A stretch of DNA of 64,000 nt from Lepus europaeus. Its lineage: Eukaryota > Chordata > Mammalia > Lagomorpha > Leporidae. The position numbers and the translations under genes are program-made. Positions 1 through 64,000 of this stretch are shown one piece after another; position 1 is the first letter of the stretch, and the number at the start of each line of letters is the position of its first letter. The DNA lies in contig NC_084850.1 of NCBI RefSeq assembly GCF_033115175.1, positions 18,755,218 to 18,819,217 of the forward strand. The letters are read 5' to 3'. The notes beneath the pieces were generated by a model. The model saw nothing but the letters and a program-made list of their open reading frames with translations, had not been told where the DNA came from and searched no databases.

Positions 1-191
1 TTTTTTTAGTTTTTGAGATAGAATATTTTAAGTTTATAGTAAAGAGGCTTAATACTTCACCAAATAGAAGTTTAATAAGTAAAAAGTAAAAAGGCCCTAG
101 TTCACTGAAAATACAAACAATGATTACAAATAATAATTGAATCGAAAAGTGATGAGTTTACCCATACACAGTAAATTTTAAAATAACCACA
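1..191. other. Unassigned AT-rich sequence
   Basis: AT-rich DNA before the first L1 tail. The open frames here are antisense to the following L1 3'UTR. I recognise no gene or repeat family. Confidence 0.4.
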
Positions 192-822
192 TATCAGGCT
201 AAAAAGCCCATGAGAGTATTTCAGGCATGGAAAGCCAAGACACTGTGTCAAAAAAAAAAACCCTAAATGAAATGAAAGATCTCTGTGAGTGAGATCCCAG
301 CAGAAAGAACGGGCCATCAAAGAAGGAGGTACCTTTCTCTGAAGGGAGAAGAGAACTTCCACTTTGACTATTACCTTGTCGAAATAAGATCAGAGTTTTT
401 GAACTCAAGAGGCTTCAGGGGCCTTGGCAACTCATGACAAGAACCTAGGGTGATTTCTGATGCCATAAACAAGAGTGTAAATTGTTAAATCAACAACAGA
501 AGTCACTGTACACTTACTCCCCATGTAGGATCTCTGTCCTTAATGTGTTGTACTATGCGAATTAACAGTATAACTAGTATTCAAACAGTACTCTATTCTT
601 TGTGTGTCTGTGTGGGTGCAGTCTATTGAAATCTTGACTTAGTATATGCTAAGTTGATCTTCTGTATATAAAGAGAATTGAAAATGAATCTCGATGAAGA
701 ATGGGATGGGAGAGGGAGCAGAAGATGGGATGGTTGTGGGTGGGAGGGAGGTTATGGGGGGGAAGCCACTGTAGTGCAAAAGTTGTACTTTGGAAATTTA
801 TATTTATTAAATAAAAGTTTTA
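192..822 (+). mobile_element. 5'-truncated L1, 3'UTR only
   Basis: The stretch matches the 3'UTR seen in every other rabbit-type L1 of the window. It runs from the segment around the A-run at 248-260, through the GATCTCTGTCCTTAATGTG block, to the purine-rich G-tract (about 700-765) and the terminal AATAAAAG before the A-rich end. No ORF2 sequence is included, so the copy was truncated at insertion. It is somewhat diverged from the younger copies. No clear target-site duplication was found. Confidence 0.85.
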
Positions 823-1120
823 AAAAGCACAGATTATTAAAACTATAATAATATAACATTCTTAACCATTAGTTTCACAAAGGTATAAAACAAAGTTTTA
901 CAAGACACTAATTGTAGCAAAAAATCTTTGAAAATAAAAAAAGTGCTGAAAAGGAATGGAGTTCTATTTTTTAGAAAGCTTTTATTTCAATAAATATAAA
1001 TTTCATAGGTACAGCTTTTGGAATATAGCCGTTCTTCCCCCCATACCCACCCTCCCACCCCCACTTCCATCCCATCTCCTACTCCCTCTCTTATCCCATT
1101 CTTCATTAAGATTCATTTTT

Positions 1121-2175
1121 TTATTTTTTTATTTTTTTAACTTTTATTTAATGAATATAAATTTCCAGTGTACAGCTTATGGATTACAATGGCTTCCCCC
1201 TCCCATTACTTCCCTCCCACCCGCAACCCTCCCCTCTCCCGCTCCCTCTCCCCTTCCATTTGCATCAAGATTCATTTTCAATTCTCTTTATATACAGAAG
1301 ATCAATTTAGTATAACGATTTCAACAGTTTGCACCCACATAGAAACACAAAGTGAAACATACTGTTTGAGTACTAGTTATAGCATTAAATCACAATGTAC
1401 AGCACATTAAGGACAGAGATCCCACATGAGGAGCAAGTGCACAGTGGCTCCTGTTGTTGACCCAACAAATTGACAATCTAGTTTATGGTGCCAGTAACCA
1501 CCCTAGGCTGTCGTCATGAGTTGCCAAGGCTATGGAAGCCTTTTGAGTTTGCCGACTCTGATCATATTTAGACAAGGTCATAAAAGACAGAGTGAGGATA
1601 GTAACCAATGATCCTAAGAGTGGCATTAACCAGGTCTGAACAATTATACAGCATTAAGTGGGGAAGAGGACCGTCAGTACACACAGGTTGGGAGTAGAGC
1701 CATTGGTGGTAGAGTAGAGGTTATGATTACACAGGAATGAGGCCCAAGTACGTTAGACAGGGTCTAGAACAAAGGACAGAGTCATTATTAGAGGAACTAA
1801 GAAAGGTTCTGTCTAAACTACAATTAAGTTTTCTGATTGAGAGGCAAATAGAACCTGATAGAAGGGGCTTGATAATAATCTGTTGGGCTTTAGGCCTTGT
1901 AAGTTAAGAGGCCCAGACCTACCTATCTCTTCACATGGGGTATATCCTAAGGGAGGTGTGAACCTCCTAGGGGAAGGCACTCTGTTGACTTTCATTACTT
2001 GGCTGGGCTGGGAGGAGAGCAGGCCAGGTAAAGGCAGGTGGCATCTCTAACAAGAAATTTACAGTTCTGCCTTCAATGTTGCTGACCCTACTTGACAGAT
2101 CTTAATGGCTCTAAGCTGAAAAGCCCTTCACTCAGCCCAACTTCCAAAGTGACCACTGCAGCTGAGGGTATGGTC
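1121..2175 (-). mobile_element. Composite L1/ERV element, short twin-primed copy
   Basis: A T-rich start near 1121 marks the poly(A) of a minus-strand element. From there to about 2096 it follows the same 3' half as the element at 2398-6664: about 0.5 kb of L1 3'UTR, then the non-L1 block. From about 2097 to 2175 the next piece of that element appears in reverse orientation (compare 2100-2175 with the complement of 3355-3430). This is the signature of twin priming, and the two pieces abut in the parent order. The 13-bp direct repeat AAGATTCATTTTT flanks it (1108-1120 and 2176-2188). Confidence 0.8.
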
Positions 2176-2245
2176 AAGATTCATTTTTAATTATCTTTAT
2201 GTACAAAAGACTAACTCTATACTAAGTAAAGATTTCAACAGTTTG

Positions 2246-2270
2246 CACCCCCACACACACACACACAAAG
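2246..2270. repeat. Short (CA)n tract
   Basis: A run of CA dinucleotides inside the old L1 3'UTR, at the spot where other copies read CACCCACACAGAAACACAAAG. It is a small local microsatellite expansion. Confidence 0.7.
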
Positions 2271-2399
2271 TATAAAGTACTGTTTGAAGACAAGTTTTAC
2301 TGTTAATTCTCATAGTACAACTCATTAAGGACCGAAGTCCTACATGGGGAGTAAGTGCACAGTGACTCCTGTTATTGATTTAACAATTGACATTATTTT

Positions 2400-2850
2400 T
2401 TTTTAACTTTTATTTAATGAATATAAATTTCCAGTGTACAGCTTATGGATTACAATGGCTTCCCCCTCCCATAACTTCCCTCCCACCCACAACCCTCCCC
2501 TCTCCCGCTCCCTCTCCCCTTCCATTCACATCAAGATTCATTTTCAATTCTCTTTATATACAGAAGATCAATTTAGTATAAAGATTTCAACAGTTTGCAC
2601 CCACATAGAAACACAAAGTGAAACATACTGTTTGAGTACTAGTTATAGCATTAAATCACAATGTACAGCACATTAAGGACAGAGATCCCACATGAGGAGC
2701 AAGTGCACAGTGACTCCTGTTGTTGAACCAACAAATTGACAATCTAGTTTATGGCGCCAGTAACCACCCTAGGCTGTCGTCATGAGTTGCCAAGGCTATG
2801 GAGGCCTTCCAAGTTTGCCGACTCTGATCATATTTAGACAAGGTCATAAA
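2400..2850 (-). other. L1-type 3'UTR end of the composite element
   Basis: This is the only part of the composite's 3' half that matches ordinary L1 copies. It includes the pyrimidine-rich complement of the G-tract (about 2458-2520), the CAGTTTGCACCC block and the GTCATGAGTTGCCAAGGC block. Near 2845-2852 (AAGGTCATAAAAGACAG) the match to canonical L1 3'UTRs ends; those continue with CATAGTCAAAGTGGAAG. The same break occurs near 1579-1585 and 58566-58573 in the other two copies. Confidence 0.8.
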
Positions 2851-3416
2851 AGACAGAGTGAGGATAGTAACCAATGATTCTAAGAGTGGCATTTACCAGG
2901 TTTGAACAATTATACAGCATTAAGTGGGGAAGAGGACCATCAGTACACACAGGTTGGGAGTAGAGCCATTGGTGGTAGAGTAGAGGTTATGATTACAAAG
3001 GAATGGGGCCCAAGTGTGCTAGACAGGGTCTAGAACAAAGGACAGAGTCATTATTAGAGGAGCTAAGAAAGGTGCTGTCTAAGCTACAATTAAGTTTTCT
3101 GATTGAGAGGCAAATAGAACCTGATAGAAGGGGCTTGATAATAATCTGTTGGGCTTTAGGCCTTGTAAATTCAGAGGCCCAGACCTATCTCTTCACATGG
3201 GGTATATCCTAAGGGAGGTGTGAACCTCCTAGGGGAAGGCACTCTGTTGACTTTCATTACTTGGCTGGGCTGGGAGGAGAGCTGGCCAGGTGAAGGTAGG
3301 GGGCATCTCTAACAAGAAATTTACAGTTCTGCCTGCAATGTTGCTGACCCTATTTGACCATACCCTCAGCTGCAGTGGTCACTTTGGAAGTTGGGCTGAG
3401 TGAAGGGCTTTTCAGC

Positions 3417-3728
3417 TTAGAGCCAATAAGATCTGTGGCTCTGACCTGGGCATCCTTCGACTCCAGGGCAGGTCCATTTCCAGTGATCCAACTCTTGGCA
3501 GAGCTGCCAGGGCTTTTCACAAGCTGACTTCTGCTGAAGCCCATGCTTACCACATTGAAAGCCACTGCAGTGGACTGGCCTGTTGGGTCTCCTTGAGGGC
3601 AGATCACTGTACAGATCAGCCATTAATAGGCCTGCCACCCATTGCTTCTGATGCCGAGCTTTCTTTTCCTCCTGGTTTGTGTTAAAGCAGACCAGAGGAT
3701 GCAAGTCAAGGGAGTGCCCATATCCCAT
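3417..3728 (-). pseudogene. Decayed ERV gag (capsid end and nucleocapsid zinc knuckles) inside the composite element
   Basis: A 103-codon frame contains features of a retroviral Gag C-terminus. A charged Q-E-E-K-K-A-R-H-Q-rich stretch (residues 19-29) is followed by an arginine/proline linker and an FQCGK motif (residues 57-61). A knuckle-like series follows, with Cys77, Asp81, His82, Trp83, Lys84, Cys87 and Pro88 (spacing C-x3-DHWK-x2-CP). Two-knuckle Gag of this style is known from several class I endogenous retroviruses. The first knuckle is damaged: spacing and downstream Cys are off, and the other copy (59080-59460) has a different frame here. No other retroviral genes are evident. It is a captured, non-functional fragment carried as 3' non-coding cargo. 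Confidence 0.6.
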
Positions 3729-3869
3729 CTCTAATCTTCGGTGGCCTGAACTACAAGTCTATAGTCACAGGCATGTTCTGTAGTAGTTTTTCTAAGGTAG
3801 ACAATGCCCATGAGGAAAATTATATTCTCACTTTAAAACTTTCTTTCCCTTTGGTCTGAAAGGGAGGTT

Positions 3870-4660
3870 TTTTCTACTTACTGCATACTTCGCTGATGGC
3901 GAAGTGAATCTAGCTATGAGATTATTAGTTAAGTTCTTATTTTGGCTATGCTATTACAGAAAAATGTTAGCCATCTCTTTTATAAGGTCTAAAGATTAAA
4001 TTGTACGTCCTACAGATTCCTTCATAATAGAATTAGTTTCCTACCTTGAAGAGAATAGAGAAATGAAAGAACAAGTTGGGCTTAGAATAGAGAAATGAGG
4101 GAGCAAGTCCTAGATCGCTTGCTGACAATAGCAATATTACATGAATACTTAGCAAACCGTTTCAACCATTAGATAACAACTTAGGAAAACATTTACCAGA
4201 GGGTCCAATGACTTCTATAAATTTTAAGAATCATGTATTTGAAAACACCTCTTAAATATCTAACATGGTGTAGTTTGTTTAGCCAGTAAACTTAAGCACA
4301 ACCATATAAAATGTTTTTAGTTTCTTTCTACCAACAAGTTTAAAACATATGATACACAGATTCAGGTCCCACAAATTAAAATGTATCTTTGATTAATTTT
4401 AGCAGCTTAAATTTATGGACAATCTTATCTATAAGCCATTTAAAATAAAACTCTTAATAAAATTTCCTATGTGGACATACAATATGTACACACATATAAC
4501 ATAGCATAATAGACCAATATAGCAATTTTAATAATAACTTTTAAAATCTTTAACTCTTTTTGTAGATTGCCAATTGATTTGAATTGCTTTTTGTTTTTAG
4601 ATTACTTTAACACATTGCTTTAACAGAGCATCAGAGTTTAATTCTATGGCAAAGAGAAAT
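3870..4660 (-). other. Non-L1 segment replacing ORF2 in the composite element
   Basis: AT-rich sequence with no sizeable frame, lying between the end of the L1 inter-ORF spacer and the gag-like block. The same sequence is present at 60409-62036 in the other large copy, where it is about 845 bp longer. It contains a small perfect inverted repeat (CTTCGCTGATGGCGAAG, near 3888-3904). It could be the untranslated leader or another non-coding portion of the same captured retrovirus, but nothing in it proves that. Confidence 0.6.
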
Positions 4661-4699
4661 TGAGCTTCCTGTGATCTTTTGCTGTGAGGTTTCCTTCCT

Positions 4700-5737
4700 T
4701 TACCTTCTTTCATATTGATGACCATGTTTCTGTGTTTCTGTGTGTAAGACATCTTTAAGCATCTTTTGCAGGGCAGGATGAGTGGCAACAAATTCTTTCA
4801 GTTTCTGTTTGCTATGAAAAGTCTTAATTTCACCTTCATTCACAAATGAGAGCTTTGTAGGATATAATATTCTGGGCTGGCAGTTTTTCTCTCTTAGTAC
4901 CTGGGCTATGTCTCGCCATTCCCTTCTAGCTTGTAGGGTTTCTGGTGAGAAGTCAGCTGTGAGTCTAATTGGAGATCCTCTAAGAGTAATCTGACGTTTC
5001 TCTCTTGCACCTTTTAGAATCTTTTCTTTATGTTTCACTGTGGTGAGTTTGATTACAATGTGTCGTGGTGAGGATCTCTTTTAGTCATGTTTATTAGGGG
5101 TTCTATAAGCTTCCTGTACTAAGATGCCTCTGTCCTTTTCCAAACCTGGGAAATTTTCTGCTAGTATCTCACTAAAAAGGCCTTCTAATCCTTTCTCCCT
5201 CTCCATGCCTTCAGGAACTCCTAGAACCCGAATGTTGGGTTTTTTAATAGTATCCTATAGATTCCCGACAGTATTTTTTAGATTTCTAATTTCTTCTTCT
5301 TTTCTTTGGTTTGCCTGTTTCCTTTCCTGTTCTCTGTCTTCTAATTCCAATATTCTCTCTTCTGCTTCGCCCATTCTGTTTTTAAGGCTCTCTAATGTGT
5401 TTGTCATTTGATCTATTGAGTTCTTCATTTCATTATGGTTTCTTGTCACTATAAGAGTTTCATGTTCTACTAGTTGTTTCATTTCATTTTGATTCCTCCT
5501 TAATATTTCATTTTCACGAGAGAGATGTTCTATCTTGTCCATTAAGGATTTCTGTAGTTCAAGAATTTGTTTTTGAGAACTTCTTAATGTTCTTATCAAT
5601 TTTTTGAGATCTGCTTCTTGTATTTCTTCAATCTCCTCATCTTCATAATCTTGAATTGGGGTGTCTTTTTCATTTGGGGGCGTCATAGTGTCTTCCTTGT
5701 TCTTGTTAGCTTGGTTTTTGCGTTTGTTGTTTGGCAT
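4700..5737 (-). pseudogene. L1 ORF1 (ORF1p) with two nonsense codons
   Basis: ORF1p is the L1 RNA-binding trimer that coats L1 RNA. The frame starts MPNNKRKNQ at 5737 (an in-frame ATG lies 24 nt upstream) and ends HQYERR-stop at 4700, about 345 codons. The acidic N-terminus is followed by a long coiled coil (residues about 40-150, heptads and EMK/NQNE repeats). The RRM-like and C-terminal domains follow (KRQITLRGSPIRLTADFS, RILYPTKLSF). It is uninterrupted apart from stops at 5255-5257 and 5081-5083. Both stops fall where the related copies encode Gln, so each is a single C-to-T change. The C-terminal 112 residues are nearly identical to the ORF1 at 24790-25826, so this copy is young. Confidence 0.9.
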
Positions 5738-6664
5738 GTTGGAGATATTTGGTTTCTTCACTGTGGTGTTTTTTCTTGTTACACTATGGCTCTATATTAA
5801 GTGGACTGTCTGCTTTCAGTGGAGCCTTAGAGGCTTGAGATAAGTGTGGACTGAGAGCTGTGTTTGGTTCCTCAGGGTTGAGGGTGTGTCAAAGATGACA
5901 CTCCCAGGTTAGGTGTGGTAAATCTCTTTCTTTCTTTTTTTGATTCAAAAGGGAAGTAATTCCGCACAGCTGAACGTAATTGGAGGTAGTTAGCAGGCAA
6001 ATGATATACCCACAGGAGCCACAGATTGGAAGCTCTTTCCCAAGGACCACACAGGGACTCTCTGCTGCCCTCAGTGTGGGCACCAGTTCTCCTGCAGTCT
6101 CCCACTGGGTTGCCAAGTTAGATGCTAATCTCCTGTTATTTCACCCCTCCCCCCAGAGTCAGGTTTTTCTGCTAGCTCAGGGCCGGTGCAGACCTGAGGT
6201 CACCCTGCTTATGACGTATGTCCAAAATGGTGCCTGCTCTTTATCTTGCTCGCCTTTGAGGGGTGAGCGGAGAGAGAGAAGATAGAAACTCGTGTCCGTA
6301 TCGGTCACTTTTTTTTTTCCCTCTCTCTCTTCTAGTTAGCCTGGTGAACTTTTCCCCACGGAGTTTCAAGCTTTGTTCCCTCTAGCCTCCTCTTTCCGCT
6401 TGCCCGCTGGTGTCTTGGGCTATTTTGGTTCGGCTCACCTCGCGTTCCAGCGCTGATGTGTTGAGTCTGCCGCTGGTGTCCCAAACTAGGGCTTCCACGC
6501 TCTCCACGCAGGTCCACTGTGAATCACTAGTTCCGGAAGAGTTTCTGCTGCTGTTTCTTCCCCTACTCTTCCTTGACCCTGCAGTATCTCCACTTTTATT
6601 AACCTGTGTGTCTTGCTGAACTATCAATGTGCTCCCTTCCTATTCCGCCATCTTGAAAGACTCC
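5738..6664 (-). promoter_or_regulatory. L1 5'UTR/internal promoter with YY1-type start
   Basis: About 0.93 kb of leader before ORF1. The first bases on the minus strand carry CAAGATGGCGG (complement at about 6645-6655), which matches the YY1 site that sets transcription start in human L1. The leader is related along its length to the 5'UTR at 54580-55628. It is unlike the first 360 bp of the leader at 25827-26627. Confidence 0.75.
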
Positions 6665-6968
6665 TGACATTATTATTTATGACATCAGTGATCACCTGAG
6701 GCTCTTGACATGAGCTGCCAAGGCTATGGAAGCCTTTTGAGTCCACAAACTCCGTTGTTAAACAGGGCCATAAGCAAAGTGGAAGTTCTTTCCTCCCTTC
6801 AGAGAAAGGTACCTCCTTCTCTGATGGCCCCTTCTTTCCACCAGGATCTCACTCACAGAGCTCTTTCATGTAGGTCATTTTTTGCCAGAGTGTCTTGGCT
6901 TTCCATGCCTGAAATACTCTCATAGTCTTTATAGCCAGACCTGAATGCCTTAAAGGCTGATGAAAGAA

Positions 6969-7284
6969 GTTCCATTTGGAAACAACCACATTCATAGCCA
7001 CAGCCACAGCCACAACCATAACCTCAAAACAGGAGATATAAAGATATAGGTAGTCAAAGTATTACCTGAAATCCTATGAAATGTGCCTCTTTCCTTCTTT
7101 CCTTTCTTCTTTCCTTCCTCTCTTTTCTCTTTTTTTCTACATGTTAGTTTGTCCCATTCATTCACATTCTGTATCCACCAGGATTGCTGTAATTTGCATA
7201 TGAGGAGCTTAGGTGTTTAAGAAATTAGAGCAGACATGGAGACATCTGCTCTTCCCAATGTTGCATTGCAAGAGGGCAATATCC
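6969..7284. other. Unique spacer with pyrimidine-rich tract
   Basis: Contains imperfect CACAGC/CACAAC repeats (6990-7018) and an impure CTTT/CCTT tract (about 7087-7138). No gene is seen. Its right end carries one copy of the RPL32 target-site duplication. Confidence 0.6.
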
Positions 7285-7792
7285 TTTTTTTTTTTTTTGT
7301 GGTTTTCAAGGTTTTATTTAAAAACAAATAAAATGCGCACCCAAACCGCCTACTCATTTTCTTCACTGCGCAGCCTGGCATTGGGGTTGGTGACCCTGAT
7401 GGCCAGCTGGGCCGCTCTCTCCACAATGGCCTTGCAGTTCTTGGAGGAGACGTTGTGAGCAATCTCTGCACAGTAGGATTTGTTGCCCATCAGCAGCACC
7501 TCCAGCTCCTTGACGTTGTGGACCAGGAACTTCCGGAAGCCGCTGGGCAGCATGTGCTTGGTCTTCTTGTTGCTCCCGTAACCAATGTTGGGCATCAAGA
7601 TCTGGCCCATGAATCTTCTCCGCACCCTCTTGTCAATACCTCTGGGTTTCCACCAGTTACGCTTAATCTTGACATAACAGTCCAACTGGTGGTAGATGAA
7701 CTTGGTCCTCTTTTTGACGATCTTGGTCTTCATCAGGGTGGCCATGGTGCCTCGAGGGGAAGGCAGCCACCTCCAGAGGCAATGCCGAGGAA
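7285..7792 (-). pseudogene. RPL32: RPL32 processed retrocopy, frame open
   Basis: The minus strand encodes a 131-residue protein (7745-7350) that follows ribosomal protein L32, normally 135 residues, from MATL to RLRSEENE with no intron. It is four codons short, from in-frame losses near the N-terminus (in the RPLV stretch and one Lys of RTKK). About eight substitutions are visible, several Arg to Cys/Trp as expected from CpG decay. Upstream it keeps the native leader, including the pyrimidine-rich TOP-like start near 7780-7792. Downstream are a 3'UTR with AATAAA-type signal and a poly(A) (T-run 7285-7298). The imperfect repeats AAGAGGGCAATATCC (7270-7284) and AAGAAGGGCAATACC (7793-7807) flank it. 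It is a reverse-transcribed mRNA copy, probably non-functional despite the open frame. Confidence 0.95.
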
Positions 7793-7805
7793 AAGAAGGG
7801 CAATA

Positions 7806-8020
7806 CCCTTTATTGAATGGTTACCATGCCCTGGGAAAGGCATGTGTCTTGTCTCTTGGCACCCCAGTAGAACCCAATGGGATAGGTAATACTATTAGTA
7901 TTTCCATTTTACAGATGAGGAAGATGGAATTCTGAGAACTTATGAAATGTAGTGCTGCATCATTAGGAAGGGGTGGAGTTTGGATGCAAACCCAGGTCTA
8001 TCTGCTTTGCTGGACCTGAC
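7806..8020 (+). repeat. MIR SINE
   Basis: The sequence runs from a TTTATTGAATGGTTACCATG start through CATTTTACAGATGAGGAAG (about 7903-7921) to AAACCCAGGTCTATCTGCT, the characteristic MIR order. The RPL32 retrocopy landed at its left edge. Confidence 0.75.
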
Positions 8021-9684
8021 ATCTTGGAATTTTTTTTTTAACCAAATTTCTAACCCTCATGTTAAGTACTAAAACTTTTTCATCGAAGTCATGTAAAGGT
8101 TATTCCTTGTAATCATGCCTAGAACAGAAGTTCTGGGGTTCGTGGAGAGTTGGCTTGGAAAGGCTTAAACTAACCTACAGATGATTATCAGCCTCCTTCC
8201 AGCTTTGGGGACCTTGACCCTTTGGTGGAAGGCAGGAATCCAAGCACAAACAGATACTTCAATGGTTGTGCAGTGACAGCTACATGAAAGAAAACAGGTT
8301 CTGGAGAAATCTTAGTAGGTAGGACTTGGAAGTCATCTTTGATCTGACCTCATTTTCTCTCTTCATTTTATTGATGACAAAACTGAGACTGAGAAGGTGC
8401 CAGAGGGGTGGCGAGGTGAGTTAGAGGGAGATCACAGACTTGACTCTGCCTCTACCAGCTCTGAATCCTGTGTGTTGGAGCATGCTGCCTGACTTTGCCT
8501 TTAGGCATTCCTTCTTTCTTAAGTATTATTGCTAGTGACAAAAATTGATGGCATGACCCCTGAGAGCTTCAACTAGGTGCTTCTGCAGTTCATTACAATT
8601 GAGGGCATAAAGAAGGGAAGGCTGTTTTTCTGAGCTAACATTCAGGAACTGGAATCCAAAGTAGTAGTTCTAATTACAATTAGCATTTTGCTGTGTTGAC
8701 AGGGCATTATCAATTTAACTCAATTGAAAAATTGAAGAAGGTGTAGGCTATTGTTTGTCGTAAGCAGCCATTTGATCCTAGAGCCTATTTAAATATAGTC
8801 TTCAGTCCAAATAGGGGTGCATATGGCTGTCTCAGGGAAGTCCCAAAGGACTCTTGTATCTGTCACAGAACCTAAGCACATTTGGACACAATTATCAACA
8901 TTTTTCTTCTAACGAGTATGATTAATCCATACACACGGTTGAGTATACTGCTTATTAACAATCCCCTTTTGAACACTTCACAGAGGTACTGTTATTTCTG
9001 TCTGTCAAATATCATAAGGTTTCCAAAGAAAGTTCAATACAGTTCTACAAACAGAACCTGAAAAGATCAGCTCACTAAGGTCTTTCCTGGCCCTGTTTGC
9101 TTTCTGTTGCATGTGTGTTGCCTTTCCTGCTCCCACAGCACCTTCTGAAAAAGCCTCCCTTCCTTGAAAAAATATGAGCAGGTCTGAGGCATGGGGGGGA
9201 GCATTTTGTAAGGGCTTCTTCATCTTGACTTTTGCATTTACACCTCATTTCTTTTCAGGCTTTGGATGCTTGGGTCAGTGCTAATTGGCACAGCTGCTTT
9301 GACATTTAAACGAGTTGAGTAGCAGGTGGAGCAGCTGATGGGAGACAAGATCTCTGGTAAAGCCAGAGATGTGGCTGCTGGCGGGGGGAGAACCTTGTGA
9401 AGCCTGAGTCTTCCAAACACTGCTAACAAGGAAGAGGAAAGCACTCCCTCCATCCCCCTCACTGCCAGGACTTGGTGCTCAAGCAGCCATCCAGATTCCT
9501 TCAGCATTCCTTACAATCTAAGGACACCAAACATCATTGGCACAACCCATTTCAAGCAACCTTGAGATACGAAAGCCCAAATTTCCACAGAAGTTATTAG
9601 AGGAGAAATTTTTCTTTTCTGAAAGATAATTTGCTTTGAAAGAGGAGGGGACACCATGAGGAATCCTTTTAAATGTAAAGTTTT
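8021..9684. other. Unique non-coding DNA
   Basis: No gene recognised. A MIR-like core is visible at about 8340-8410 (CATTTTATTGATGACAAAACTGAGAC). The part at 8660-8740 is AT-rich with TAATTACAATTAGC- and CAATTGAAAAATTGAAG-like words of the kind bound by homeodomain factors. Short frames at 9005-9507 show no family resemblance. Confidence 0.5.
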
Positions 9685-10097
9685 CTATGGCTTGAATATG
9701 ATTTCACTGTGTCCCAACAAAGGTACATGTGACTAGGAGGCTTGGTCTTCAGGGTGGTGCTATTGCGAGGTGCAGGGGAACTTAAAGGGCGTGGCCTAGT
9801 AGAAGGTCCTTACTTCATTAGGGGCATGAAGTAGCTCTCTTGGTAGTTCTCGTTGGTATAAAAGGAGCAAACCTTGTCTCACCTAGCTCTTTCTGCTTCC
9901 AGGTTCATTTTGGGATCCTTCTTCTGCATGCTCGCCATCATGTACCATGTTCACTATGAGGCCCTCACCAGAACTGAAGCAATGCCAGCATCATACCCTT
10001 AAGCCTCCAAAACTGTGAGATAAATCAAACTTTTCTCTGTATAAAGTATATTGTATCAGGTATTTCATGGTAGTAGTGGAAAGCAGACTAACACAAG
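9685..10097 (+). mobile_element. MaLR-type solo LTR
   Basis: Resembles MaLR LTRs (MLT1/MST group): a TATGGCTTGAATATG start, a GGTGCTATTGCGAGG segment, a TATAAAAG box (9857-9864) and CCCTCACCAGAACTGAAGC. It closes with CCTCCAAAACTGTGAGATAAATC and GCAGACTAACACA. No internal retroviral sequence flanks it. Confidence 0.7.
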
Positions 10098-10489
10098 GTT
10101 CTAAGACATTAGTACCACTGTGGTTGATGCATACCACAAAACTGATGGTAAGATGAGGTGGTCATGTTACTTGTAGTGGACCCAAGTTTCAGATGACTCA
10201 AGCAGTTCATGCACATTCAGAGTTGACTCCCCCACACATTGATGTCACTCTCGTGTGGACATATTACTTGGAATTGCATTGCAGAGGTACAGCTAGAGAT
10301 GTGGAAACTCCAAGCATTTCAGTGTTGCCTATGCCTTTTATGTATAGGGCATTCTCACAATTAATGCTAGCAGTAAAGATAAAACAGGGAGCTGCTGCTC
10401 TTGAACATCAAAGATACATTTTGCTTAATGTGAATTAGCAGTAAAGATGGAGGTAGAAAAAAGGAGGGTATGCAGAGTTAAAAGTCAGA

Positions 10490-10575
10490 GCCCTGATTCA
10501 GTTCTACTGACTAGTTGTGTGACCTTGGGAAAATTATTAATCTAAATTGGAAAATGAAGGGAATTGGATTACACC
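10490..10575 (+). repeat. MIR fragment
   Basis: The core GACTAGTTGTGTGACCTTGG (10510-10529), followed by TTATTAATCTAAATT, is a MIR central region. Confidence 0.7.
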
Positions 10576-10735
10576 CTTGCTACTCAAAGTGTGGTACATG
10601 GGCCTGCAGAATCTGCATCACATGGTTACTTGTTTAAAACACGACCTCTACCCCAAAGCTGAACCAGAATTTGCAACTTAACAAGATCTGCAAGTGAATC
10701 CTATGCATGTAAATGTTATGAAGCCCAGGACTGGA
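10576..10735 (+). repeat. MER5A DNA transposon remnant
   Basis: GCTACTCAAAGTGTGGTACATGG through TCTGCATCACATGG to AACAAGATCTGCAAGTGAATCC reproduces the layout of MER5A, a non-autonomous hAT-Charlie element. Confidence 0.7.
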
Positions 10736-10845
10736 TCATAGGGTCTTATCCCTGGTTTCACATTAAAATAACCGAAGGAGTTTTAGTAAATGATGATGCC
10801 TTGTCCCAGCTGATATAAATTAAGCCAGACTCTCCCAGATGAATC
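10736..10845 (+). repeat. Possible second hAT-Charlie remnant
   Basis: CTGGTTTCACATTAAAATAACC and GATGATGCCTTGTCCCAGC recall MER20/MER5B-type elements (CACATTAGAATCACCTGGG and ACTGATGCCTGGGTCCC). It is cut by the following CSINE. Family assignment is uncertain. Confidence 0.4.
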
Positions 10846-10856
10846 TATTTTATTTT

Positions 10857-10881
10857 ATTTTTTTATTTGACAGGTAGAGTT

Positions 10882-10923
<42 letters not shown>

Positions 10924-11210
10924 AGGTCTTCCTTCCGTTGGTTCACTCCCCAAATGGCCACTATGGCCGGCGCTTCGCCGATGCGAAGCCAGGAGCCAGG
11001 TGCTTCTTCCTGGTCTCCCATGCAGGTGCAGGGGCCCAAGCAGTTGGGCCATCCTCCACTGTCCTCCCGGACCACAGCAGAGAGCTGAACTGGAAGAGGA
11101 GCAACCGGGACTAGAACCCAGCGCCCCAACTGGGACTAGAACCCAGTGCCCATATGGGATGCTGGTGCTGCAGGCAGAAGATTAACCAAGTGAGTCACAG
11201 CGCCAGCCTT
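10857..11210 (-). mobile_element. CSINE (lagomorph C repeat)
   Basis: Minus-strand tRNA-derived SINE: T-rich tail, (GA)n tract (10890-10920), CCAGGAGCCAGGTGCTTC block, TAGAACCCAG B-box complement and a CAGCGCCAGCC end. The ACTAGAACCCAG region is tandemly duplicated (about 11110-11150). The 11-bp repeat TATTTTATTTT flanks it (10846-10856 and 11212-11222). Confidence 0.9.
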
Positions 11211-11221
11211 GTATTTTATTT

Positions 11222-11370
11222 TAATAAGCATTAATATTGTGTTCGCTTATTCCCAGATACTGTTCTAAACGCTTTACAAATATTAACTTGGTTAATCTTC
11301 ATTATAGCTTTTTGAAGAATGTACTATCATCACTTTACAGGTGAGTAAACTGAGGGACAAATTTCCAGTT
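11222..11370 (+). repeat. MIR SINE
   Basis: CAGATACTGTTCTAAACGC, TTTACAAATATTAACTTGG and ACTTTACAGGTGAGTAAACTGAGG follow the MIR consensus order. Confidence 0.75.
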
Positions 11371-11689
11371 TAAGGTGGAACAGGTATCCTGGCTACAATG
11401 TCTGCACACTTCATTCCCATACTATGGATTAGATGGCTTCTGAAATCTGTCTGGCATTCAGCTTCTACAAGTTTCCAAGCTACATGTAACTGTGGGCTTA
11501 AAGTTTGAAGAAAGCAAAGAAAGTGGACTGCTGTATTTCTAATACTTTGATGTGTCTTGCATGGTGGCAGCATGAAGTAGATTTCCTAGGGCCTCTTTAA
11601 TTCTTCCTTCTCAGACTTCTTATTGGGCCCCCTTTCCTGCAGTCATTTCTTAAATATTATTATTTCCTATGGCTTTATGCTATCTATGA
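11371..11689. other. Unique sequence
   Basis: No recognisable gene or repeat. The 67-codon minus frame at 11370-11573 looks fortuitous. Confidence 0.4.
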
Positions 11690-12095
11690 CCTTCTCTTGA
11701 GTTCTAAACTACATAGGCAACTGCCTACTTCATGTATCCATTTGGATCTCTTGTGGGCACCTCAAACTCAACACATCTAAAATTGATTCCATCATGTTTC
11801 TAGAAAACCGTTTCTTTTCCTGTGTTCTCTATCACAGTGAATGATGTTATCTTCTACTCAATGACTCCAACTAAAAATCTGAGATTTCAGACTTCCCTGC
11901 AACTCATCTCCCACTTCTTTGAATTTGAGATGATTCCCAAATACATGACTCAGATCTCATTCCTCAGCTTCAAATCCATAAATATAGCTGCTATTTAACA
12001 TTTCCACCTTGGCTACCAACAGGTACCCCAAATGTAGCAAGTCAAAACAGAACTTTCCATTTATCCCCTCATAAACTTGCATCTCTATTTAATAC
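11690..12095 (+). repeat. L2 LINE fragment
   Basis: ACCTCAAACTCAACACATCTAAAA, CCTGTGTTCTCTATCACAG and CTGAGATTTCAGACTTCC follow the L2 3' region in the plus direction. It is heavily diverged and non-coding. Confidence 0.65.
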
Positions 12096-13010
12096 CTGGG
12101 TCTAAGGGATGAGGACAAGGGGGACACAAGAGTAAGATCCAGGTTTCTAGCTTCGAGTTGCCATTGAGTGTTATGGGGAAAATTAGGGGAGAGGCAGGTT
12201 TATTAACTAACGTATGTGAGTGGAAGAAATGGAGAATTTAAGATGCAAGTGAAGATGTCAAGTAGACAATTGGATACATGAACTTGGGATATAAATTAGA
12301 GAATCATCTTTTTATAGTTTTTTTTTTTGACAGGCAGAGTGGACAGTGAGAGAGAGAGACAGAGAGAAAGGTCTTCCTTTTGCCGTTGGTTCACCCTCCA
12401 ATGGCCGCCGCGGTAGCGCGCTGCGGCCGGCGCATCACGCTGATCCGAAGCCACGAGCCAGGTGCTTCTCCTGGTCTCCCATAGGGTGCAGGACCCAAGG
12501 ACTTGGGCCATCCTCCACTGCACTCCCTAGCCACAGCAGAGAGCTGGCCTGGAAGAGGGGCAACCGGGACAGGATCGGTGCCCCAACCGGGACTAGAACC
12601 CGGTGTGCCGGCGCCGCAAGGCGGAGGATTAGCCTGTTGAGCCACGGCGCCGGCCTTATAGTTTTTTTTTTTAAAACAAATCAAGGGACTAGATGGGATC
12701 ATCTATGGAAAAAATGTAAGAAAAAGCGGAGTGTCTTGGGCTCAGCACTAAATCACTCCAGTATTTATAGGTTGGATAGAGAAGAGTGAGACTGACAACG
12801 AAAAAGTAGAAGTAGAAGAAAACTAAGGAGGGAGGTTTCAGAAACCAAAGGAAGAGAGAATTTCGAGAATGAGGGAACAGTCACTGGGTCAACTGCTGCC
12901 GAGGTGTTGTATATGATGTGTACTGAAAATTGACCATTGGATCAAAAACAGCAGGGCTAGAGAGAAAAAAAACATGAATGTATACAATAAGCAAAAAAGC
13001 CTGGAACACA
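12096..13010 (-). repeat. L2 LINE fragment, interrupted by a CSINE
   Basis: GATGTCAAGTAGACAATTGG ATACATGA before the SINE, and GACTAGATGGGATCATC, AGAGAATTTCGAGAATGAGGG and TGACCATTGGATC after it, match the complement of L2. The CSINE at 12321-12654 splits it. Confidence 0.65.
12321..12654 (-). mobile_element. CSINE, young copy
   Basis: Complete minus-strand C repeat: tail, GACAGGCAGAGTGGACAGTG, GAGA tract, GGCCGCCGCGG region, CTTCTCCTGGTCTCCCAT, ACTAGAACCCGG (B-box complement) and GCCACGGCGCCGGCC end. The repeat TTATAGTTTTTTTTTT flanks it (about 12311 and 12655). Many intact CpGs indicate recent insertion. Confidence 0.92.
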
Positions 13011-13426
13011 TAAAAGGAATGGGAATTATTTTTACCTTTAGAGTATCATATGTGGAGGGCATGCAGTCTATTAGTAATAAGATTGGAAGTATGGATTGTG
13101 AAACAGATGGTAGAAGGCATTGGTTAGTGGGCTAAGGTATTTTATTTTGTGGGCAGCGTGAGAGCACATTCAAGCTTACAGTTTTGGAGATGGCATTCTC
13201 AGACCCACAGTTTTGGAGGACATATCTGCCGGCTGTGAGAGCTTATCTTTCTCTTTGAAGAGAGTAATGCATTAAAAATTTCCCTGCCATTTGGACAGAT
13301 AAAATAGAGTTTCACTGAAAACACAGATCATATACTTGTCGGAACAAGTGGGATCTTATCCTTTCACCATTCTGCCATGCTGTGGGATGACTCTGGCCTT
13401 AGGTGAGTGCTGCATGCATCCTGATC
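13011..13426. other. Unique sequence
   Basis: No gene recognised. Contains only short AT- and GA-rich stretches. It ends with the left copy of the next CSINE's target repeat. Confidence 0.4.
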
Positions 13427-13439
13427 CTTCAGCATTTTC

Positions 13440-13774
13440 TTTTCTTTTTTTTTAAAAAAGATTTTATTTATTTATTCGAAAGTCTGAGTTACACAGAGAG
13501 AGGAGAGGCAGAGAGAGAGAGAGAGGTCTTCACTCCCCAATTGGCCGCAACAGCCAGAGCTGCGCCCATCTGAAGCAAGGAGCCAGAGCTTCTTCTGGGT
13601 CTCCCACGCAGGTGCAGGGGCCCAAGGATTTGGGCCATCTTCTACTGCTTTCCCAGGCTATAGCAGAGATCTGGATAGGAAGAGGAGCATCTGGGACTAG
13701 AACTGGTGCTCATATGGGATGCCAGTGCTTCAGGCCAGGGCGTTAACCCGCTGCACCACAGTGCCGGCCCCCTT
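13440..13774 (-). mobile_element. CSINE, older subtype
   Basis: A minus-strand copy with an AAGATTTTATTTATTTATTCGAAAG tail-proximal block, a GAGA tract, AGGTGCAGGGGCCCAAGG and a CACCACAGTGCCGGCCC end. The 13-bp repeat CTTCAGCATTTTC flanks it (13427-13439 and 13775-13787). Confidence 0.9.
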
Positions 13775-13787
13775 CTTCAGCATTTTC

Positions 13788-15409
13788 AAGCAGAGGATGT
13801 GAGGGATGGGCAGCCAGGTGTCTTCCTTCTCTTTGGTTAGAGCCAGTGGAGGGCAGCCAGACACTAAGATCCTTGGAAAAGTTAAGTACTTAACACCAAA
13901 GTCCTTATTTCAACTTTACTCATTTTTTCTGCATGAAGATCACACATTTCAGATCCTTAAACCCAGATAGCTAGTGTAGCCAATTACAATCGCAATTTTC
14001 CCCAAGATACTTTGTTCTGCAAATGGCACATTCATAATTACATTACTTTTATGCATCACCATAAAATACCAAGAGTCATCTAATATATCACTGACAAGAG
14101 GTAAGTTTTTAAACATTTAAAATAAATTGGTTAGAAAGTTAGATGACTGAACCTTTTTGTTATTATGCTTTTAGAACCCAAACAGCTGCTGCCTATGATT
14201 GAAAATCTGGTCTTATTGACTGGAATTGGCATTTGGTTTTGAAGTGAAGGAACTGGACAAAGGCCCCAACTCTTGTTTTGTAATTTTTTCAATAACTTTT
14301 CTATATTATCCTTTAGTCATAGAATATGTCTGTGGTCATCTGTGCTGGAAGCTTTGTAGCCTTCTGCTTCCCCAGCAGGATCTTGTCTTTTTTGTTTCTG
14401 ATTCATGTGCTTAATAACATTCCTGGATATTATCTCTGAACATTAAATGGGTACAATTTGGAAACCCTGCCTAAAACCTAGGTCTTTGGTTGGAGGAACT
14501 GGATGGAGGTATTTCCTGTTGGTGTTCAGAAAGGAGAGTTTGCCTGTAATATATAAGGAGTGACAATATAAGTTTGCCTGTAATATATGTTTTGCCTGTA
14601 ATATATAAGGAGTGTAATATATAAGGAGTTTGCCTGTAATATATAAGGAGTGATTCTTATTATTCAAACTGGGGAGGCTGTATAGGTTACATCGAAGGAT
14701 TTTGTCAAAAGCCACCTAGAATTAAAATTTCTTTAGAATTTACCTTTCCCTTCAGTGCCTGTTTACAAACCAGAAAAAGAAAATCATGTTTAATCACTTC
14801 AGAGTCATAGTTGGTCCTTATGCTGATGAAAATAGTGCATTCAGCCATCCGCTCAAACCCCACCCTGGGAGTCCCCAACAGATGTGGTATCAAATAACTT
14901 ATGACTGTTTTCAAAAACTTAAACGTATTATCAGGCAATGAAGTTGTTCAGCCATTGAGGATATCACTTGGAGGGTTCTCAAGGCACTTTTTATTTTTTA
15001 GATCTTCTCCGAAGCATGGAGCGCTTCCCAAGGGGATTGCCGTAGCACAAAGCATCCTCAAATTGATAATTAACGTTTGATATCATCTCCCTTAGGGATT
15101 TTAAAAATGTAATTATTACTTTTTTGCTATTATAAACATAGCCCATGCTCATTGTAGAAATTTTAGAAAAACATTTTCACAATGAAGAAAAGAACTGTTC
15201 TAATACGCCCCCAATTTAGATATTGACCTTGCTAAGATTTTTGTGATCATTTTCCCAGCATTCTTCTTGACACAGCATACACAAATAACTATCCATTGTT
15301 AAGCACTATCAATTTTACTTAAATTTATGTTTAAATTGTATTTCTACTTTCACTGTTACTACCATGATCCATTATCTTTCCTAACTTGAACAACTGCAAT
15401 AATTTTGTA
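13788..15409. other. Unique non-coding DNA
   Basis: No gene or clear repeat family apart from the local tandem repeat at 14538-14653. Frames at 14226-14414 and 14705-14938 have no recognisable domain. Confidence 0.45.
14538..14653. repeat. Local tandem repeat (minisatellite-like)
   Basis: Units built from TTTGCCTGTAATATATAAGG AGTG recur four to five times with partial units in between (about 14539, 14572, 14592, 14611 and 14631). They are nearly identical to each other, so the expansion is recent and local. Confidence 0.85.
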
Positions 15410-15850
15410 ACTAGGATCCCTGATTCCATCCATTCCTTTTCCAACTAATTTTCTGCACTGTGGCCTTTACAAATGCAGACATCGCTTCACTTCCCCTTAA
15501 GATCCTCTAAAGAGTCCTATTTTTATGAGGATAAAGATAAAATTTCTATTGCCTACAAGAACCCCATACTATATCTACTCTGATCAGCTTTATCTCATTT
15601 CAGTCTCCCTATCATTCCCTACACTCTAATTTCCTCCATCTATTTTTCATCTTACAGCCTACGCTCTAGCAAATTCCTAGAATACTCTTTCCTGGGCTTT
15701 TTGCATGTCAGGCTCTTTATTTTTAGATCTCAGTTGACAAACTGCTTCATGAGAGAAGTCTTTCTTGTCCACTCCACATAATTAAAGCCCTTCTTGCTGT
15801 TTTCATTTTACCATCGGATGAATCTGATCACTGCCTGTCCTGTCTACCTT
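15410..15850 (+). repeat. L2 LINE 3' region
   Basis: CTGCACTGTGGCCTTTACAAATG, CTTAAGATCCTCTAAAGAG, CCTACAAGAACCCCATACT and TAGAATACTCTTTCCTGG keep the order of the L2 3' end (plus strand). Confidence 0.7.
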
Positions 15851-15889
15851 GATATCTAGCAGATTTTGAATTTTAAGCTTTTATTAGTA

Positions 15890-16250
15890 AGTTTTTTGTT
15901 ACTACAACTAAAATGCCTGTAAAGATGTATCTAGGAAGAAAAAAGGTTTATATTTGCTTACAGTTTTGGAGGTTTTCAGTCCAAGATCAGGCAGTTCAGC
16001 CATCTAGTAAGGCTGGAGGGTGACACTGGTGGATGACACTGGTGGGTGACACAGAGGGTCGTGTGGAGAGCCACAAAGAGGGAACCTAGGTCAAACTTGG
16101 TTCATATGACCAACCCTCTTATAAGAACCACCTTCTGAGAGTAAGACACAATTGACCTAAGGACCTCCTACTAGGCCCACCTCCCAGATATCCTAATTAG
16201 GACAGGTCTCCACCCTTAATCCAGCAACCATTAATATTAATTCAGTCACT
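15890..16250 (-). mobile_element. MaLR-type LTR
   Basis: GTTACTACAACTAAAATGCC, GGTTTATATTTGCTTACAG, TTTGGAGG and CCTACTAGGCCCACCTCCCAG match the complement of MaLR LTRs. A short GATGACACTGGTGG/GGGTGACACTGGTGG duplication lies at 16018-16052. Confidence 0.55.
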
Positions 16251-16492
16251 TTTTTGTTTTCTGTAGCCAGAACAAATTTATTCAAGAAAAATAAGTTTTC
16301 AAGGTAGGTGCCCAACTGCTGGAACATACACAGTAGGCTGGGCCTTATATATCTTAAGGTGGGCTAAGGGTCCCTGGGGGTGGGGGGCAGTAGGCAGAAT
16401 TGAGTATTTCCATACAGGTTTTTTGGGGCTTTCAAACTTGGAAAAGAATGTGGAGTTGGGGTGGGGAACAATACAGGGAATGGTGCTAAACT
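16251..16492 (-). pseudogene. Candidate processed 3'UTR retrocopy, gene unknown
   Basis: On the minus strand the segment ends with a GAATAAATTTG poly(A) signal (about 16264-16274) a short distance before an A-rich run (complement of TTTTTTGTTTTC at 16250-16261), as in a reverse-transcribed mRNA tail. The upstream part has no frame matching a known protein, and I do not recognise the gene. It could also be ordinary unique sequence. Confidence 0.3.
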
Positions 16493-16505
16493 GGTCTCTC
16501 TCTTT

Positions 16506-16815
16506 TTTTAAAAAAAGATTTATTTTATTTATTTGAGAGGTAGAATTACAGACAGTGAGAGGGAGAAACGGAGAGAAAGGTCTTCTTTCCATTGTTTCAC
16601 TCCCCAAATAGCCAACGGCTGGCACTGCATCGATCCAAAGCCAGGAGCCAGGTGCTTGTTCCCAGTCTCCCAGGCAGGTGCAGGGGCCCAAGCACTTGAG
16701 CCATCTTCTACTGCTTTCCCAGGCCACAGCAGACAGCTGGATTAGAAGAGGAGCAGCTGAGACTAGAAACAGCGCCCATATGGGATGTGGAGGATTAACC
16801 TACTGCAACACACTA
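16506..16815 (-). mobile_element. CSINE, older subtype
   Basis: AAAGATTTATTTTATTTATTTG, TAGAATTACAGACAGTGAGAG, CCAGGAGCCAGGTGCTTG and GACTAGAAACAGCGCCCATATGG define a minus-strand C repeat. Its end is degenerate. GTCTCT-rich direct repeats flank it (about 16494 and 16820). Confidence 0.85.
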
Positions 16816-19675
16816 AGCGGGTCTCTTTTTTTTAGTTGAAATAGCTATTTTTTAAACTTTTCTTTTATAAATATAAATTTCCAAAGTACAACTTTTGGAT
16901 TATAGTGGATTTTCCCCCCCCCAATAACCTGCCTCCCACCCACGACCATCCCATCTCCCAATCCCTCTCCCATCAAATTCTTCATTAAGATTCATTTTCA
17001 ATTATTTTTATATACAGAAGATCAATTTAGTATATACTAAGTAAAGATTTCAACAGTTTGCTATTTAAGCCACTATGAAAGTCAGTCTGGAGATTCCTCA
17101 GAAACCTGAATATAACCCTACCATTCAACCCAGCCATCCCACTCCTTGGAATTTACCCAAAGAATATTAAATTGGCAAACAAAAAAGCCATCTGCACATT
17201 AATGTTTATTGCAGCTCAATTCACAATAGCTAAGACCTGGAACCAACCCAAATGCCCATCAAAAGTAGACTGGATAAAGAACTTATGGGACATGTACTCT
17301 ATAGAATACTATAAAGCAGTAAGAAACAACGAAACTCGGTCATTTGCAACAAGATGGAGCAATCTGGAAAACATCATGCTGAGTGAATTAAGCCAGTCCC
17401 AAAGAGACAAATATCATTTGTTTTCCCTGATCGGTGACAACTAACTAAGCAACAAAGGGGAATCCTGTTGAAGTGAAATGGACACTATGAGAAACAGTAA
17501 CTTGATCAGCTCTTGTGCTGACTGTTGTTGTACAATGTAATACTTTATCCATTTTAGTATTTTTTTGTTCTAGTACTAGTGGTTGAACTCTGTAATTAAC
17601 ATACAATTATTCTTAGGTCTTTAAATCTTAACTGAAAAGTGATCCCAGTTAAAAATAAGAATGAGAAAAAGAGAGGGAGGAGATGTACAATTTGGGATAT
17701 GCTCAATCGGACTTGTCCCATATGATGGAGTTAGAAACGTGCCAGGGGATTCCAATACAATCCCATCAAGGTGGCATGTACCAATGCCATCTCACTAGTC
17801 CAGGTGATCAATTTCAGTCCACAATTGATCACACTGATAGATCTAAGAGTCAAAGGGATCACACAAACAAGACTAGTGTCTACTAATACTAACTGATAAA
17901 ATCAAAAAGGGAGAGAACGATCCAACATGGGAAGGGGGAGACACAGCAGACTCATAGAATGGCAGATGTCCTAAATAGCACTCTGGCCTCAGAATCAGCC
18001 CTTAAGGCATTTGGATCTGGCTGAAGAGCCTATGAGAGTATTTTAGGCATGGAAAGCCAAGACACTCAGGCATAAAAAAAAATGACCTAAATGAAAGATC
18101 TCCGTGAATGAGATCCCAGTGAAAAGAACAGGTCATCAAAGAAGGAGGTACCTTTCTCTGAAGGGAGGAGAGAACTTCCACTTTGCCTATGACCCTGTCA
18201 GAATAAGATGAAGTTGGTGAACCCTAAAGGTTTCCATAGCCTTGGCAACTCATGACTGGAGCCTAGGGAGATTACTGACGCCAAAAACAAGAGTGTCATA
18301 TTGTTAATTCAACATCAAGATTCACTGTGTACTTATGTCCCATGTGGGATCTGTCCTTTTTTTTGTTATTAAACTTTTATTTAATGAATATAAATTTCCA
18401 AAGTACAGCTTATGGGTTACAATGGCTTCCCCCTCCCAAAACTTCCCTCCCACCCACAACCCTCCCCTTTCCCGCTCCCTCTCCCCTTCCAATCACATCA
18501 TGATTCATTTTCAATTCTCTTTATATAAAAAAGATCAGTTTAGTATAAATTAGGTAATGATTTCAACAGTTTGCCCCCATATAGCAACACAAAGTGAAAA
18601 AAAAAATACTGTTGGAGTACTAGTTATAGCATTAAATAAGAGTGTACAGCACATTAAAGGCAGAGATCCTACATAATTTTTTTTTAAAAATTAATTTTCT
18701 ATGCCATTTCCAATTTAACACCAGGTTGTTTTTTTTCATTTCCAATTATCTTTATATACAGAAGATCGATTCAGTATATAATTAGTAAAGAATTCATCAG
18801 TTTGTACCCACGCAGAAACACAAAGTGTGAAAATACTGTTTCAGTACTAGTTATAGCATCACTGCACATTAGACAACACATTAAGGACAGATCCCACATG
18901 GGATGTAAGTACACAGTGACTCCTGTTGCTGACTTAACAATTTGACACTCCTGTTCATGGCGTCATAATCTCCCTAGGCTCTAGTCATGAGTTGCCAGGG
19001 CTATGGAAGCCTTTAGGGTTCACTGACTTTGATCTTATTCCAATAGGGTCACAGTCAAAGTGGAAGTTCTCTCCTCCCTTCAGAGAAAGGTACCTCCTTC
19101 TTTGATGGCCCCATTCTTCCCACTGGGATCTCACTCACAGAGATCTTTCATTTAGGTCTTCTTCTTTTTTTTCTTTTCCATGGTATCTTGGCTTTCCATG
19201 CCTACAATACTCTCATGGGCTCTTCAGCCAGATCCGAATGCCTTAAGGGCTGATTCTGAGGCCAGAGTGTTGTTTAGGACGTCTGCCATTCTATGAGTCT
19301 GCTGTGTATCCCACTTCCCATGCTGGATCTTTCTCACCCTTTTTGATTCTATCAGTTAGTATTAGCAGACACTTGTCTTGTTTGTGTGATCCCTTTGTTT
19401 CTTAGACCTATCCAAGCAATCTAATGTGAACTGAAATTGATCACTTGGACTAGTGAGATGGCATTGGTACGTGCCACCTTGATGGGATTGTATTGGAATC
19501 CCCTGGCACATTTCTAACTCCATAATTTGGGGCAAGACTGATTGTGCATGTCCCAAATTGTGCATCTCCTCCCTCTCTTTTTCCACTCTGAAATTTAACA
19601 GGGATCACTTTTCAGTTAAGATTTAAAGACCTAAGAATAATTGTATGTTAATTACAGAGTTCAACCACTAGTACT

Positions 19676-19698
19676 AGAACAACAACAACAACAACAAA
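19676..19698. repeat. (AAC)n microsatellite in L1 3'UTR
   Basis: About seven AAC units on the plus strand, in the place where other L1 copies carry a T-rich TTTTTGTTCTAG on the opposite strand. It is a local expansion. Confidence 0.8.
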
Positions 19699-19813
19699 TA
19701 CTAAAAAGGATAAAGTATTACATTGCACATCAACAGTCAGGACAAAAGCTGATCAGGTCATTGTTTCTTATAGTGTCCATTTCACTTCAACAGGTTTCCC
19801 CTTTGGTGCTCAG

Positions 19814-22800
19814 TTAGTTGTCACCGATCAGGGAAAACATATGATATTTGTCCCTTTGGGATTGGCTTAATTCACTTAGCATGATGCTTTCCAGATTCCT
19901 CCATCTTGTTGCAAATGACTGGGTTTCATTGTTCCTTACTGCTGTATAGTATTCTATGGAGTACATGTCCCATAAGTTCTTTATCCAGTCTACTGTTGAT
20001 GGGCATTTGGGTTGGTTCCAGGTCTTAGCTATTGTGAATTGGGCTGTAATAAACATTAATGTGCAGATGGCTTTTTTATTAGCCAAATTAATTTCCTTTG
20101 GGTAAATTCCAAGGAGTGGGATGGCTGGGTTGTATGGTAGGGTTATCTTAAGGTTTCTGAGGAATCTCCAGACTGACTTCCATAGTGGCTTTACCAGTTT
20201 GCATTCCCACCAACAGTGGGTTAGTGTCCCTTTTTCCCCACATCCTCTCCAGCATCTATTGTTGGTAGATTTCTGAATGTGAGCCATTCTCACCGGGGTG
20301 AGGTGAAACCTCATTGTGGTTTTGATTTGCATTTCTCTGATTGCTAGTGATCTTGAACATTTTTTCATGTGTCTGTTGGCCATTTGGATTTCCTCTTTTG
20401 AAAAATGTCTAAGAGTCAAAGGGATCACACAAACAAGACAAGTGTCAGCTAATACTAACTGATAGAATCAAAAAGGGAGAGAAAGATCCAACATGGGAAG
20501 CGGGATACACAGCAGACTCATAGAATGGCAGATGTCCTAAACAACACTCTGGCCTCAGAATCAGCCCTCAAGGCATTCGGATCTGGCGAAAGAGCCCATG
20601 AGAGTATAGCAGGCATGGAAAGCCAAGATATCATGGAAAAAAGAAAAAAAAGACCTAAATGAATGATCACTGTGAGTGAGATCCCAGTGGAAAGAACGGG
20701 GCCATCAAAGAAGGAGGTACCCTTCTCTGAAGGGAGGAGAGAACTTCCACTTTGACTATGACCCTGTCGGAATATTATCGAAGCCGGCGTACCCTAAAGG
20801 CTTCCATAGCCCTGGCAACTCATGACTAGAGCCTAGGGAGATTACTGACGCCATGAACAGGAGTGTCAAATTGTTAAATCAGCAACAGGAGTCACTGTGT
20901 ACTTACACCCCATGTGGGATCTGTCCCTAATGTGTCGTCTAAAGCGAAGTGATGCTATAACTAGTACTGAAACAGTATTTTTATACTTTGCGTTTCTGTG
21001 TGGGCACAAACTGATGAGGTCTTTACTAATTATATACTGAATTGATCTTCTGTATAAAAAGAGAATTGGAAATGAAAAAATACAACCTGGAGTTAAAAAG
21101 GAAATGGCATAGAAAATTAATTAATTTGAAAAAAAATTATGTAGGATCTCTGTCTTTAATGTGCTGTACATTGCTATTTAATGCTATAATTAGTAATCCA
21201 ATGGTAGTTTTTTCACTTTATGTTGCTATATGGGCAAAATGTTGAAATCTTTAACTAATATAAACTAAACTGATCTTCTGTATATAAAGAGAATTGAAAA
21301 TGAATCTTAACATGAATGGAAGGGGAAAGGGAGCGGGAAAGGGGAGGGTTGCGGGCGGGAGGGAAGTTATGGGAGGGGGGAAGCCATTGTAACCCATAAG
21401 CTATACTTTGGAAATTTATATTCATTAAATAAAAGTTTAATAAAAAAAATAAAGACACAGCTTGAACAGCAAAAAAAAAAAAAAGAAAGAAAGAAAAATG
21501 TCTATTGAGGTCCTTGGCCCATCTCTTCAGTGGGTTGTTTGTTATGTTGTTGTGGATTTTCTTGATTTCTTTGTAGATTCTGGTTATCAACCCTTTATCT
21601 GTAGTATAGTTTGCAAATATTTTTTCCCATTCTGTCGGTTGCCTCTTCACTTTCCTGACTGTTTCTTTTGAAGTACAGAAACTTCTCAATTTGATGCAAT
21701 CCCAAATGTTAATTTTGGTTTTGACTGCCTGTGCTCCTGGGGTCTTTTCCAAGAAGTCTTTGCCTGTACCTATGTCTTGCAGAGTTTCTCCAATGCTCTC
21801 TAATAATTTGATGGTTTCGGGTCGTAGATTTAAGTCTTTAATCCACGTTGAGTGAATTTTTGTGTAAGGTGAAAGGTATGGGTCTTGCTTCAAGCTTCTG
21901 CACATGAAAATCCAATTTTCCCAGCACCATTTATTGAATAGGCTGTCCTTATTCCAGGGATTAGTTTTGGATCTTTGATCAAATATAAGTTGGCTGTAGA
22001 TGTTTGGATTGATTTCTGGTGTTTCTATTCTGTTCCATTGGTCTATCCATCTGTTTCTGTACCAGTACCATGCTGTTTTGATAACAACTGCCCTGTAGTA
22101 TGTCCTGAAATCTGGTATTGTGATGCCTCCGGCTTTGTTTTTGTTGTACAAGATTGCTTTGGCTATTCGAGGTCTTCTGTGTCTCCAAATGAATTTCAGC
22201 ATTATTTTTTCCAGATCTGAGAAGAATGTCTTCGGTATCTTGATTGGTATTGCATTGAATGTATAAATTGCTTTTGGGAGAATAGACATTTTGATGATAT
22301 TGATTCTTCCAATCCATGAGCATGGAAGATTTCTCCATTTTTTGGTATCCTCTTCTATTTCTTTGTTTAAGGTTTTGTAGTTTTCATCGTAGAGATCTTT
22401 AACGTCCTTGGTTAAGTTTATTCCAAGGTATTTGATTGTTTTTGTAGCTATTGTGAATGGGATTGATCTTTGAAGTTCTTCCTCAGCCGTGGCATTGCCT
22501 GTGTATACAAAGGCTCTTGATTTTTGTGCATTGATTTTATATCCTGCTACTTTGCCAAACTCTTCGAGGAGTTCCAGTAGTCTCTTAGTAGAGTTCTTTG
22601 GGTCCCCTAAATAAACAATCATATCATCTGCAAAGAGGAATGGTTTGAGTTCTTCCTTCCCGATTGGTATCCCTTGAATTTCTTTTTCTTGCCTAATAGC
22701 TCTGGCTAAAACTTCCAGGACTATATTGAATAGCAGTGGTGAGAGTGGGCATCCCTGTCTGGTACCAGATCTCAGCGGAAATGCTTCCAACTTTTCCCCA

Positions 22801-24721
22801 TTCAATAGGATGTTGGCCGTGGGTTTTTCATAAATTGCTTTGATTGTATTGAGGAATGTTCCTTCCATACCCAGTTTGCTTAGAGTTTTCATCATGAAAG
22901 GGTGTTGTATTTTATCAAATGCTTTCTCTGCGTCTATTGAGAGAAGCATATGGTTTTTCTTCTGCAGTCTGTTAATGTAGTGTATTATGTTGATTGTTTT
23001 GCAAACATTGAACCATCCTTGCATACCAGGAATAAATCCCACTTGGTCTGGGTGGATGATCTTTCTGATGTGTTGTTGCATTCTATTGGCCAGAATTTTA
23101 TTGAGGATTTTTGCGTCTATGTTCATCAGGGATATTGGTCTATAATTCTCTTTCAATGCTGCATCTTTTTCTGGCTTAGGAATTAAGGTGATGCTGGATC
23201 GTAGAAAGAATTTGGGAGGATTCCCTCTTTTTCGATTGCTCTGAATAGTTTGAGAAGAATTGGAGTTAGTTCTTCTCTAAATGTCTGGTAGAACTCAGCA
23301 GTGAATCCATCTGGTCCTGGGCTTTTCTTAGTTGGGAGGGCCTTTATTACTGTTTCAATTTCTGTGTCAGTTATGGGTCTGTTTAGGTTTTCTATGTCTT
23401 CCTGGCTCAATTTAGGTAGGTTGTATGTGTCCAAGAATCTGTCCATTTCTGATAGATTTCCCTGTTTGCTGTCATACAAGTCCTTGTAGTAATTTCTGAT
23501 GATACTTTTTATTTCTGTGGTGTCTGTTGTTATGTTTCTTTTTCATCTCTGATCCTATTGATTTGGGTCTTTTCTTTTTTTAGTTAGTTGGGCCAATGGG
23601 GTGTCAATTTTGTTTATTTTTTCAAAAAATCAGCTCCTCGTTTGGCTGATTTTTTGTAATTTTTTTTATTCAATCCTGTTGATTTCTTCTTTGATTTTAA
23701 TTATTTCTCTTCTCCTACTGGGTTTGGGTTTGGTTTGCCGCAGATTTTCTAGATCCTTGAGATGACTTGAAAGCTCATCTATTTGGTGCCTTTCCAATTA
23801 CTTGATGTAGGCACCTATTGATATAAACTTTCTTCTTGACACTGCTTTTGTTGTATCCCATAGGTTTTGGTATGTTGTGCTGTTATCCTCATTTACTTCC
23901 AGAAAATTTTTGATTTCGCTTTTAATTTCTTCTATGACCCATTGTTCATTCAGGAACATGTTGTTCAATCTCCATGTTTTTGCACGTGCTCTGGGGATTC
24001 CCGAGTTGCTAATTTCCAATTTCATTCCTTTGTGGTCTGAGAAGCTGCATGGTATGATTCTAATTCTCTTGAGTTTGCTGAGACTTCCTTTATGGCCTAG
24101 TATGTGGTCAATCCTAGAGAAGGTTCCATGTACTGCTGAGAAGAATGTAAAGTCCTTAGATGTAGGATGAAATGTTCTGTAGTTATCTGTTAGATCCATT
24201 TGGGCTATAGTGTCATTTAAATCTGCTGTCTCCTTGTTGATCTTCTGTCCTGTTGATCTGTCTATCTCTGAGAGTGGAGTATTGAAGTCCCCCAGTACTA
24301 TTGTATTGGGGTCTAAGTCTCCCTTTAAGTCCCTTAACAAGTCTTTTAAATAAGCTGGTGCCCTGTAATTAGGTGCATATACATTGATAATCGTTATATC
24401 TTCCTGTTGAATGGATCCCTTAATCATTAAATAGTGCTCCTCTTTGTCTCTCCTGACAGTTTTTGTGGTAAAGTTTATGTTGTCTGATATTAAGATGGCT
24501 ACGCCCACTCTTTTTTCATTTCTGTTGGCATGGTATATCTTTTTCCAGCCTTTCACTTTCAGTCTGTATGGATCATTGTTGGAAAGATGAGTTTCTTGTA
24601 AGCAGCAAAAAGATGGGTTTTGTTCCTTAACCCAATCAGCCAATCGGTGTCTTTTAACTGGACAGTTCAGGCCATTAACATTCAATGTGACTATTGAGAA
24701 GGAGTAACTTTGCCCTGCCAT
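19814..24721 (-). pseudogene. L1 ORF2 (endonuclease/reverse transcriptase), disrupted
   Basis: ORF2p nicks target DNA and reverse-transcribes L1 RNA. From the ATG of MAGQSYSF (24721) an AP-endonuclease-like domain runs to a stop at 23798. It contains TLNVNGLN, LQETHL, VYAPN, LGDFN and a terminal SDHKG motif, all catalytic-site signatures. The reverse transcriptase follows, with a frameshift near 23160-23190. It includes [33 protein letters not shown] and the catalytic FADD (about 22623-22634). The Cys-rich C-terminus ([18 protein letters not shown], about 20200-20260) lies beyond the nested L1 at 20411-21492. Without that insert the length is close to the usual about 1,275 codons. It also carries further stops around 23560-23680. 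Confidence 0.93.
20411..21492 (+). mobile_element. 5'-truncated L1 in ORF2 of the full-length L1 (level 4), with short 3' transduction
   Basis: Plus-strand L1 3'UTR beginning within the TCAAAGGGATCACACAAAC segment, with the duplicated terminal module (20930-21300) and G-tract (21325-21380). After the first A-rich tail (about 21438-21453) come about 17 non-L1 bases (GACACAGCTTGAACAGC, 21454-21470) and a second A-tail. This is the pattern of a small 3' transduction. The 11-bp repeat GAAAAATGTCT flanks it (20400-20410 and 21493-21503), and ORF2 reads on across the site. Confidence 0.9.
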
Positions 24722-24789
24722 TTGCCAAAGATATTTTCTCATATCTGGTTTGAGCTTCCTGTGATCTTTTGCTGTGAGGTTTCCTTCCT

Positions 24790-25826
24790 TTACCTTCTTT
24801 CATATTGGTGACCGTGTTTCTGTGTTTCTGTATGTAAGACATCTTTAAGCATCTTTTGCAGGGCTGGACGAGTGGCGACAAATTCTTTCAATTTCTGTTT
24901 GCTGTGAAAGGTCTTTATTTCACCTTCATTCACAAATGAGAGCTTTGCAGGATATAATATTCTGGGCTGGCAATTTTTCTCTCTTAGTACCTGGGCTATA
25001 TCTGGCCATTCTCTCCTGGCTTGTAGGGTTTCTGATGAGAAGTCAGCTGTGAGTCTAATTGGAGATCCTCTGAGAGTAATCTGGCGTTTCTCTCTTGCAC
25101 ATTTTCGGATCTTTTCTTTATGTTTCACTGTGGTGGGTTTGATTACGATGTGTCATGGTGAGGATCTCTTTTGCTCATGTTTATTAGGGGTTCTATGAGC
25201 TTCCTGTACTAGGATGTCTCTGTCCTTCTCCAAACCTGGGAAATTTTCTGCTAGTATCTCACTAAAAAGGCCTTCTAATCCTTTCTCCCTCTCCATGCCT
25301 TCAGGTACTCCTAGAACCCGAATGTTGGGTTTTTTAATAGTATCCTGTAGATTCCTGACCGTATTTTTTAGATTTCTGATTTCTTCTTCTTTTCTTTGAT
25401 TTGACTGTTTCCTTTCCTTTTCTCTGTCTTCTAATTCCGATATTCTCTCTTCTGCTTCACCCATCTGTTTTTAAGGCTCTCTAATGTGTTTGTCATTTGA
25501 TCTATTGAGTTCTTCATTTCATTGTGGTTTTTTGTCACTATCACAGTTTCATGTTCTACTAGTTGTTTCATTTCATTTTGATTCCTCCTTAATATTTCAT
25601 TTTCACGAGAGAGATTTTCTATCTTGTCCATTAAGGATTTCTGTAGTTAAAGAATTTGTTTTTGAGAACTTCTTAATGTTCTTATCAATTTTTTGAGATC
25701 TGCTTCTTGCATTTCCTCTATCTCTTCATCTTCATAATCTTGCATTGGCATGCCTTGTTCATTTGGGGGCATCATAGTGTCTTCCTTGCTCTTGTTACCT
25801 CGGCTTCTATGTTTGTTGTTTGGCAT
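24790..25826 (-). pseudogene. L1 ORF1 (ORF1p), disrupted
   Basis: Starts MPNNKH at 25826 and ends HQYERR-stop at 24790. It has an acidic N-terminus, a long coiled coil, then RNA-binding and C-terminal domains. It is broken by a stop near 25650, a one-base deletion near 25464 (CCCATCTG against CCCATTCTG in the copy at 5255-5761) and a stop at 25153-25155 (an Arg CGA to TGA change). The C-terminal 112 residues differ at only a handful of positions from the composite element's ORF1 (4700-5038). The two therefore derive from closely related sources. Confidence 0.92.
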
Positions 25827-26627
25827 GTTGGAGATAATTTATGGTGTTTTTTTTTTTTTTTTTGCTGTGGTGTTTTTTTTCTCGTTATACTATGCCTCTA
25901 AGTGGGCTGTCTGCTTTGTTGGAGCCTTAGGGGCTGTGATGGGTGTGGCCAGAGAGCTATGCTTGTTTCTTCAGGTTTAAGGCTGTGCAAAGAGCGTCCC
26001 AGATTGCTCACTCACTTGCTCCTTGCTGGCTCGCTTTCTCTTTTTTTTTTTTTTTTTTGACTCAGTTGGGAGTGGAGTTGAGGGTAGTTGAAATCTGGCC
26101 TCTGTGAGTATTCGTTTGATCTACCCCTGGGACCACACACAGAGTTTATGCAGCCCTCAATGTGTTCTCCAGTTTCGTTAAAGTTACTGAGTTTGGCTGC
26201 GCTTTACATATGTAAAATCATGGTGCTCTTTGTTTTGCTTGGTGAGTGAAGGGAGAGGCCTCTGTTCCCCCCCCCCAAAGTCTCGGGTTTCTGAGGTCTT
26301 TGTCTTACCCTCCTCTGTTCTGCGCTGGCAAGATTCTGTGGCTCTGGCTCGTCTCCCGCCGCTCGGCTTGTCTCTGTTAGTTTTCCACGTGATGGGCTCC
26401 CTGGCTCCTGGCTTCGGATCAGCGAGATGCGCCGGCAGCAGCGGCCATTGGAGGGTGAACCAACGGCAAAAGGAAGACCTTTCTCTCTGTCTCTCTCTCT
26501 CTCACTATCCACTCTGGTAAAGACACAGCTCGGGAAGGTTTTCCTCCCCTCTGGCTTCTCAGCACAGCGCCCGGGCCATAACCAGGCTGGAAGCGGGCGA
26601 AATGGCAGCCACGAGGGGCTGCGAGCC
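25827..26627 (-). promoter_or_regulatory. L1 5'UTR with replaced, GC-rich distal leader
   Basis: The ORF1-proximal half (to about 26260) is distantly related to the leaders at 5738-6664 and 54580-55628. The distal about 360 bp is not. It is CpG-rich, contains an antisense CSINE piece (26395-26517), and begins on the minus strand with GGCTCGCAGCCCCTCG. The CAAGATGGCGG start of the other leaders is absent. A YY1-like AAATGGCAGCC lies on the plus strand at about 26600-26610, close to the 5' end but in the opposite orientation. This looks like promoter exchange in this L1 lineage. Confidence 0.7.
26395..26517 (+). mobile_element. CSINE fragment embedded in an L1 5'UTR
   Basis: CTGGCTCCTGGCTTCGGATC through GGTGAACCAACGGCAAAAGG to the CTCTCTC tract and CACTATCCACTCTG matches the 3' half of the C repeat. 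The tRNA-like head and poly(A) are missing. It lies inside the target repeats of the L1, antisense to L1 transcription. Confidence 0.85.
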
Positions 26628-26839
26628 GGGATCTGTCCTTAATGTGTTGTCCAATGTGAAGTAATGATATAGCTAGTACTGAAACAGTATTTTTACACTT
26701 TGTGTTTCTGTGTGGGTGCAAACTGATGAAATCTTTACTTAGTATATACTGAATCGATCTCCTGTATATAAAGATAATTGAAAATGAAAAAAAAAAACTG
26801 GTGTTAAATTGGAAATTACATAGAAAATTAATCAATTTT

Positions 26840-28490
26840 AACTCTGTAATTAACACAAAATTATTCTTAGGTGTTAAAATTTTAACTGAAAAGTGATCCC
26901 TGTTAAATTTAAGAGTGGAAAAAGAGAGGGAGGAGATGTACACTTTGGGACATGCACAATCAGACTTGCACCAAATGATGGAGTTAGAAATGCACCAGGG
27001 GATTCCAACACAATCCCATCAAGGTGGCATGTACCAATGCCATCTCACTAGTCCAAGGGATCAATTTCAGTTCACATGCGATGGCTCTGATAGGTCTAAG
27101 AATCAAAGGGATCACACAAACAAGACAAGTGTCTGCTAATACTAACTGATAGAATCAAAAAGGGTGAGAAAGATCCAACATGGGAAACGGGATACACAGC
27201 AGACTCATAGAATGGCAGACGTCCTAAACAACACTCTGGCCTCAGAATCAGCCCTTAAGGCATTCGGATCTGGCTGAAGAGCCCATGAGAGTATTGTAGG
27301 CATGGAAAGCCAAGATACCATGAAAAAGAAAAAAAAAGAAGAAGACCTAAATGAAAGATCTCTGTGAGTGAGATCCCAGTGGGAAGAATGGGGCCATCAA
27401 AGAAGGAGGTACCTTTCTCTGAAGGGAGGAGAGAACTTCCACTTTGACTATGACCCTGTCAGAATAAGATCGAAGTCGGTGAACTCTAAAGGCTTCCATA
27501 GCCCTGGCAACTCATGACTAGAGCCTAGGGAGATTACTGACGCCATGAACAGGAGTGTCAAATTGTTAAGTCAGCAACAGAAGTCACTGTGTGCTTACAT
27601 CCCATGTGGGATCTGTCCTTAATGTGTTGTCTAATGTGTAGTGATGCTATAACTAGTACTGAAACAGTATTTTTTACACTTTGTGTTTCTCTGTGGGTAC
27701 AAACTGATGTGATCTTTACTAATTATATACTGAATCGATCTTCTGTATATAAAGACAATTGGAAATGAAAAAAAACAACCTGGTGTTAAATTGGAAATGG
27801 CATAGAAAATTAATTAATTTTTTTTAACATTATGTAGGATCTCTCTCTTTAATGTGCTGTACACTCTTATTTAATGCTATAACTAGTACCCCAACAGTAT
27901 TTTTTTTCACTTTGTGTTGCTATATGGGGGCAAACTGTTGAAATCGTTACTTAATATATACTAAACTGATCTTCTGTATATAAAGAGAATTGAAAATGAA
28001 TCATGATGTGATTGGAAGGGGAGAGGGAGTGGAAAAGGGGAGGGTTGTGGGTGGGAGGGAAGTTTTGGGAGGGGGAAGCCATTGTAACCCATAAGCTGTA
28101 CTTTGGAAATTTATATTCATTAAATAAAAGTTTAATAAACCCGGCCGGCGCCATGGCTTAACAGGCTAATCCTCCGCCTTGCGGCACCGGCACACCGGGT
28201 TCTAGTCCCGGTTGGGGCGCCGGATTCTATCCCGGTTGCCCCTCTTCCATGCCAGCTCTCTGCTATGGCCCGGGAAGGCAGTGGAGGATGGCCCAAGTCC
28301 TTGGGCCCTGCACCCGCATGGGAGACCAGGAGAAGCACCTGGCTCCTGGCTTCGGATCAGCGTGATGCGCCGGCCGCAGCGGCCATTGGATGGTGAACCA
28401 ACGGCAAAGGAAGACCTTTCTCTCTGTCTCACTCTCTCACTATCCACTCTGCCTGTCAAAAAAAAAAAGTTTAATAAACCCAAAAAAAAC
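26840..28490 (+). mobile_element. 5'-truncated plus L1 inside level 2 (level 3b)
   Basis: Begins in the 3'UTR at ACTCTGTAATTAACAC and runs through the whole 3'UTR with the duplicated terminal module to AATAAAAGTTTAATAAAC. A CSINE sits in its tail (28142-28466). AGAAAATTAATCA plus T-runs flank it (26822-26839 and 28491-28509), duplicating the level-2 spacer between the two terminal modules. Confidence 0.85.
28142..28466 (+). mobile_element. CSINE, young complete copy
   Basis: GGCCGGCGCCATGGCTTAACAGG holds the A box and GGGTTCTAGTCCCGG the B box of the tRNA-derived promoter. The CTGGCTTCGGATCAGCG block, CTCTCTC tract and A-tail follow. The 14-bp repeat AAGTTTAATAAACC flanks it (28128-28141 and 28467-28480). 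Confidence 0.95.
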
Positions 28491-29189
28491 AGAAAATTAA
28501 TCATTTTTTTAAAAAATATATCATGTAGGATCTCTGTCATTAATGTGCTGTATATTGTGATTTAATGCTATAACTAGTACTCCAACAGTATTTTTTCACT
28601 TTGTGTTGCTATGTGAGGGCAAACTGTTGAAATCTTTACTTTATATATACTAAACTGATTTTCTGTATATAAAGAGAATTGAAAATGAATCTTGATGTGA
28701 ATGGAAGGGGAGAGTGAGCGGGAAAGGGGAGGGTTGCCGGTGGGAGGGAAGTTATGGGGGGGGAGCCATTGTAATCCGTAAGCTGTACTTTGGAAATTTA
28801 TATTCATTAAATAAAAGATAAAAAAAGGATTTCAACAGTTTGCAACCACACAGAAACACAAAGTGTAAAGTACTGTTTTAGTACTAGTTACACCATTAAT
28901 TCACATAGTACAACACATTAAGGACAGAGATCCTACATGGGGAGTAAGCTCACAGTCACTCCTGTTGTTGATTTAACAATTGAGATGCTAATTTATGATG
29001 TCAATAATCATCTGAGGCTCTTGTCATGAGCTGCCAAGGCTATGGGAGCCTTTGGAGTTCGCCAACTCTGATCTTGTTTGGACAAGGCCATAGTCAAAGT
29101 GGAAGTTCTCTCTTCCTTTCAGTTAAAGGTACCTCCTTCTTTGATGGACCATTCTTTCTGATGGGATCTCACTCACAGAGATCTTTCTT

Positions 29190-29462
29190 TTAAAAAAAAA
29201 AAACTTTTATTTAGTAAATATAAATTTCCAAAGTACAGCTTATGGATTACAATGGCTTCCCCCCCCCAACTTCCCTCCCACCCACAACCCTCCCAACTCC
29301 CGCTCCTCCCTCTCCCATTCCATTCACATCCAGATTCGTTTTCAATTATCTTTATATACAGAAGAGCAATTTAGTATATATTAAGTAAAGATTTCAACAG
29401 TTTGCACCCACACAGAACACAAAGTGTAAAATACTTTTTGAGTACTAATTATAGCATTAAAG
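29190..29462 (-). mobile_element. L1 3'-end fragment inserted in level-1 L1
   Basis: An A/T-run and the complement of the L1 terminus (AACTTTTATTTAGTAAATATAAATTTCC) through the TTAGTATATATTAAGTAAAG and AGTACTAATTATAGCATTAAA blocks. It interrupts the level-1 3'UTR between AGATCTTTCTTTT and TTTGCCAGAGTG. Confidence 0.8.
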
Positions 29463-30435
29463 GCCTTTTTTTTTTGCCAGAGTGTCTTGGCTTTCCATGC
29501 CTGAAATACTCTCATGGGCTTTTTAGCCAGATGCAAATGCCTTAAGGGCTGATTCTAAGGCCAGAGTGCTGTTTAGGATATCTGCCATTCTATGAGTCTG
29601 CTGTGTATCCTGCTTCCCATGTTGGATCATTCTCTCCTTTTTAATTCTATCAGTTAGTATTAGCAGGTACTAGTCTTGTTTATGTGATCCCTTTAACACT
29701 TAATCCTATCATTATGATCAATTACGAACTGAAACTGATCACTGACTAATGAGATGGCATTGGTACATGCCACCTTGATGGGATTGAGTTAGAATTCCCT
29801 GACATGTTTCTAACTCTACCATTTGTGGCAAGTCCGATTGAGCATGTGCCGAACTGTACATCTCCTCCCTCTCTTATTCCCACTCTTCTATTTAACAGGG
29901 ATCACTTTTCAGTTAAACTTAAACACCTAAGAATAATTGTGTGTTAATTAAGAGTTCAAACAATGGTATTAAGTAGAACAAAAAAAATACTTATGGGAAT
30001 AAAATAGTAAGTTGTTCCTCATCAGCCAGGACAAGGGCTGATCAAGTCATTGTTTCTCATAGTGTCCATTTCACTTCAACAGGTTTCCTTTTAGGTGCTC
30101 AGTTAGTTGTCACCAATTTGTCCCTTTGGGACTGGCTTATTTCACTCTGCATGATGTTTTCCAGATTCCTCCACTTTGTTGCAAGTGACCGGATTTTACT
30201 TTTATTTTTTTACTGCTGTAAAGTGTTCTATACAGTACATATCCCATTTCTTTATCCAGTCTTCTGTTGATGGGCATTTAGGTTGATTCTATGTCTTAGC
30301 TATTGTGAATTGAACTGCAATAAACATTGAGGTGCAGACAGCTCTTTTACTTGCCAATTATTTGAGATTTCTGGGTTGTATGGTAGGGTTATATTCAGGT
30401 TTCTGAGGAATCTCTAAACGGACTTCCATAGTGTA

Positions 30436-31414
30436 AGCTGGTCTCTTGAAAGAATGCAGGGATAAGGGGTAAAAAGTAAAATTATCTACTTTCAGGCAAA
30501 GAGATAAAATGGCTGAGGCTTATGTCCTTATTCCATCAATCCTGACTCTGAGTATAGATAAGGAGATGTGGCTCTAGTTTCTTTCTGTCTACTTCCTGCT
30601 GATTTGAGGTGTTGATGGGGGGTAGATCAGATTGATTGAAGAAGAGCAGTCTTGTGCTGTTCCTGCATGATGGCTCAGGATATAGCAGTCATTCGTTCCT
30701 GTAAGAAATTTTAAATGTTAGTTATACATGGTAGGAAGAGGAACATTTCTCCAAAATGTGGAGGAGAAAGGGGAAATAGGAAAGAAAGAGTACAAGTCCC
30801 TGTCCAGTTAGTGGGAAGACAGATGGGTGTCTGGTTGCTACAGAGAAAGAATGATACCATTTTGTTTAGTGTGCACTTGCTGATAAGGAGATGTGGAATG
30901 GAGTTAGTCTGCCCTTCTAGTCCTCAGCTCCCTCATTTCCTCCCTCAGCTTATGAAAACCCTGGCTGTTGTCAGGGTTTAGGGCAAGAACTGCTATGACT
31001 TCTTCAAGCTAAGTAGAGGTGAAGTAGTGGCTCCAATTCACTGTTAACTTAAGACTTTGGGTTTTAAGCATCTTTATGAGTTGGGGAGCCAAATACTTTA
31101 CAAATCTTAGCAGGAACAAAGTTAAACATTGTTGGAATTCAACAAACCTGAAGTTTGTCCTCAAGGTCGTGCCTTGCTTCCATTTATTTTCCAATTTCTG
31201 TTTACTCTGGGCCATCACTGCTATACCTTTCTGGTCTCTTGACTATTACAGCCAATTTCCTGACATGACCCCAGGTTTTCTTGCCCTCTTGTACCTTCAT
31301 TCTTTTTTTTTAATCTCCTGGCACTTGGTATTTTTTCCTGGGAATTTGCTGAAATCAGCAATGGGATTTCTAAAAATTATAGAATGGAAGTTAAATATTC
31401 TGTACCATGGTGAA
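30436..31414. other. Unique sequence
   Basis: No recognised gene. The frames at 30715-30981 (plus) and 31076-31429 (plus) lack known domains and are shorter than 120 codons. An old LTR or DNA-transposon remnant is possible around 31040-31180, but I cannot name it. Confidence 0.4.
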
Positions 31415-31790
31415 CCTGCTCAGCAATAAAAAATAAATGAACTACTGATACATGCAATAGCATGAGTGAATTTCAAAACTATGTTGAGTGAAAGTAGAAA
31501 GACATAAATTATAGACTTTGAAATTCCACTTATAAGTTCTAGAATAAGAAAACTTAGCTGTGGTGAAAAAAGCAAACAGTGGTGGCCTCTAGTAGATGGG
31601 CATGAGTTGATAAGAAGAGGGGACAGTATGAAGAAACTTGATGGGATGACAAAAGAAGTCTATTTTGGTAGATGTTTGATTTATTCAGGTTTATGCATTT
31701 GTCAAAATTCATCAAATGGTACATTTAAGATTTTTTTCTTTATATCTTATGCAAACTTTACCTTAAAAAGAACCATAAAAAATTTCAAAT
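31415..31790 (+). repeat. Ancient L1 (L1M-type) 3' end
   Basis: ACTGATACATGCAATAGCATG, GTTGAGTGAAAGTAGAAAGAC, AATTCCACTTATAAG, CAGTGGTGGCCTCTAG and AAATGGTACATTTAAG are an old mammalian L1 ORF2 end and 3'UTR. It is unlike the rabbit-specific copies. Confidence 0.7.
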
Positions 31791-33204
31791 GCTTGGCTGT
31801 AAGCCTCATGATGCTCACTTTATCATTGCACTCCTAGTGCCCAGTATTGGTGATCCATGAATTCAGTGAATGGTGCAGTAATCCCCTGACCTGAATAAAT
31901 TATTACACCATATGTTTGTGCTCTGCTTTTCCCAATGGGAATTTGAGACCAGAAAGTAAGAGTTGTGACTTCCAACTCTTTGTCTCCTTTGCTTTGCTGG
32001 GCACAGAGTGAACATAAATCAAGCACAGTTCATGATGGCTGGGATAATCACACACAGTGCTGCTCCTTTAGACTATGAGCAGCAGACATTAAATTTTGCC
32101 TACAAACACAATAACCAAAAAAGATTTAGTAGGGACTAAACTAGGAGATGTAAATATCTGTGGCCAATCTGACAGAATGCTTTTTAATAGACCATGTCAA
32201 ACTGTTGCCAAAGACAGACACGGTCATCTTAAGAGGGGGTTAAGTAGAGAAAGGTAAATTGGCCAACATGGTTTATGATCCTTGGTTCTCATCATTACCT
32301 CCTGAAAATCCCAAGGATAACTAGCAGAGATTGGAGACTTGTCAAAAAGATGCCAGGTAGCTGGAGTCAGTGGCTGTAGAATAAAATTACCTCCTTAAAA
32401 CTGCAGTCCAGGAGAGGCCTGCGGATGGAGACTCTGCCAGGTTATGGCTACAGGTACTATCTTGCCATATGGCCTGTAGCCAAATAGAGTGCAGGTGGTA
32501 GAGTCCCTAGAAGAATGCCCTGAGTCCAGAAAGACATCATGTTTATGCTCTTACAGAAACAGACGCCAACGCATACTAGTTCCTGATATAAATGAACCCA
32601 GGGGCTTGAAATGAGACTGTTTGTACTAGTTTTAATTTTCTTAATGGTCTGCTTCCATATGCCATGTGGAGTTAACAAAAAAAAAAAAAAGAAATATAGA
32701 AGGAAAAGGATATTACTGTTGAAAAGACACTAATAAGATTTTAATATTGGATTTTTTATCATGATCAAAAACAAGAAAGTTTGAATAGTAAGTATACAAT
32801 TGATCAGGATGACTGCATTGTCCAAACTGTGACCCTTATGAAAATGAAAGAGGATACTGTTAATAATTATGCTGGATCGTGAACAGATGCTAGGACTACC
32901 TTATATAATTTGGGATGTAGAGTCCCTCTAACCTTGACCAACGTGTTGGATAAGCTTTAAAGCTCCCCTGAATCCTGCATCCAGCAACATGGGATGTTTC
33001 AGATGCTTGTTAAACTGCAGTAGCATAGCAGCTGGGCAGGTCTGACAGTAGAGTGTGTAAGCAGCACAGTCATGTAGCCATGGAAGCAACAGATGAAGAG
33101 CATCTGCTGTGTAGGTTGGGCTGTGTGGTCATTCATCAGTCACTTTTCATACACACAGGTGCTTGTAAAAACAGGATGACTGTCATCAATCTTGTCTTTG
33201 AAAG
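31791..33204. other. Unique sequence
   Basis: No gene seen. A 9-bp hairpin is listed separately (32446-32481). An A-run lies at 32675-32691. MIR/L2-like words near 31850 and 32000 are too diverged to call. Confidence 0.4.
32446..32481. repeat. Perfect 9-bp inverted repeat
   Basis: GGCTACAGG (32446-32454) and CCTGTAGCC (32473-32481) can pair around an 18-nt loop that itself contains the palindrome GCCATATGGC overlapping the right arm. No surrounding gene or RNA family is recognised. Confidence 0.6.
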
Positions 33205-33500
33205 TAATAATGGTGGCTCACCATCATGGAGCACTTACAATGTTCTAGGCATTGTGCTAAGCATTTCTCGTGCCTTAGGTTCTATTGCATATTTGTTGAT
33301 GTTGATCACAAAACCTTACAATGTTGCAAGCTTTTGTGCTTGGTGATTACATTTACTATATTTTTTTACTCTCACAACAATCCAAGGAGTTACACATTAC
33401 TATTCCAGTTGGCAGATAAAGAAACTGAGGCTCAGAGGCATCAAAAACTTGTAAATAAATGCTAGAAAAGCAACTTAAATCTAGGTCTGTACAAGTGCAA
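33205..33500 (+). repeat. MIR SINE
   Basis: GAGCACTTACAATGTTCTAGGCATTGTGCTAAGC, then after an internal insertion ACTATTCCAGTTGGCAGATAAAGAAACTGAGGC and AACTTAAATCTAGGTCTGT, follow MIR from head to tail. Confidence 0.8.
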
Positions 33501-33579
33501 ATCCCATGTGCTTCTTGTGATACTACACTTAATTAGTGTATTGACTCAACTAATGTTTTTAGATCAGTTGCTTTGTGGC

Positions 33580-34880
33580 AGAGACTGCAGTATGTAAATG
33601 TACATTAGGCAGTGGACTCAAGCAGTGATAAAAGACAAAAACTTTCTCTGCCTCCAGTAGCTTACTCTTCAGTGGGAGAGACAGGTATAGAAGCAAATAG
33701 TTTGAATATGTATATGTAGATACATGTATAGACTAGTTACCATAGACTATGTAGTCAATACTTTATAAAAACAATATGCAATAACATTGTGTGATATATT
33801 AATCTCATATCAGCTATATTTACATTTTTCTATTTCTATTTTATAAACAAATATGTGGAGGTATACACAAAATACTCTGGGAGCACAGCAGATGGGAGGT
33901 TTGGAAAGTTTCACAGACAAGGTAAAATTTGGGATGGGTCATGAAGGGTACTTCAGGTTGGGAAGTGAGGGAACCTAGCCCAAATGGAGCAGGGGTAGAC
34001 TGTGGAAAGGTGTTTGGTAAACACCAAGCAGAGTGGTGTGTGGTATGGGGAGGAGAGGGGATAAACAATAATGGTAGAAATTAGATATTTTTAAATTGGT
34101 TCATAAGTGTAGGGAGATTAATTTCAGTATTTCTACTTTTGTGTATGCCTGGAAGTTCCCATGACAAAAACAAAACTTTAAAAAAATTGCTGGCATTGGG
34201 ACAAAGTAAAGGTAAAAGTGAGTGTTCACAATTGAGGCTGATGAGTTAGGGGAAAGGTAGAATGTCTAACTATGAAAGGTCCTTAAGTGCTAACTTAAGG
34301 AATTGGGACTTAACCCAGTAGATAATAGGGAGATATTAAAGGATTTTAATTGTGGCATTGACAAATTCACTGCATATTGAAAGGAAATCATTGGTTCTAG
34401 ATGAAGAATGGTCTGTGAGGTAGGAAGCAGAGAAGGGGAAGAAGCAGGTCAAGGTGAGAGACAACGTGAACTAGACAACTGAGAAAAGAGAGAGTTGAGC
34501 TATATATTTTTAATTTTATTCTGAGTGCAATGGGAAACAATTGGAGGGCTGAGGCAGAGATGTACATTTACATTCTTAAAAGTTCCCTTGAGGTGTAACA
34601 TGGAAGATAGACTGAAAGGGTAGGCCTGGGTAGAAGTGGAGGGATGAATGAAGACTGTTATGATAGTTTAGGTGCTGGGGTTTAGAGTAGGTCAGTGGCA
34701 GTAGAAGTTGTAGAAATGAATCTGTGAAATATTTAGCAAATGAAATGGATGGGAATTAGCATTTGACTGGATATAGGGTTTATGAGAGGGAGAAACAAAT
34801 GATTACTTGAAGGTTTCTGTCACAAAGATTGGGGTGGAAGGTGAAGCCATTTATTAGGAAAGACATATATGGGGAATAAG
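33580..34880 (-). repeat. L2 LINE fragments
   Basis: TGCCTCCAGTAGCTTACTC, AAGGGTACTTCAGGTTGGG, TTTATTCTGAGTGCAATGGG, TGTTATGATAGTTTAGG and TTGAAGGTTTCTGTC appear in the order expected for the complement of L2. AT-rich gaps interrupt them. No frame survives. Confidence 0.55.
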
Positions 34881-36069
34881 CAGGAAATCTACCATGTGGG
34901 AAGAAAAGGTGATTGACAAAGATTTTCAAGAGAAAATAACCTTCTAAAACTAAATGAATTTCAGTGGAATTTGGTAGTACATAAAAGTTACAGAAAAATG
35001 TAATTACACTGTGAGGCTGGCAGTTATCACAGCCTCTGCTACTAGTTTAGGATGTATTATTTATTCTATTATATAAGACTTAATTATCAAATAAAATAGC
35101 AATCATTCAAACCAAGTTCTTTGTTTTACTAAATTCCAGAGGAAGAAATGATTTACACAAGTTTGGAATTTGTTATTCGCAGGTCAAGGCTGAGATGCCA
35201 AAGTCTCTTTACTCCTAGGATGATATTCTGTCTGCTACACAGTTCTTTTATTTTTCAAACATAGGATGAGAATTGACTATGTCCTTGGAAAATATATGAG
35301 AAATTCAATCTAATTTCCTTATGATCAGCCCATGTGTCTTTTATTTATGAATACATAAATAACTGAAAAATATTTTTGTGATTTTTTGAGACTCCAACTT
35401 GGAAGGTATCAAAAGAGAATTTAAGTAGGTAAAAAATATTATCTCTGAAAACAAAAAGTATAAGGGCATTTATTCATACTTATATAGCAGTCACCTTTTT
35501 CCCATTGTGAGATTTTTGTGCTATATTTCTTGAATTCCGAGATCTTTTCATATCCTATTTTTTCTGATTTCCGAGGGTGCATTCAAGTTATGTCTGTGGT
35601 TGTTGGAAAGCAGAACCTGAGAGACTTGCCATCCCAGAGCCAGTTCTTCTAGCCAGAGCGAATATTTCATGCTATATTTTAACCCTAGTCTTCCCCAAAA
35701 TAGTTCATGTGACGAAAGGCTCTAGAACTGTCATTCTGGAGTTCTATTTAGCACAATATTAAAACATTTTTTGAATTTACATTACCTTGAAAGTGTTTTG
35801 CTCTATCACAAGGTTGCTTGAGAAGCTGAGAGTTGGTTCTTATTTACTGGCAGATGACAAAATTTTACTGTGTCCTACCATTGAAATGCAATTCTGCTCT
35901 TATGCTATCTCAAGGCTTTCATTTTCATCCCCTCAATTCTTATTTGCAATGATGTAGCTTTTCTCAGTTTGACCATCTCTACTTATCAAGGGAAATAGAC
36001 TCCAAGAATAGTGGACAGGCTTGATTTTATCTGTACCATAAAAACAGTAAGTATGAACATTCACAGTGA
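34881..36069. other. Unique sequence
   Basis: AT-rich non-coding DNA. A MIR-like segment is faintly visible at 35140-35245. The 61-codon frame at 35577-35762 is unremarkable. Confidence 0.4.
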
Positions 36070-36720
36070 CTGATATTAGCTGCCTTTTATTGAATACTTA
36101 GGTGAGCCAAACACTAAGCTAAGGGATGTATAACCATCTTCATAGTATCCACTTGAGGGGTGCTATGAGTCAAATTGTGATCCCTGCCAAATGCATATTG
36201 TGTAGTTCTAACCTCTAGTACTTCAGATTATGACCTTATTTAGAGATAGGGTCCTTATAGGGGTAATGAAGGGAAAATAAAATCCTAAGTGTGGGTCCTA
36301 ATACAACATTACTGGTATCCTCACAAAAAGAGGAAGTTTGGAAACAGAGATGTATACAGGGAGAATATCATGTGAACAGGGAGATAGCCATGTACAAGCT
36401 GAAAGGAGATGCCTGGAACAGCTCCTTCTATCACCACCCTTAGAGCCAACCATGCTGACACCCTTAGAGTTATGAGAAAATATATTTATATCATTCAAGC
36501 CTCCCTCTAGACCAGTCTGTGGTACTTTGCTATAGCATCCCTAGCAAACTAAAACATGGGGTACTATTACTGTCCCTACACTACAGATGGGTAAGTCAAG
36601 GTACAGAAATGAAAGTGATATGTGTAAGGCTACAAAATCAGTAAGGGCAAAGCTAGGATTTGAACATAATTCTATCGGCTCCCAGGGCTCACTCCCTGTT
36701 TTCATGTTACCTACTTGCCT
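36070..36720 (+). repeat. MIR split by an MLT1 LTR
   Basis: TTTTATTGAATACTTAGGTG before the LTR, and TACTGTCCCTACACTACAGATGGG with AAGCTAGGATTTGAACATAA after it, form one MIR. The LTR at 36155-36556 is the intruder. Confidence 0.65.
36155..36556 (+). mobile_element. MLT1-type (MaLR) solo LTR
   Basis: GTGCTATGAGTCAAATTGTGATCC, TATGACCTTATTTAGAGATAGG, TCACAAAAAGAGGAAGTTTGG and GCCAACCATGCTGACACCC reproduce the MLT1 LTR order. It closes with CATCCCTAGCAAACTAA. Confidence 0.85.
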
Positions 36721-36869
36721 AAGGTCCCATCCTACTTTTCGAAAGACTGACTGACTTATCACATCTGTCCTAAAGTATTAAATCACCACCAAAATGTACC
36801 TCCTCAAAATTCAGGCCTATAGAGCAATGCGAAAGTAATTGAAACCACATGAAAATTCATTTTATATTT

Positions 36870-37148
36870 ATTTTTATTTACTTTTTGGCAGGCAGAGTTA
36901 AACAGTGAGAGAGAGAGTGAGAGAGAAAGGTCTTCCCTCTACTAGCTCACCCCCAAAATGGCCGCCACAGCCGGCACACTGTGCCGATCCGAAGCCAGGA
37001 GCCAGGTGCCTCCTCCTTGTCTCCCATATGGGTGCAGGGCCCAAGGACTTGGGCCATCCTCCACTGCCCTCCTGGGCCACAGCAGAGAGCTGGACTGGAA
37101 GAGGGGCAACCGGGACAGAACCAGCACCCCAACCGAGACTAGAACCCA
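36870..37148 (-). mobile_element. CSINE, head missing
   Basis: Tail, GGCAGGCAGAGTTAAACAGTG, GAGA tract, CCGAAGCCAGGAGCCAGGTG and AACCGAGACTAGAACCC are present. The tRNA-like head beyond the B box is absent, so the copy is truncated next to the following L1. Confidence 0.85.
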
Positions 37149-37179
37149 AACTCTTTTTGGGGAGATAGGGAAAGGGAGT

Positions 37180-37798
37180 AGTTGGATGGAAAGCCAAGAC
37201 ACTCTGGCAAAAAAAAAAAAAAAAAAACCTAAATGAAATGAAAGATCTCTGTGAGTGAGATCCCAGCAGAAAGAACGGGCCATCAAAGAAGGAGGTACCT
37301 TTCTCTGAAGGGAGGAGAGAACTTCCACTTTGACTATGACCTTGTCTAAATAAGATCAGAGTCGGAGAACTCCAAAGGCTTCCATAGCCTTGGCAACTCA
37401 TGACAAGAGCCTAGGGTGATTACTGACGCCATAAACAAGAGCGTCAATTGTTAAATCTACAACAGGAGTCACTGAGCACTTACTCCCCATGTAGTATCTC
37501 TGTCCTTAACGTGTTGTACTATGTGAATTAACAGCATGACTAGTACTCAAACAGTACTCTATATTTTGTGTGTCTGTGTGGGTGCAAACTGTTGAAACCT
37601 TTTCTTAATGTATACTAAATTGATCTTCTGTATATAAAGATAATTGAAAATGAATCATAATGAAGAATGGGATGGGAGAGGGAGTGGGAGATGGGATGGT
37701 TGAGGGTGGGAGGGTGGTTACGGGGTAAAAAGCCACTATAATCCAGAAGTTGTACTTTGGAAATTTATATTTATTAAAGAAAAGTTAAAAAAAAAAAA
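37180..37798 (+). mobile_element. 5'-truncated L1, 3'UTR only
   Basis: From ATGGAAAGCCAAGACACTCTGG through the long A-run (37208-37226), the 3'UTR blocks and the G-tract (37665-37725) to an AAAGAAAAGTT-A tail. It is similar in extent to the copy at 192-822, with a single terminal module. Confidence 0.85.
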
Positions 37799-39384
37799 AC
37801 AAGTCTTCTATGAAACCCAAGGATAGAAAACAAAAAGAAAGAAAAGGAGTAGCTTGGAGATAAATGCACTTAGTACTGAGAAATTGTTCCTGAGGCACCA
37901 AGAACAATAATTCTTAGCCTAAAGCTGTCAAGTCAATATTGCCCAACAAACTGGCTTCTTCAGTCACTATCACTCCCTGCATTGTGGAACGCTGGGACTC
38001 AGCTTAGTCATTCACTGGGATTCTTCCTGATACTGGCTAGTCCAGCACAACCTGATTCCCTTCCCTTTGTTCATGTTTAAAGTGATGAAAAGGTAGAATT
38101 AGCACTAAATCACTGCTACTCCACATGCTCACAGTCTGGTTTTCAGTTACTTTATGCACAATAGTTGAGCCTAAATTTACTTGATATGGATACAAAAGTT
38201 TCTCTGTGAAAACATACTGAGTCTATTAGGGGCTCTCTCAGGGTAGGACAACAGTTTGGATTATGTAGCAAAACATTTCAAACCAAGTACTATGTGCTAA
38301 TGGTTTACATAAATGTGATGATTAGATAAAAGGGGCTTTTGGAGTTACGCTTGAAGACACTAATTAAATTCACATCAACAAGTCAACATATTGGATTCTA
38401 GCACTTTAGAAATGCTTCTTTTGTTTCAGTGCCATTAATTAAATTCACATATTTTGCTGATACTGAGCGGTTACCTTAAATCACAGAAAAAGTTGCAGCT
38501 TTGAACAGCACTTCTGAGTGCATTTCTGTGAAGCTGAGTAAATTAGAACAGTTTTTCCTTTCAAGGAGCTAATTGCTTAGAATTTTCAAAATTTCATGGT
38601 GGATAGTGAACAGTTGATTCTTTCTCAACAAATTCAATCCAAATGATGCATGCTTTTACTTAACCGCTACAGGCTTAACTGCAGTTTTAAATTATTCTCC
38701 ATACAGAGGCAATAAAATATTTCAGTAAATATGTCTCAGAGGAGAAGTTAGGCAAATGCACATGTATTCCCAGTGGCCACTGTTCAGGTCAGTGTTTGAA
38801 ACCAGCAGGCACATGTCAAAGAAGTATGACCTGCCATGGGCAGTATTTTTCAGAGTTGGGCATTTATGAATATTTCCAAAACATGAAGAAATGACTCCAA
38901 ACAGCAAACCCATGGGGATGCTTCATTTGAAAACTAAATATCTGCAGCCTTGTCTTGTCAGCAAATTGGGGTTTTCTCTGTTGCTGTGCTGTTTCCACTT
39001 TTGACTGCTTCAAAATGTAAGGTTGGGGAGGAAAAGGCAAATGTGTGGAGGCTTCAAAATGGTTATGCCTTCAGCACAGGAGCTGCTTGCCGAAATGAAG
39101 AAATTTGTTTCTTGACTCTCCTTCTCCTTGTCCTTGGCTCCCCAAATCAGGAGTTGCAAATGGCCAAAAGGATTTTTCTCATTTGTCTCAGCCTGCAAAA
39201 ATAATCCTGGCTTTAGAAAACGAAGATGGAGAATTAAATTCGCTTCAGCAGATATTGATCTGGTGATGGTTATGTGCAAAGCTCAAAGTTTGGTGGCTGG
39301 CGAGGGGGTGAGGAAAGTGGCAGTGTGGTAGAGGTGACAAAGATAAAAGCTAGAGTGAGAGGTGTTCTCTACCCCTCCCAAATA
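37799..39384. other. Unique non-coding DNA
   Basis: No exon recognised. The central part (about 38260-38730) is AT-rich and low in recognisable repeats. It repeats TAATTAAATTCACAT exactly at 38361-38375 and 38436-38450. This makes it a candidate non-coding regulatory element, but only by composition. Frames near 39000-39330 show no domain. Confidence 0.4.
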
Positions 39385-39505
39385 ATTGCTAGCATTTATT
39401 GAATGCATCCTATGTTTGAATCACTTAAAATCCCATTGCTTAGTCTATGATTCTATAGTAAGTACTACTTGTATCTCCATCAAACAGATAAAGAAACTGA
39501 GGTTT
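39385..39505 (+). repeat. MIR SINE fragment
   Basis: GCTAGCATTTATTGAATGC and ACAGATAAAGAAACTGAGG are MIR head and core words. Confidence 0.65.
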
Positions 39506-39905
39506 CTTCTCATTCTCCTTCGGTGGCTCCTTTTCCTCATCACTTCATTCTGGAGTGCCTCAGGGCTTAGTCTTTGTCCCTCTTCTTGGTCTATCTACAC
39601 TGACGCCATTGGTGATCTAATTTTGTTTCATCGCTTTGATGCCACCTATTTGTTAAATAATTGCCTCAGACCTCACAGATCCCAAATGGAATTTCTAATT
39701 CTCCCCACCACAAAAGTGTCCCTTCCCTTGTCTTCCCAGTCTGAGCTGACTTTCCTGTTCTTAGGCTAAAAATACTTTTTTCTCACATCTTTAAAATATA
39801 TCCACAATCTGATTACTCTCTATCTTTGGAGCTCTATTTTCTGGATTACTACCATAGCTTCTTCATTGGTCTCCCAGCTCTCCCTCTTGGCCTGCCCTTC
39901 CTTCT
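39506..39905 (+). repeat. L2 LINE fragment
   Basis: GGAGTGCCTCAGGGCTTAGTC, CCCTCTTCTTGGTCTATCTACACTGACGCC, GATCTAATTTTGTTTCATCGC and GGATTACTACCATAGCTTC follow the L2 3' region in the plus direction. Confidence 0.75.
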
Positions 39906-40200
39906 ACTTGATAAATTACCACAAACTAGCAGCTTAAAATAACACTAATACATTATCCACCACTTCTATAAACCAGGAGTTCAGAGGGCTGTTATGGGTT
40001 CTCTATGTAGGCTTTCATGAAGCTGAAGTCAAGGAGTCAGCAAGGCTGGGCTGTTGCCTGAGAGCACATGGGAAGGGTCCCCTTCCAAGCTCATTCAGTT
40101 TGTAGGCAGAATGCAGATGGCTTTGAAGATGGAGAGTCTACATGATATGGACTATGTGTGGCCTCTGGGGATCTGAAAGCCAACAGTGGAACATAAATCT
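39906..40200. repeat. Old interspersed repeat, family undetermined
   Basis: TAAATTACCACAAACTAGCAGCTTAAAATAACAC and GAAGTCAAGGAGTCAGCAAGGCTGG are typical of a mammal-wide LTR or MER element whose name I cannot fix. A relative lies at 43570-43980. Confidence 0.5.
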
Positions 40201-40226
40201 CCCTTCTGTTCAAATCTCTCTGGCTT

Positions 40227-41968
40227 TTTTTTAAACTTTTATTTAATGAATATAAATTTCCAAAGTACAGCTTATGGATTACAATGGCTTCCCCCCCAAC
40301 CCCATAACTTCCCTCCCACCCGCAACCTTCCTCTTTCCCGCTCCCTCTCCCCTTCCATTCACATCAAGATTCATTTTCAATTCTCTTTATATACAGAAGA
40401 TCAGTTTAGTATATATTAAATAAAGATTTCAACAATTTGCACCCACATAGCAACACAAAGTGAAAAATACTGTTGGAGTACTAGTTATAGCATTAAATCA
40501 CAATGTACAGCACATTAAGGACAGATATCCTACATGATTTTTTTTTCTTGACAGGCAGAGTGGACAGTGAGAGAGAGAGACAGAGAGAAAGGTCTTCCTT
40601 TTTGCCGTTGGTTCACCCTCCAATGGCCACCGCGGTAGGCGCGCTGCGGCTGGCGCACTGCACTGATCTGATGGCAGGAGCCAGGTGCTTCTCCTGGTCT
40701 CCCATGGGGTGCAGGGCCCAAGCACTTGGGCCATCCTCCACTGCACTCCCTGGCCACAGCAGAGAGCTGGCCTGGAAGAGGGGCAACCAGGACAGGATTG
40801 GTGCCCTAACCAGGACTAGAACCCGGGGTGCCGACGCCGCAAGGCAGAGGATTAGCCTGTTGAGCCACGGTGCCGGCCCCTACATGATATTTTTTAAAAA
40901 TTGATTAATTTTCTATGCAATGTCCAATTTAAAACCAAGTTTTTTTTTTCATTTTCATTTATCTTTATATACCGAAGATCGATTCAGTATATACTAAGTA
41001 AAGATCTCATCAGTTTGCGCCCACACAGAAACACAAAGTGTAAAAATACTGTTTCAGTACTAGTTATAGCATTACTTCACATTGCACAACACATTAAGGA
41101 CAGATCCCACATGAGACGTAAGTACACAGTGACTCCTGTTGTTGACTTAACAATTTGATACTCTTGTTTATGGCGTCAGTAATTTCCCTAGGCTCTAGTC
41201 ATGAGTTGCCAAGGCTATGGAAGCTATGAGAAGCAGTGACTTGATCATCTCTTGTCTTGACTGTTGATGTACAGTGCAATACTTTATCCATTATAGTATT
41301 TTTTTTGTTCTAGTACTATTGTTTGAACTCTGTAATTAACACACAATTATTCTTAGGTGTTTAAATTTTAACTGAAAAGTGAGCCCTGTTACATATAAGA
41401 AAGATAAAAAGAGAGGGAGGAGATGTACAATTGGGGACATGCTCAATCGGACTTGCCCCAAATGGTGGAGTTAAAAACGTGCCAGGGGATTCCAATACAA
41501 TCCCATCAAGGTGGCATGTACCAATGCCATCTCACTAGTCCAAGTGATCAATTTCAGTTCACAATTGACCACTCTGATCTAAGAGTCAAAGGGATCACAC
41601 AAACAAGACTAGTGTCTGCTAATACTAACTGATAGAATCAAAAAGGGAGAGAAGGATCCAACATGGGAAGTGGGATACACAGCAGACTCATAGAAGGGCA
41701 AATGTCCTAAATAGCACTCTGGCCTCAGAATCAGCCCTTAAGGCATTTGGATCTGGCTGAAGAGCCCATGAGAGTATTTTAGGCATGGAAAGCCAAGACA
41801 CTCTGAAAAGAAAAAAAAAAAAAAAGAAGAAGACCTAAATGAAAGATCTCTGTGAGTAAGATCCCAGTGGAAAGAACGGGGCCATCAAAGAAGGAGGTAC
41901 CTTTCTCTGAAGGGAGGAGAGAACTTCCACTTTGACTATGACCCTGTCTGAATAAGATCGAAGTCAGC
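40227..41968 (-). mobile_element. Twin-primed L1
   Basis: From the tail (40227) to about 41224 this is the minus-strand 3'UTR with the duplicated terminal module. From about 41225 to 41968 the adjoining 3'UTR piece lies in plus orientation. The two pieces are neighbours in an intact 3'UTR, apart from about 15 lost bases. This is the hallmark of twin priming. AAATCTCTCTGGCTT (40212-40226) and AAATCTCCCTGACTT (41969-41983) flank it. A CSINE sits inside (40539-40878). Confidence 0.85.
40539..40878 (-). mobile_element. CSINE, young copy
   Basis: Complete minus-strand C repeat with tail, GACAGGCAGAGTGGACAGTG, GAGA tract, B-box complement and GCCACGGTGCCGGCC end. The 10-bp repeat CCTACATGAT flanks it (40529-40538 and 40879-40888). 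Confidence 0.93.
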
Positions 41969-41983
41969 AAATCTCCCTGACTT

Positions 41984-42229
41984 GCTCTTCTGTTATCCGC
42001 TGGAGAAAATTCCGTTTTATTTAAAGAGCTCCTTGATTGAGTCAAGTACACCCAGGTCATTTCCATATCTTAAGTTCAGCTGACTGGAGACTTCAATAAT
42101 ATCTGTACAATCTCCTTAGAGGTGTACTCAGATTAGTGTTTTGTTGAATAGCTGAAGAAAAAAATGTTGGGATAGTGGGGTACATATTTATAATGCTGCC
42201 TATTACATGGCCTTGCAGACTATTTACTC
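41984..42229. other. Unique sequence or old LTR remnant
   Basis: No gene recognised. Words such as CTCAGATTAGTGTTTTGTTGAATAGCTG recall an old LTR, without firm assignment. Confidence 0.35.
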
Positions 42230-42835
42230 AGCAGCCACCATGATCCTATTCAAATGTAAGCCAGCTCCTGTCATTCCTCCACTTACAATCTTCCAGTATC
42301 CCTTGATCTCACTCAGAGTAAAAGCCAAAGTCTTTATTGTGCCTGTACCAGGCTATACATGACACAGAGTCTTGCCCTTTATTATTATGACTTCATTTCC
42401 AACCTTATCCTCCTCTTCATTCATTCTCTCTCCATGTATACTTGAATTCTTCAAGTACAGCCTCATCTCTGAGCATTGGTATATTCTGTTTTGTCAGTTG
42501 GGCATGGCTTTCCCCTTGATAACTGCATGACTGACTTCATTACCCCCTTAAGATTTCTTCTCACTTGACATTTTGTACAATCTTCCTTGACAACTCTATT
42601 TGAAATTGCACCCCACCCCATCCTTCATCATCTCCCTTCTTGCTTCAGTTTTCTCCAAATCCCTTATTTTTCTAACATAAAACAGGTAAATATATAAAAT
42701 GCATTTTGTTCTTTTATATTTCTTATTGTTTACCTCTTTCCTAGACAGAAAAGGACTTTATTCACTGCCATCTTCCTAGCACCTAGAGCAATATCTGGAA
42801 TATAGCAGGCACTCAATAAATATGTGTTAAATAAA
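42230..42835 (+). repeat. L2 LINE 3' end
   Basis: CATGATCCTATTCAAATG, CTCAGAGTAAAAGCCAAAGTC and GGCATGGCTTTCCCCTTG lead to the typical terminus AGCAGGCACTCAATAAATATGTGTT (about 42805-42830). Confidence 0.85.
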
Positions 42836-43049
42836 TTAATCATTGAGCTTGGCAAAGGTCTCACACACTAGGAAGAGACAGTGGAGATTTGAATATAAAA
42901 CACATGCTGCTTCCTTGGAGTTTAGAGCCTGATGGTAAAGGTGAGGATATACAAGTTAGGACAATAATATAAACCATCTTAAGGAAAGAGTCATGGAGGA
43001 TGTACCAACTAAGGACTCTAGAATTTCCAAAGATGGAGAAGTCATAAGA

Positions 43050-43325
43050 GTCTGAAGACATCACAAGTAACCTTATGAGACAGAAGGGAGGAGGGTGATG
43101 TGAAGATAGAGACAGAAAATGAAATAATGGAGTCACAAACAAAGGAAAGACAAGGATTGGTAGGAAGCCACCAGAAGCTGTAACAGATTCTATCCTAGTG
43201 CCACCAGAGTGAGTGTGTCCCTGCTGACACCTTGAGTTCACACTTTTGGCCACCATTAACAGTGAGAGAATTAAGTTCTGCTGTTTTAAGGCACTCTAGT
43301 TATGGTGATTTGCTGTGACAGCCAC
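43050..43325 (+). mobile_element. MLT1-type LTR, 3' half
   Basis: GGAGGGTGATGTGAAGATAG, AGCCACCAGAAGCTG, CCCTGCTGACACCTTGAG and TGTTTTAAGGCACTC match the 3' half of MLT1 LTRs. Confidence 0.75.
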
Positions 43326-43569
43326 TGGAAAGTAAAAAATGAGAAGTGAAGGTTGGGTATGATAACTGAGTACTCTGTGCTGTACTCTTTAGTCCCTTTC
43401 AAGGTGTGAAGGGCTGGTGCATCCAGCTGCTGTTATTGCAGTGGATACCAATCTTCAGCTGCCAGTCCTTTCTAACTGCCTCTTCTGAAATGGGGCCGTT
43501 GTCCAAAGCAAAGTCCTTTTCTTGGAGTGAGCTTGCATGCATTGACTGGTCAACATGTGAGTTGTTTTA

Positions 43570-43980
43570 ATGATTAATTGCTGCATAGCAAATGACCATA
43601 CAGGAAATTGAAACAGCAGGTATTTCTTAGCTCACAGTTTCTGTGGGGCAGGAATCTGGACAAAGTTTAATGGAGTTCTCTGCTTAGGGCTTTATAAAGC
43701 TATATTCAAGGTGTCAACGAGACTGCATTCTCATCTGGAGGCTTGAGTGGGGGTGGAGCACACTTCCAGAATCAGTTTATTGGCAGAATTAATTTCCTTT
43801 CTGTTGTAAGACAAAGGACCTTGGCTTCTGGCCTCTTGCTGATTGTTGGTTAGAGGCTACACTTAGCTTCTGGAGGCCATCTATTTTCTTTCCACATTTG
43901 ATTTTCCAACATAGCCATTTTACCCTGCCAGCATGGAGTTTCTAGTATGACTTTCGTAGAAACAGAACTTTGTGAGGGGA
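43570..43980. repeat. Old interspersed repeat, family undetermined
   Basis: AATTGCTGCATAGCAAATGACC, TCTTAGCTCACAGTTTCTGTGGGGCAGGAATC and ATTCAAGGTGTCAACGAGAC resemble a mammal-wide LTR or MER element. I cannot fix the name. Confidence 0.5.
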
Positions 43981-43984
43981 CTTC

Positions 43985-44160
43985 AAAAAGTTCATGGAAC
44001 AATAGAATTAAAAAATCAATTTATTCTGATGCAAAATGGAATCCATATAGTTTTTCATGATATGTATTTTCCATGAACATTTTGAAGACCCCATGAATAC
44101 ATGGATTTCAATTTTTTGCATCAAAATACCTTTTATTTCAATTTCCATGAGCTTTTTGAA
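43985..44160. mobile_element. Palindromic mariner-like MITE
   Basis: The ends CTTCAAAAAGTTCATGGAAC (about 43981-44000) and ATTTCCATGAGCTTTTTGAA (about 44140-44160) are inverted repeats. Internal arms such as AATGGAATCCATATAG and CCATGAATACATGGATTTC are also complementary. This is the layout of a small non-autonomous Tc1/mariner element with no coding capacity. Confidence 0.6.
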
Positions 44161-44949
44161 TGAAATTCATATATAACAGAAAAGAATTATGGAAATGACA
44201 CCACATCACCTTTATTGTATTCTGTTGATAAGGAGGAGATTACTAGGTGCAGCCCAGTGAAGGGCATGAACATCAGGAAGCTACACATAGTTTGCCACAC
44301 AGTTTAAAGGTTTTATCACCCTGCTGCAAATGATGACAATTTCAGGGACCACCCAAAGCTTATGTCTCTGTCAGTATGGCTGAGGCCTTGCTTTGACCAC
44401 ACTACAGCTTAGCTTTTCCCTCTGCTCAGGCCCACTGCCTTCCCTTCTATTATGTACGCGTATCCCAAGATCACTGCCTTATAAATGACCTGAACTCTCA
44501 TTGCTATCTCAGAATCTGCAGTAGCAGATCTGAGGCAAAGATTTCCATGGGAGGAGGATGAGGGGAGGGCTACCCCATAATGATGGCACAGATTAAAATA
44601 CAGAAGGATGGATGAGGTCTGTAGGTGAGTGGAACAATGGGACATCAAATCAGGGTGGGTTAAGGATAGTATTGAAATGTGAGCTAGAAATTCAATCTGG
44701 GGCCAGTGCCTGGAGGGCCCTAAATCACATGTTTTGAGGGGATAAGCCCTCTTTATGAAGTAGTGGGGGGCCTCAGGAGGGTTCTGAGCACAACACATCA
44801 GCACTAGGATTTATGAAGATGATTTTGACAATGAATTTTCAGATGCTTTAGAGGAGTATCTTTTATCAGTTACTAGAGTGTCAAAATACGTACAGTGGGT
44901 TCCATGGAGTTCCTGTCACATATGTAGGCCTAGAATTTTCTCTCCTAGT
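44161..44949. other. Unique sequence
   Basis: The frame at 44409-44804 (minus) has no recognisable domain. L2-like words occur around 44700-44790, but the match is weak. Confidence 0.35.
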
Positions 44950-45405
44950 TATGGCTTGAATTTGTGTCTACATTTCATATATGGAAGCCCTAACCCCCAG
45001 GAGCTCAGAATAAGACTGTATTTGGTGAGGGAATATTTATATAGGCATAATCAAGTTGAAATGCATTCATTAGGCCATAAGCCAGTGTGACTGGCATTGC
45101 TACAAAAGAGGAAATTGGGGCAAAAAGACACAGATACACACTTTAAAAATGCACTGTGAAGATGAGATCAGAGATCAGAGTGCTAGAGCAGATAGGAAAG
45201 ATACCAAAGATCACCAGAAAACTATCAGAAATTAGGAGAGATTAGTAACAGATCCTTCTGTACAACTCTTGGGAGGAAACAACTCTGCTGGTGTTTCTTG
45301 AACTTCTAGCTTTCAAAACTGTAGGACAATCAATTTCTGTGGTTGAGGCCCTCAGTTTGTGGCACTTGGTTGCAGCAGCCCTGCCCTAATAGACTACTAC
45401 AGTGG
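44950..45405 (+). mobile_element. MLT1-type LTR
   Basis: GTTATGGCTTGAATTTGTGTC, GAAGCCCTAACCCCCAGGAGC, AGACTGTATTTGGTGAGGG and CTTCTAGCTTTCAAAACTGTAGG follow the MLT1 LTR order. It ends with CTAATAGACTAC. Confidence 0.8.
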
Positions 45406-46314
45406 CACTTTCTCCTCTGTGTCCTGGCTGTGAGCTCTCTGAGGAAGGCACCCTGTCTGTTATTACTCTGTCTGTTGGGATGCTTCTGGCTTCAGGTAAC
45501 AGAAAACCTAACTAAAAGTGGTTTGCAGAAAGAATGACACTTATTATTGTACATGAGAATACCAGAGGGGAGCTGTTTCAGGATTCATTAACTCAATAGC
45601 TTTCAGGTCTCTAGGTTATTACTTGGGACCATATTGCTCTGAATCACTCAGATGACCTAAGCAAGGATGTAACCCATCCCCAGGTATGTTTTATTTCCTC
45701 TTCATGCTAATGCTGCCTAGTCTCTATACTTTTAATGTGTTAACCCTACATGATGAGTTGTTTTTGGGGTCCCTACCCATTGAAGACCTAGGACACGGAC
45801 TTTTGTCCCTATAGTGTTGTCAAAAATGTTGTTGATTCTCTTGGCCACTTCTATATTAGTTAAAGTACCATTGGCAGAAGCATAACAAATACCTCTCTGG
45901 GTTTTCTCATCCAAGTCTGAATGTAGCCTTGGCGATTCTCTACTATTTCATTATTTCTTTGATAGTTGCAGGAATGTATTCTTTTAAGAATATTGGCTTT
46001 GTACTATTCAGCAGGAGAGTAGTTTTGAATTATCTCATCTGCAATGATCAGAAAAAAAAATGCTACCTTTTCAAATTTCGCCTTTAATAACAAAAATTAC
46101 AGAAGCTACATGTGTAATCAACTCTCTCTACCAGGAGAAAACTATAATTTTAATTTGATTTTTATAATTTCCTACATTGATACATAAGTGCCTATCCTCA
46201 AATAATGTGTAGTATTGTTTAATGTTTTCAAATTTTAAAAATGTGTCATTATGTCAGATGTATGCTTCAATTTTTGTTGTTGTTGTTCAATATGATCTGT
46301 TTCTTTGGCTATTT
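45406..46314. other. Unique or very old sequence
   Basis: No gene recognised. The 60-codon minus frame at 45732-45914 gives no family match I know. The remainder is AT-rich. Confidence 0.4.
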
Positions 46315-46407
46315 CTTTAAATTTTTTTCTATTTTAAAAATTTTATTTCAGATATAGAAATACCATGTATTTAATATATACAGATTTAGGAACATAGTGA
46401 TACTTCC

Positions 46408-47722
46408 CATGCTCAATCAGACTTGCCCCAAATGGTGGAGTTAGAAACATGCCAGGGGGCTGGCGCCGTGGCTTAACAGGCTAATCCTCCGCCTTGCGGC
46501 ACTGACACACCGGGTTCTAGTCCCGGTTGGGGCACCGGATTCTATCCCAGTTGCCCCTCTTCCAGGCCAGCTCTCTGCTATGGCCCGGGAAGGCAGTGGA
46601 GGATGGCCCAAGTCCTTGGGCCCTGCACCCGCATGGGAGACCAGGAGAAGTACCTGGCTCGTGGCTTCAGATCAGCATGATGCGCTGGCCGCGGCGGCCA
46701 TTGGAGGGTGAACCAACGGCAAAGGAAGATCTTTCTCTCTGTCTCTCTCTCTCAATACCACTCTGCCTGTCAAAAAAATAAATAAATAAAATAAAACAAA
46801 ATAAAAAAAAAAAGAAACGTGCCAGGGGATTCCAATACAATCCCATCAAGGTGGCATGTACCAATGCCATCTCACTAGTCAAAGTGATCAGTTTCAGTTC
46901 ATAATTGATTATAATGATAGGATTAAATGTCAAAGGGATCACTTAAACAAGACTATTGTCTGCTAATACTAACTTATAGAATTAAAAAGGAGAGAATGAT
47001 CCAACATGGGAAGCGGGATACACAGCAGACTCATAGAAGGGCAAATGTCCTAAATAGCACTCTGGCCTCAGAATCAGCCCTTAAGGCATTTGGATCTGGC
47101 TGAAGAGCCCATGAGAGTATTGTAGGCATGGAAAGCCAAGACACTCTGAAAAGAAAAAAGAAGAAGACCTAAATGAAAGATCTCTGCGAGTGAGATCTCA
47201 GTGGAAAGAACGGGGCCATCAAAGAAGGAGGTACCTTTCTCTGAAGGGAGGAGAGAACTTTAACTTTGACTATGACCCTGACGGAATAAGATTGAAGTCG
47301 CTGAACTCAAAAGGCTTCCATAGCCTTGGCAACTCATGACTAGAGCCTAGGGAGATTACTGATGTCATAAACAAGAGTGTCAAATTGTTAAGTCAACAAC
47401 AGGAGTCACTGTGTACTTACTTCTCATGTGGGATCTGTCCTTAATGTGTTGTCCAATGTGAAGTAATGCTATAACTAGTACTGAAACAGTATTTTTACAC
47501 TTTGTGTTTCTGTGTGGGCGCAAACTGATGATATCTTTACTTAGTATATACTGAATCGATCTTCGGTATATAAAGATAATTGAAAATGAATCTTGATGTG
47601 AATGGAATGGGAGAGGGAGCGGGAGATGGGGAGGGTGCGAGTGGGAGGGAAATTATGGGGGGGAAGCCATTGTAATCCATAAACTGTACTTTGGAAATTT
47701 ATTCTTGCTAAATAAAAAAAAA
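46408..47722 (+). mobile_element. 5'-truncated L1 flanked by a 65-bp direct repeat
   Basis: Plus-strand 3'UTR from CATGCTCAATCAGACTTG to a short AATAAAAAAA tail, with a single terminal module. Positions 46343-46407 and 47723-47787 are the same 65-bp sequence with about three differences. Both belong to the old L1 that received the insertion. A CSINE interrupts it at 46459-46812. Confidence 0.88.
46459..46812 (+). mobile_element. CSINE, young complete copy
   Basis: GGCGCCGTGGCTTAACAGGC (A box), GGGTTCTAGTCCCGG (B box), CTCTCTC tract and a long A-rich tail (46770-46812). AGAAACATGCCAGGGG (46443-46458) and AGAAACGTGCCAGGGG (46813-46828) flank it. Confidence 0.95.
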
Positions 47723-47850
47723 TTATTTCAGATATAGAAATATCATGTAGTTAATATATACAAATTTAGGAACATAGTGATACTTCCAAATCTACCCTCT
47801 CTCTCGCCCATGCTCCCAACCCTCTTCCTCCTCCCTCTCCTATTCCCACT

Positions 47851-48025
47851 CTTCATTTTTTTTAACTTTTATTTAGTAAATATAAATTTCCAAGGTACAG
47901 TTTATGGACCACAATGGCCTCCCCCCCCCCATAACTGCCCTCCCACTCGCACCCCTCTCATCTCCCGCTCCCTCTCCCATTCCATTCACATCAAGATTCA
48001 TTTTCAATTATCTTTATATACAGAA
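47851..48025 (-). mobile_element. Short L1 3'-end fragment
   Basis: Complement of the L1 terminus, from AACTTTTATTTAGTAAATATAAATTTCC to TATATACAGAAGATG. It is only about 175 bp and was heavily truncated at insertion. Confidence 0.85.
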
Positions 48026-49712
48026 GATGTCATCAATTGACAGAAATTTGGGTTCATTCCATATCTTAGCTATTGTGAATTGAGCTGCAATGAACATGGA
48101 GGTAGTGATAACTGTGTGATCTGATAATTGAATTCTGTTTAGATAATTCTTAGGAGTGGAACTGCTTGGTCATATAATAGATCTATTTTCAGATTTCTGA
48201 GGTATCTCCATACTGTTTTCCACAATGGCTGCATCAGTTTACATTCCCACTAACCATGAGTTAGAGCACATTTTGCCCACATCCTCTCCAGCATTTATTG
48301 TTGTTGATTTCTTTATGACAGCCATTATAACTGGGGTGAGTAGAAACTTCATTGTGGTTGTGATTTGCATTTCCTGGTAGCTAAAAATCCTGAGCAGTTT
48401 TTGTTGTATCTGTTGGCCGTTTGGATTTCCACTTTGAAAAATGTCTGTTTAAGTCATTTGCCCATTTCTTAACTGCTAGTTTGATTTGTTGTTGTGAAGT
48501 TTCTTGAGCTCATTTTTAACTTTTATTTAATAAATATAAATTTCCAAAGTGCAACTTTTGGATTATAGTGGCTTTATACAAAAATGACCTCCCTCCTACC
48601 CACAACCATCTCATCTCCTGCTCCCACTCCCTCTCCCATCCCATTCTTCATCAAGATTCATTTCCAATTATCTTTATATACAGAAGATCAATTTAGTATA
48701 TACTAAGTGAAGATTTCAACAGTTTGCCCCCACACAGAAACACAAAGTATAAATTATTGTTTGAGTACTGGTTATACCGTTAATTCATATAGTCCAACAC
48801 ATTAAAGACAGAGATCCTACATGGGGAGTAAGTGCCCAGTGACTCCTGTTGTTGATTTAACAATTGACACTCTTATTTATGATGTCAATAATCATTCTGA
48901 GGCTCTTGTCATGAGCCGCCAAGGCTATGGGAGCCTTTGGGGTTCGCCAACTCTGGTCTTATTTAGACAAGGTCATAGTCAAAGTGAAAGTTCTCTCCTC
49001 CCTTCAGAGAAAGGTACCTCCTTCTTTGATGGCCCTGTTCTTTCCACTGGGATCCCACTCACAGAGATCTTTCATTTAGGTCTTTTTTTTTCCAGAGTGT
49101 CTTGGCTTTCTATGCCTGAAATACTCTCATGGGCTTTTTAGCCAGATCTGAATGCCTTAAGGGCTGATTCTGAGGCCAGAGTGCTGTTTAGGACATCCGC
49201 CATTCTGTTAGTCTGCTGTGTATCCCGCTTCCCATGTTGGATCATTCTCTCCTTTTTAATTCTATAAGTTAGTATTAGCAGACAATAGTCTTGTTTAAGT
49301 GATCCCTTTGACATTTAATCCTATCATTATAATCAATTATGAACTGAAACTGATCACTTTGACTAGTGAGATGGCATTGGTACATGCCACCTTGTTGGGT
49401 TTGAATTGGAATTCTCTGGCACGTTTCTAAACCTACCATTGCGGTAACTCTGAGAATGTGCCGAACTGTACATCTCCTCCCTCTCTTATTCCCACTCTTA
49501 TATTTAACAGGGATCATGTTTCAGTTAAACTTAAACACCTAAGAATAATTGTGTGTTAATTAAAGAGTTCAGCCAATGGCATTAACTAGAACAAAAAAAT
49601 ACTAAAGGAATAAAACTGTAAGTTGTACCTCAACAGTCAAGACAAAGGCTGGTCAAGTCACAGTTTCTCATAGTGTCCATTTCACTTCAACAGGTTTCCT
49701 TTTAAGTGCTCA

Positions 49713-52700
49713 GTTAGTTGTCACCAATCAGGAAAATGTATGATATTTGTCCCCTTGGGACTAGCTTATTTCACTCAGCATGATGTTTTCCAGATTCCTC
49801 CATCTTGTTGCAAATAACCGGATTTTTTTTCACTGCTGTATAGTGTTCTATACAGTACATATCCCATAATTTCTTTATCCAGTCTACTGTTGAGGGGCAT
49901 TTAGGTTGATTCCATGTTTAGCTATTGTGAATTGAGCTGCAATAAACATTGAGGTTCAGACAGCTTTATGGTTGCCAAATTCATTTCTTTTGGGTAAATT
50001 CCAAGGAGTGGGAAGGCTGGGTTGTATGGTAGGGTTATATTCAGGTTTCTGAGGAATCTCCAGGCTGAGTGGCTTTACCAGTTTGCATTCCCACCAACAG
50101 TGGGTTAGTGTCCCTTTTTCCCCCATCCTCACCAGCAGCTGTTGTTGGTAGATTTCTGTATGTGAGTCATTCTAACCGGGGTGAGGTGAAACCTCATTGT
50201 GGTTTTGATTTGCATTTCCCTGATAGCTAGTGATCCTGAACAATTTTTCATGTGTCTGTTGGCCATTTAGATTTCCTCTTTTGAAAAATGTCTATTGAGG
50301 TCCTTGGCCCATCTCTTAAGTGGGTTGTTTGTTTCGTTGTTGTTAAGTTTCTTGATCTCTTTGTAGATTCTGGTTATTAATCCTTTATCAGTTGCATAGT
50401 TGCAAATATTTTTTCCCATTCTGTCCCTTGCCTCTTCACTTTCTTGTTTCTTTTACAGTACAGAGACTTCTCAATTTGATGCAATCCCAATAGTTAAATT
50501 TGGCTTTGACTGCCTGTGCTTCCTGGGTCCTTTCCAAGAAGACTTTGCCTGTGCCTATACCTTGCAGGGTTTCTCCAATGCTCTCTAATAATTTGATGGT
50601 GTCAGGTCATAGATTCAGATTTTTAATCCATGTTGAGTGGATTTTTGTGTAAGGTGTAAGGTAGGGGTCTTGCTTCAAGCTTCTGCATGTGGAAATCCAC
50701 TTTTCCCAGCACCATTTATTGAATAGACTGTCCTTACTCCAGAGATTGGTTTTGGATCCTTGGTCAAATATAAGTTGGCTGTAGATGTTTGGATTGATTT
50801 CTGGTGTTTCTATTCTGTTCCATTGGTCTATCCATCTGTTTCTGTACCAGTACCATGCTGTTTTGATTATAATTGCCCTGTAGTATGTCCTGAAATCTGG
50901 TATTGTGATGCCTCCAGCTTTGCTTTTGTGGTATAAGATTGTTTTAGCTATTCAAGGTCTCCTGTGTCTCCATATGAATTTCAGCATCATTTTTCCCAGA
51001 TCTGAGAAGAAGGTCTTTGGTATCTTGATTGGTATCGCATTGAATCTATAAATTGCTTTTGGGAGAACAGACATTTTGTTGATATTGATTCTTCCAATCC
51101 ATGAGCATGGAAGATTTTTCCATTTTTTGGTATCCTCATCTAATTCTTTCTTTAAGATTTTGTAGTTCTCATTGTAGAGATCTTTGACGTCCTTTGTTAA
51201 GTTTATTCTAAGGTATTTGATGTATTTGATTGTTTTGTGGCTATTGTGAATTGGATTGATCTTAGCAGTTCTTTTCAGCCTTTGCAATTCCTGCGTATAC
51301 AAAGGCCGTTGATTTTTGTGCATTGATTTTATATCCTGCTACTTTGCCAAACTCTTCTATGAGTTCCAATAGTCTCTTAGTAGAGTTCTTGGGATCCCCT
51401 AAATAAAAAATCCTATCATCTGCAAAGAGGGATAGTTTGACTACTTCCTTCCCAACTTGTATCCCTTTAATTTCTTTTTCTCCCCTAATGGCTCTGGTTA
51501 AAACTTCCAGAACTATATTGAATAGCAGTGGTGAGAGTGGGCATCCCTGTCTGGACCAGATCTCAGCGGAAATGCTTCCAACTCTTCCCCATTCAATAGA
51601 GTGCTGGCCATGGGTTTTTCATAAATTGCTTTGATTGTATTGAGCAATATTCCTTCTATACCCAGTTTGCTTAGAGTTTTTATCATGAAAGGGTGTTTGT
51701 TGTATTTTATTGAATGCTTTCTCTGCATCTATTGAGATAATCATATGGTTTTTCTTCTGCAGTCTGTTAATGTGGTGTATCACATTGAGTGACTTGCAAA
51801 CATTGAACCATCCCTGCATACCAGGGATAAATCCCAGTTGATCTGGGTGGATGATCTTTCTGATGTGTTGCTGCATTCTACTGGACAGAATTTTATTGAG
51901 GATTTTTGTGTCTATGTTCATCAGGGAAATTGGTCTGTAATTCTATTTCAGTGCTGCATCTTTTTCAGGTTTTGGAATTAAGGTAATGCTGGCTTCATAC
52001 AAAGAATTTGAGAGGATTCCCTCTTTTTCGATTGTTTTGAATAGCTTGAGAAGAATTGGAGTTAGTTCTTCTTTAAATGTCAGGTAGAATTCAGCAGTGA
52101 ATCCATACAGTCTTGGGCTTTTCTTTTTTGGGAGGGCCTTTATTACTGATTCAATTTCTGTCTCAGTTTTGGGTTGTATGTGCTCAGGAATCCTTCCATT
52201 TCTGATAGATTTCCCTATTTGCTGGCATACAACTGTTTGTAGTAATTTCTGATGACTCTTTTTATTTCTGTGGTGTCTGTTGTTACATTCCCTTTTTCAT
52301 CTCTGATTTTATGGATTTGGATCTTTTCTTTTTTTAGTTATTTGGGCCAATGGTGTGTCAATTTTGTTGATTTTTTCAAAAAACCGGCTCCTCGTTTGGC
52401 TGATCTTTTGTAATGGTTTTAGATTCAGTTCTATTGATTACTTCTCTAATTTTAATTATTTCTCTTCTCCTACTAGTTTTGAGTCTGGTTTGCTGCAGTT
52501 TTTCAAAATCCTTGAGATGCATTGAAAGCTCATTTATTTGGTGCCTTTCCAATTTCTTGATGTAGGCACCTATTGTGGTAAACTTTCCTCTTAACACTGC
52601 TTTTGCTGTATCCTATAAGTTTTAATATGTTGTGTTGTTATCCTCATTTACTTCCAGAAAGTTTTTGATTTCTCTTTTGATTTCTTCTATGACCCAGTGT

Positions 52701-53475
52701 TCATTCAGTAACATGTTGTTCAGTCTCCATGTGTTTGCATATGCTCTTGGGATTCCTGAGTAGCTAATTTCCAACCTCATTCCATGGTGGTCTTAGAAGA
52801 CGCATGATATGATTTCGATTCTTTTGAATTTTCTGAGACTTGCTTTATGGCCTAGTATGCAGTCAGTCCTAGAGTAGGTTCCATGCACTGCTGAGAAGAA
52901 TGTGTATTCTCTAAGTGCAGGATGAAAAGTTCTGTAGATATCTGTTAGATCCATTGGGCTATAGTATCAATTAAATCTGCTGTTTCCTTGCGGATCTTCT
53001 GTCCAGTTGATCTGTCTATTTCTGAAAGTGGAGTATTAATGTCCCCCAATACTATTGTCTTGGAGTCTAAGTCTCCCTTTAAGTCCCTTAACATATTTTT
53101 TAAATAAACCAGTGCCCTGTAATTAGGTGCATATACATTGATAATAGTTACATCTTCCTTTTGAATTGATCTCTTAATCAGTATATAGTGCCCCTCTTTG
53201 TCTCTCTTAAGAGTTTTTGTGTTAAAGTTTACTATGTCTGATATTAAGATGGCTACACCAGCACTTTTTTGGTTTCTGTTGGCATGGAATATCTTTTTCT
53301 AACCTTTCACTTTCAGTCTGCATGCATCTTTGTTGGAAAGATGTGTTTCTTGTAAGCAGCTAATAGATGGGTTTTGTTTTTTAAACCATTCAGCTAGTCT
53401 GTGTATTTTAACTGGATAGTTGAGGCCATTTACATTCAATGTGACTATTGATAAGTAGTAACTTTGCCCTGCCAT
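49713..53475 (-). pseudogene. L1 ORF2, heavily disrupted
   Basis: Starts at MAGQ (53475) and ends with the GDN-stop region at 49713. Reverse-transcriptase pieces are scattered over three frames: [22 protein letters not shown] near 51850, an [11 protein letters not shown] remnant of the RQGCP motif near 51550, and [12 protein letters not shown] near 51070. There are many stops and frameshifts. Length is near normal without a large insertion. Confidence 0.9.
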
Positions 53476-53543
53476 TTTCCCAAAGATATTTCTAATATAT
53501 GCTTTGAACTTCCTGTGATCTTTTACTCAGGGATTTTCTTCCT

Positions 53544-54579
53544 TTACCTTCTTTCATATTGATGGCTGTGTTTCTGTGTTTCTGTGTGTAACACATCTTT
53601 AAACATCTTTTGCAGGGCTGCACGAATGGCGACAAAATCTTTCAATTTCTGTTTGCTATGAAAGGTCTTTATTTCACCTTCATTCACAAATGAGAGCTTT
53701 GCAAGATATAATATTCTGGGCTCGCAGTTTTTTCTCTTAGTACTCGGGCTATACCTCCCATTCCCTCCTAGCCTGTGTGGCTTCTGATGAGAAGTCATCT
53801 GTGAGTCTAATTGGAGATCCTCTGAGAGTAATCTGACATTTCTCTCCTTGCACATTTTAGAATCTTTTCTTTATGTTTCACTGTGGTGAGTTTGATTACA
53901 ATGTGTCATGATGAGGATCTCTTTTGGTCATGTTTATTGGGAGTTCTATTTGCTTCCTGTACTTGGATGTCTCTTTCCTTCTCCAACCCCGGGAAGTTTT
54001 CTGCTAGTATCTCACTAAAAATGCCTTCTAATCCTTTCTCTCTATCCATGCCTTCAGGAATTCCTAGTACCTGAATGTTGGGTTTTTAAATAGTGTTCTG
54101 TAGATTCCCAACAATATTTTTTAGATTTCTAATTTCCTCTTCTTTTCTTTGGTTTGACTGTATACTTTCCTGTGGTCTGTCTTCTATGTCCGATATTCAC
54201 TCTTCTGCCTCGCTGATTCTGTTTTTAAGGCTCTCCAATGTGTTTTCATTTGTTCTATTGAATTCTTCATTTCATTTTGGTTTCTCTTCAACATCTCAAT
54301 TTCATGTTCTACTAAATTCCTCATTTCATTTTGATTCCTCCTTAAGATTTCATTTTCACGAGAGAGATTTTCTCTCCTGTCCTGTATGGATTTCTGTAGT
54401 TCATGCATTTGTTTTTGAGAACTTCTAAATGTTCTTCTCATAAATTTTTTGAAATCTATATCTTGCATTACTTCTATCTCATCATCTTCATAATATTGTA
54501 TTGGAGGGTCATGTTTATTTGGGAGCATCATATCTTCCTTGTTCTTGTTTCCTTGGTTTCTGCATTTGTTGTTTGGCAT
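53544..54579 (-). pseudogene. L1 ORF1, disrupted
   Basis: Starts MPNNKCRNQ at 54579 and ends HQYERR-stop at 53544. The coiled coil occupies the first about 130 codons, up to a frameshift near 54184-54200. The C-terminal domain (KNCEPRILYLAKLSF) is in another frame. It is more diverged than the ORF1 copies at 4700-5737 and 24790-25826. Confidence 0.9.
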
Positions 54580-55628
54580 TGTGGAGATATTCTTTGGTTT
54601 CTTATTTTTTTTCTCACTGTGGTGGCTTTCTCATTATACTATGCCTCTAGATTAAGTGGTCTGCTTTCGGTGAATCTCTAGAGGCTTGTGGTGGGTGTGG
54701 CCAGAGAGCTCTATTCAGTTCTTCAGTGTTAAGGGTGTGCCAAAGGTGACACACCCGGGTTTGGCCTGCTAAATCTTCTCTTCCTCGTTTTTTTATTCAG
54801 AAGGGAAGTAATTCAGCTCAGCTGAGCTTTTCTCCTTGCTGTTAATCAGTGCCTGAGCGCTAGCCCCAGTGGATATAATATTTGTCTGCTCTGTCCCAAG
54901 GACCACACAAAGGATCTGTGCAGTCCTCAGTGTAAGCTCAGATTCCCCTGGTATGTCTCTCACTGTGTAGCCAAAGCCACCCGAATTTGTGCCGCCTCCC
55001 ACCAAGACTACTCATGTCTCAGCCACACCGTGGGTTCTCCCACACACCCTCAGTTTTTCTTTTTTTTCACAGTCCTGGTTCATAAGCTCCACACAGTCAT
55101 GAGGTCTTAGTCTCCTGTTATTTCTCCCCACCAGATTCAGGTTTTTCTGCTTGGCTGAGGGCAGGCGCAGCCCCAAGCTGGCGCAGCTGTTACATATATC
55201 CAAAATGACACCTGCTCTTTTGTCTCACTCGCCTTTGTAAGGTGAGTGGAGAGAGAGAATCGTGTCCACACTGGTCGCTTTTTTTTTTCCTCTCCTCTAA
55301 TTAGGCTGGTGTACTTTCCCCCATAGGGCTTCAAGCCTCCTTCCCTCTGGGCTCTTCCTGCTGCTTTTCTGCCAGTGTCTTGGGCTACTGCAGTTTCGGC
55401 TCACCTCCCTTTCCAGTGCTGGAGCAGAGACTCTATCGGCAGCTGGGCTCCCAAGCCATGGGCACCCATGCCCTCCACTTAGGTCCACTGTGTCCCTCTA
55501 ATTCCAGAAGAGTTTCCTCTGCAGTTTTTTCCCTAATTCTTCCTGAGACTACCGTATCTCCACTTTTATTAAACTATATTTTCCTGGACTATCAGTGAGT
55601 TCTCTCCATATTCTGCCATCTTGGCGCC
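54580..55628 (-). promoter_or_regulatory. L1 5'UTR with YY1-type start
   Basis: Leader of about 1.05 kb, colinear with the one at 5738-6664. The CAAGATGGC motif sits about 5-13 bases from the apparent 5' end. This is the older leader type in the window. Confidence 0.7.
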
Positions 55629-55679
55629 CTCCCCATGATGTACTTTCAATTTGCTTTATATGCACAGGCTTAATGCTCC

Positions 55680-55990
55680 ACTAAATATAATATTCAACCA
55701 GTAGTAAGTAGAAAGACCATTGTTCCACAGGAATATAGACAAAGGCTATAAACAAAATCAAATCATAAGATATCAGTTTCACTCTTATACATTCAGGTTT
55801 TTTGTATTTTATGTTAGCTTCCACAAATCAGAGAAAACATCTTTTATTTTCTTTTTGGGTTTTTCTTTTTTTTGTATTTTTGGGTCGAGCTTATTTCACT
55901 AAGCATAATACTCTCCAATTCCATCCACTTTCTTGTTTTGAAGTACACATAAAGTTCATTTTTGTTCAGTGTTCTTTACTTTCCATCATG
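55680..55990 (-). repeat. Ancient L1 (L1M-type) fragment
   Basis: CACAAATCAGAGAAAACATC and GAGCTTATTTCACTAAGCATAATACTC are the complement of an old L1 ORF2 end/3'UTR, different from the rabbit-specific families. Confidence 0.6.
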
Positions 55991-56275
55991 AAAAGCTCTT
56001 CCTGAGGAACTGAAACCCCAGAAGATAACTGCAGCAAAAACATGGCAAATTTTTTTAGCATGTAAATCATTCAGAGAATACTTTAAGAGAAGCAATGTTT
56101 AGGAGACAGAAGAAGGAAAATGCAGTTCAGTTTCTGAAGAGAATTGTTTTAATTATTATCCAAAAAGTAAAGTCATATGACTATATCCAAGGACATAAAG
56201 TTAAGAACAATTTGAATTGGGACAACGATCCATCAACCCCAAAGCCATTGGGTATCTGAGCATCTTGAATTGCAT

Positions 56276-56885
56276 GTTTTTTTTCTTAACTCTGTCTCAC
56301 TGACATATCAAAGGACCATTCCCACACAATTAAATGATAGCTGTGACTTTGTTAGAATCGAAAATTTCAGTCCAGTAGTCCTCAGGATCTTGAATAAATG
56401 CTAGGCCTTTCATTGTACCATCATCGGGGTTCTTCACAATTTTGACTCCCAGTTCTTCAAATCTTTTACAAGCATTATGCACATTAGAAACAGTAATTCC
56501 AATGTAACCAAATCTTCAAGGGTCTGAATTGCCACTGTGGTAACTCTGGATCTCAACATCTTCAGTTCCCCAATTGTGTGTCAGCTCAAGGATAGCTTTT
56601 CTGGAAAATGCCCATGCTATTCTTTAATTTTTATCATTGGGGATGTCATTTTTATCCTCCTATGCCAAGAAATAGAGTGAAAAATTCATAGAAAAAAAAT
56701 CTAATTTTTGGATTAGCATCATTCCAATAAATCAAGGATAGAAATCTAATGACTTCTTGGGATCCTTAACTTGTAGCATGGTCTGTTGCAATAAAAAATC
56801 CTTGGTGCTGGAGTCCACATCAGAGCAGCAATTCAGGGTGGCCTCACCAATGATGCACACTACTAAGTCTCACCTCCATCCATTT
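56276..56885 (-). pseudogene. GLO1: GLO1 (glyoxalase I) processed pseudogene
   Basis: Glyoxalase I converts the methylglyoxal-glutathione adduct to lactoylglutathione. The minus strand, read across three frames, follows the protein without introns. Recognisable pieces are [22 protein letters not shown] (about 56810-56745), [10 protein letters not shown] (near 56580), [10 protein letters not shown] (near 56460) and [14 protein letters not shown] (near 56415). It ends at TAA 56330-56332. There are several stops and frameshifts, and the N-terminus is incomplete or very diverged. A T-run at 56277-56284 is probably the poly(A). It is an old, dead retrocopy. Confidence 0.92.
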
Positions 56886-56914
56886 TCTAACCACTTATTC
56901 TTACTCAAGAATGT

Positions 56915-57320
56915 TTCAGTCTGTTTTCTATTACTATAAATTACTCAAGGTTGAGTAATTCACAAAGGAAAGAAGTAAACTTCTTTGGGCTTATGGTTAT
57001 GGAGGCAGGGAAGTTCATGATGAAATATTTTCATTTGGTGAAGTCTTCATGCTGTGTTATAACATGGCAGAGGGCATAATTTGGTGGGAGCACATGAAAG
57101 TGTGGCAAGCAGGCAAGTACAGAAGAAAAGAAAGGAGACTAAACTCCCATGAGAGCTAACCCGTTTACACACAAAAAGGCATAAATCCACTCAAAAGGTC
57201 TCCACTCTCCATCACTACCTCATTGTGAAAGTAGGTTTCATCATGAGTTTTCATGGGGAAAAACATACTCAACAATAGCAATGAACACCTTTTGACCAGG
57301 CTCAACCAAAGCCAATACTA
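56915..57320 (-). mobile_element. MaLR-type LTR
   Basis: TCAGTCTGTTTTCTATTACTATAAATTACTC, GGCTTATGGTTATGGAGGC and AACATGGCAGAGGGC resemble the complement of MST/THE-like MaLR LTRs, as do ATGAGAGCTAACCCG and CACTACCTCATTGTG. Confidence 0.65.
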
Positions 57321-57579
57321 GCTAATATGACATCTTTGTGCAAATTTAAAAGGTGTCGATTGCCCCCTTTGCATGGACACAGTTCTGCTCCAGCATGTGG
57401 GCATGATCAGTGAAGCATGGACTATATGTACCCCAATCCCTTATTCTTAAAATCAGGTAACTTTCTGCATTACAAAGCTACATGATCACAAATCACAACA
57501 CTGGGAGCACAAATGTTCCTTTTTCCCAAAACACTGCTCACCATCTGTTAATGGGTCCCCATCACAGTAAATATTACCT

Positions 57580-57748
57580 TCTTTTTCTGATATATTGATT
57601 TGAAAGGTAGAGCAACAGAGATGGAGGGAGGGAAGGAGAGAGGGAGAGAGAGAAAGATGGAGGGAGGGGATCTTTCATTTGCTAGTTAACTCCCCAAATG
57701 GATGCAACTGTTGCAAGCAAAAATTTGACCCACTACACCACACCAGCC
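57580..57748 (-). mobile_element. Old partial CSINE
   Basis: TATTGATTTGAAAGGTAGAGCAAC, a GAGG/GAGA-rich tract (57620-57670), AGTTAACTCCCCAAATGG and ACACCACACCAGCCC form a diverged, internally deleted minus-strand C repeat. Confidence 0.7.
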
Positions 57749-58098
57749 CTGATTTTATTTTCTTTCTTCTAGTTGCTCAGACCAAAAACTTTGCTGCATC
57801 CTTGAAGTTTTCCTTACTGTTACATATTAAATCTAGTCAATCAATAAACCATATCATTTCTGTCTTCAGATATGAATCTCAATCTACCTAGAGTACAATT
57901 ACAGGTGCTTTTTTAGGCAATCCTGCAAGTTTGGAAGCTTTTTGAGGCAAAGACAATACCTTATTCACTTTCATGTGAAGTGAAGACAATTGCTAACAAT
58001 CTGTGTTGTGATGCCCCAGTGAGGGAATCTCTACCATCATGGCACCCAAATATCAACATTACAAGCTCCTTTTCTCTTGTTTCCTCAGTCTATTTCTT
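57749..58098. other. Unique sequence
   Basis: Possible L2-like words near 57780-57850. No gene is seen. It ends at the left target repeat of the composite element. Confidence 0.35.
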
Positions 58099-59079
58099 AA
58101 AATTTTTATTTATTTATTTTTTTCAATTTTTTTTTTTACTTAATGAATATAAATTTCCAGTGTACACCTTATGGATTACAATGGCTTCCCCCTCCCATAA
58201 CTTCCCTCCCACCCACAATCCTCCCCTCTCCCGCTCCCTCTCCCCTTCCATTTGCATCAAGATTCATTTTCAATTCTCTTTATATACAGAAGATCAATTT
58301 AGTATAACGATTTCAACAGTTTGCACCCACATAGAAACACAAAGTGAAACATACTGTTTGAGTACTAGTTATAGCATTAAATCACAATGTACAGCACATT
58401 AAGGACAGAGATCCCACATGAGGAGCAAGTGCACAGTGGCTCCTATTGTTGACCCAACAAATTGACAATCTAGTTTATGGCACCAGTAACCACCCTAGGC
58501 TGTCGTCATGAGTTGCCAAGGCTATGGAAGACTTCCAAGTTTGCCAACTCTGATCATATTTAGACAAGGTCATAAAAGACAGAGTGAGGATAGTAACCAA
58601 TGATCCTAAGAGTGGCATTTACCAGGTATGAACAATTATACAGCATTAAGTGGGGAAGAGGACCATCAGTACACACAGGTTGGGAGTAGAGCCATTGGTG
58701 GTAGAGTAGAGGTTATGATTACAAAGGAATGAGGCCCAAGTATGCTAGACAGGGTCTAGAACAAAGGACAGAGTCATTACTAGAGGAGCTAAGAAAGGTG
58801 CTGTCTAAGCTACAATTAAGTTTTCTGATTGAGAGGCAAATAGAACCTGACAGAAGGGGCTTGATAATAATCTGGTGGGCTTTAGGCCTTGTAAGTGAAG
58901 AGGCCCAGACCTATCTATCTCTTCACATGGGGTCCATCCTAAGGGAGGTGTGAACCTCCTAGGGGAAGGCACTCTGTTGACTCTCATTACTTGGCTGGCC
59001 TGGGAGGAGAGCTGGCCAGGTAAAGGCAGGTGGCATCTCTAACAAGAAATTTACAGTTCTGCCTGCAATGTTGCTGACC

Positions 59080-59460
59080 CTACTTGACCATCCCCTCAGC
59101 TGCAGTGGTCACTTTGGAAGTTGGGCTGAGTGAAGGGCTTTTCAGCTTAGAGCCAATAAGATCTGTGGCTCTGACCTGGGCATCCTTCGACTCCAGGGCA
59201 GGTCCATTTCCAGTGATCCAACTCTTGGCAGAGCTGCCAGGGCTCTTCACAAGCTGACTTCTGCTGAAGCTCTCAGGCTTACCACTTTGAAAGCCACTGC
59301 AGTGGACTGGCCTGTTGGGTCTCCTTGAGGGCAGATCACTGTACAGATCAGCCATTAATAGGCCTGCCACCCATTGCTTCTGATGCCGAGCTTTCTTTTC
59401 CTCCTGGTTTGTGTTAAAGCAGACCAGAGGATGCAAGTCAAGGGAGTGCCCGTGACCCAT
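59080..59460 (-). pseudogene. Decayed ERV gag nucleocapsid block (second copy)
   Basis: A 126-codon frame equals the block at 3417-3728. It keeps the charged capsid-end stretch. In the first knuckle it has GKP-x2-FSRS, the spacing expected of a CCHC box, but two Cys and the His are substituted. The second knuckle lies in another frame. The indel between the two copies (about 59265-59285) explains why each preserves a different half. Confidence 0.6.
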
Positions 59461-59606
59461 CTCTAATCTTCGGTGGCCTGAACTACAAGTCTATAGTCAC
59501 AGGCGTGTTCTGTAGTAGTTTTTCTAAGGTAGACAATGCCCATGAGGAAAATTATATTCTCACTTTAAAACTTCCTTTCCCTTTGGTCTGAAAGGAAGGT
59601 TTTTAC

Positions 59607-60368
59607 AAGAAACTGTGATAGTGACGAGAAATCATAATGAAATGAAGAATTCAATAGATCAAATAACAAACACATTAGCCTTAAAAACAGAATGGGCGAA
59701 GCAGAAGAGAGAATATCAGACTTAGAAGACAGAGAACAGGAAAGGAAACAATCAAACCAAAAAAAAAAGAAGAAGAAATCAGAAATCTAAAAAATATTGT
59801 CGGGAATCTACAGGATACTATTAAAAAACCCAACATTCGGTTTCTAGGAGTTCCTGAAGGCATGGAGAGGGAGAAAGGATTAGAAGGCATTTTCAGTGAC
59901 ACACTAGCAGAAAATTTCCCAGGTTTGGAGAAGGACAGAGGCATCTTAGTACAGGAAGCTTATAGAACCCCTAATAAACATGACCAAAAGAGATCCTCAC
60001 CACGACACGTTGTAATCAAACTCACCACAGTGAAACATAAAGAAAAGATCCTAAAATGTGCAAGAGAGAAACGCCAGATTACTCTTAGAGGATCTCCAAT
60101 TAGACTCACAGCAGACTTCTCATCAGAAACCCTACAAGCTAGAAGGGAATGGCGAGACATAGCCCAGGTACTAAGAGAGAAAAACTGCCAGCCCAGAATA
60201 TTATATCCTGCAAAGCTCTCATTTGTGAATGAAGGTGAAATTAAGACTTTTCATAGCAAACAGAAACTGAAAGAATTTGTTGCCACTCATCCTGCCCTGC
60301 AAAAGATGCTTAAAGATGTGTTACACACAGAAACACAGAAACATGGTCATCAATATGAAAGAAGGTAA
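59607..60368 (+). pseudogene. L1 ORF1, 5'-truncated, in the inverted half
   Basis: Begins inside the coiled coil (ETVIVTRNHNEMKNS-like region near 59610-59650). The frame shifts in an A-rich run at 59758-59775. From MEREKGLEG (59862) it runs open for 168 codons to HQYERR-stop at 60368, so the RNA-binding and C-terminal domains are intact here. At the two positions where the copy at 4700-5737 has stops, this one encodes Gln. Confidence 0.9.
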
Positions 60369-60408
60369 AGGAAGGAAACCTCACAGCAAAAGATCACAGG
60401 AAGCTCAA

Positions 60409-62036
60409 TTTCTCTTTGACATAGAATTAAACTCTGATGCTCTGTTAAAGCAATGTGTTAAAGTAATCTATTATGTTCTCTTGATGTCTGTTAAATTCTA
60501 ATTGTTCAAAAACAGCTGAATTTTTTATTAAGAGCTAAGGGTTATTTAAATATGTGCTTATTTTCAAAGATTTGAGTAATCACCTTGTAACAATGATCAA
60601 ATTTGGTCTATGTTATGTCATGATTTTAAGGAATCTTATTTCAACCAGATATTTTGGATTTTGAGCCCTCTTGGCATTCTTGACAGGCATTCAAAAAATC
60701 AAAGTTTCAAACAATCTGGTCTCTAAAATTTCCAGTAAATCCTGGACTTTGGTTTTTCCAGTTTGGGCCCAACTGAAAAAATCGAAGGACCTATGTCTCT
60801 CATCTTATAGAGACACCAACTAATCAGTCTATTTGGATTATATTAGAAGTACTGTCAAGATGTGATGTGGTACCAAACTTTAAGTTTCTATAATGGAAAA
60901 TGCTATTAATACAAATGTTTGAGAATTAAAAAGTCTAATGATCTTGTGTTACTAGACATGAAAGTTATCTTAATGAGAAAGCCCCAGAGGCCTAAAGGGT
61001 TAAATACTTGTAAAATCCTACATGTGCTTTCAAAACTACTGTGAAGTAAGCAAGTGCCTCTTGTTGGTTGATGAGTTTATAATTTTAAACATGACGACTT
61101 AAAGTCTTTTGTCATCCACAGTTATATGAGATTTGCTGCTCATAAAACTAAAGCGTTCTTGGTTCTGTGTTTAGCTGTCCTCCTATAGGTTCCTATGGAC
61201 TTTTTCCAGCCACTTCTATTGTATTCAGTGCTTTGGGATGGCTCTGTAAACAGATGAAGCCAATAATGTATTAACAGTACCAACTGAGAGAAAGTATGGT
61301 TAACTGAGGTTACTAAAAACAAAAAGCAATTCAAATCAATTGGCAATCTACAAAAAGAGTTAAAGATTTTAAAAGCTATTATTGAAATTGCTATATTGGT
61401 CTATTATGTTATGTTATATGTGTGTACATATTGTATGTCCACATGGGGAAATTTTATTAAGAGTTTTATTTTAAATGGCTTATAGATAAGATTGTCCATA
61501 AATTTAAGCTGCTAAAATCAATCAGAGATACATTTTAATTTGTGGGACCTGAATCTGTGTATCATATGTTTTAAACTTGTTGGTAGAAAGAAACTAAAAA
61601 CATTTCATATGGTTGTGCTTAAATTTACTGGTTAAACAAACTACACCATGTTAGATATTTAAGAGGTGTTTTCAAATACATGATTCTTAAAATTTATAGA
61701 AGGCATTGGACCTTCTGGTAGATGTTTTCTTAAGTTGTTATCTAATGGTTGAAACGGTTTGCTAAGTATTCATGTGATATTGCTATTGTCAGCAAGCGAT
61801 CTAGGACTTGCTCCCTCATTTCTCTATTCTAAGCCCAACTTGTTCTTTCATTTCTCTATTCTTCTCAAGGTAGGAAACTAATTCTATTATAAAGGAATCT
61901 GTAGGACGCACAATTTAATCTTTAGACCTTATAAAAGAGATGGCTAACATTTTTCTGTAATAGCATAGCCAAAATAAGAACTTAAATAATAATCTCATAG
62001 CTAGATTCTCTTCGCCATCAGCGAAGTATACAGTAA
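60409..62036 (+). other. Non-L1 segment of the composite element, long form
   Basis: Follows the inter-ORF spacer at GATCACAGGAAGCTCAA. Positions 60409-60469 and 61315-62036 match 4660-4601 and 4600-3880 (complement). About 845 bp (60470-61314) has no counterpart in the other large copy. It is AT-rich with no frame longer than about 70 codons, and I recognise no family. It is plausibly retroviral non-coding sequence in view of the gag-like block next to it in the parent order. Confidence 0.6.
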
Positions 62037-62057
62037 GTAAAATTTTTATTTATTTAT

Positions 62058-62290
62058 GAGAGAGAGAAAGAGAGAGAGATCCTCAAGTGTCCATAGTGGC
62101 CAAAGGGGCCAAAGCCAGGAGATGGGAATTCAATCCATGTATCCCACATAGGTAGCAGTAATCCAATTATTTGAGCCTCCTAGAATATGCGTTAGTAGTA
62201 AGTTAGAGTCAGGAGCTGGAGCAGAGTATCAAACTCACTGATTCTGATGTGGAATGTGGGCATCTTAACCATCATAACTGCCAGGCCAAA
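62058..62290 (-). mobile_element. Old CSINE hit by the composite element
   Basis: GAGAGAGAAAGAGAGAGAG, AGGGGCCAAAGCCAGGAGATGGG and AACCATCATAACTGCCAGGCC form a diverged minus-strand C repeat. Its tail (58099 region) is now 3.9 kb away on the other side of the insertion. Confidence 0.7.
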
Positions 62291-62689
62291 TATCCACCCC
62301 CTGAGTCCATTTTAAGTACTGGCATTTTTGGCACATCCAACTCATTCACACTAAGGTGTTAGTGGCATATCATATCTGTTGCTTTCATGTGAATGCTTGA
62401 GGCCCACAGGAAAGGAAGAGAAAAATATTGAAAAAGAAGAATGATAGAAAGAAAGGCCCATGGGACAATTTCACCTTGCTTTTGCCTTTTCCATTACACC
62501 AACACCTCACTATGGCACAGAAGTCCTTGACTGGCCATACTATAAAATGTTTCATACTCAATATGGAGTATTCTGACTTTTTTCTAGCTACTCTACTCAT
62601 ACTGGAAAACACTGAAAGTCATCTAAGACCTTGAAAAGATTTCTTTATAAAAGTTACACAGTAGCAGAAAGGAACAATCAAACCAAGAT
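62291..62689. other. Unique sequence
   Basis: No gene or repeat recognised. Short frames on both strands at 62385-62634 lack domains. Confidence 0.4.
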
Positions 62690-63035
62690 GAGGGAAATTA
62701 TTAAAATCTTTCAAAAAAATAATTTGGCTTTCTGCATCATAAGCCTTCAACTCAGTAATGCCCCTTCTGGAAATCAATCCTAATACAGGGGCAGGGATAG
62801 GGGACAGACGTTCAGAAAAAGAATTGTGTACAATAATACCTATTTATAATGATGAAGAAAATGGACAATCAAAATGCCCAGCAACTGGGGGTTGTGTGAG
62901 TAATATAAAGGAATACTATGCACTGAATTAAAGGAGTATTTCGAAGAAATATTTAACGACATGGGGAAATGTTCATGATATAATTTAAGTTGATAAAGAA
63001 AAACACAAAGCTACACATGCAATATGCACTTATTG
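62690..63035 (+). repeat. Ancient L1 (L1M-type) ORF2-end fragment
   Basis: GGACAATCAAAATGCCCAGC, GGAATACTATGCACTG and ATATTTAACGACATGGGG AAATGTTCATGATAT are characteristic of an old L1 ORF2 3' end. Confidence 0.65.
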
Positions 63036-63039
63036 TTGT

Positions 63040-63109
63040 TTTTATTGCTGTATATACAGTAGCTAGAACAGTGCCTGACACATAATAGTACATAGCTTAA
63101 TAAATTTAT
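63040..63109 (+). repeat. L2/MIR 3'-end fragment
   Basis: CTAGAACAGTGCCTGACACATAATAGTACATAGCTTAATAAATTTATG resembles the conserved L2/MIR terminus. Confidence 0.55.
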
Positions 63110-63445
63110 GGGGACCAGCACTGTGACATAGAGGGTAAAGCTGCCACCTGCAGTGCCAGCATCCTATATGGGCGCCGGTTTAAGACCCCACTGCTACACT
63201 TCCGATCCAGCTCTCTGCTATGGCCTGGGAAAGCAGAAGAAGATGGCCCAGGTCCTTGGGCCCCTGCTCCCGCTTGGGAGACCTGGAAGAAGCTCCTGGC
63301 TCCTGGCTTCGGATCAGAGCAGCTACGGCCATTGCGGCCAATTGGGGAATGAACCAGCAGAAGGAAGACCTCTCTCTCTGCCTCTCCTTTTCTCTCTGTG
63401 TAACTCTGACTTTCAAATAAATAAATAAATCTTTAAAAAAACAAA
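63110..63445 (+). mobile_element. CSINE, older subtype
   Basis: GGGACCAGCACTGTGACATAG head, TGCCAGCATCCTATATGGGCGCC, CTGGCTTCGGATCAG block, CTCTCTC tract and (AAAT)n tail (63414-63432) make a complete plus-strand copy of the subtype with a TATGGGCGCCGGTTT middle. Confidence 0.9.
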
Positions 63446-63446
63446 T

Positions 63447-64000
63447 TCACCACTATGGAAGTCAGTCTGGAGATTCCACAGAAACATGAATATAACCCTA
63501 CCATTTAACCCAGCCATCCCACTCCTTGGAATTTACCCAAAGGAAATTGAACTGGCAAACAAAAAGCCATCTGCACATTAATGTTTATTGCAGCTCAATT
63601 CACAATAGCTAAGACCTGGAGCCAACCCAAATGCCCATCAACAGTAGACTAGATAAAAAAATTATGGGACATGTACTCTATAGAATACTATACAGCAGTC
63701 AAAAACAATGAAATCCGGTCATTTGAAACAAGATGGAGCAATCTGGAAAACATCATGCTGAGTGAATTAAGCCAGTCCCAAAGAGACAAATATCATATGT
63801 TTTCCCTGATCGGTGACAACTAACTGAGCACCAAAGGAAAAACCTGTTGAAGTGAAATGGACACTATGAGAAACAGTGACTTGATCAGCTCTTGTCCTGA
63901 CTGTTGATGTACAATGTAATACTTTATCCATTTTAGTATTTTTTTGTTCTAGTACTATTGTTTGAACTCTGTAATTAACACACAATTATTCTTAGGTGTT
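63447..64000 (+). mobile_element. 5'-truncated L1 running off the window
   Basis: Starts in the last part of ORF2 (CACTATGGAAGTCAGTCTGG). It passes the IGDN-stop region near 63810-63822 and enters the 3'UTR (GTGAAATGGACACTATGAG, CTCTGTAATTAACAC). The tail lies beyond 64000. The ORF2 end carries a few changes but keeps the [19 protein letters not shown]-like region. Confidence 0.85.

What the first reader, a model, noticed from the sequence alone, without database searches (positions are those of the whole stretch)
2398..6664. A full-length, ORF1-only composite retrotransposon: L1 5' half joined to an ERV-containing 3' half
The element is bounded by a 10-bp target duplication and has a complete L1 5'UTR, ORF1 and L1 poly(A) end, but no ORF2. 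About 1.8 kb of non-L1 sequence replaces it, part of which encodes a degraded gag nucleocapsid. HAL1 elements are known ORF1-only L1 derivatives. One carrying captured retroviral sequence is, as far as I know, not a standard description. It implies trans-mobilisation by L1 ORF2p with its own ORF1p kept in cis.
Basis: partly seen in the sequence, partly recalled or inferred. Interest (0 to 1): 0.9.

Follow-up and report, generated by a model that had tools for sequence, protein, structure and literature searches.

The report
ORF1-only L1 retrotransposon with foreign insert
A jumping gene that kept one of the two LINE-1 proteins but carries unrelated DNA in place of the copying enzyme has spread in this animal's genome, apparently by borrowing the enzyme of ordinary LINE-1 elements.

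Summary
The element at 2398-6664 (minus strand) is an L1 5'UTR + ORF1, cut 28 nt before where ORF2 begins in a related L1, then 1,811 bp of non-L1 DNA, then the last 451 bp of an L1 3'UTR. It has a 10-bp target duplication. Two more copies lie in the window. In the host genome, 40 of 40 scored hits across the 5' joint (of 1,321 candidates) are >=99% identical. Each of 20 loci read holds both joints and the whole foreign block; 12 are full length, none has ORF2. A second form has 842 bp more foreign DNA. ORF1 is uninterrupted in 11 of 30 fully covered copies. Variants shared by three or more copies carry fewer amino-acid changes than singletons (32:25 v 185:57, p=0.002) and no stops, as expected if ORF1 stayed functional after ORF2 was lost; long forms alone show no significant effect. 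This is HAL1-like: ORF1p probably in cis, ORF2p in trans. The retroviral gag claim is suggested by a zinc-knuckle match but not established. Repbase and Dfam could not be consulted.

The parts
2388..2397 (.). target-site duplication, 3' side copy (TGACATTATT)
   Evidence: second copy at 6665-6674
6665..6674 (.). target-site duplication, 5' side copy
2398..2848 (-). last 451 bp of an L1 3'UTR with A-tail; element 3' end
   Evidence: the eight L1 3' ends printed share this start point of similarity, with a different and mutually similar upstream sequence
2849..4659 (-). non-L1 ('foreign') block, 1,811 bp; G+C 0.30 in 3801-4659, 0.46-0.50 in 2849-3800
   Evidence: complete in 20 of 20 genome loci read
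3468..3569 (-). two degraded zinc-knuckle-like motifs (possible gag nucleocapsid remnant)
   Evidence: score 5 v at most 4 in 200 controls; negative; weak in-register alignment to one ERV knuckle
4660..4699 (-). remnant of the L1 inter-ORF spacer; the joint lies 28 nt before the ORF2 ATG position of a related L1
   Evidence: related L1, 24690-24830
4700..5737 (-). L1 ORF1, 345 codons + stop; in this copy stops at 5257 and 5083
5738..6664 (-). L1 5'UTR beginning GGAGTCTTTCAAGATGGCGG, taken as complete
   Evidence: 12 of 20 genome copies begin at el 6-11
1132..2177 (-). copy A, 5'-truncated and 5'-inverted; duplication AAGATTCATTTTT at 1108-1120 and 2176-2188
58127..62042 (-). copy C, 5'-inverted at 59604/59605, long form; 19-bp duplication at 58099-58117 and 62039-62057
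60471..61312 (+). 842 bp of further foreign sequence inside copy C (long form), between el 2067 and el 2065

Best explanation
It is a member of a young, multi-copy, HAL1-like L1 derivative family. An L1 5'UTR promoter and ORF1 are fused to 1.8-2.65 kb of non-L1 DNA and an L1 3' end. Shown: fixed joints, target duplications, A-tails, 5' truncation and 5' inversion, and absence of ORF2 in every copy read. Indicated by a site-class test: constraint on ORF1 after the fusion. Inferred: RNA made from the L1 promoter is bound by its own ORF1p in cis, and ordinary L1s of the same genome supply ORF2p in trans for target-primed reverse transcription. Inferred origin: an L1 5' half came to lie upstream of host DNA (perhaps with an old ERV scrap) that ended in a 5'-truncated L1; a transcript through all three was retrotransposed. 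The short form (this copy) then probably arose from the long form by an 842-bp deletion at a CTA microhomology.
For: The same joints occur in the window copies that reach them: 5' joint in this element and copy C, 3' joint in all three. Genome search across the 5' joint: 40 of 40 scored hits >=99%, 1,321 candidates. Of 20 loci read, 20 hold both joints and the whole foreign block, 19 reach the element's 3' end, 12 are full length at the 5' end, 8 are 5'-truncated. A target duplication was found in 15 of 20 (at least two, L012 and L014, are weak) against 14 of 191 in mismatched flanks. Joined flanks restore an older L1 3'UTR. 842-bp piece: 40 of 40 scored hits at 98% or better, 1,454 candidates; 12 of 12 loci read, copy C among them, have it at the same place. 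In an ORF1 tree nine L1s with ORF2 form one group (support 0.98) and all 43 composite copies another. Variants in at least 3 of 49 copies are 32:25 (nonsynonymous or stop: synonymous) v singletons 185:57, p=0.002; stops 0 v 12. ORF1 open in 11 of 30 fully covered copies.
Against: Trans-mobilisation and cis ORF1p are not shown by any assay. Tests on the two window copies alone were not significant for the terminal branches (18:13, p=0.07); the strong internal-branch result (2:10) may predate loss of ORF2. Among long-form copies alone the shared-versus-singleton test is not significant (8:7 v 74:43, p=0.32), and in all copies two doubletons are stops. The node joining the composite copies has printed support of only 0.43 with a single outgroup, and the long form is not basal, so the long-to-short direction rests on structure. 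Copies were taken from the best matches and are biased to young ones.
Confidence: 0.85

Rival explanations
1. Same family, but ORF1 is only a passenger; the RNA is mobilised by ORF1p and ORF2p both supplied in trans, as for SINE-like RNAs.
For: ORF1 is interrupted in 19 of 30 fully covered copies. Nonsynonymous divergence between two copies (0.028) is close to that of the foreign block (0.028-0.030). Long forms alone show no significant constraint.
Against: Variants shared by three or more copies in ORF1 show fewer amino-acid changes and no stops, and 11 of 30 copies are open.
Confidence: 0.25
2. The non-L1 block is not retroviral at all: ordinary host DNA captured by chance, with zinc-knuckle-like letters by coincidence.
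For: No retroviral Pfam, PDB or protein hit; nucleotide matches to ERV pieces of the same genome were only 14-28 bp long and near chance (best E 0.005 against the first nine; none at E 0.01 against all 18); tblastx best score equals the control median; the A+T-rich half is full of stops.
Against: The double-knuckle scan scores 5 here and never above 4 in 200 controls; the second knuckle aligns in register with an ERV knuckle.
Confidence: 0.4
3. Independent ORF2 deletions in ordinary L1s, or one composite spread by segmental duplication.
For: L1s with ORF2 and a similar ORF1 are common in the genome.
Against: Identical joints at the loci read and different target duplications with A-tails at most of them.
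Confidence: 0.01

Closest known systems
HAL1 (half-L1) families, e.g. HAL1/HAL1b, guinea pig HAL1-1_Cpo series, marmoset HAL1-1C_Cja
   Same: L1 5' part with ORF1 only, A-tail, target duplications, ORF2p needed in trans. For guinea pig HAL1, long-kept ORF1 coding capacity is reported and cis ORF1p plus trans ORF2p inferred (passage of PMC3627910; also passages of PMC5753468; PMC5322556; table passage of PMC3183009).
   Different: Here 1.8-2.65 kb of non-L1 DNA, possibly with an ERV remnant, sits between ORF1 and the L1 3' end. I saw no such block described in the passages read; the primary HAL1 paper (Bao and Jurka 2010) was not held.
L1 with ORF2 of the same genome (e.g. window about 18.4-26.0 kb)
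   Same: ORF1 region (91% over el 770-2005) and the last part of the 3'UTR.
   Different: Has ORF2; lacks the foreign block.
SVA/LAVA-type composite retrotransposons
   Same: Composite of unrelated repeats moved by L1 in trans (start of the abstract of PMC7353768, seen in the listing).
   Different: No ORF1 is kept there (recalled); here L1 promoter, ORF1 and L1 tail are kept.

Membership tests
HAL1 (ORF1-only L1 derivative) | L1 5' part with ORF1, related to L1s of the same genome | tested here: met
HAL1 (ORF1-only L1 derivative) | No ORF2 | tested here: met
   0 of 20 loci with ORF2 between the joints
HAL1 (ORF1-only L1 derivative) | Multi-copy family with a shared structure, A-tail and target duplications | tested here: met
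   (duplication found in 15 of 20)
HAL1 (ORF1-only L1 derivative) | ORF1 coding capacity kept by selection after loss of ORF2 | tested here: met
   p=0.002 for all 49 copies and 0.02 for short forms; not significant in long forms alone (p=0.32), so met for the pooled set only
HAL1 (ORF1-only L1 derivative) | Match to a Repbase/Dfam HAL1 consensus | not testable with these tools
   no repeat library on hand
Endogenous retrovirus (foreign block) | Recognisable gag/pro/pol domains | tested here: inconclusive
   negative; suggestive for one knuckle pair
Endogenous retrovirus (foreign block) | LTRs and primer-binding site | not tested
   no dedicated scan was made
SVA-like composite | No protein-coding ORF of L1 (recalled definition; VNTR and Alu-like parts were not scanned for) | tested here: not met
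   ORF1 present, and open in 11 of 30 copies

The most novel reading that the evidence does not exclude
An undescribed ORF1-only L1 lineage that captured 2.65 kb including a retroviral gag remnant, in which the captured RNA segment itself helps (for instance packaging, export or RNP formation) while ORF1p works in cis and ORF2p in trans.
Probability: 0.12. Interest if true: 0.75.

Novelty: new variant of a known kind. Interest (0 to 1): 0.5.

Why it matters
L1 proteins prefer their own RNA (recalled), so how a family without ORF2 thrives is a real question. A young ORF1-only family beside young ORF2-bearing L1s in one genome gives a natural test of whether ORF1p is needed in cis. It also shows that an L1 derivative with 1.8-2.65 kb of unrelated sequence in place of ORF2 can spread.

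Tried and rejected
Considered and rejected: independent ORF2 deletions, segmental duplication, and assembly chimera (same joints at the loci read, different target duplications). Viral-contig scans for the joint, the gag-like piece and ORF1 found nothing usable. The phage collection gave nothing. No Rfam match at gathering score and no tRNA in the window. Protein-database search of the gag-like and protease-like pieces: no candidate shared three words. The 311,105 bases then held contained no relative of the foreign block under 90% identity. Nine ERV protease-centred pieces, none with a canonical knuckle, gave no convincing match (best piece E 0.016, best nucleotide match 21 bp, E 0.005). Nine more taken downstream of gag p30, seven with a canonical knuckle, gave one in-register alignment, E 0.006 by sum statistics; its bit score equals the control median or less, and some controls scored far higher (up to 197 bits). 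One search prints 14 open ORF1s, but its alignment dropped inserted bases; three of those (L017, L022, L042) carry insertions, so I use 11 of 30. A joint-pattern count over the genome did not complete, so copy number is given only as first-look candidates. Papers opened for passages but not used further: PMC4161310, PMC7586669.

Full report
Anatomy. On the minus strand the element runs from 6664 (5' end) to 2398 (A-tail), flanked by TGACATTATT at 2388-2397 and 6665-6674. Coordinates 'el' count from the 5' end. el 1-927 is an L1 5'UTR beginning GGAGTCTTTCAAGATGGCGG; el 928-1965 is ORF1 (345 codons), with two in-frame stops in this copy and clear Pfam matches of its C-terminal piece to the L1 ORF1 RBD-like and dsRBD-like domains. 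Similarity to L1 stops at el 2005. A related L1 in the window reads GGAAGCTCAA, then 28 nt, then the ORF2 ATG; the element leaves it exactly at GGAAGCTCAA. el 2006-3816 matches no L1 of the window. From el 3817 the sequence is an L1 3'UTR again; the eight L1 3' ends printed show the same start of similarity, with a different and mutually similar sequence before it.

It is a real insertion. Joining the flanks with one copy of the duplication gives 370 bp that align end to end with other L1 3'UTRs in the window. So this copy, like copy A at 1132-2177, landed in an older L1 3' end.

It is a family. Copy A (1132-2177) and copy C (58127-62042) share the joints within their reach. Both carry 5' inversions (twin priming) and have their own duplications of 13 and 19 bp. 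In the assembly that holds the window (2.93 Gb), a 301-bp probe across the 5' joint gave 40 of 40 scored matches at 99% or better, out of 1,321 first-look candidates. One of the 40 is the window element. I read 20 others at 7.3-7.4 kb and the ORF1 stretch of 16 more; three were not read. Of the 20, all 20 hold both joints and the 1,811-bp block from end to end; 19 reach the element's 3' end, and L014 stops at el 4112 beside another L1 3' end; 12 start at el 6-11 and 8 are 5'-truncated. Target duplications were found in 15 of 20, at least two of them weak, against 14 of 191 for mismatched flanks. Mean pairwise distance in the foreign block of 21 copies is 0.0215, so these copies are young; they were picked as best matches.

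Two forms. Copy C has 842 bp more between el 2067 and 2065. As a probe that piece gave 40 of 40 scored matches at 98% or better out of 1,454 candidates, and 12 of 12 loci read, copy C among them, have it at the same place. Another locus holds an older 5'-inverted long copy and a copy with only its first 194 bp and a different deletion. The piece shows no A-tail and no target duplication and is bounded by CTA, so the short form is most simply a deletion of the long one. The ORF1 tree, weakly resolved inside the family, does not show the long form as basal, which leaves the direction open.

ORF1 after loss of ORF2. ORF1 has no insertion, deletion or stop in 11 of 30 copies covering it fully. In 49 copies, singletons (mostly post-insertion) are 185 nonsynonymous or stop to 57 synonymous, a fraction of 0.76 against the neutral expectation of 0.72 from the non-coding parts. 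Doubletons are 26:15, two of them stops. Variants in three or more copies are 32:25, with no stops (p=0.002). Short forms alone give p=0.02 and long forms alone p=0.32. In the first 38 copies, variants in three or more gave p=0.011, non-CpG ones p=0.020, and variants in two or more p=0.047 (counts, tests). Since these copies share the fusion, constraint after loss of ORF2 is indicated, though gene conversion from L1s is not excluded. The branch leading to this copy and copy C before their split is 2:10 (p=0.0001), but it may include time before the fusion; their terminal branches are 18:13 (p=0.07).

Partner. The closest ORF2-bearing L1 in the window has relatives elsewhere: a probe across its inter-ORF region gave 40 of 40 scored matches at 98% or better, out of 1,256 candidates. 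In 5 of the 10 read, the window's own L1 among them, the 301 codons read from the ORF2 ATG are open. In the ORF1 tree nine of these L1s form one group (support 0.98) beside all 43 composite copies placed; the node of the composite copies has printed support 0.43. Such L1s are plausible suppliers of ORF2p; which ones did so is not known. The C-terminal ORF1 piece has 681 database relatives at E<=0.001; the best is 92% identical, the next 66%.

The foreign block. Its A+T-rich part (el 2006-2864) is unidentified. Pfam at E<=10, PDB and the protein database show nothing. A scan that knew only the CX2CX4HX4C spacing picked this stretch with 5 of 8 positions, while 200 control stretches reached at most 4. 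Against 18 ERV pieces of the same genome, seven of them with a canonical knuckle, tblastx at E<=0.1 gave two short hits, both to one ERV. One aligns the second knuckle in register, with E 0.006 by sum statistics, but the better of the two scores, 24.4 bits, equals the median of 60 controls. By eye, a protease-like LLEM follows about 194 nt after the second knuckle; six of the ERV pieces have 180-183 nt between knuckle and protease motif. I rate retroviral origin of this part at about 0.6 and the rest of the block as unknown. Whether the gag-like frame is kept was not tested: 14 of 20 copies have no stop in it and 6 have, and in copy C the frame is shifted.

Literature. Ten searches with HAL1, half-L1, rabbit, lagomorph, composite or chimeric terms listed no title or abstract start describing this structure; only listings were seen, searches returned nothing relevant, and the library holds open-licence papers only. 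The primary HAL1 paper was not held. In PMC3183009 (table passage) the rabbit families under 1% divergence are three LTR families and no HAL1, while guinea pig and marmoset list HAL1. PMC3627910 (passage) reports long-kept ORF1 coding in guinea pig HAL1 and infers cis ORF1p with trans ORF2p, the same logic as here. Verdict: a new variant of a known kind, with the reservation that a repeat library may already hold it.

Noticed in passing
window 7350-7745 (-): Processed-pseudogene-like copy of ribosomal protein L32 (Pfam Ribosomal_L32e, 7.2e-50).
   Followed up: no
window 979-1119, 2174-2392, 6665-6736: One older L1 3' end was hit twice by this family (copies at 1132 and 2398), about 220 bp apart.
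   Followed up: yes
L025 with L045 and L046: Nest of at least three copies of the family, one inserted into the 842-bp piece of an older 5'-inverted long-form copy, and one with only the first 194 bp of that piece.
   Followed up: partly
window 2979-3209 (+): A 77-codon open frame on the opposite strand of the foreign block, partly kept in the copy at 1737-1907; no Pfam match.
   Followed up: no
genome G000: Many ERV protease and gag p30 matches over the family cut-offs (150 scored of 2,013 and 150 of 1,454 candidates).
   Followed up: no
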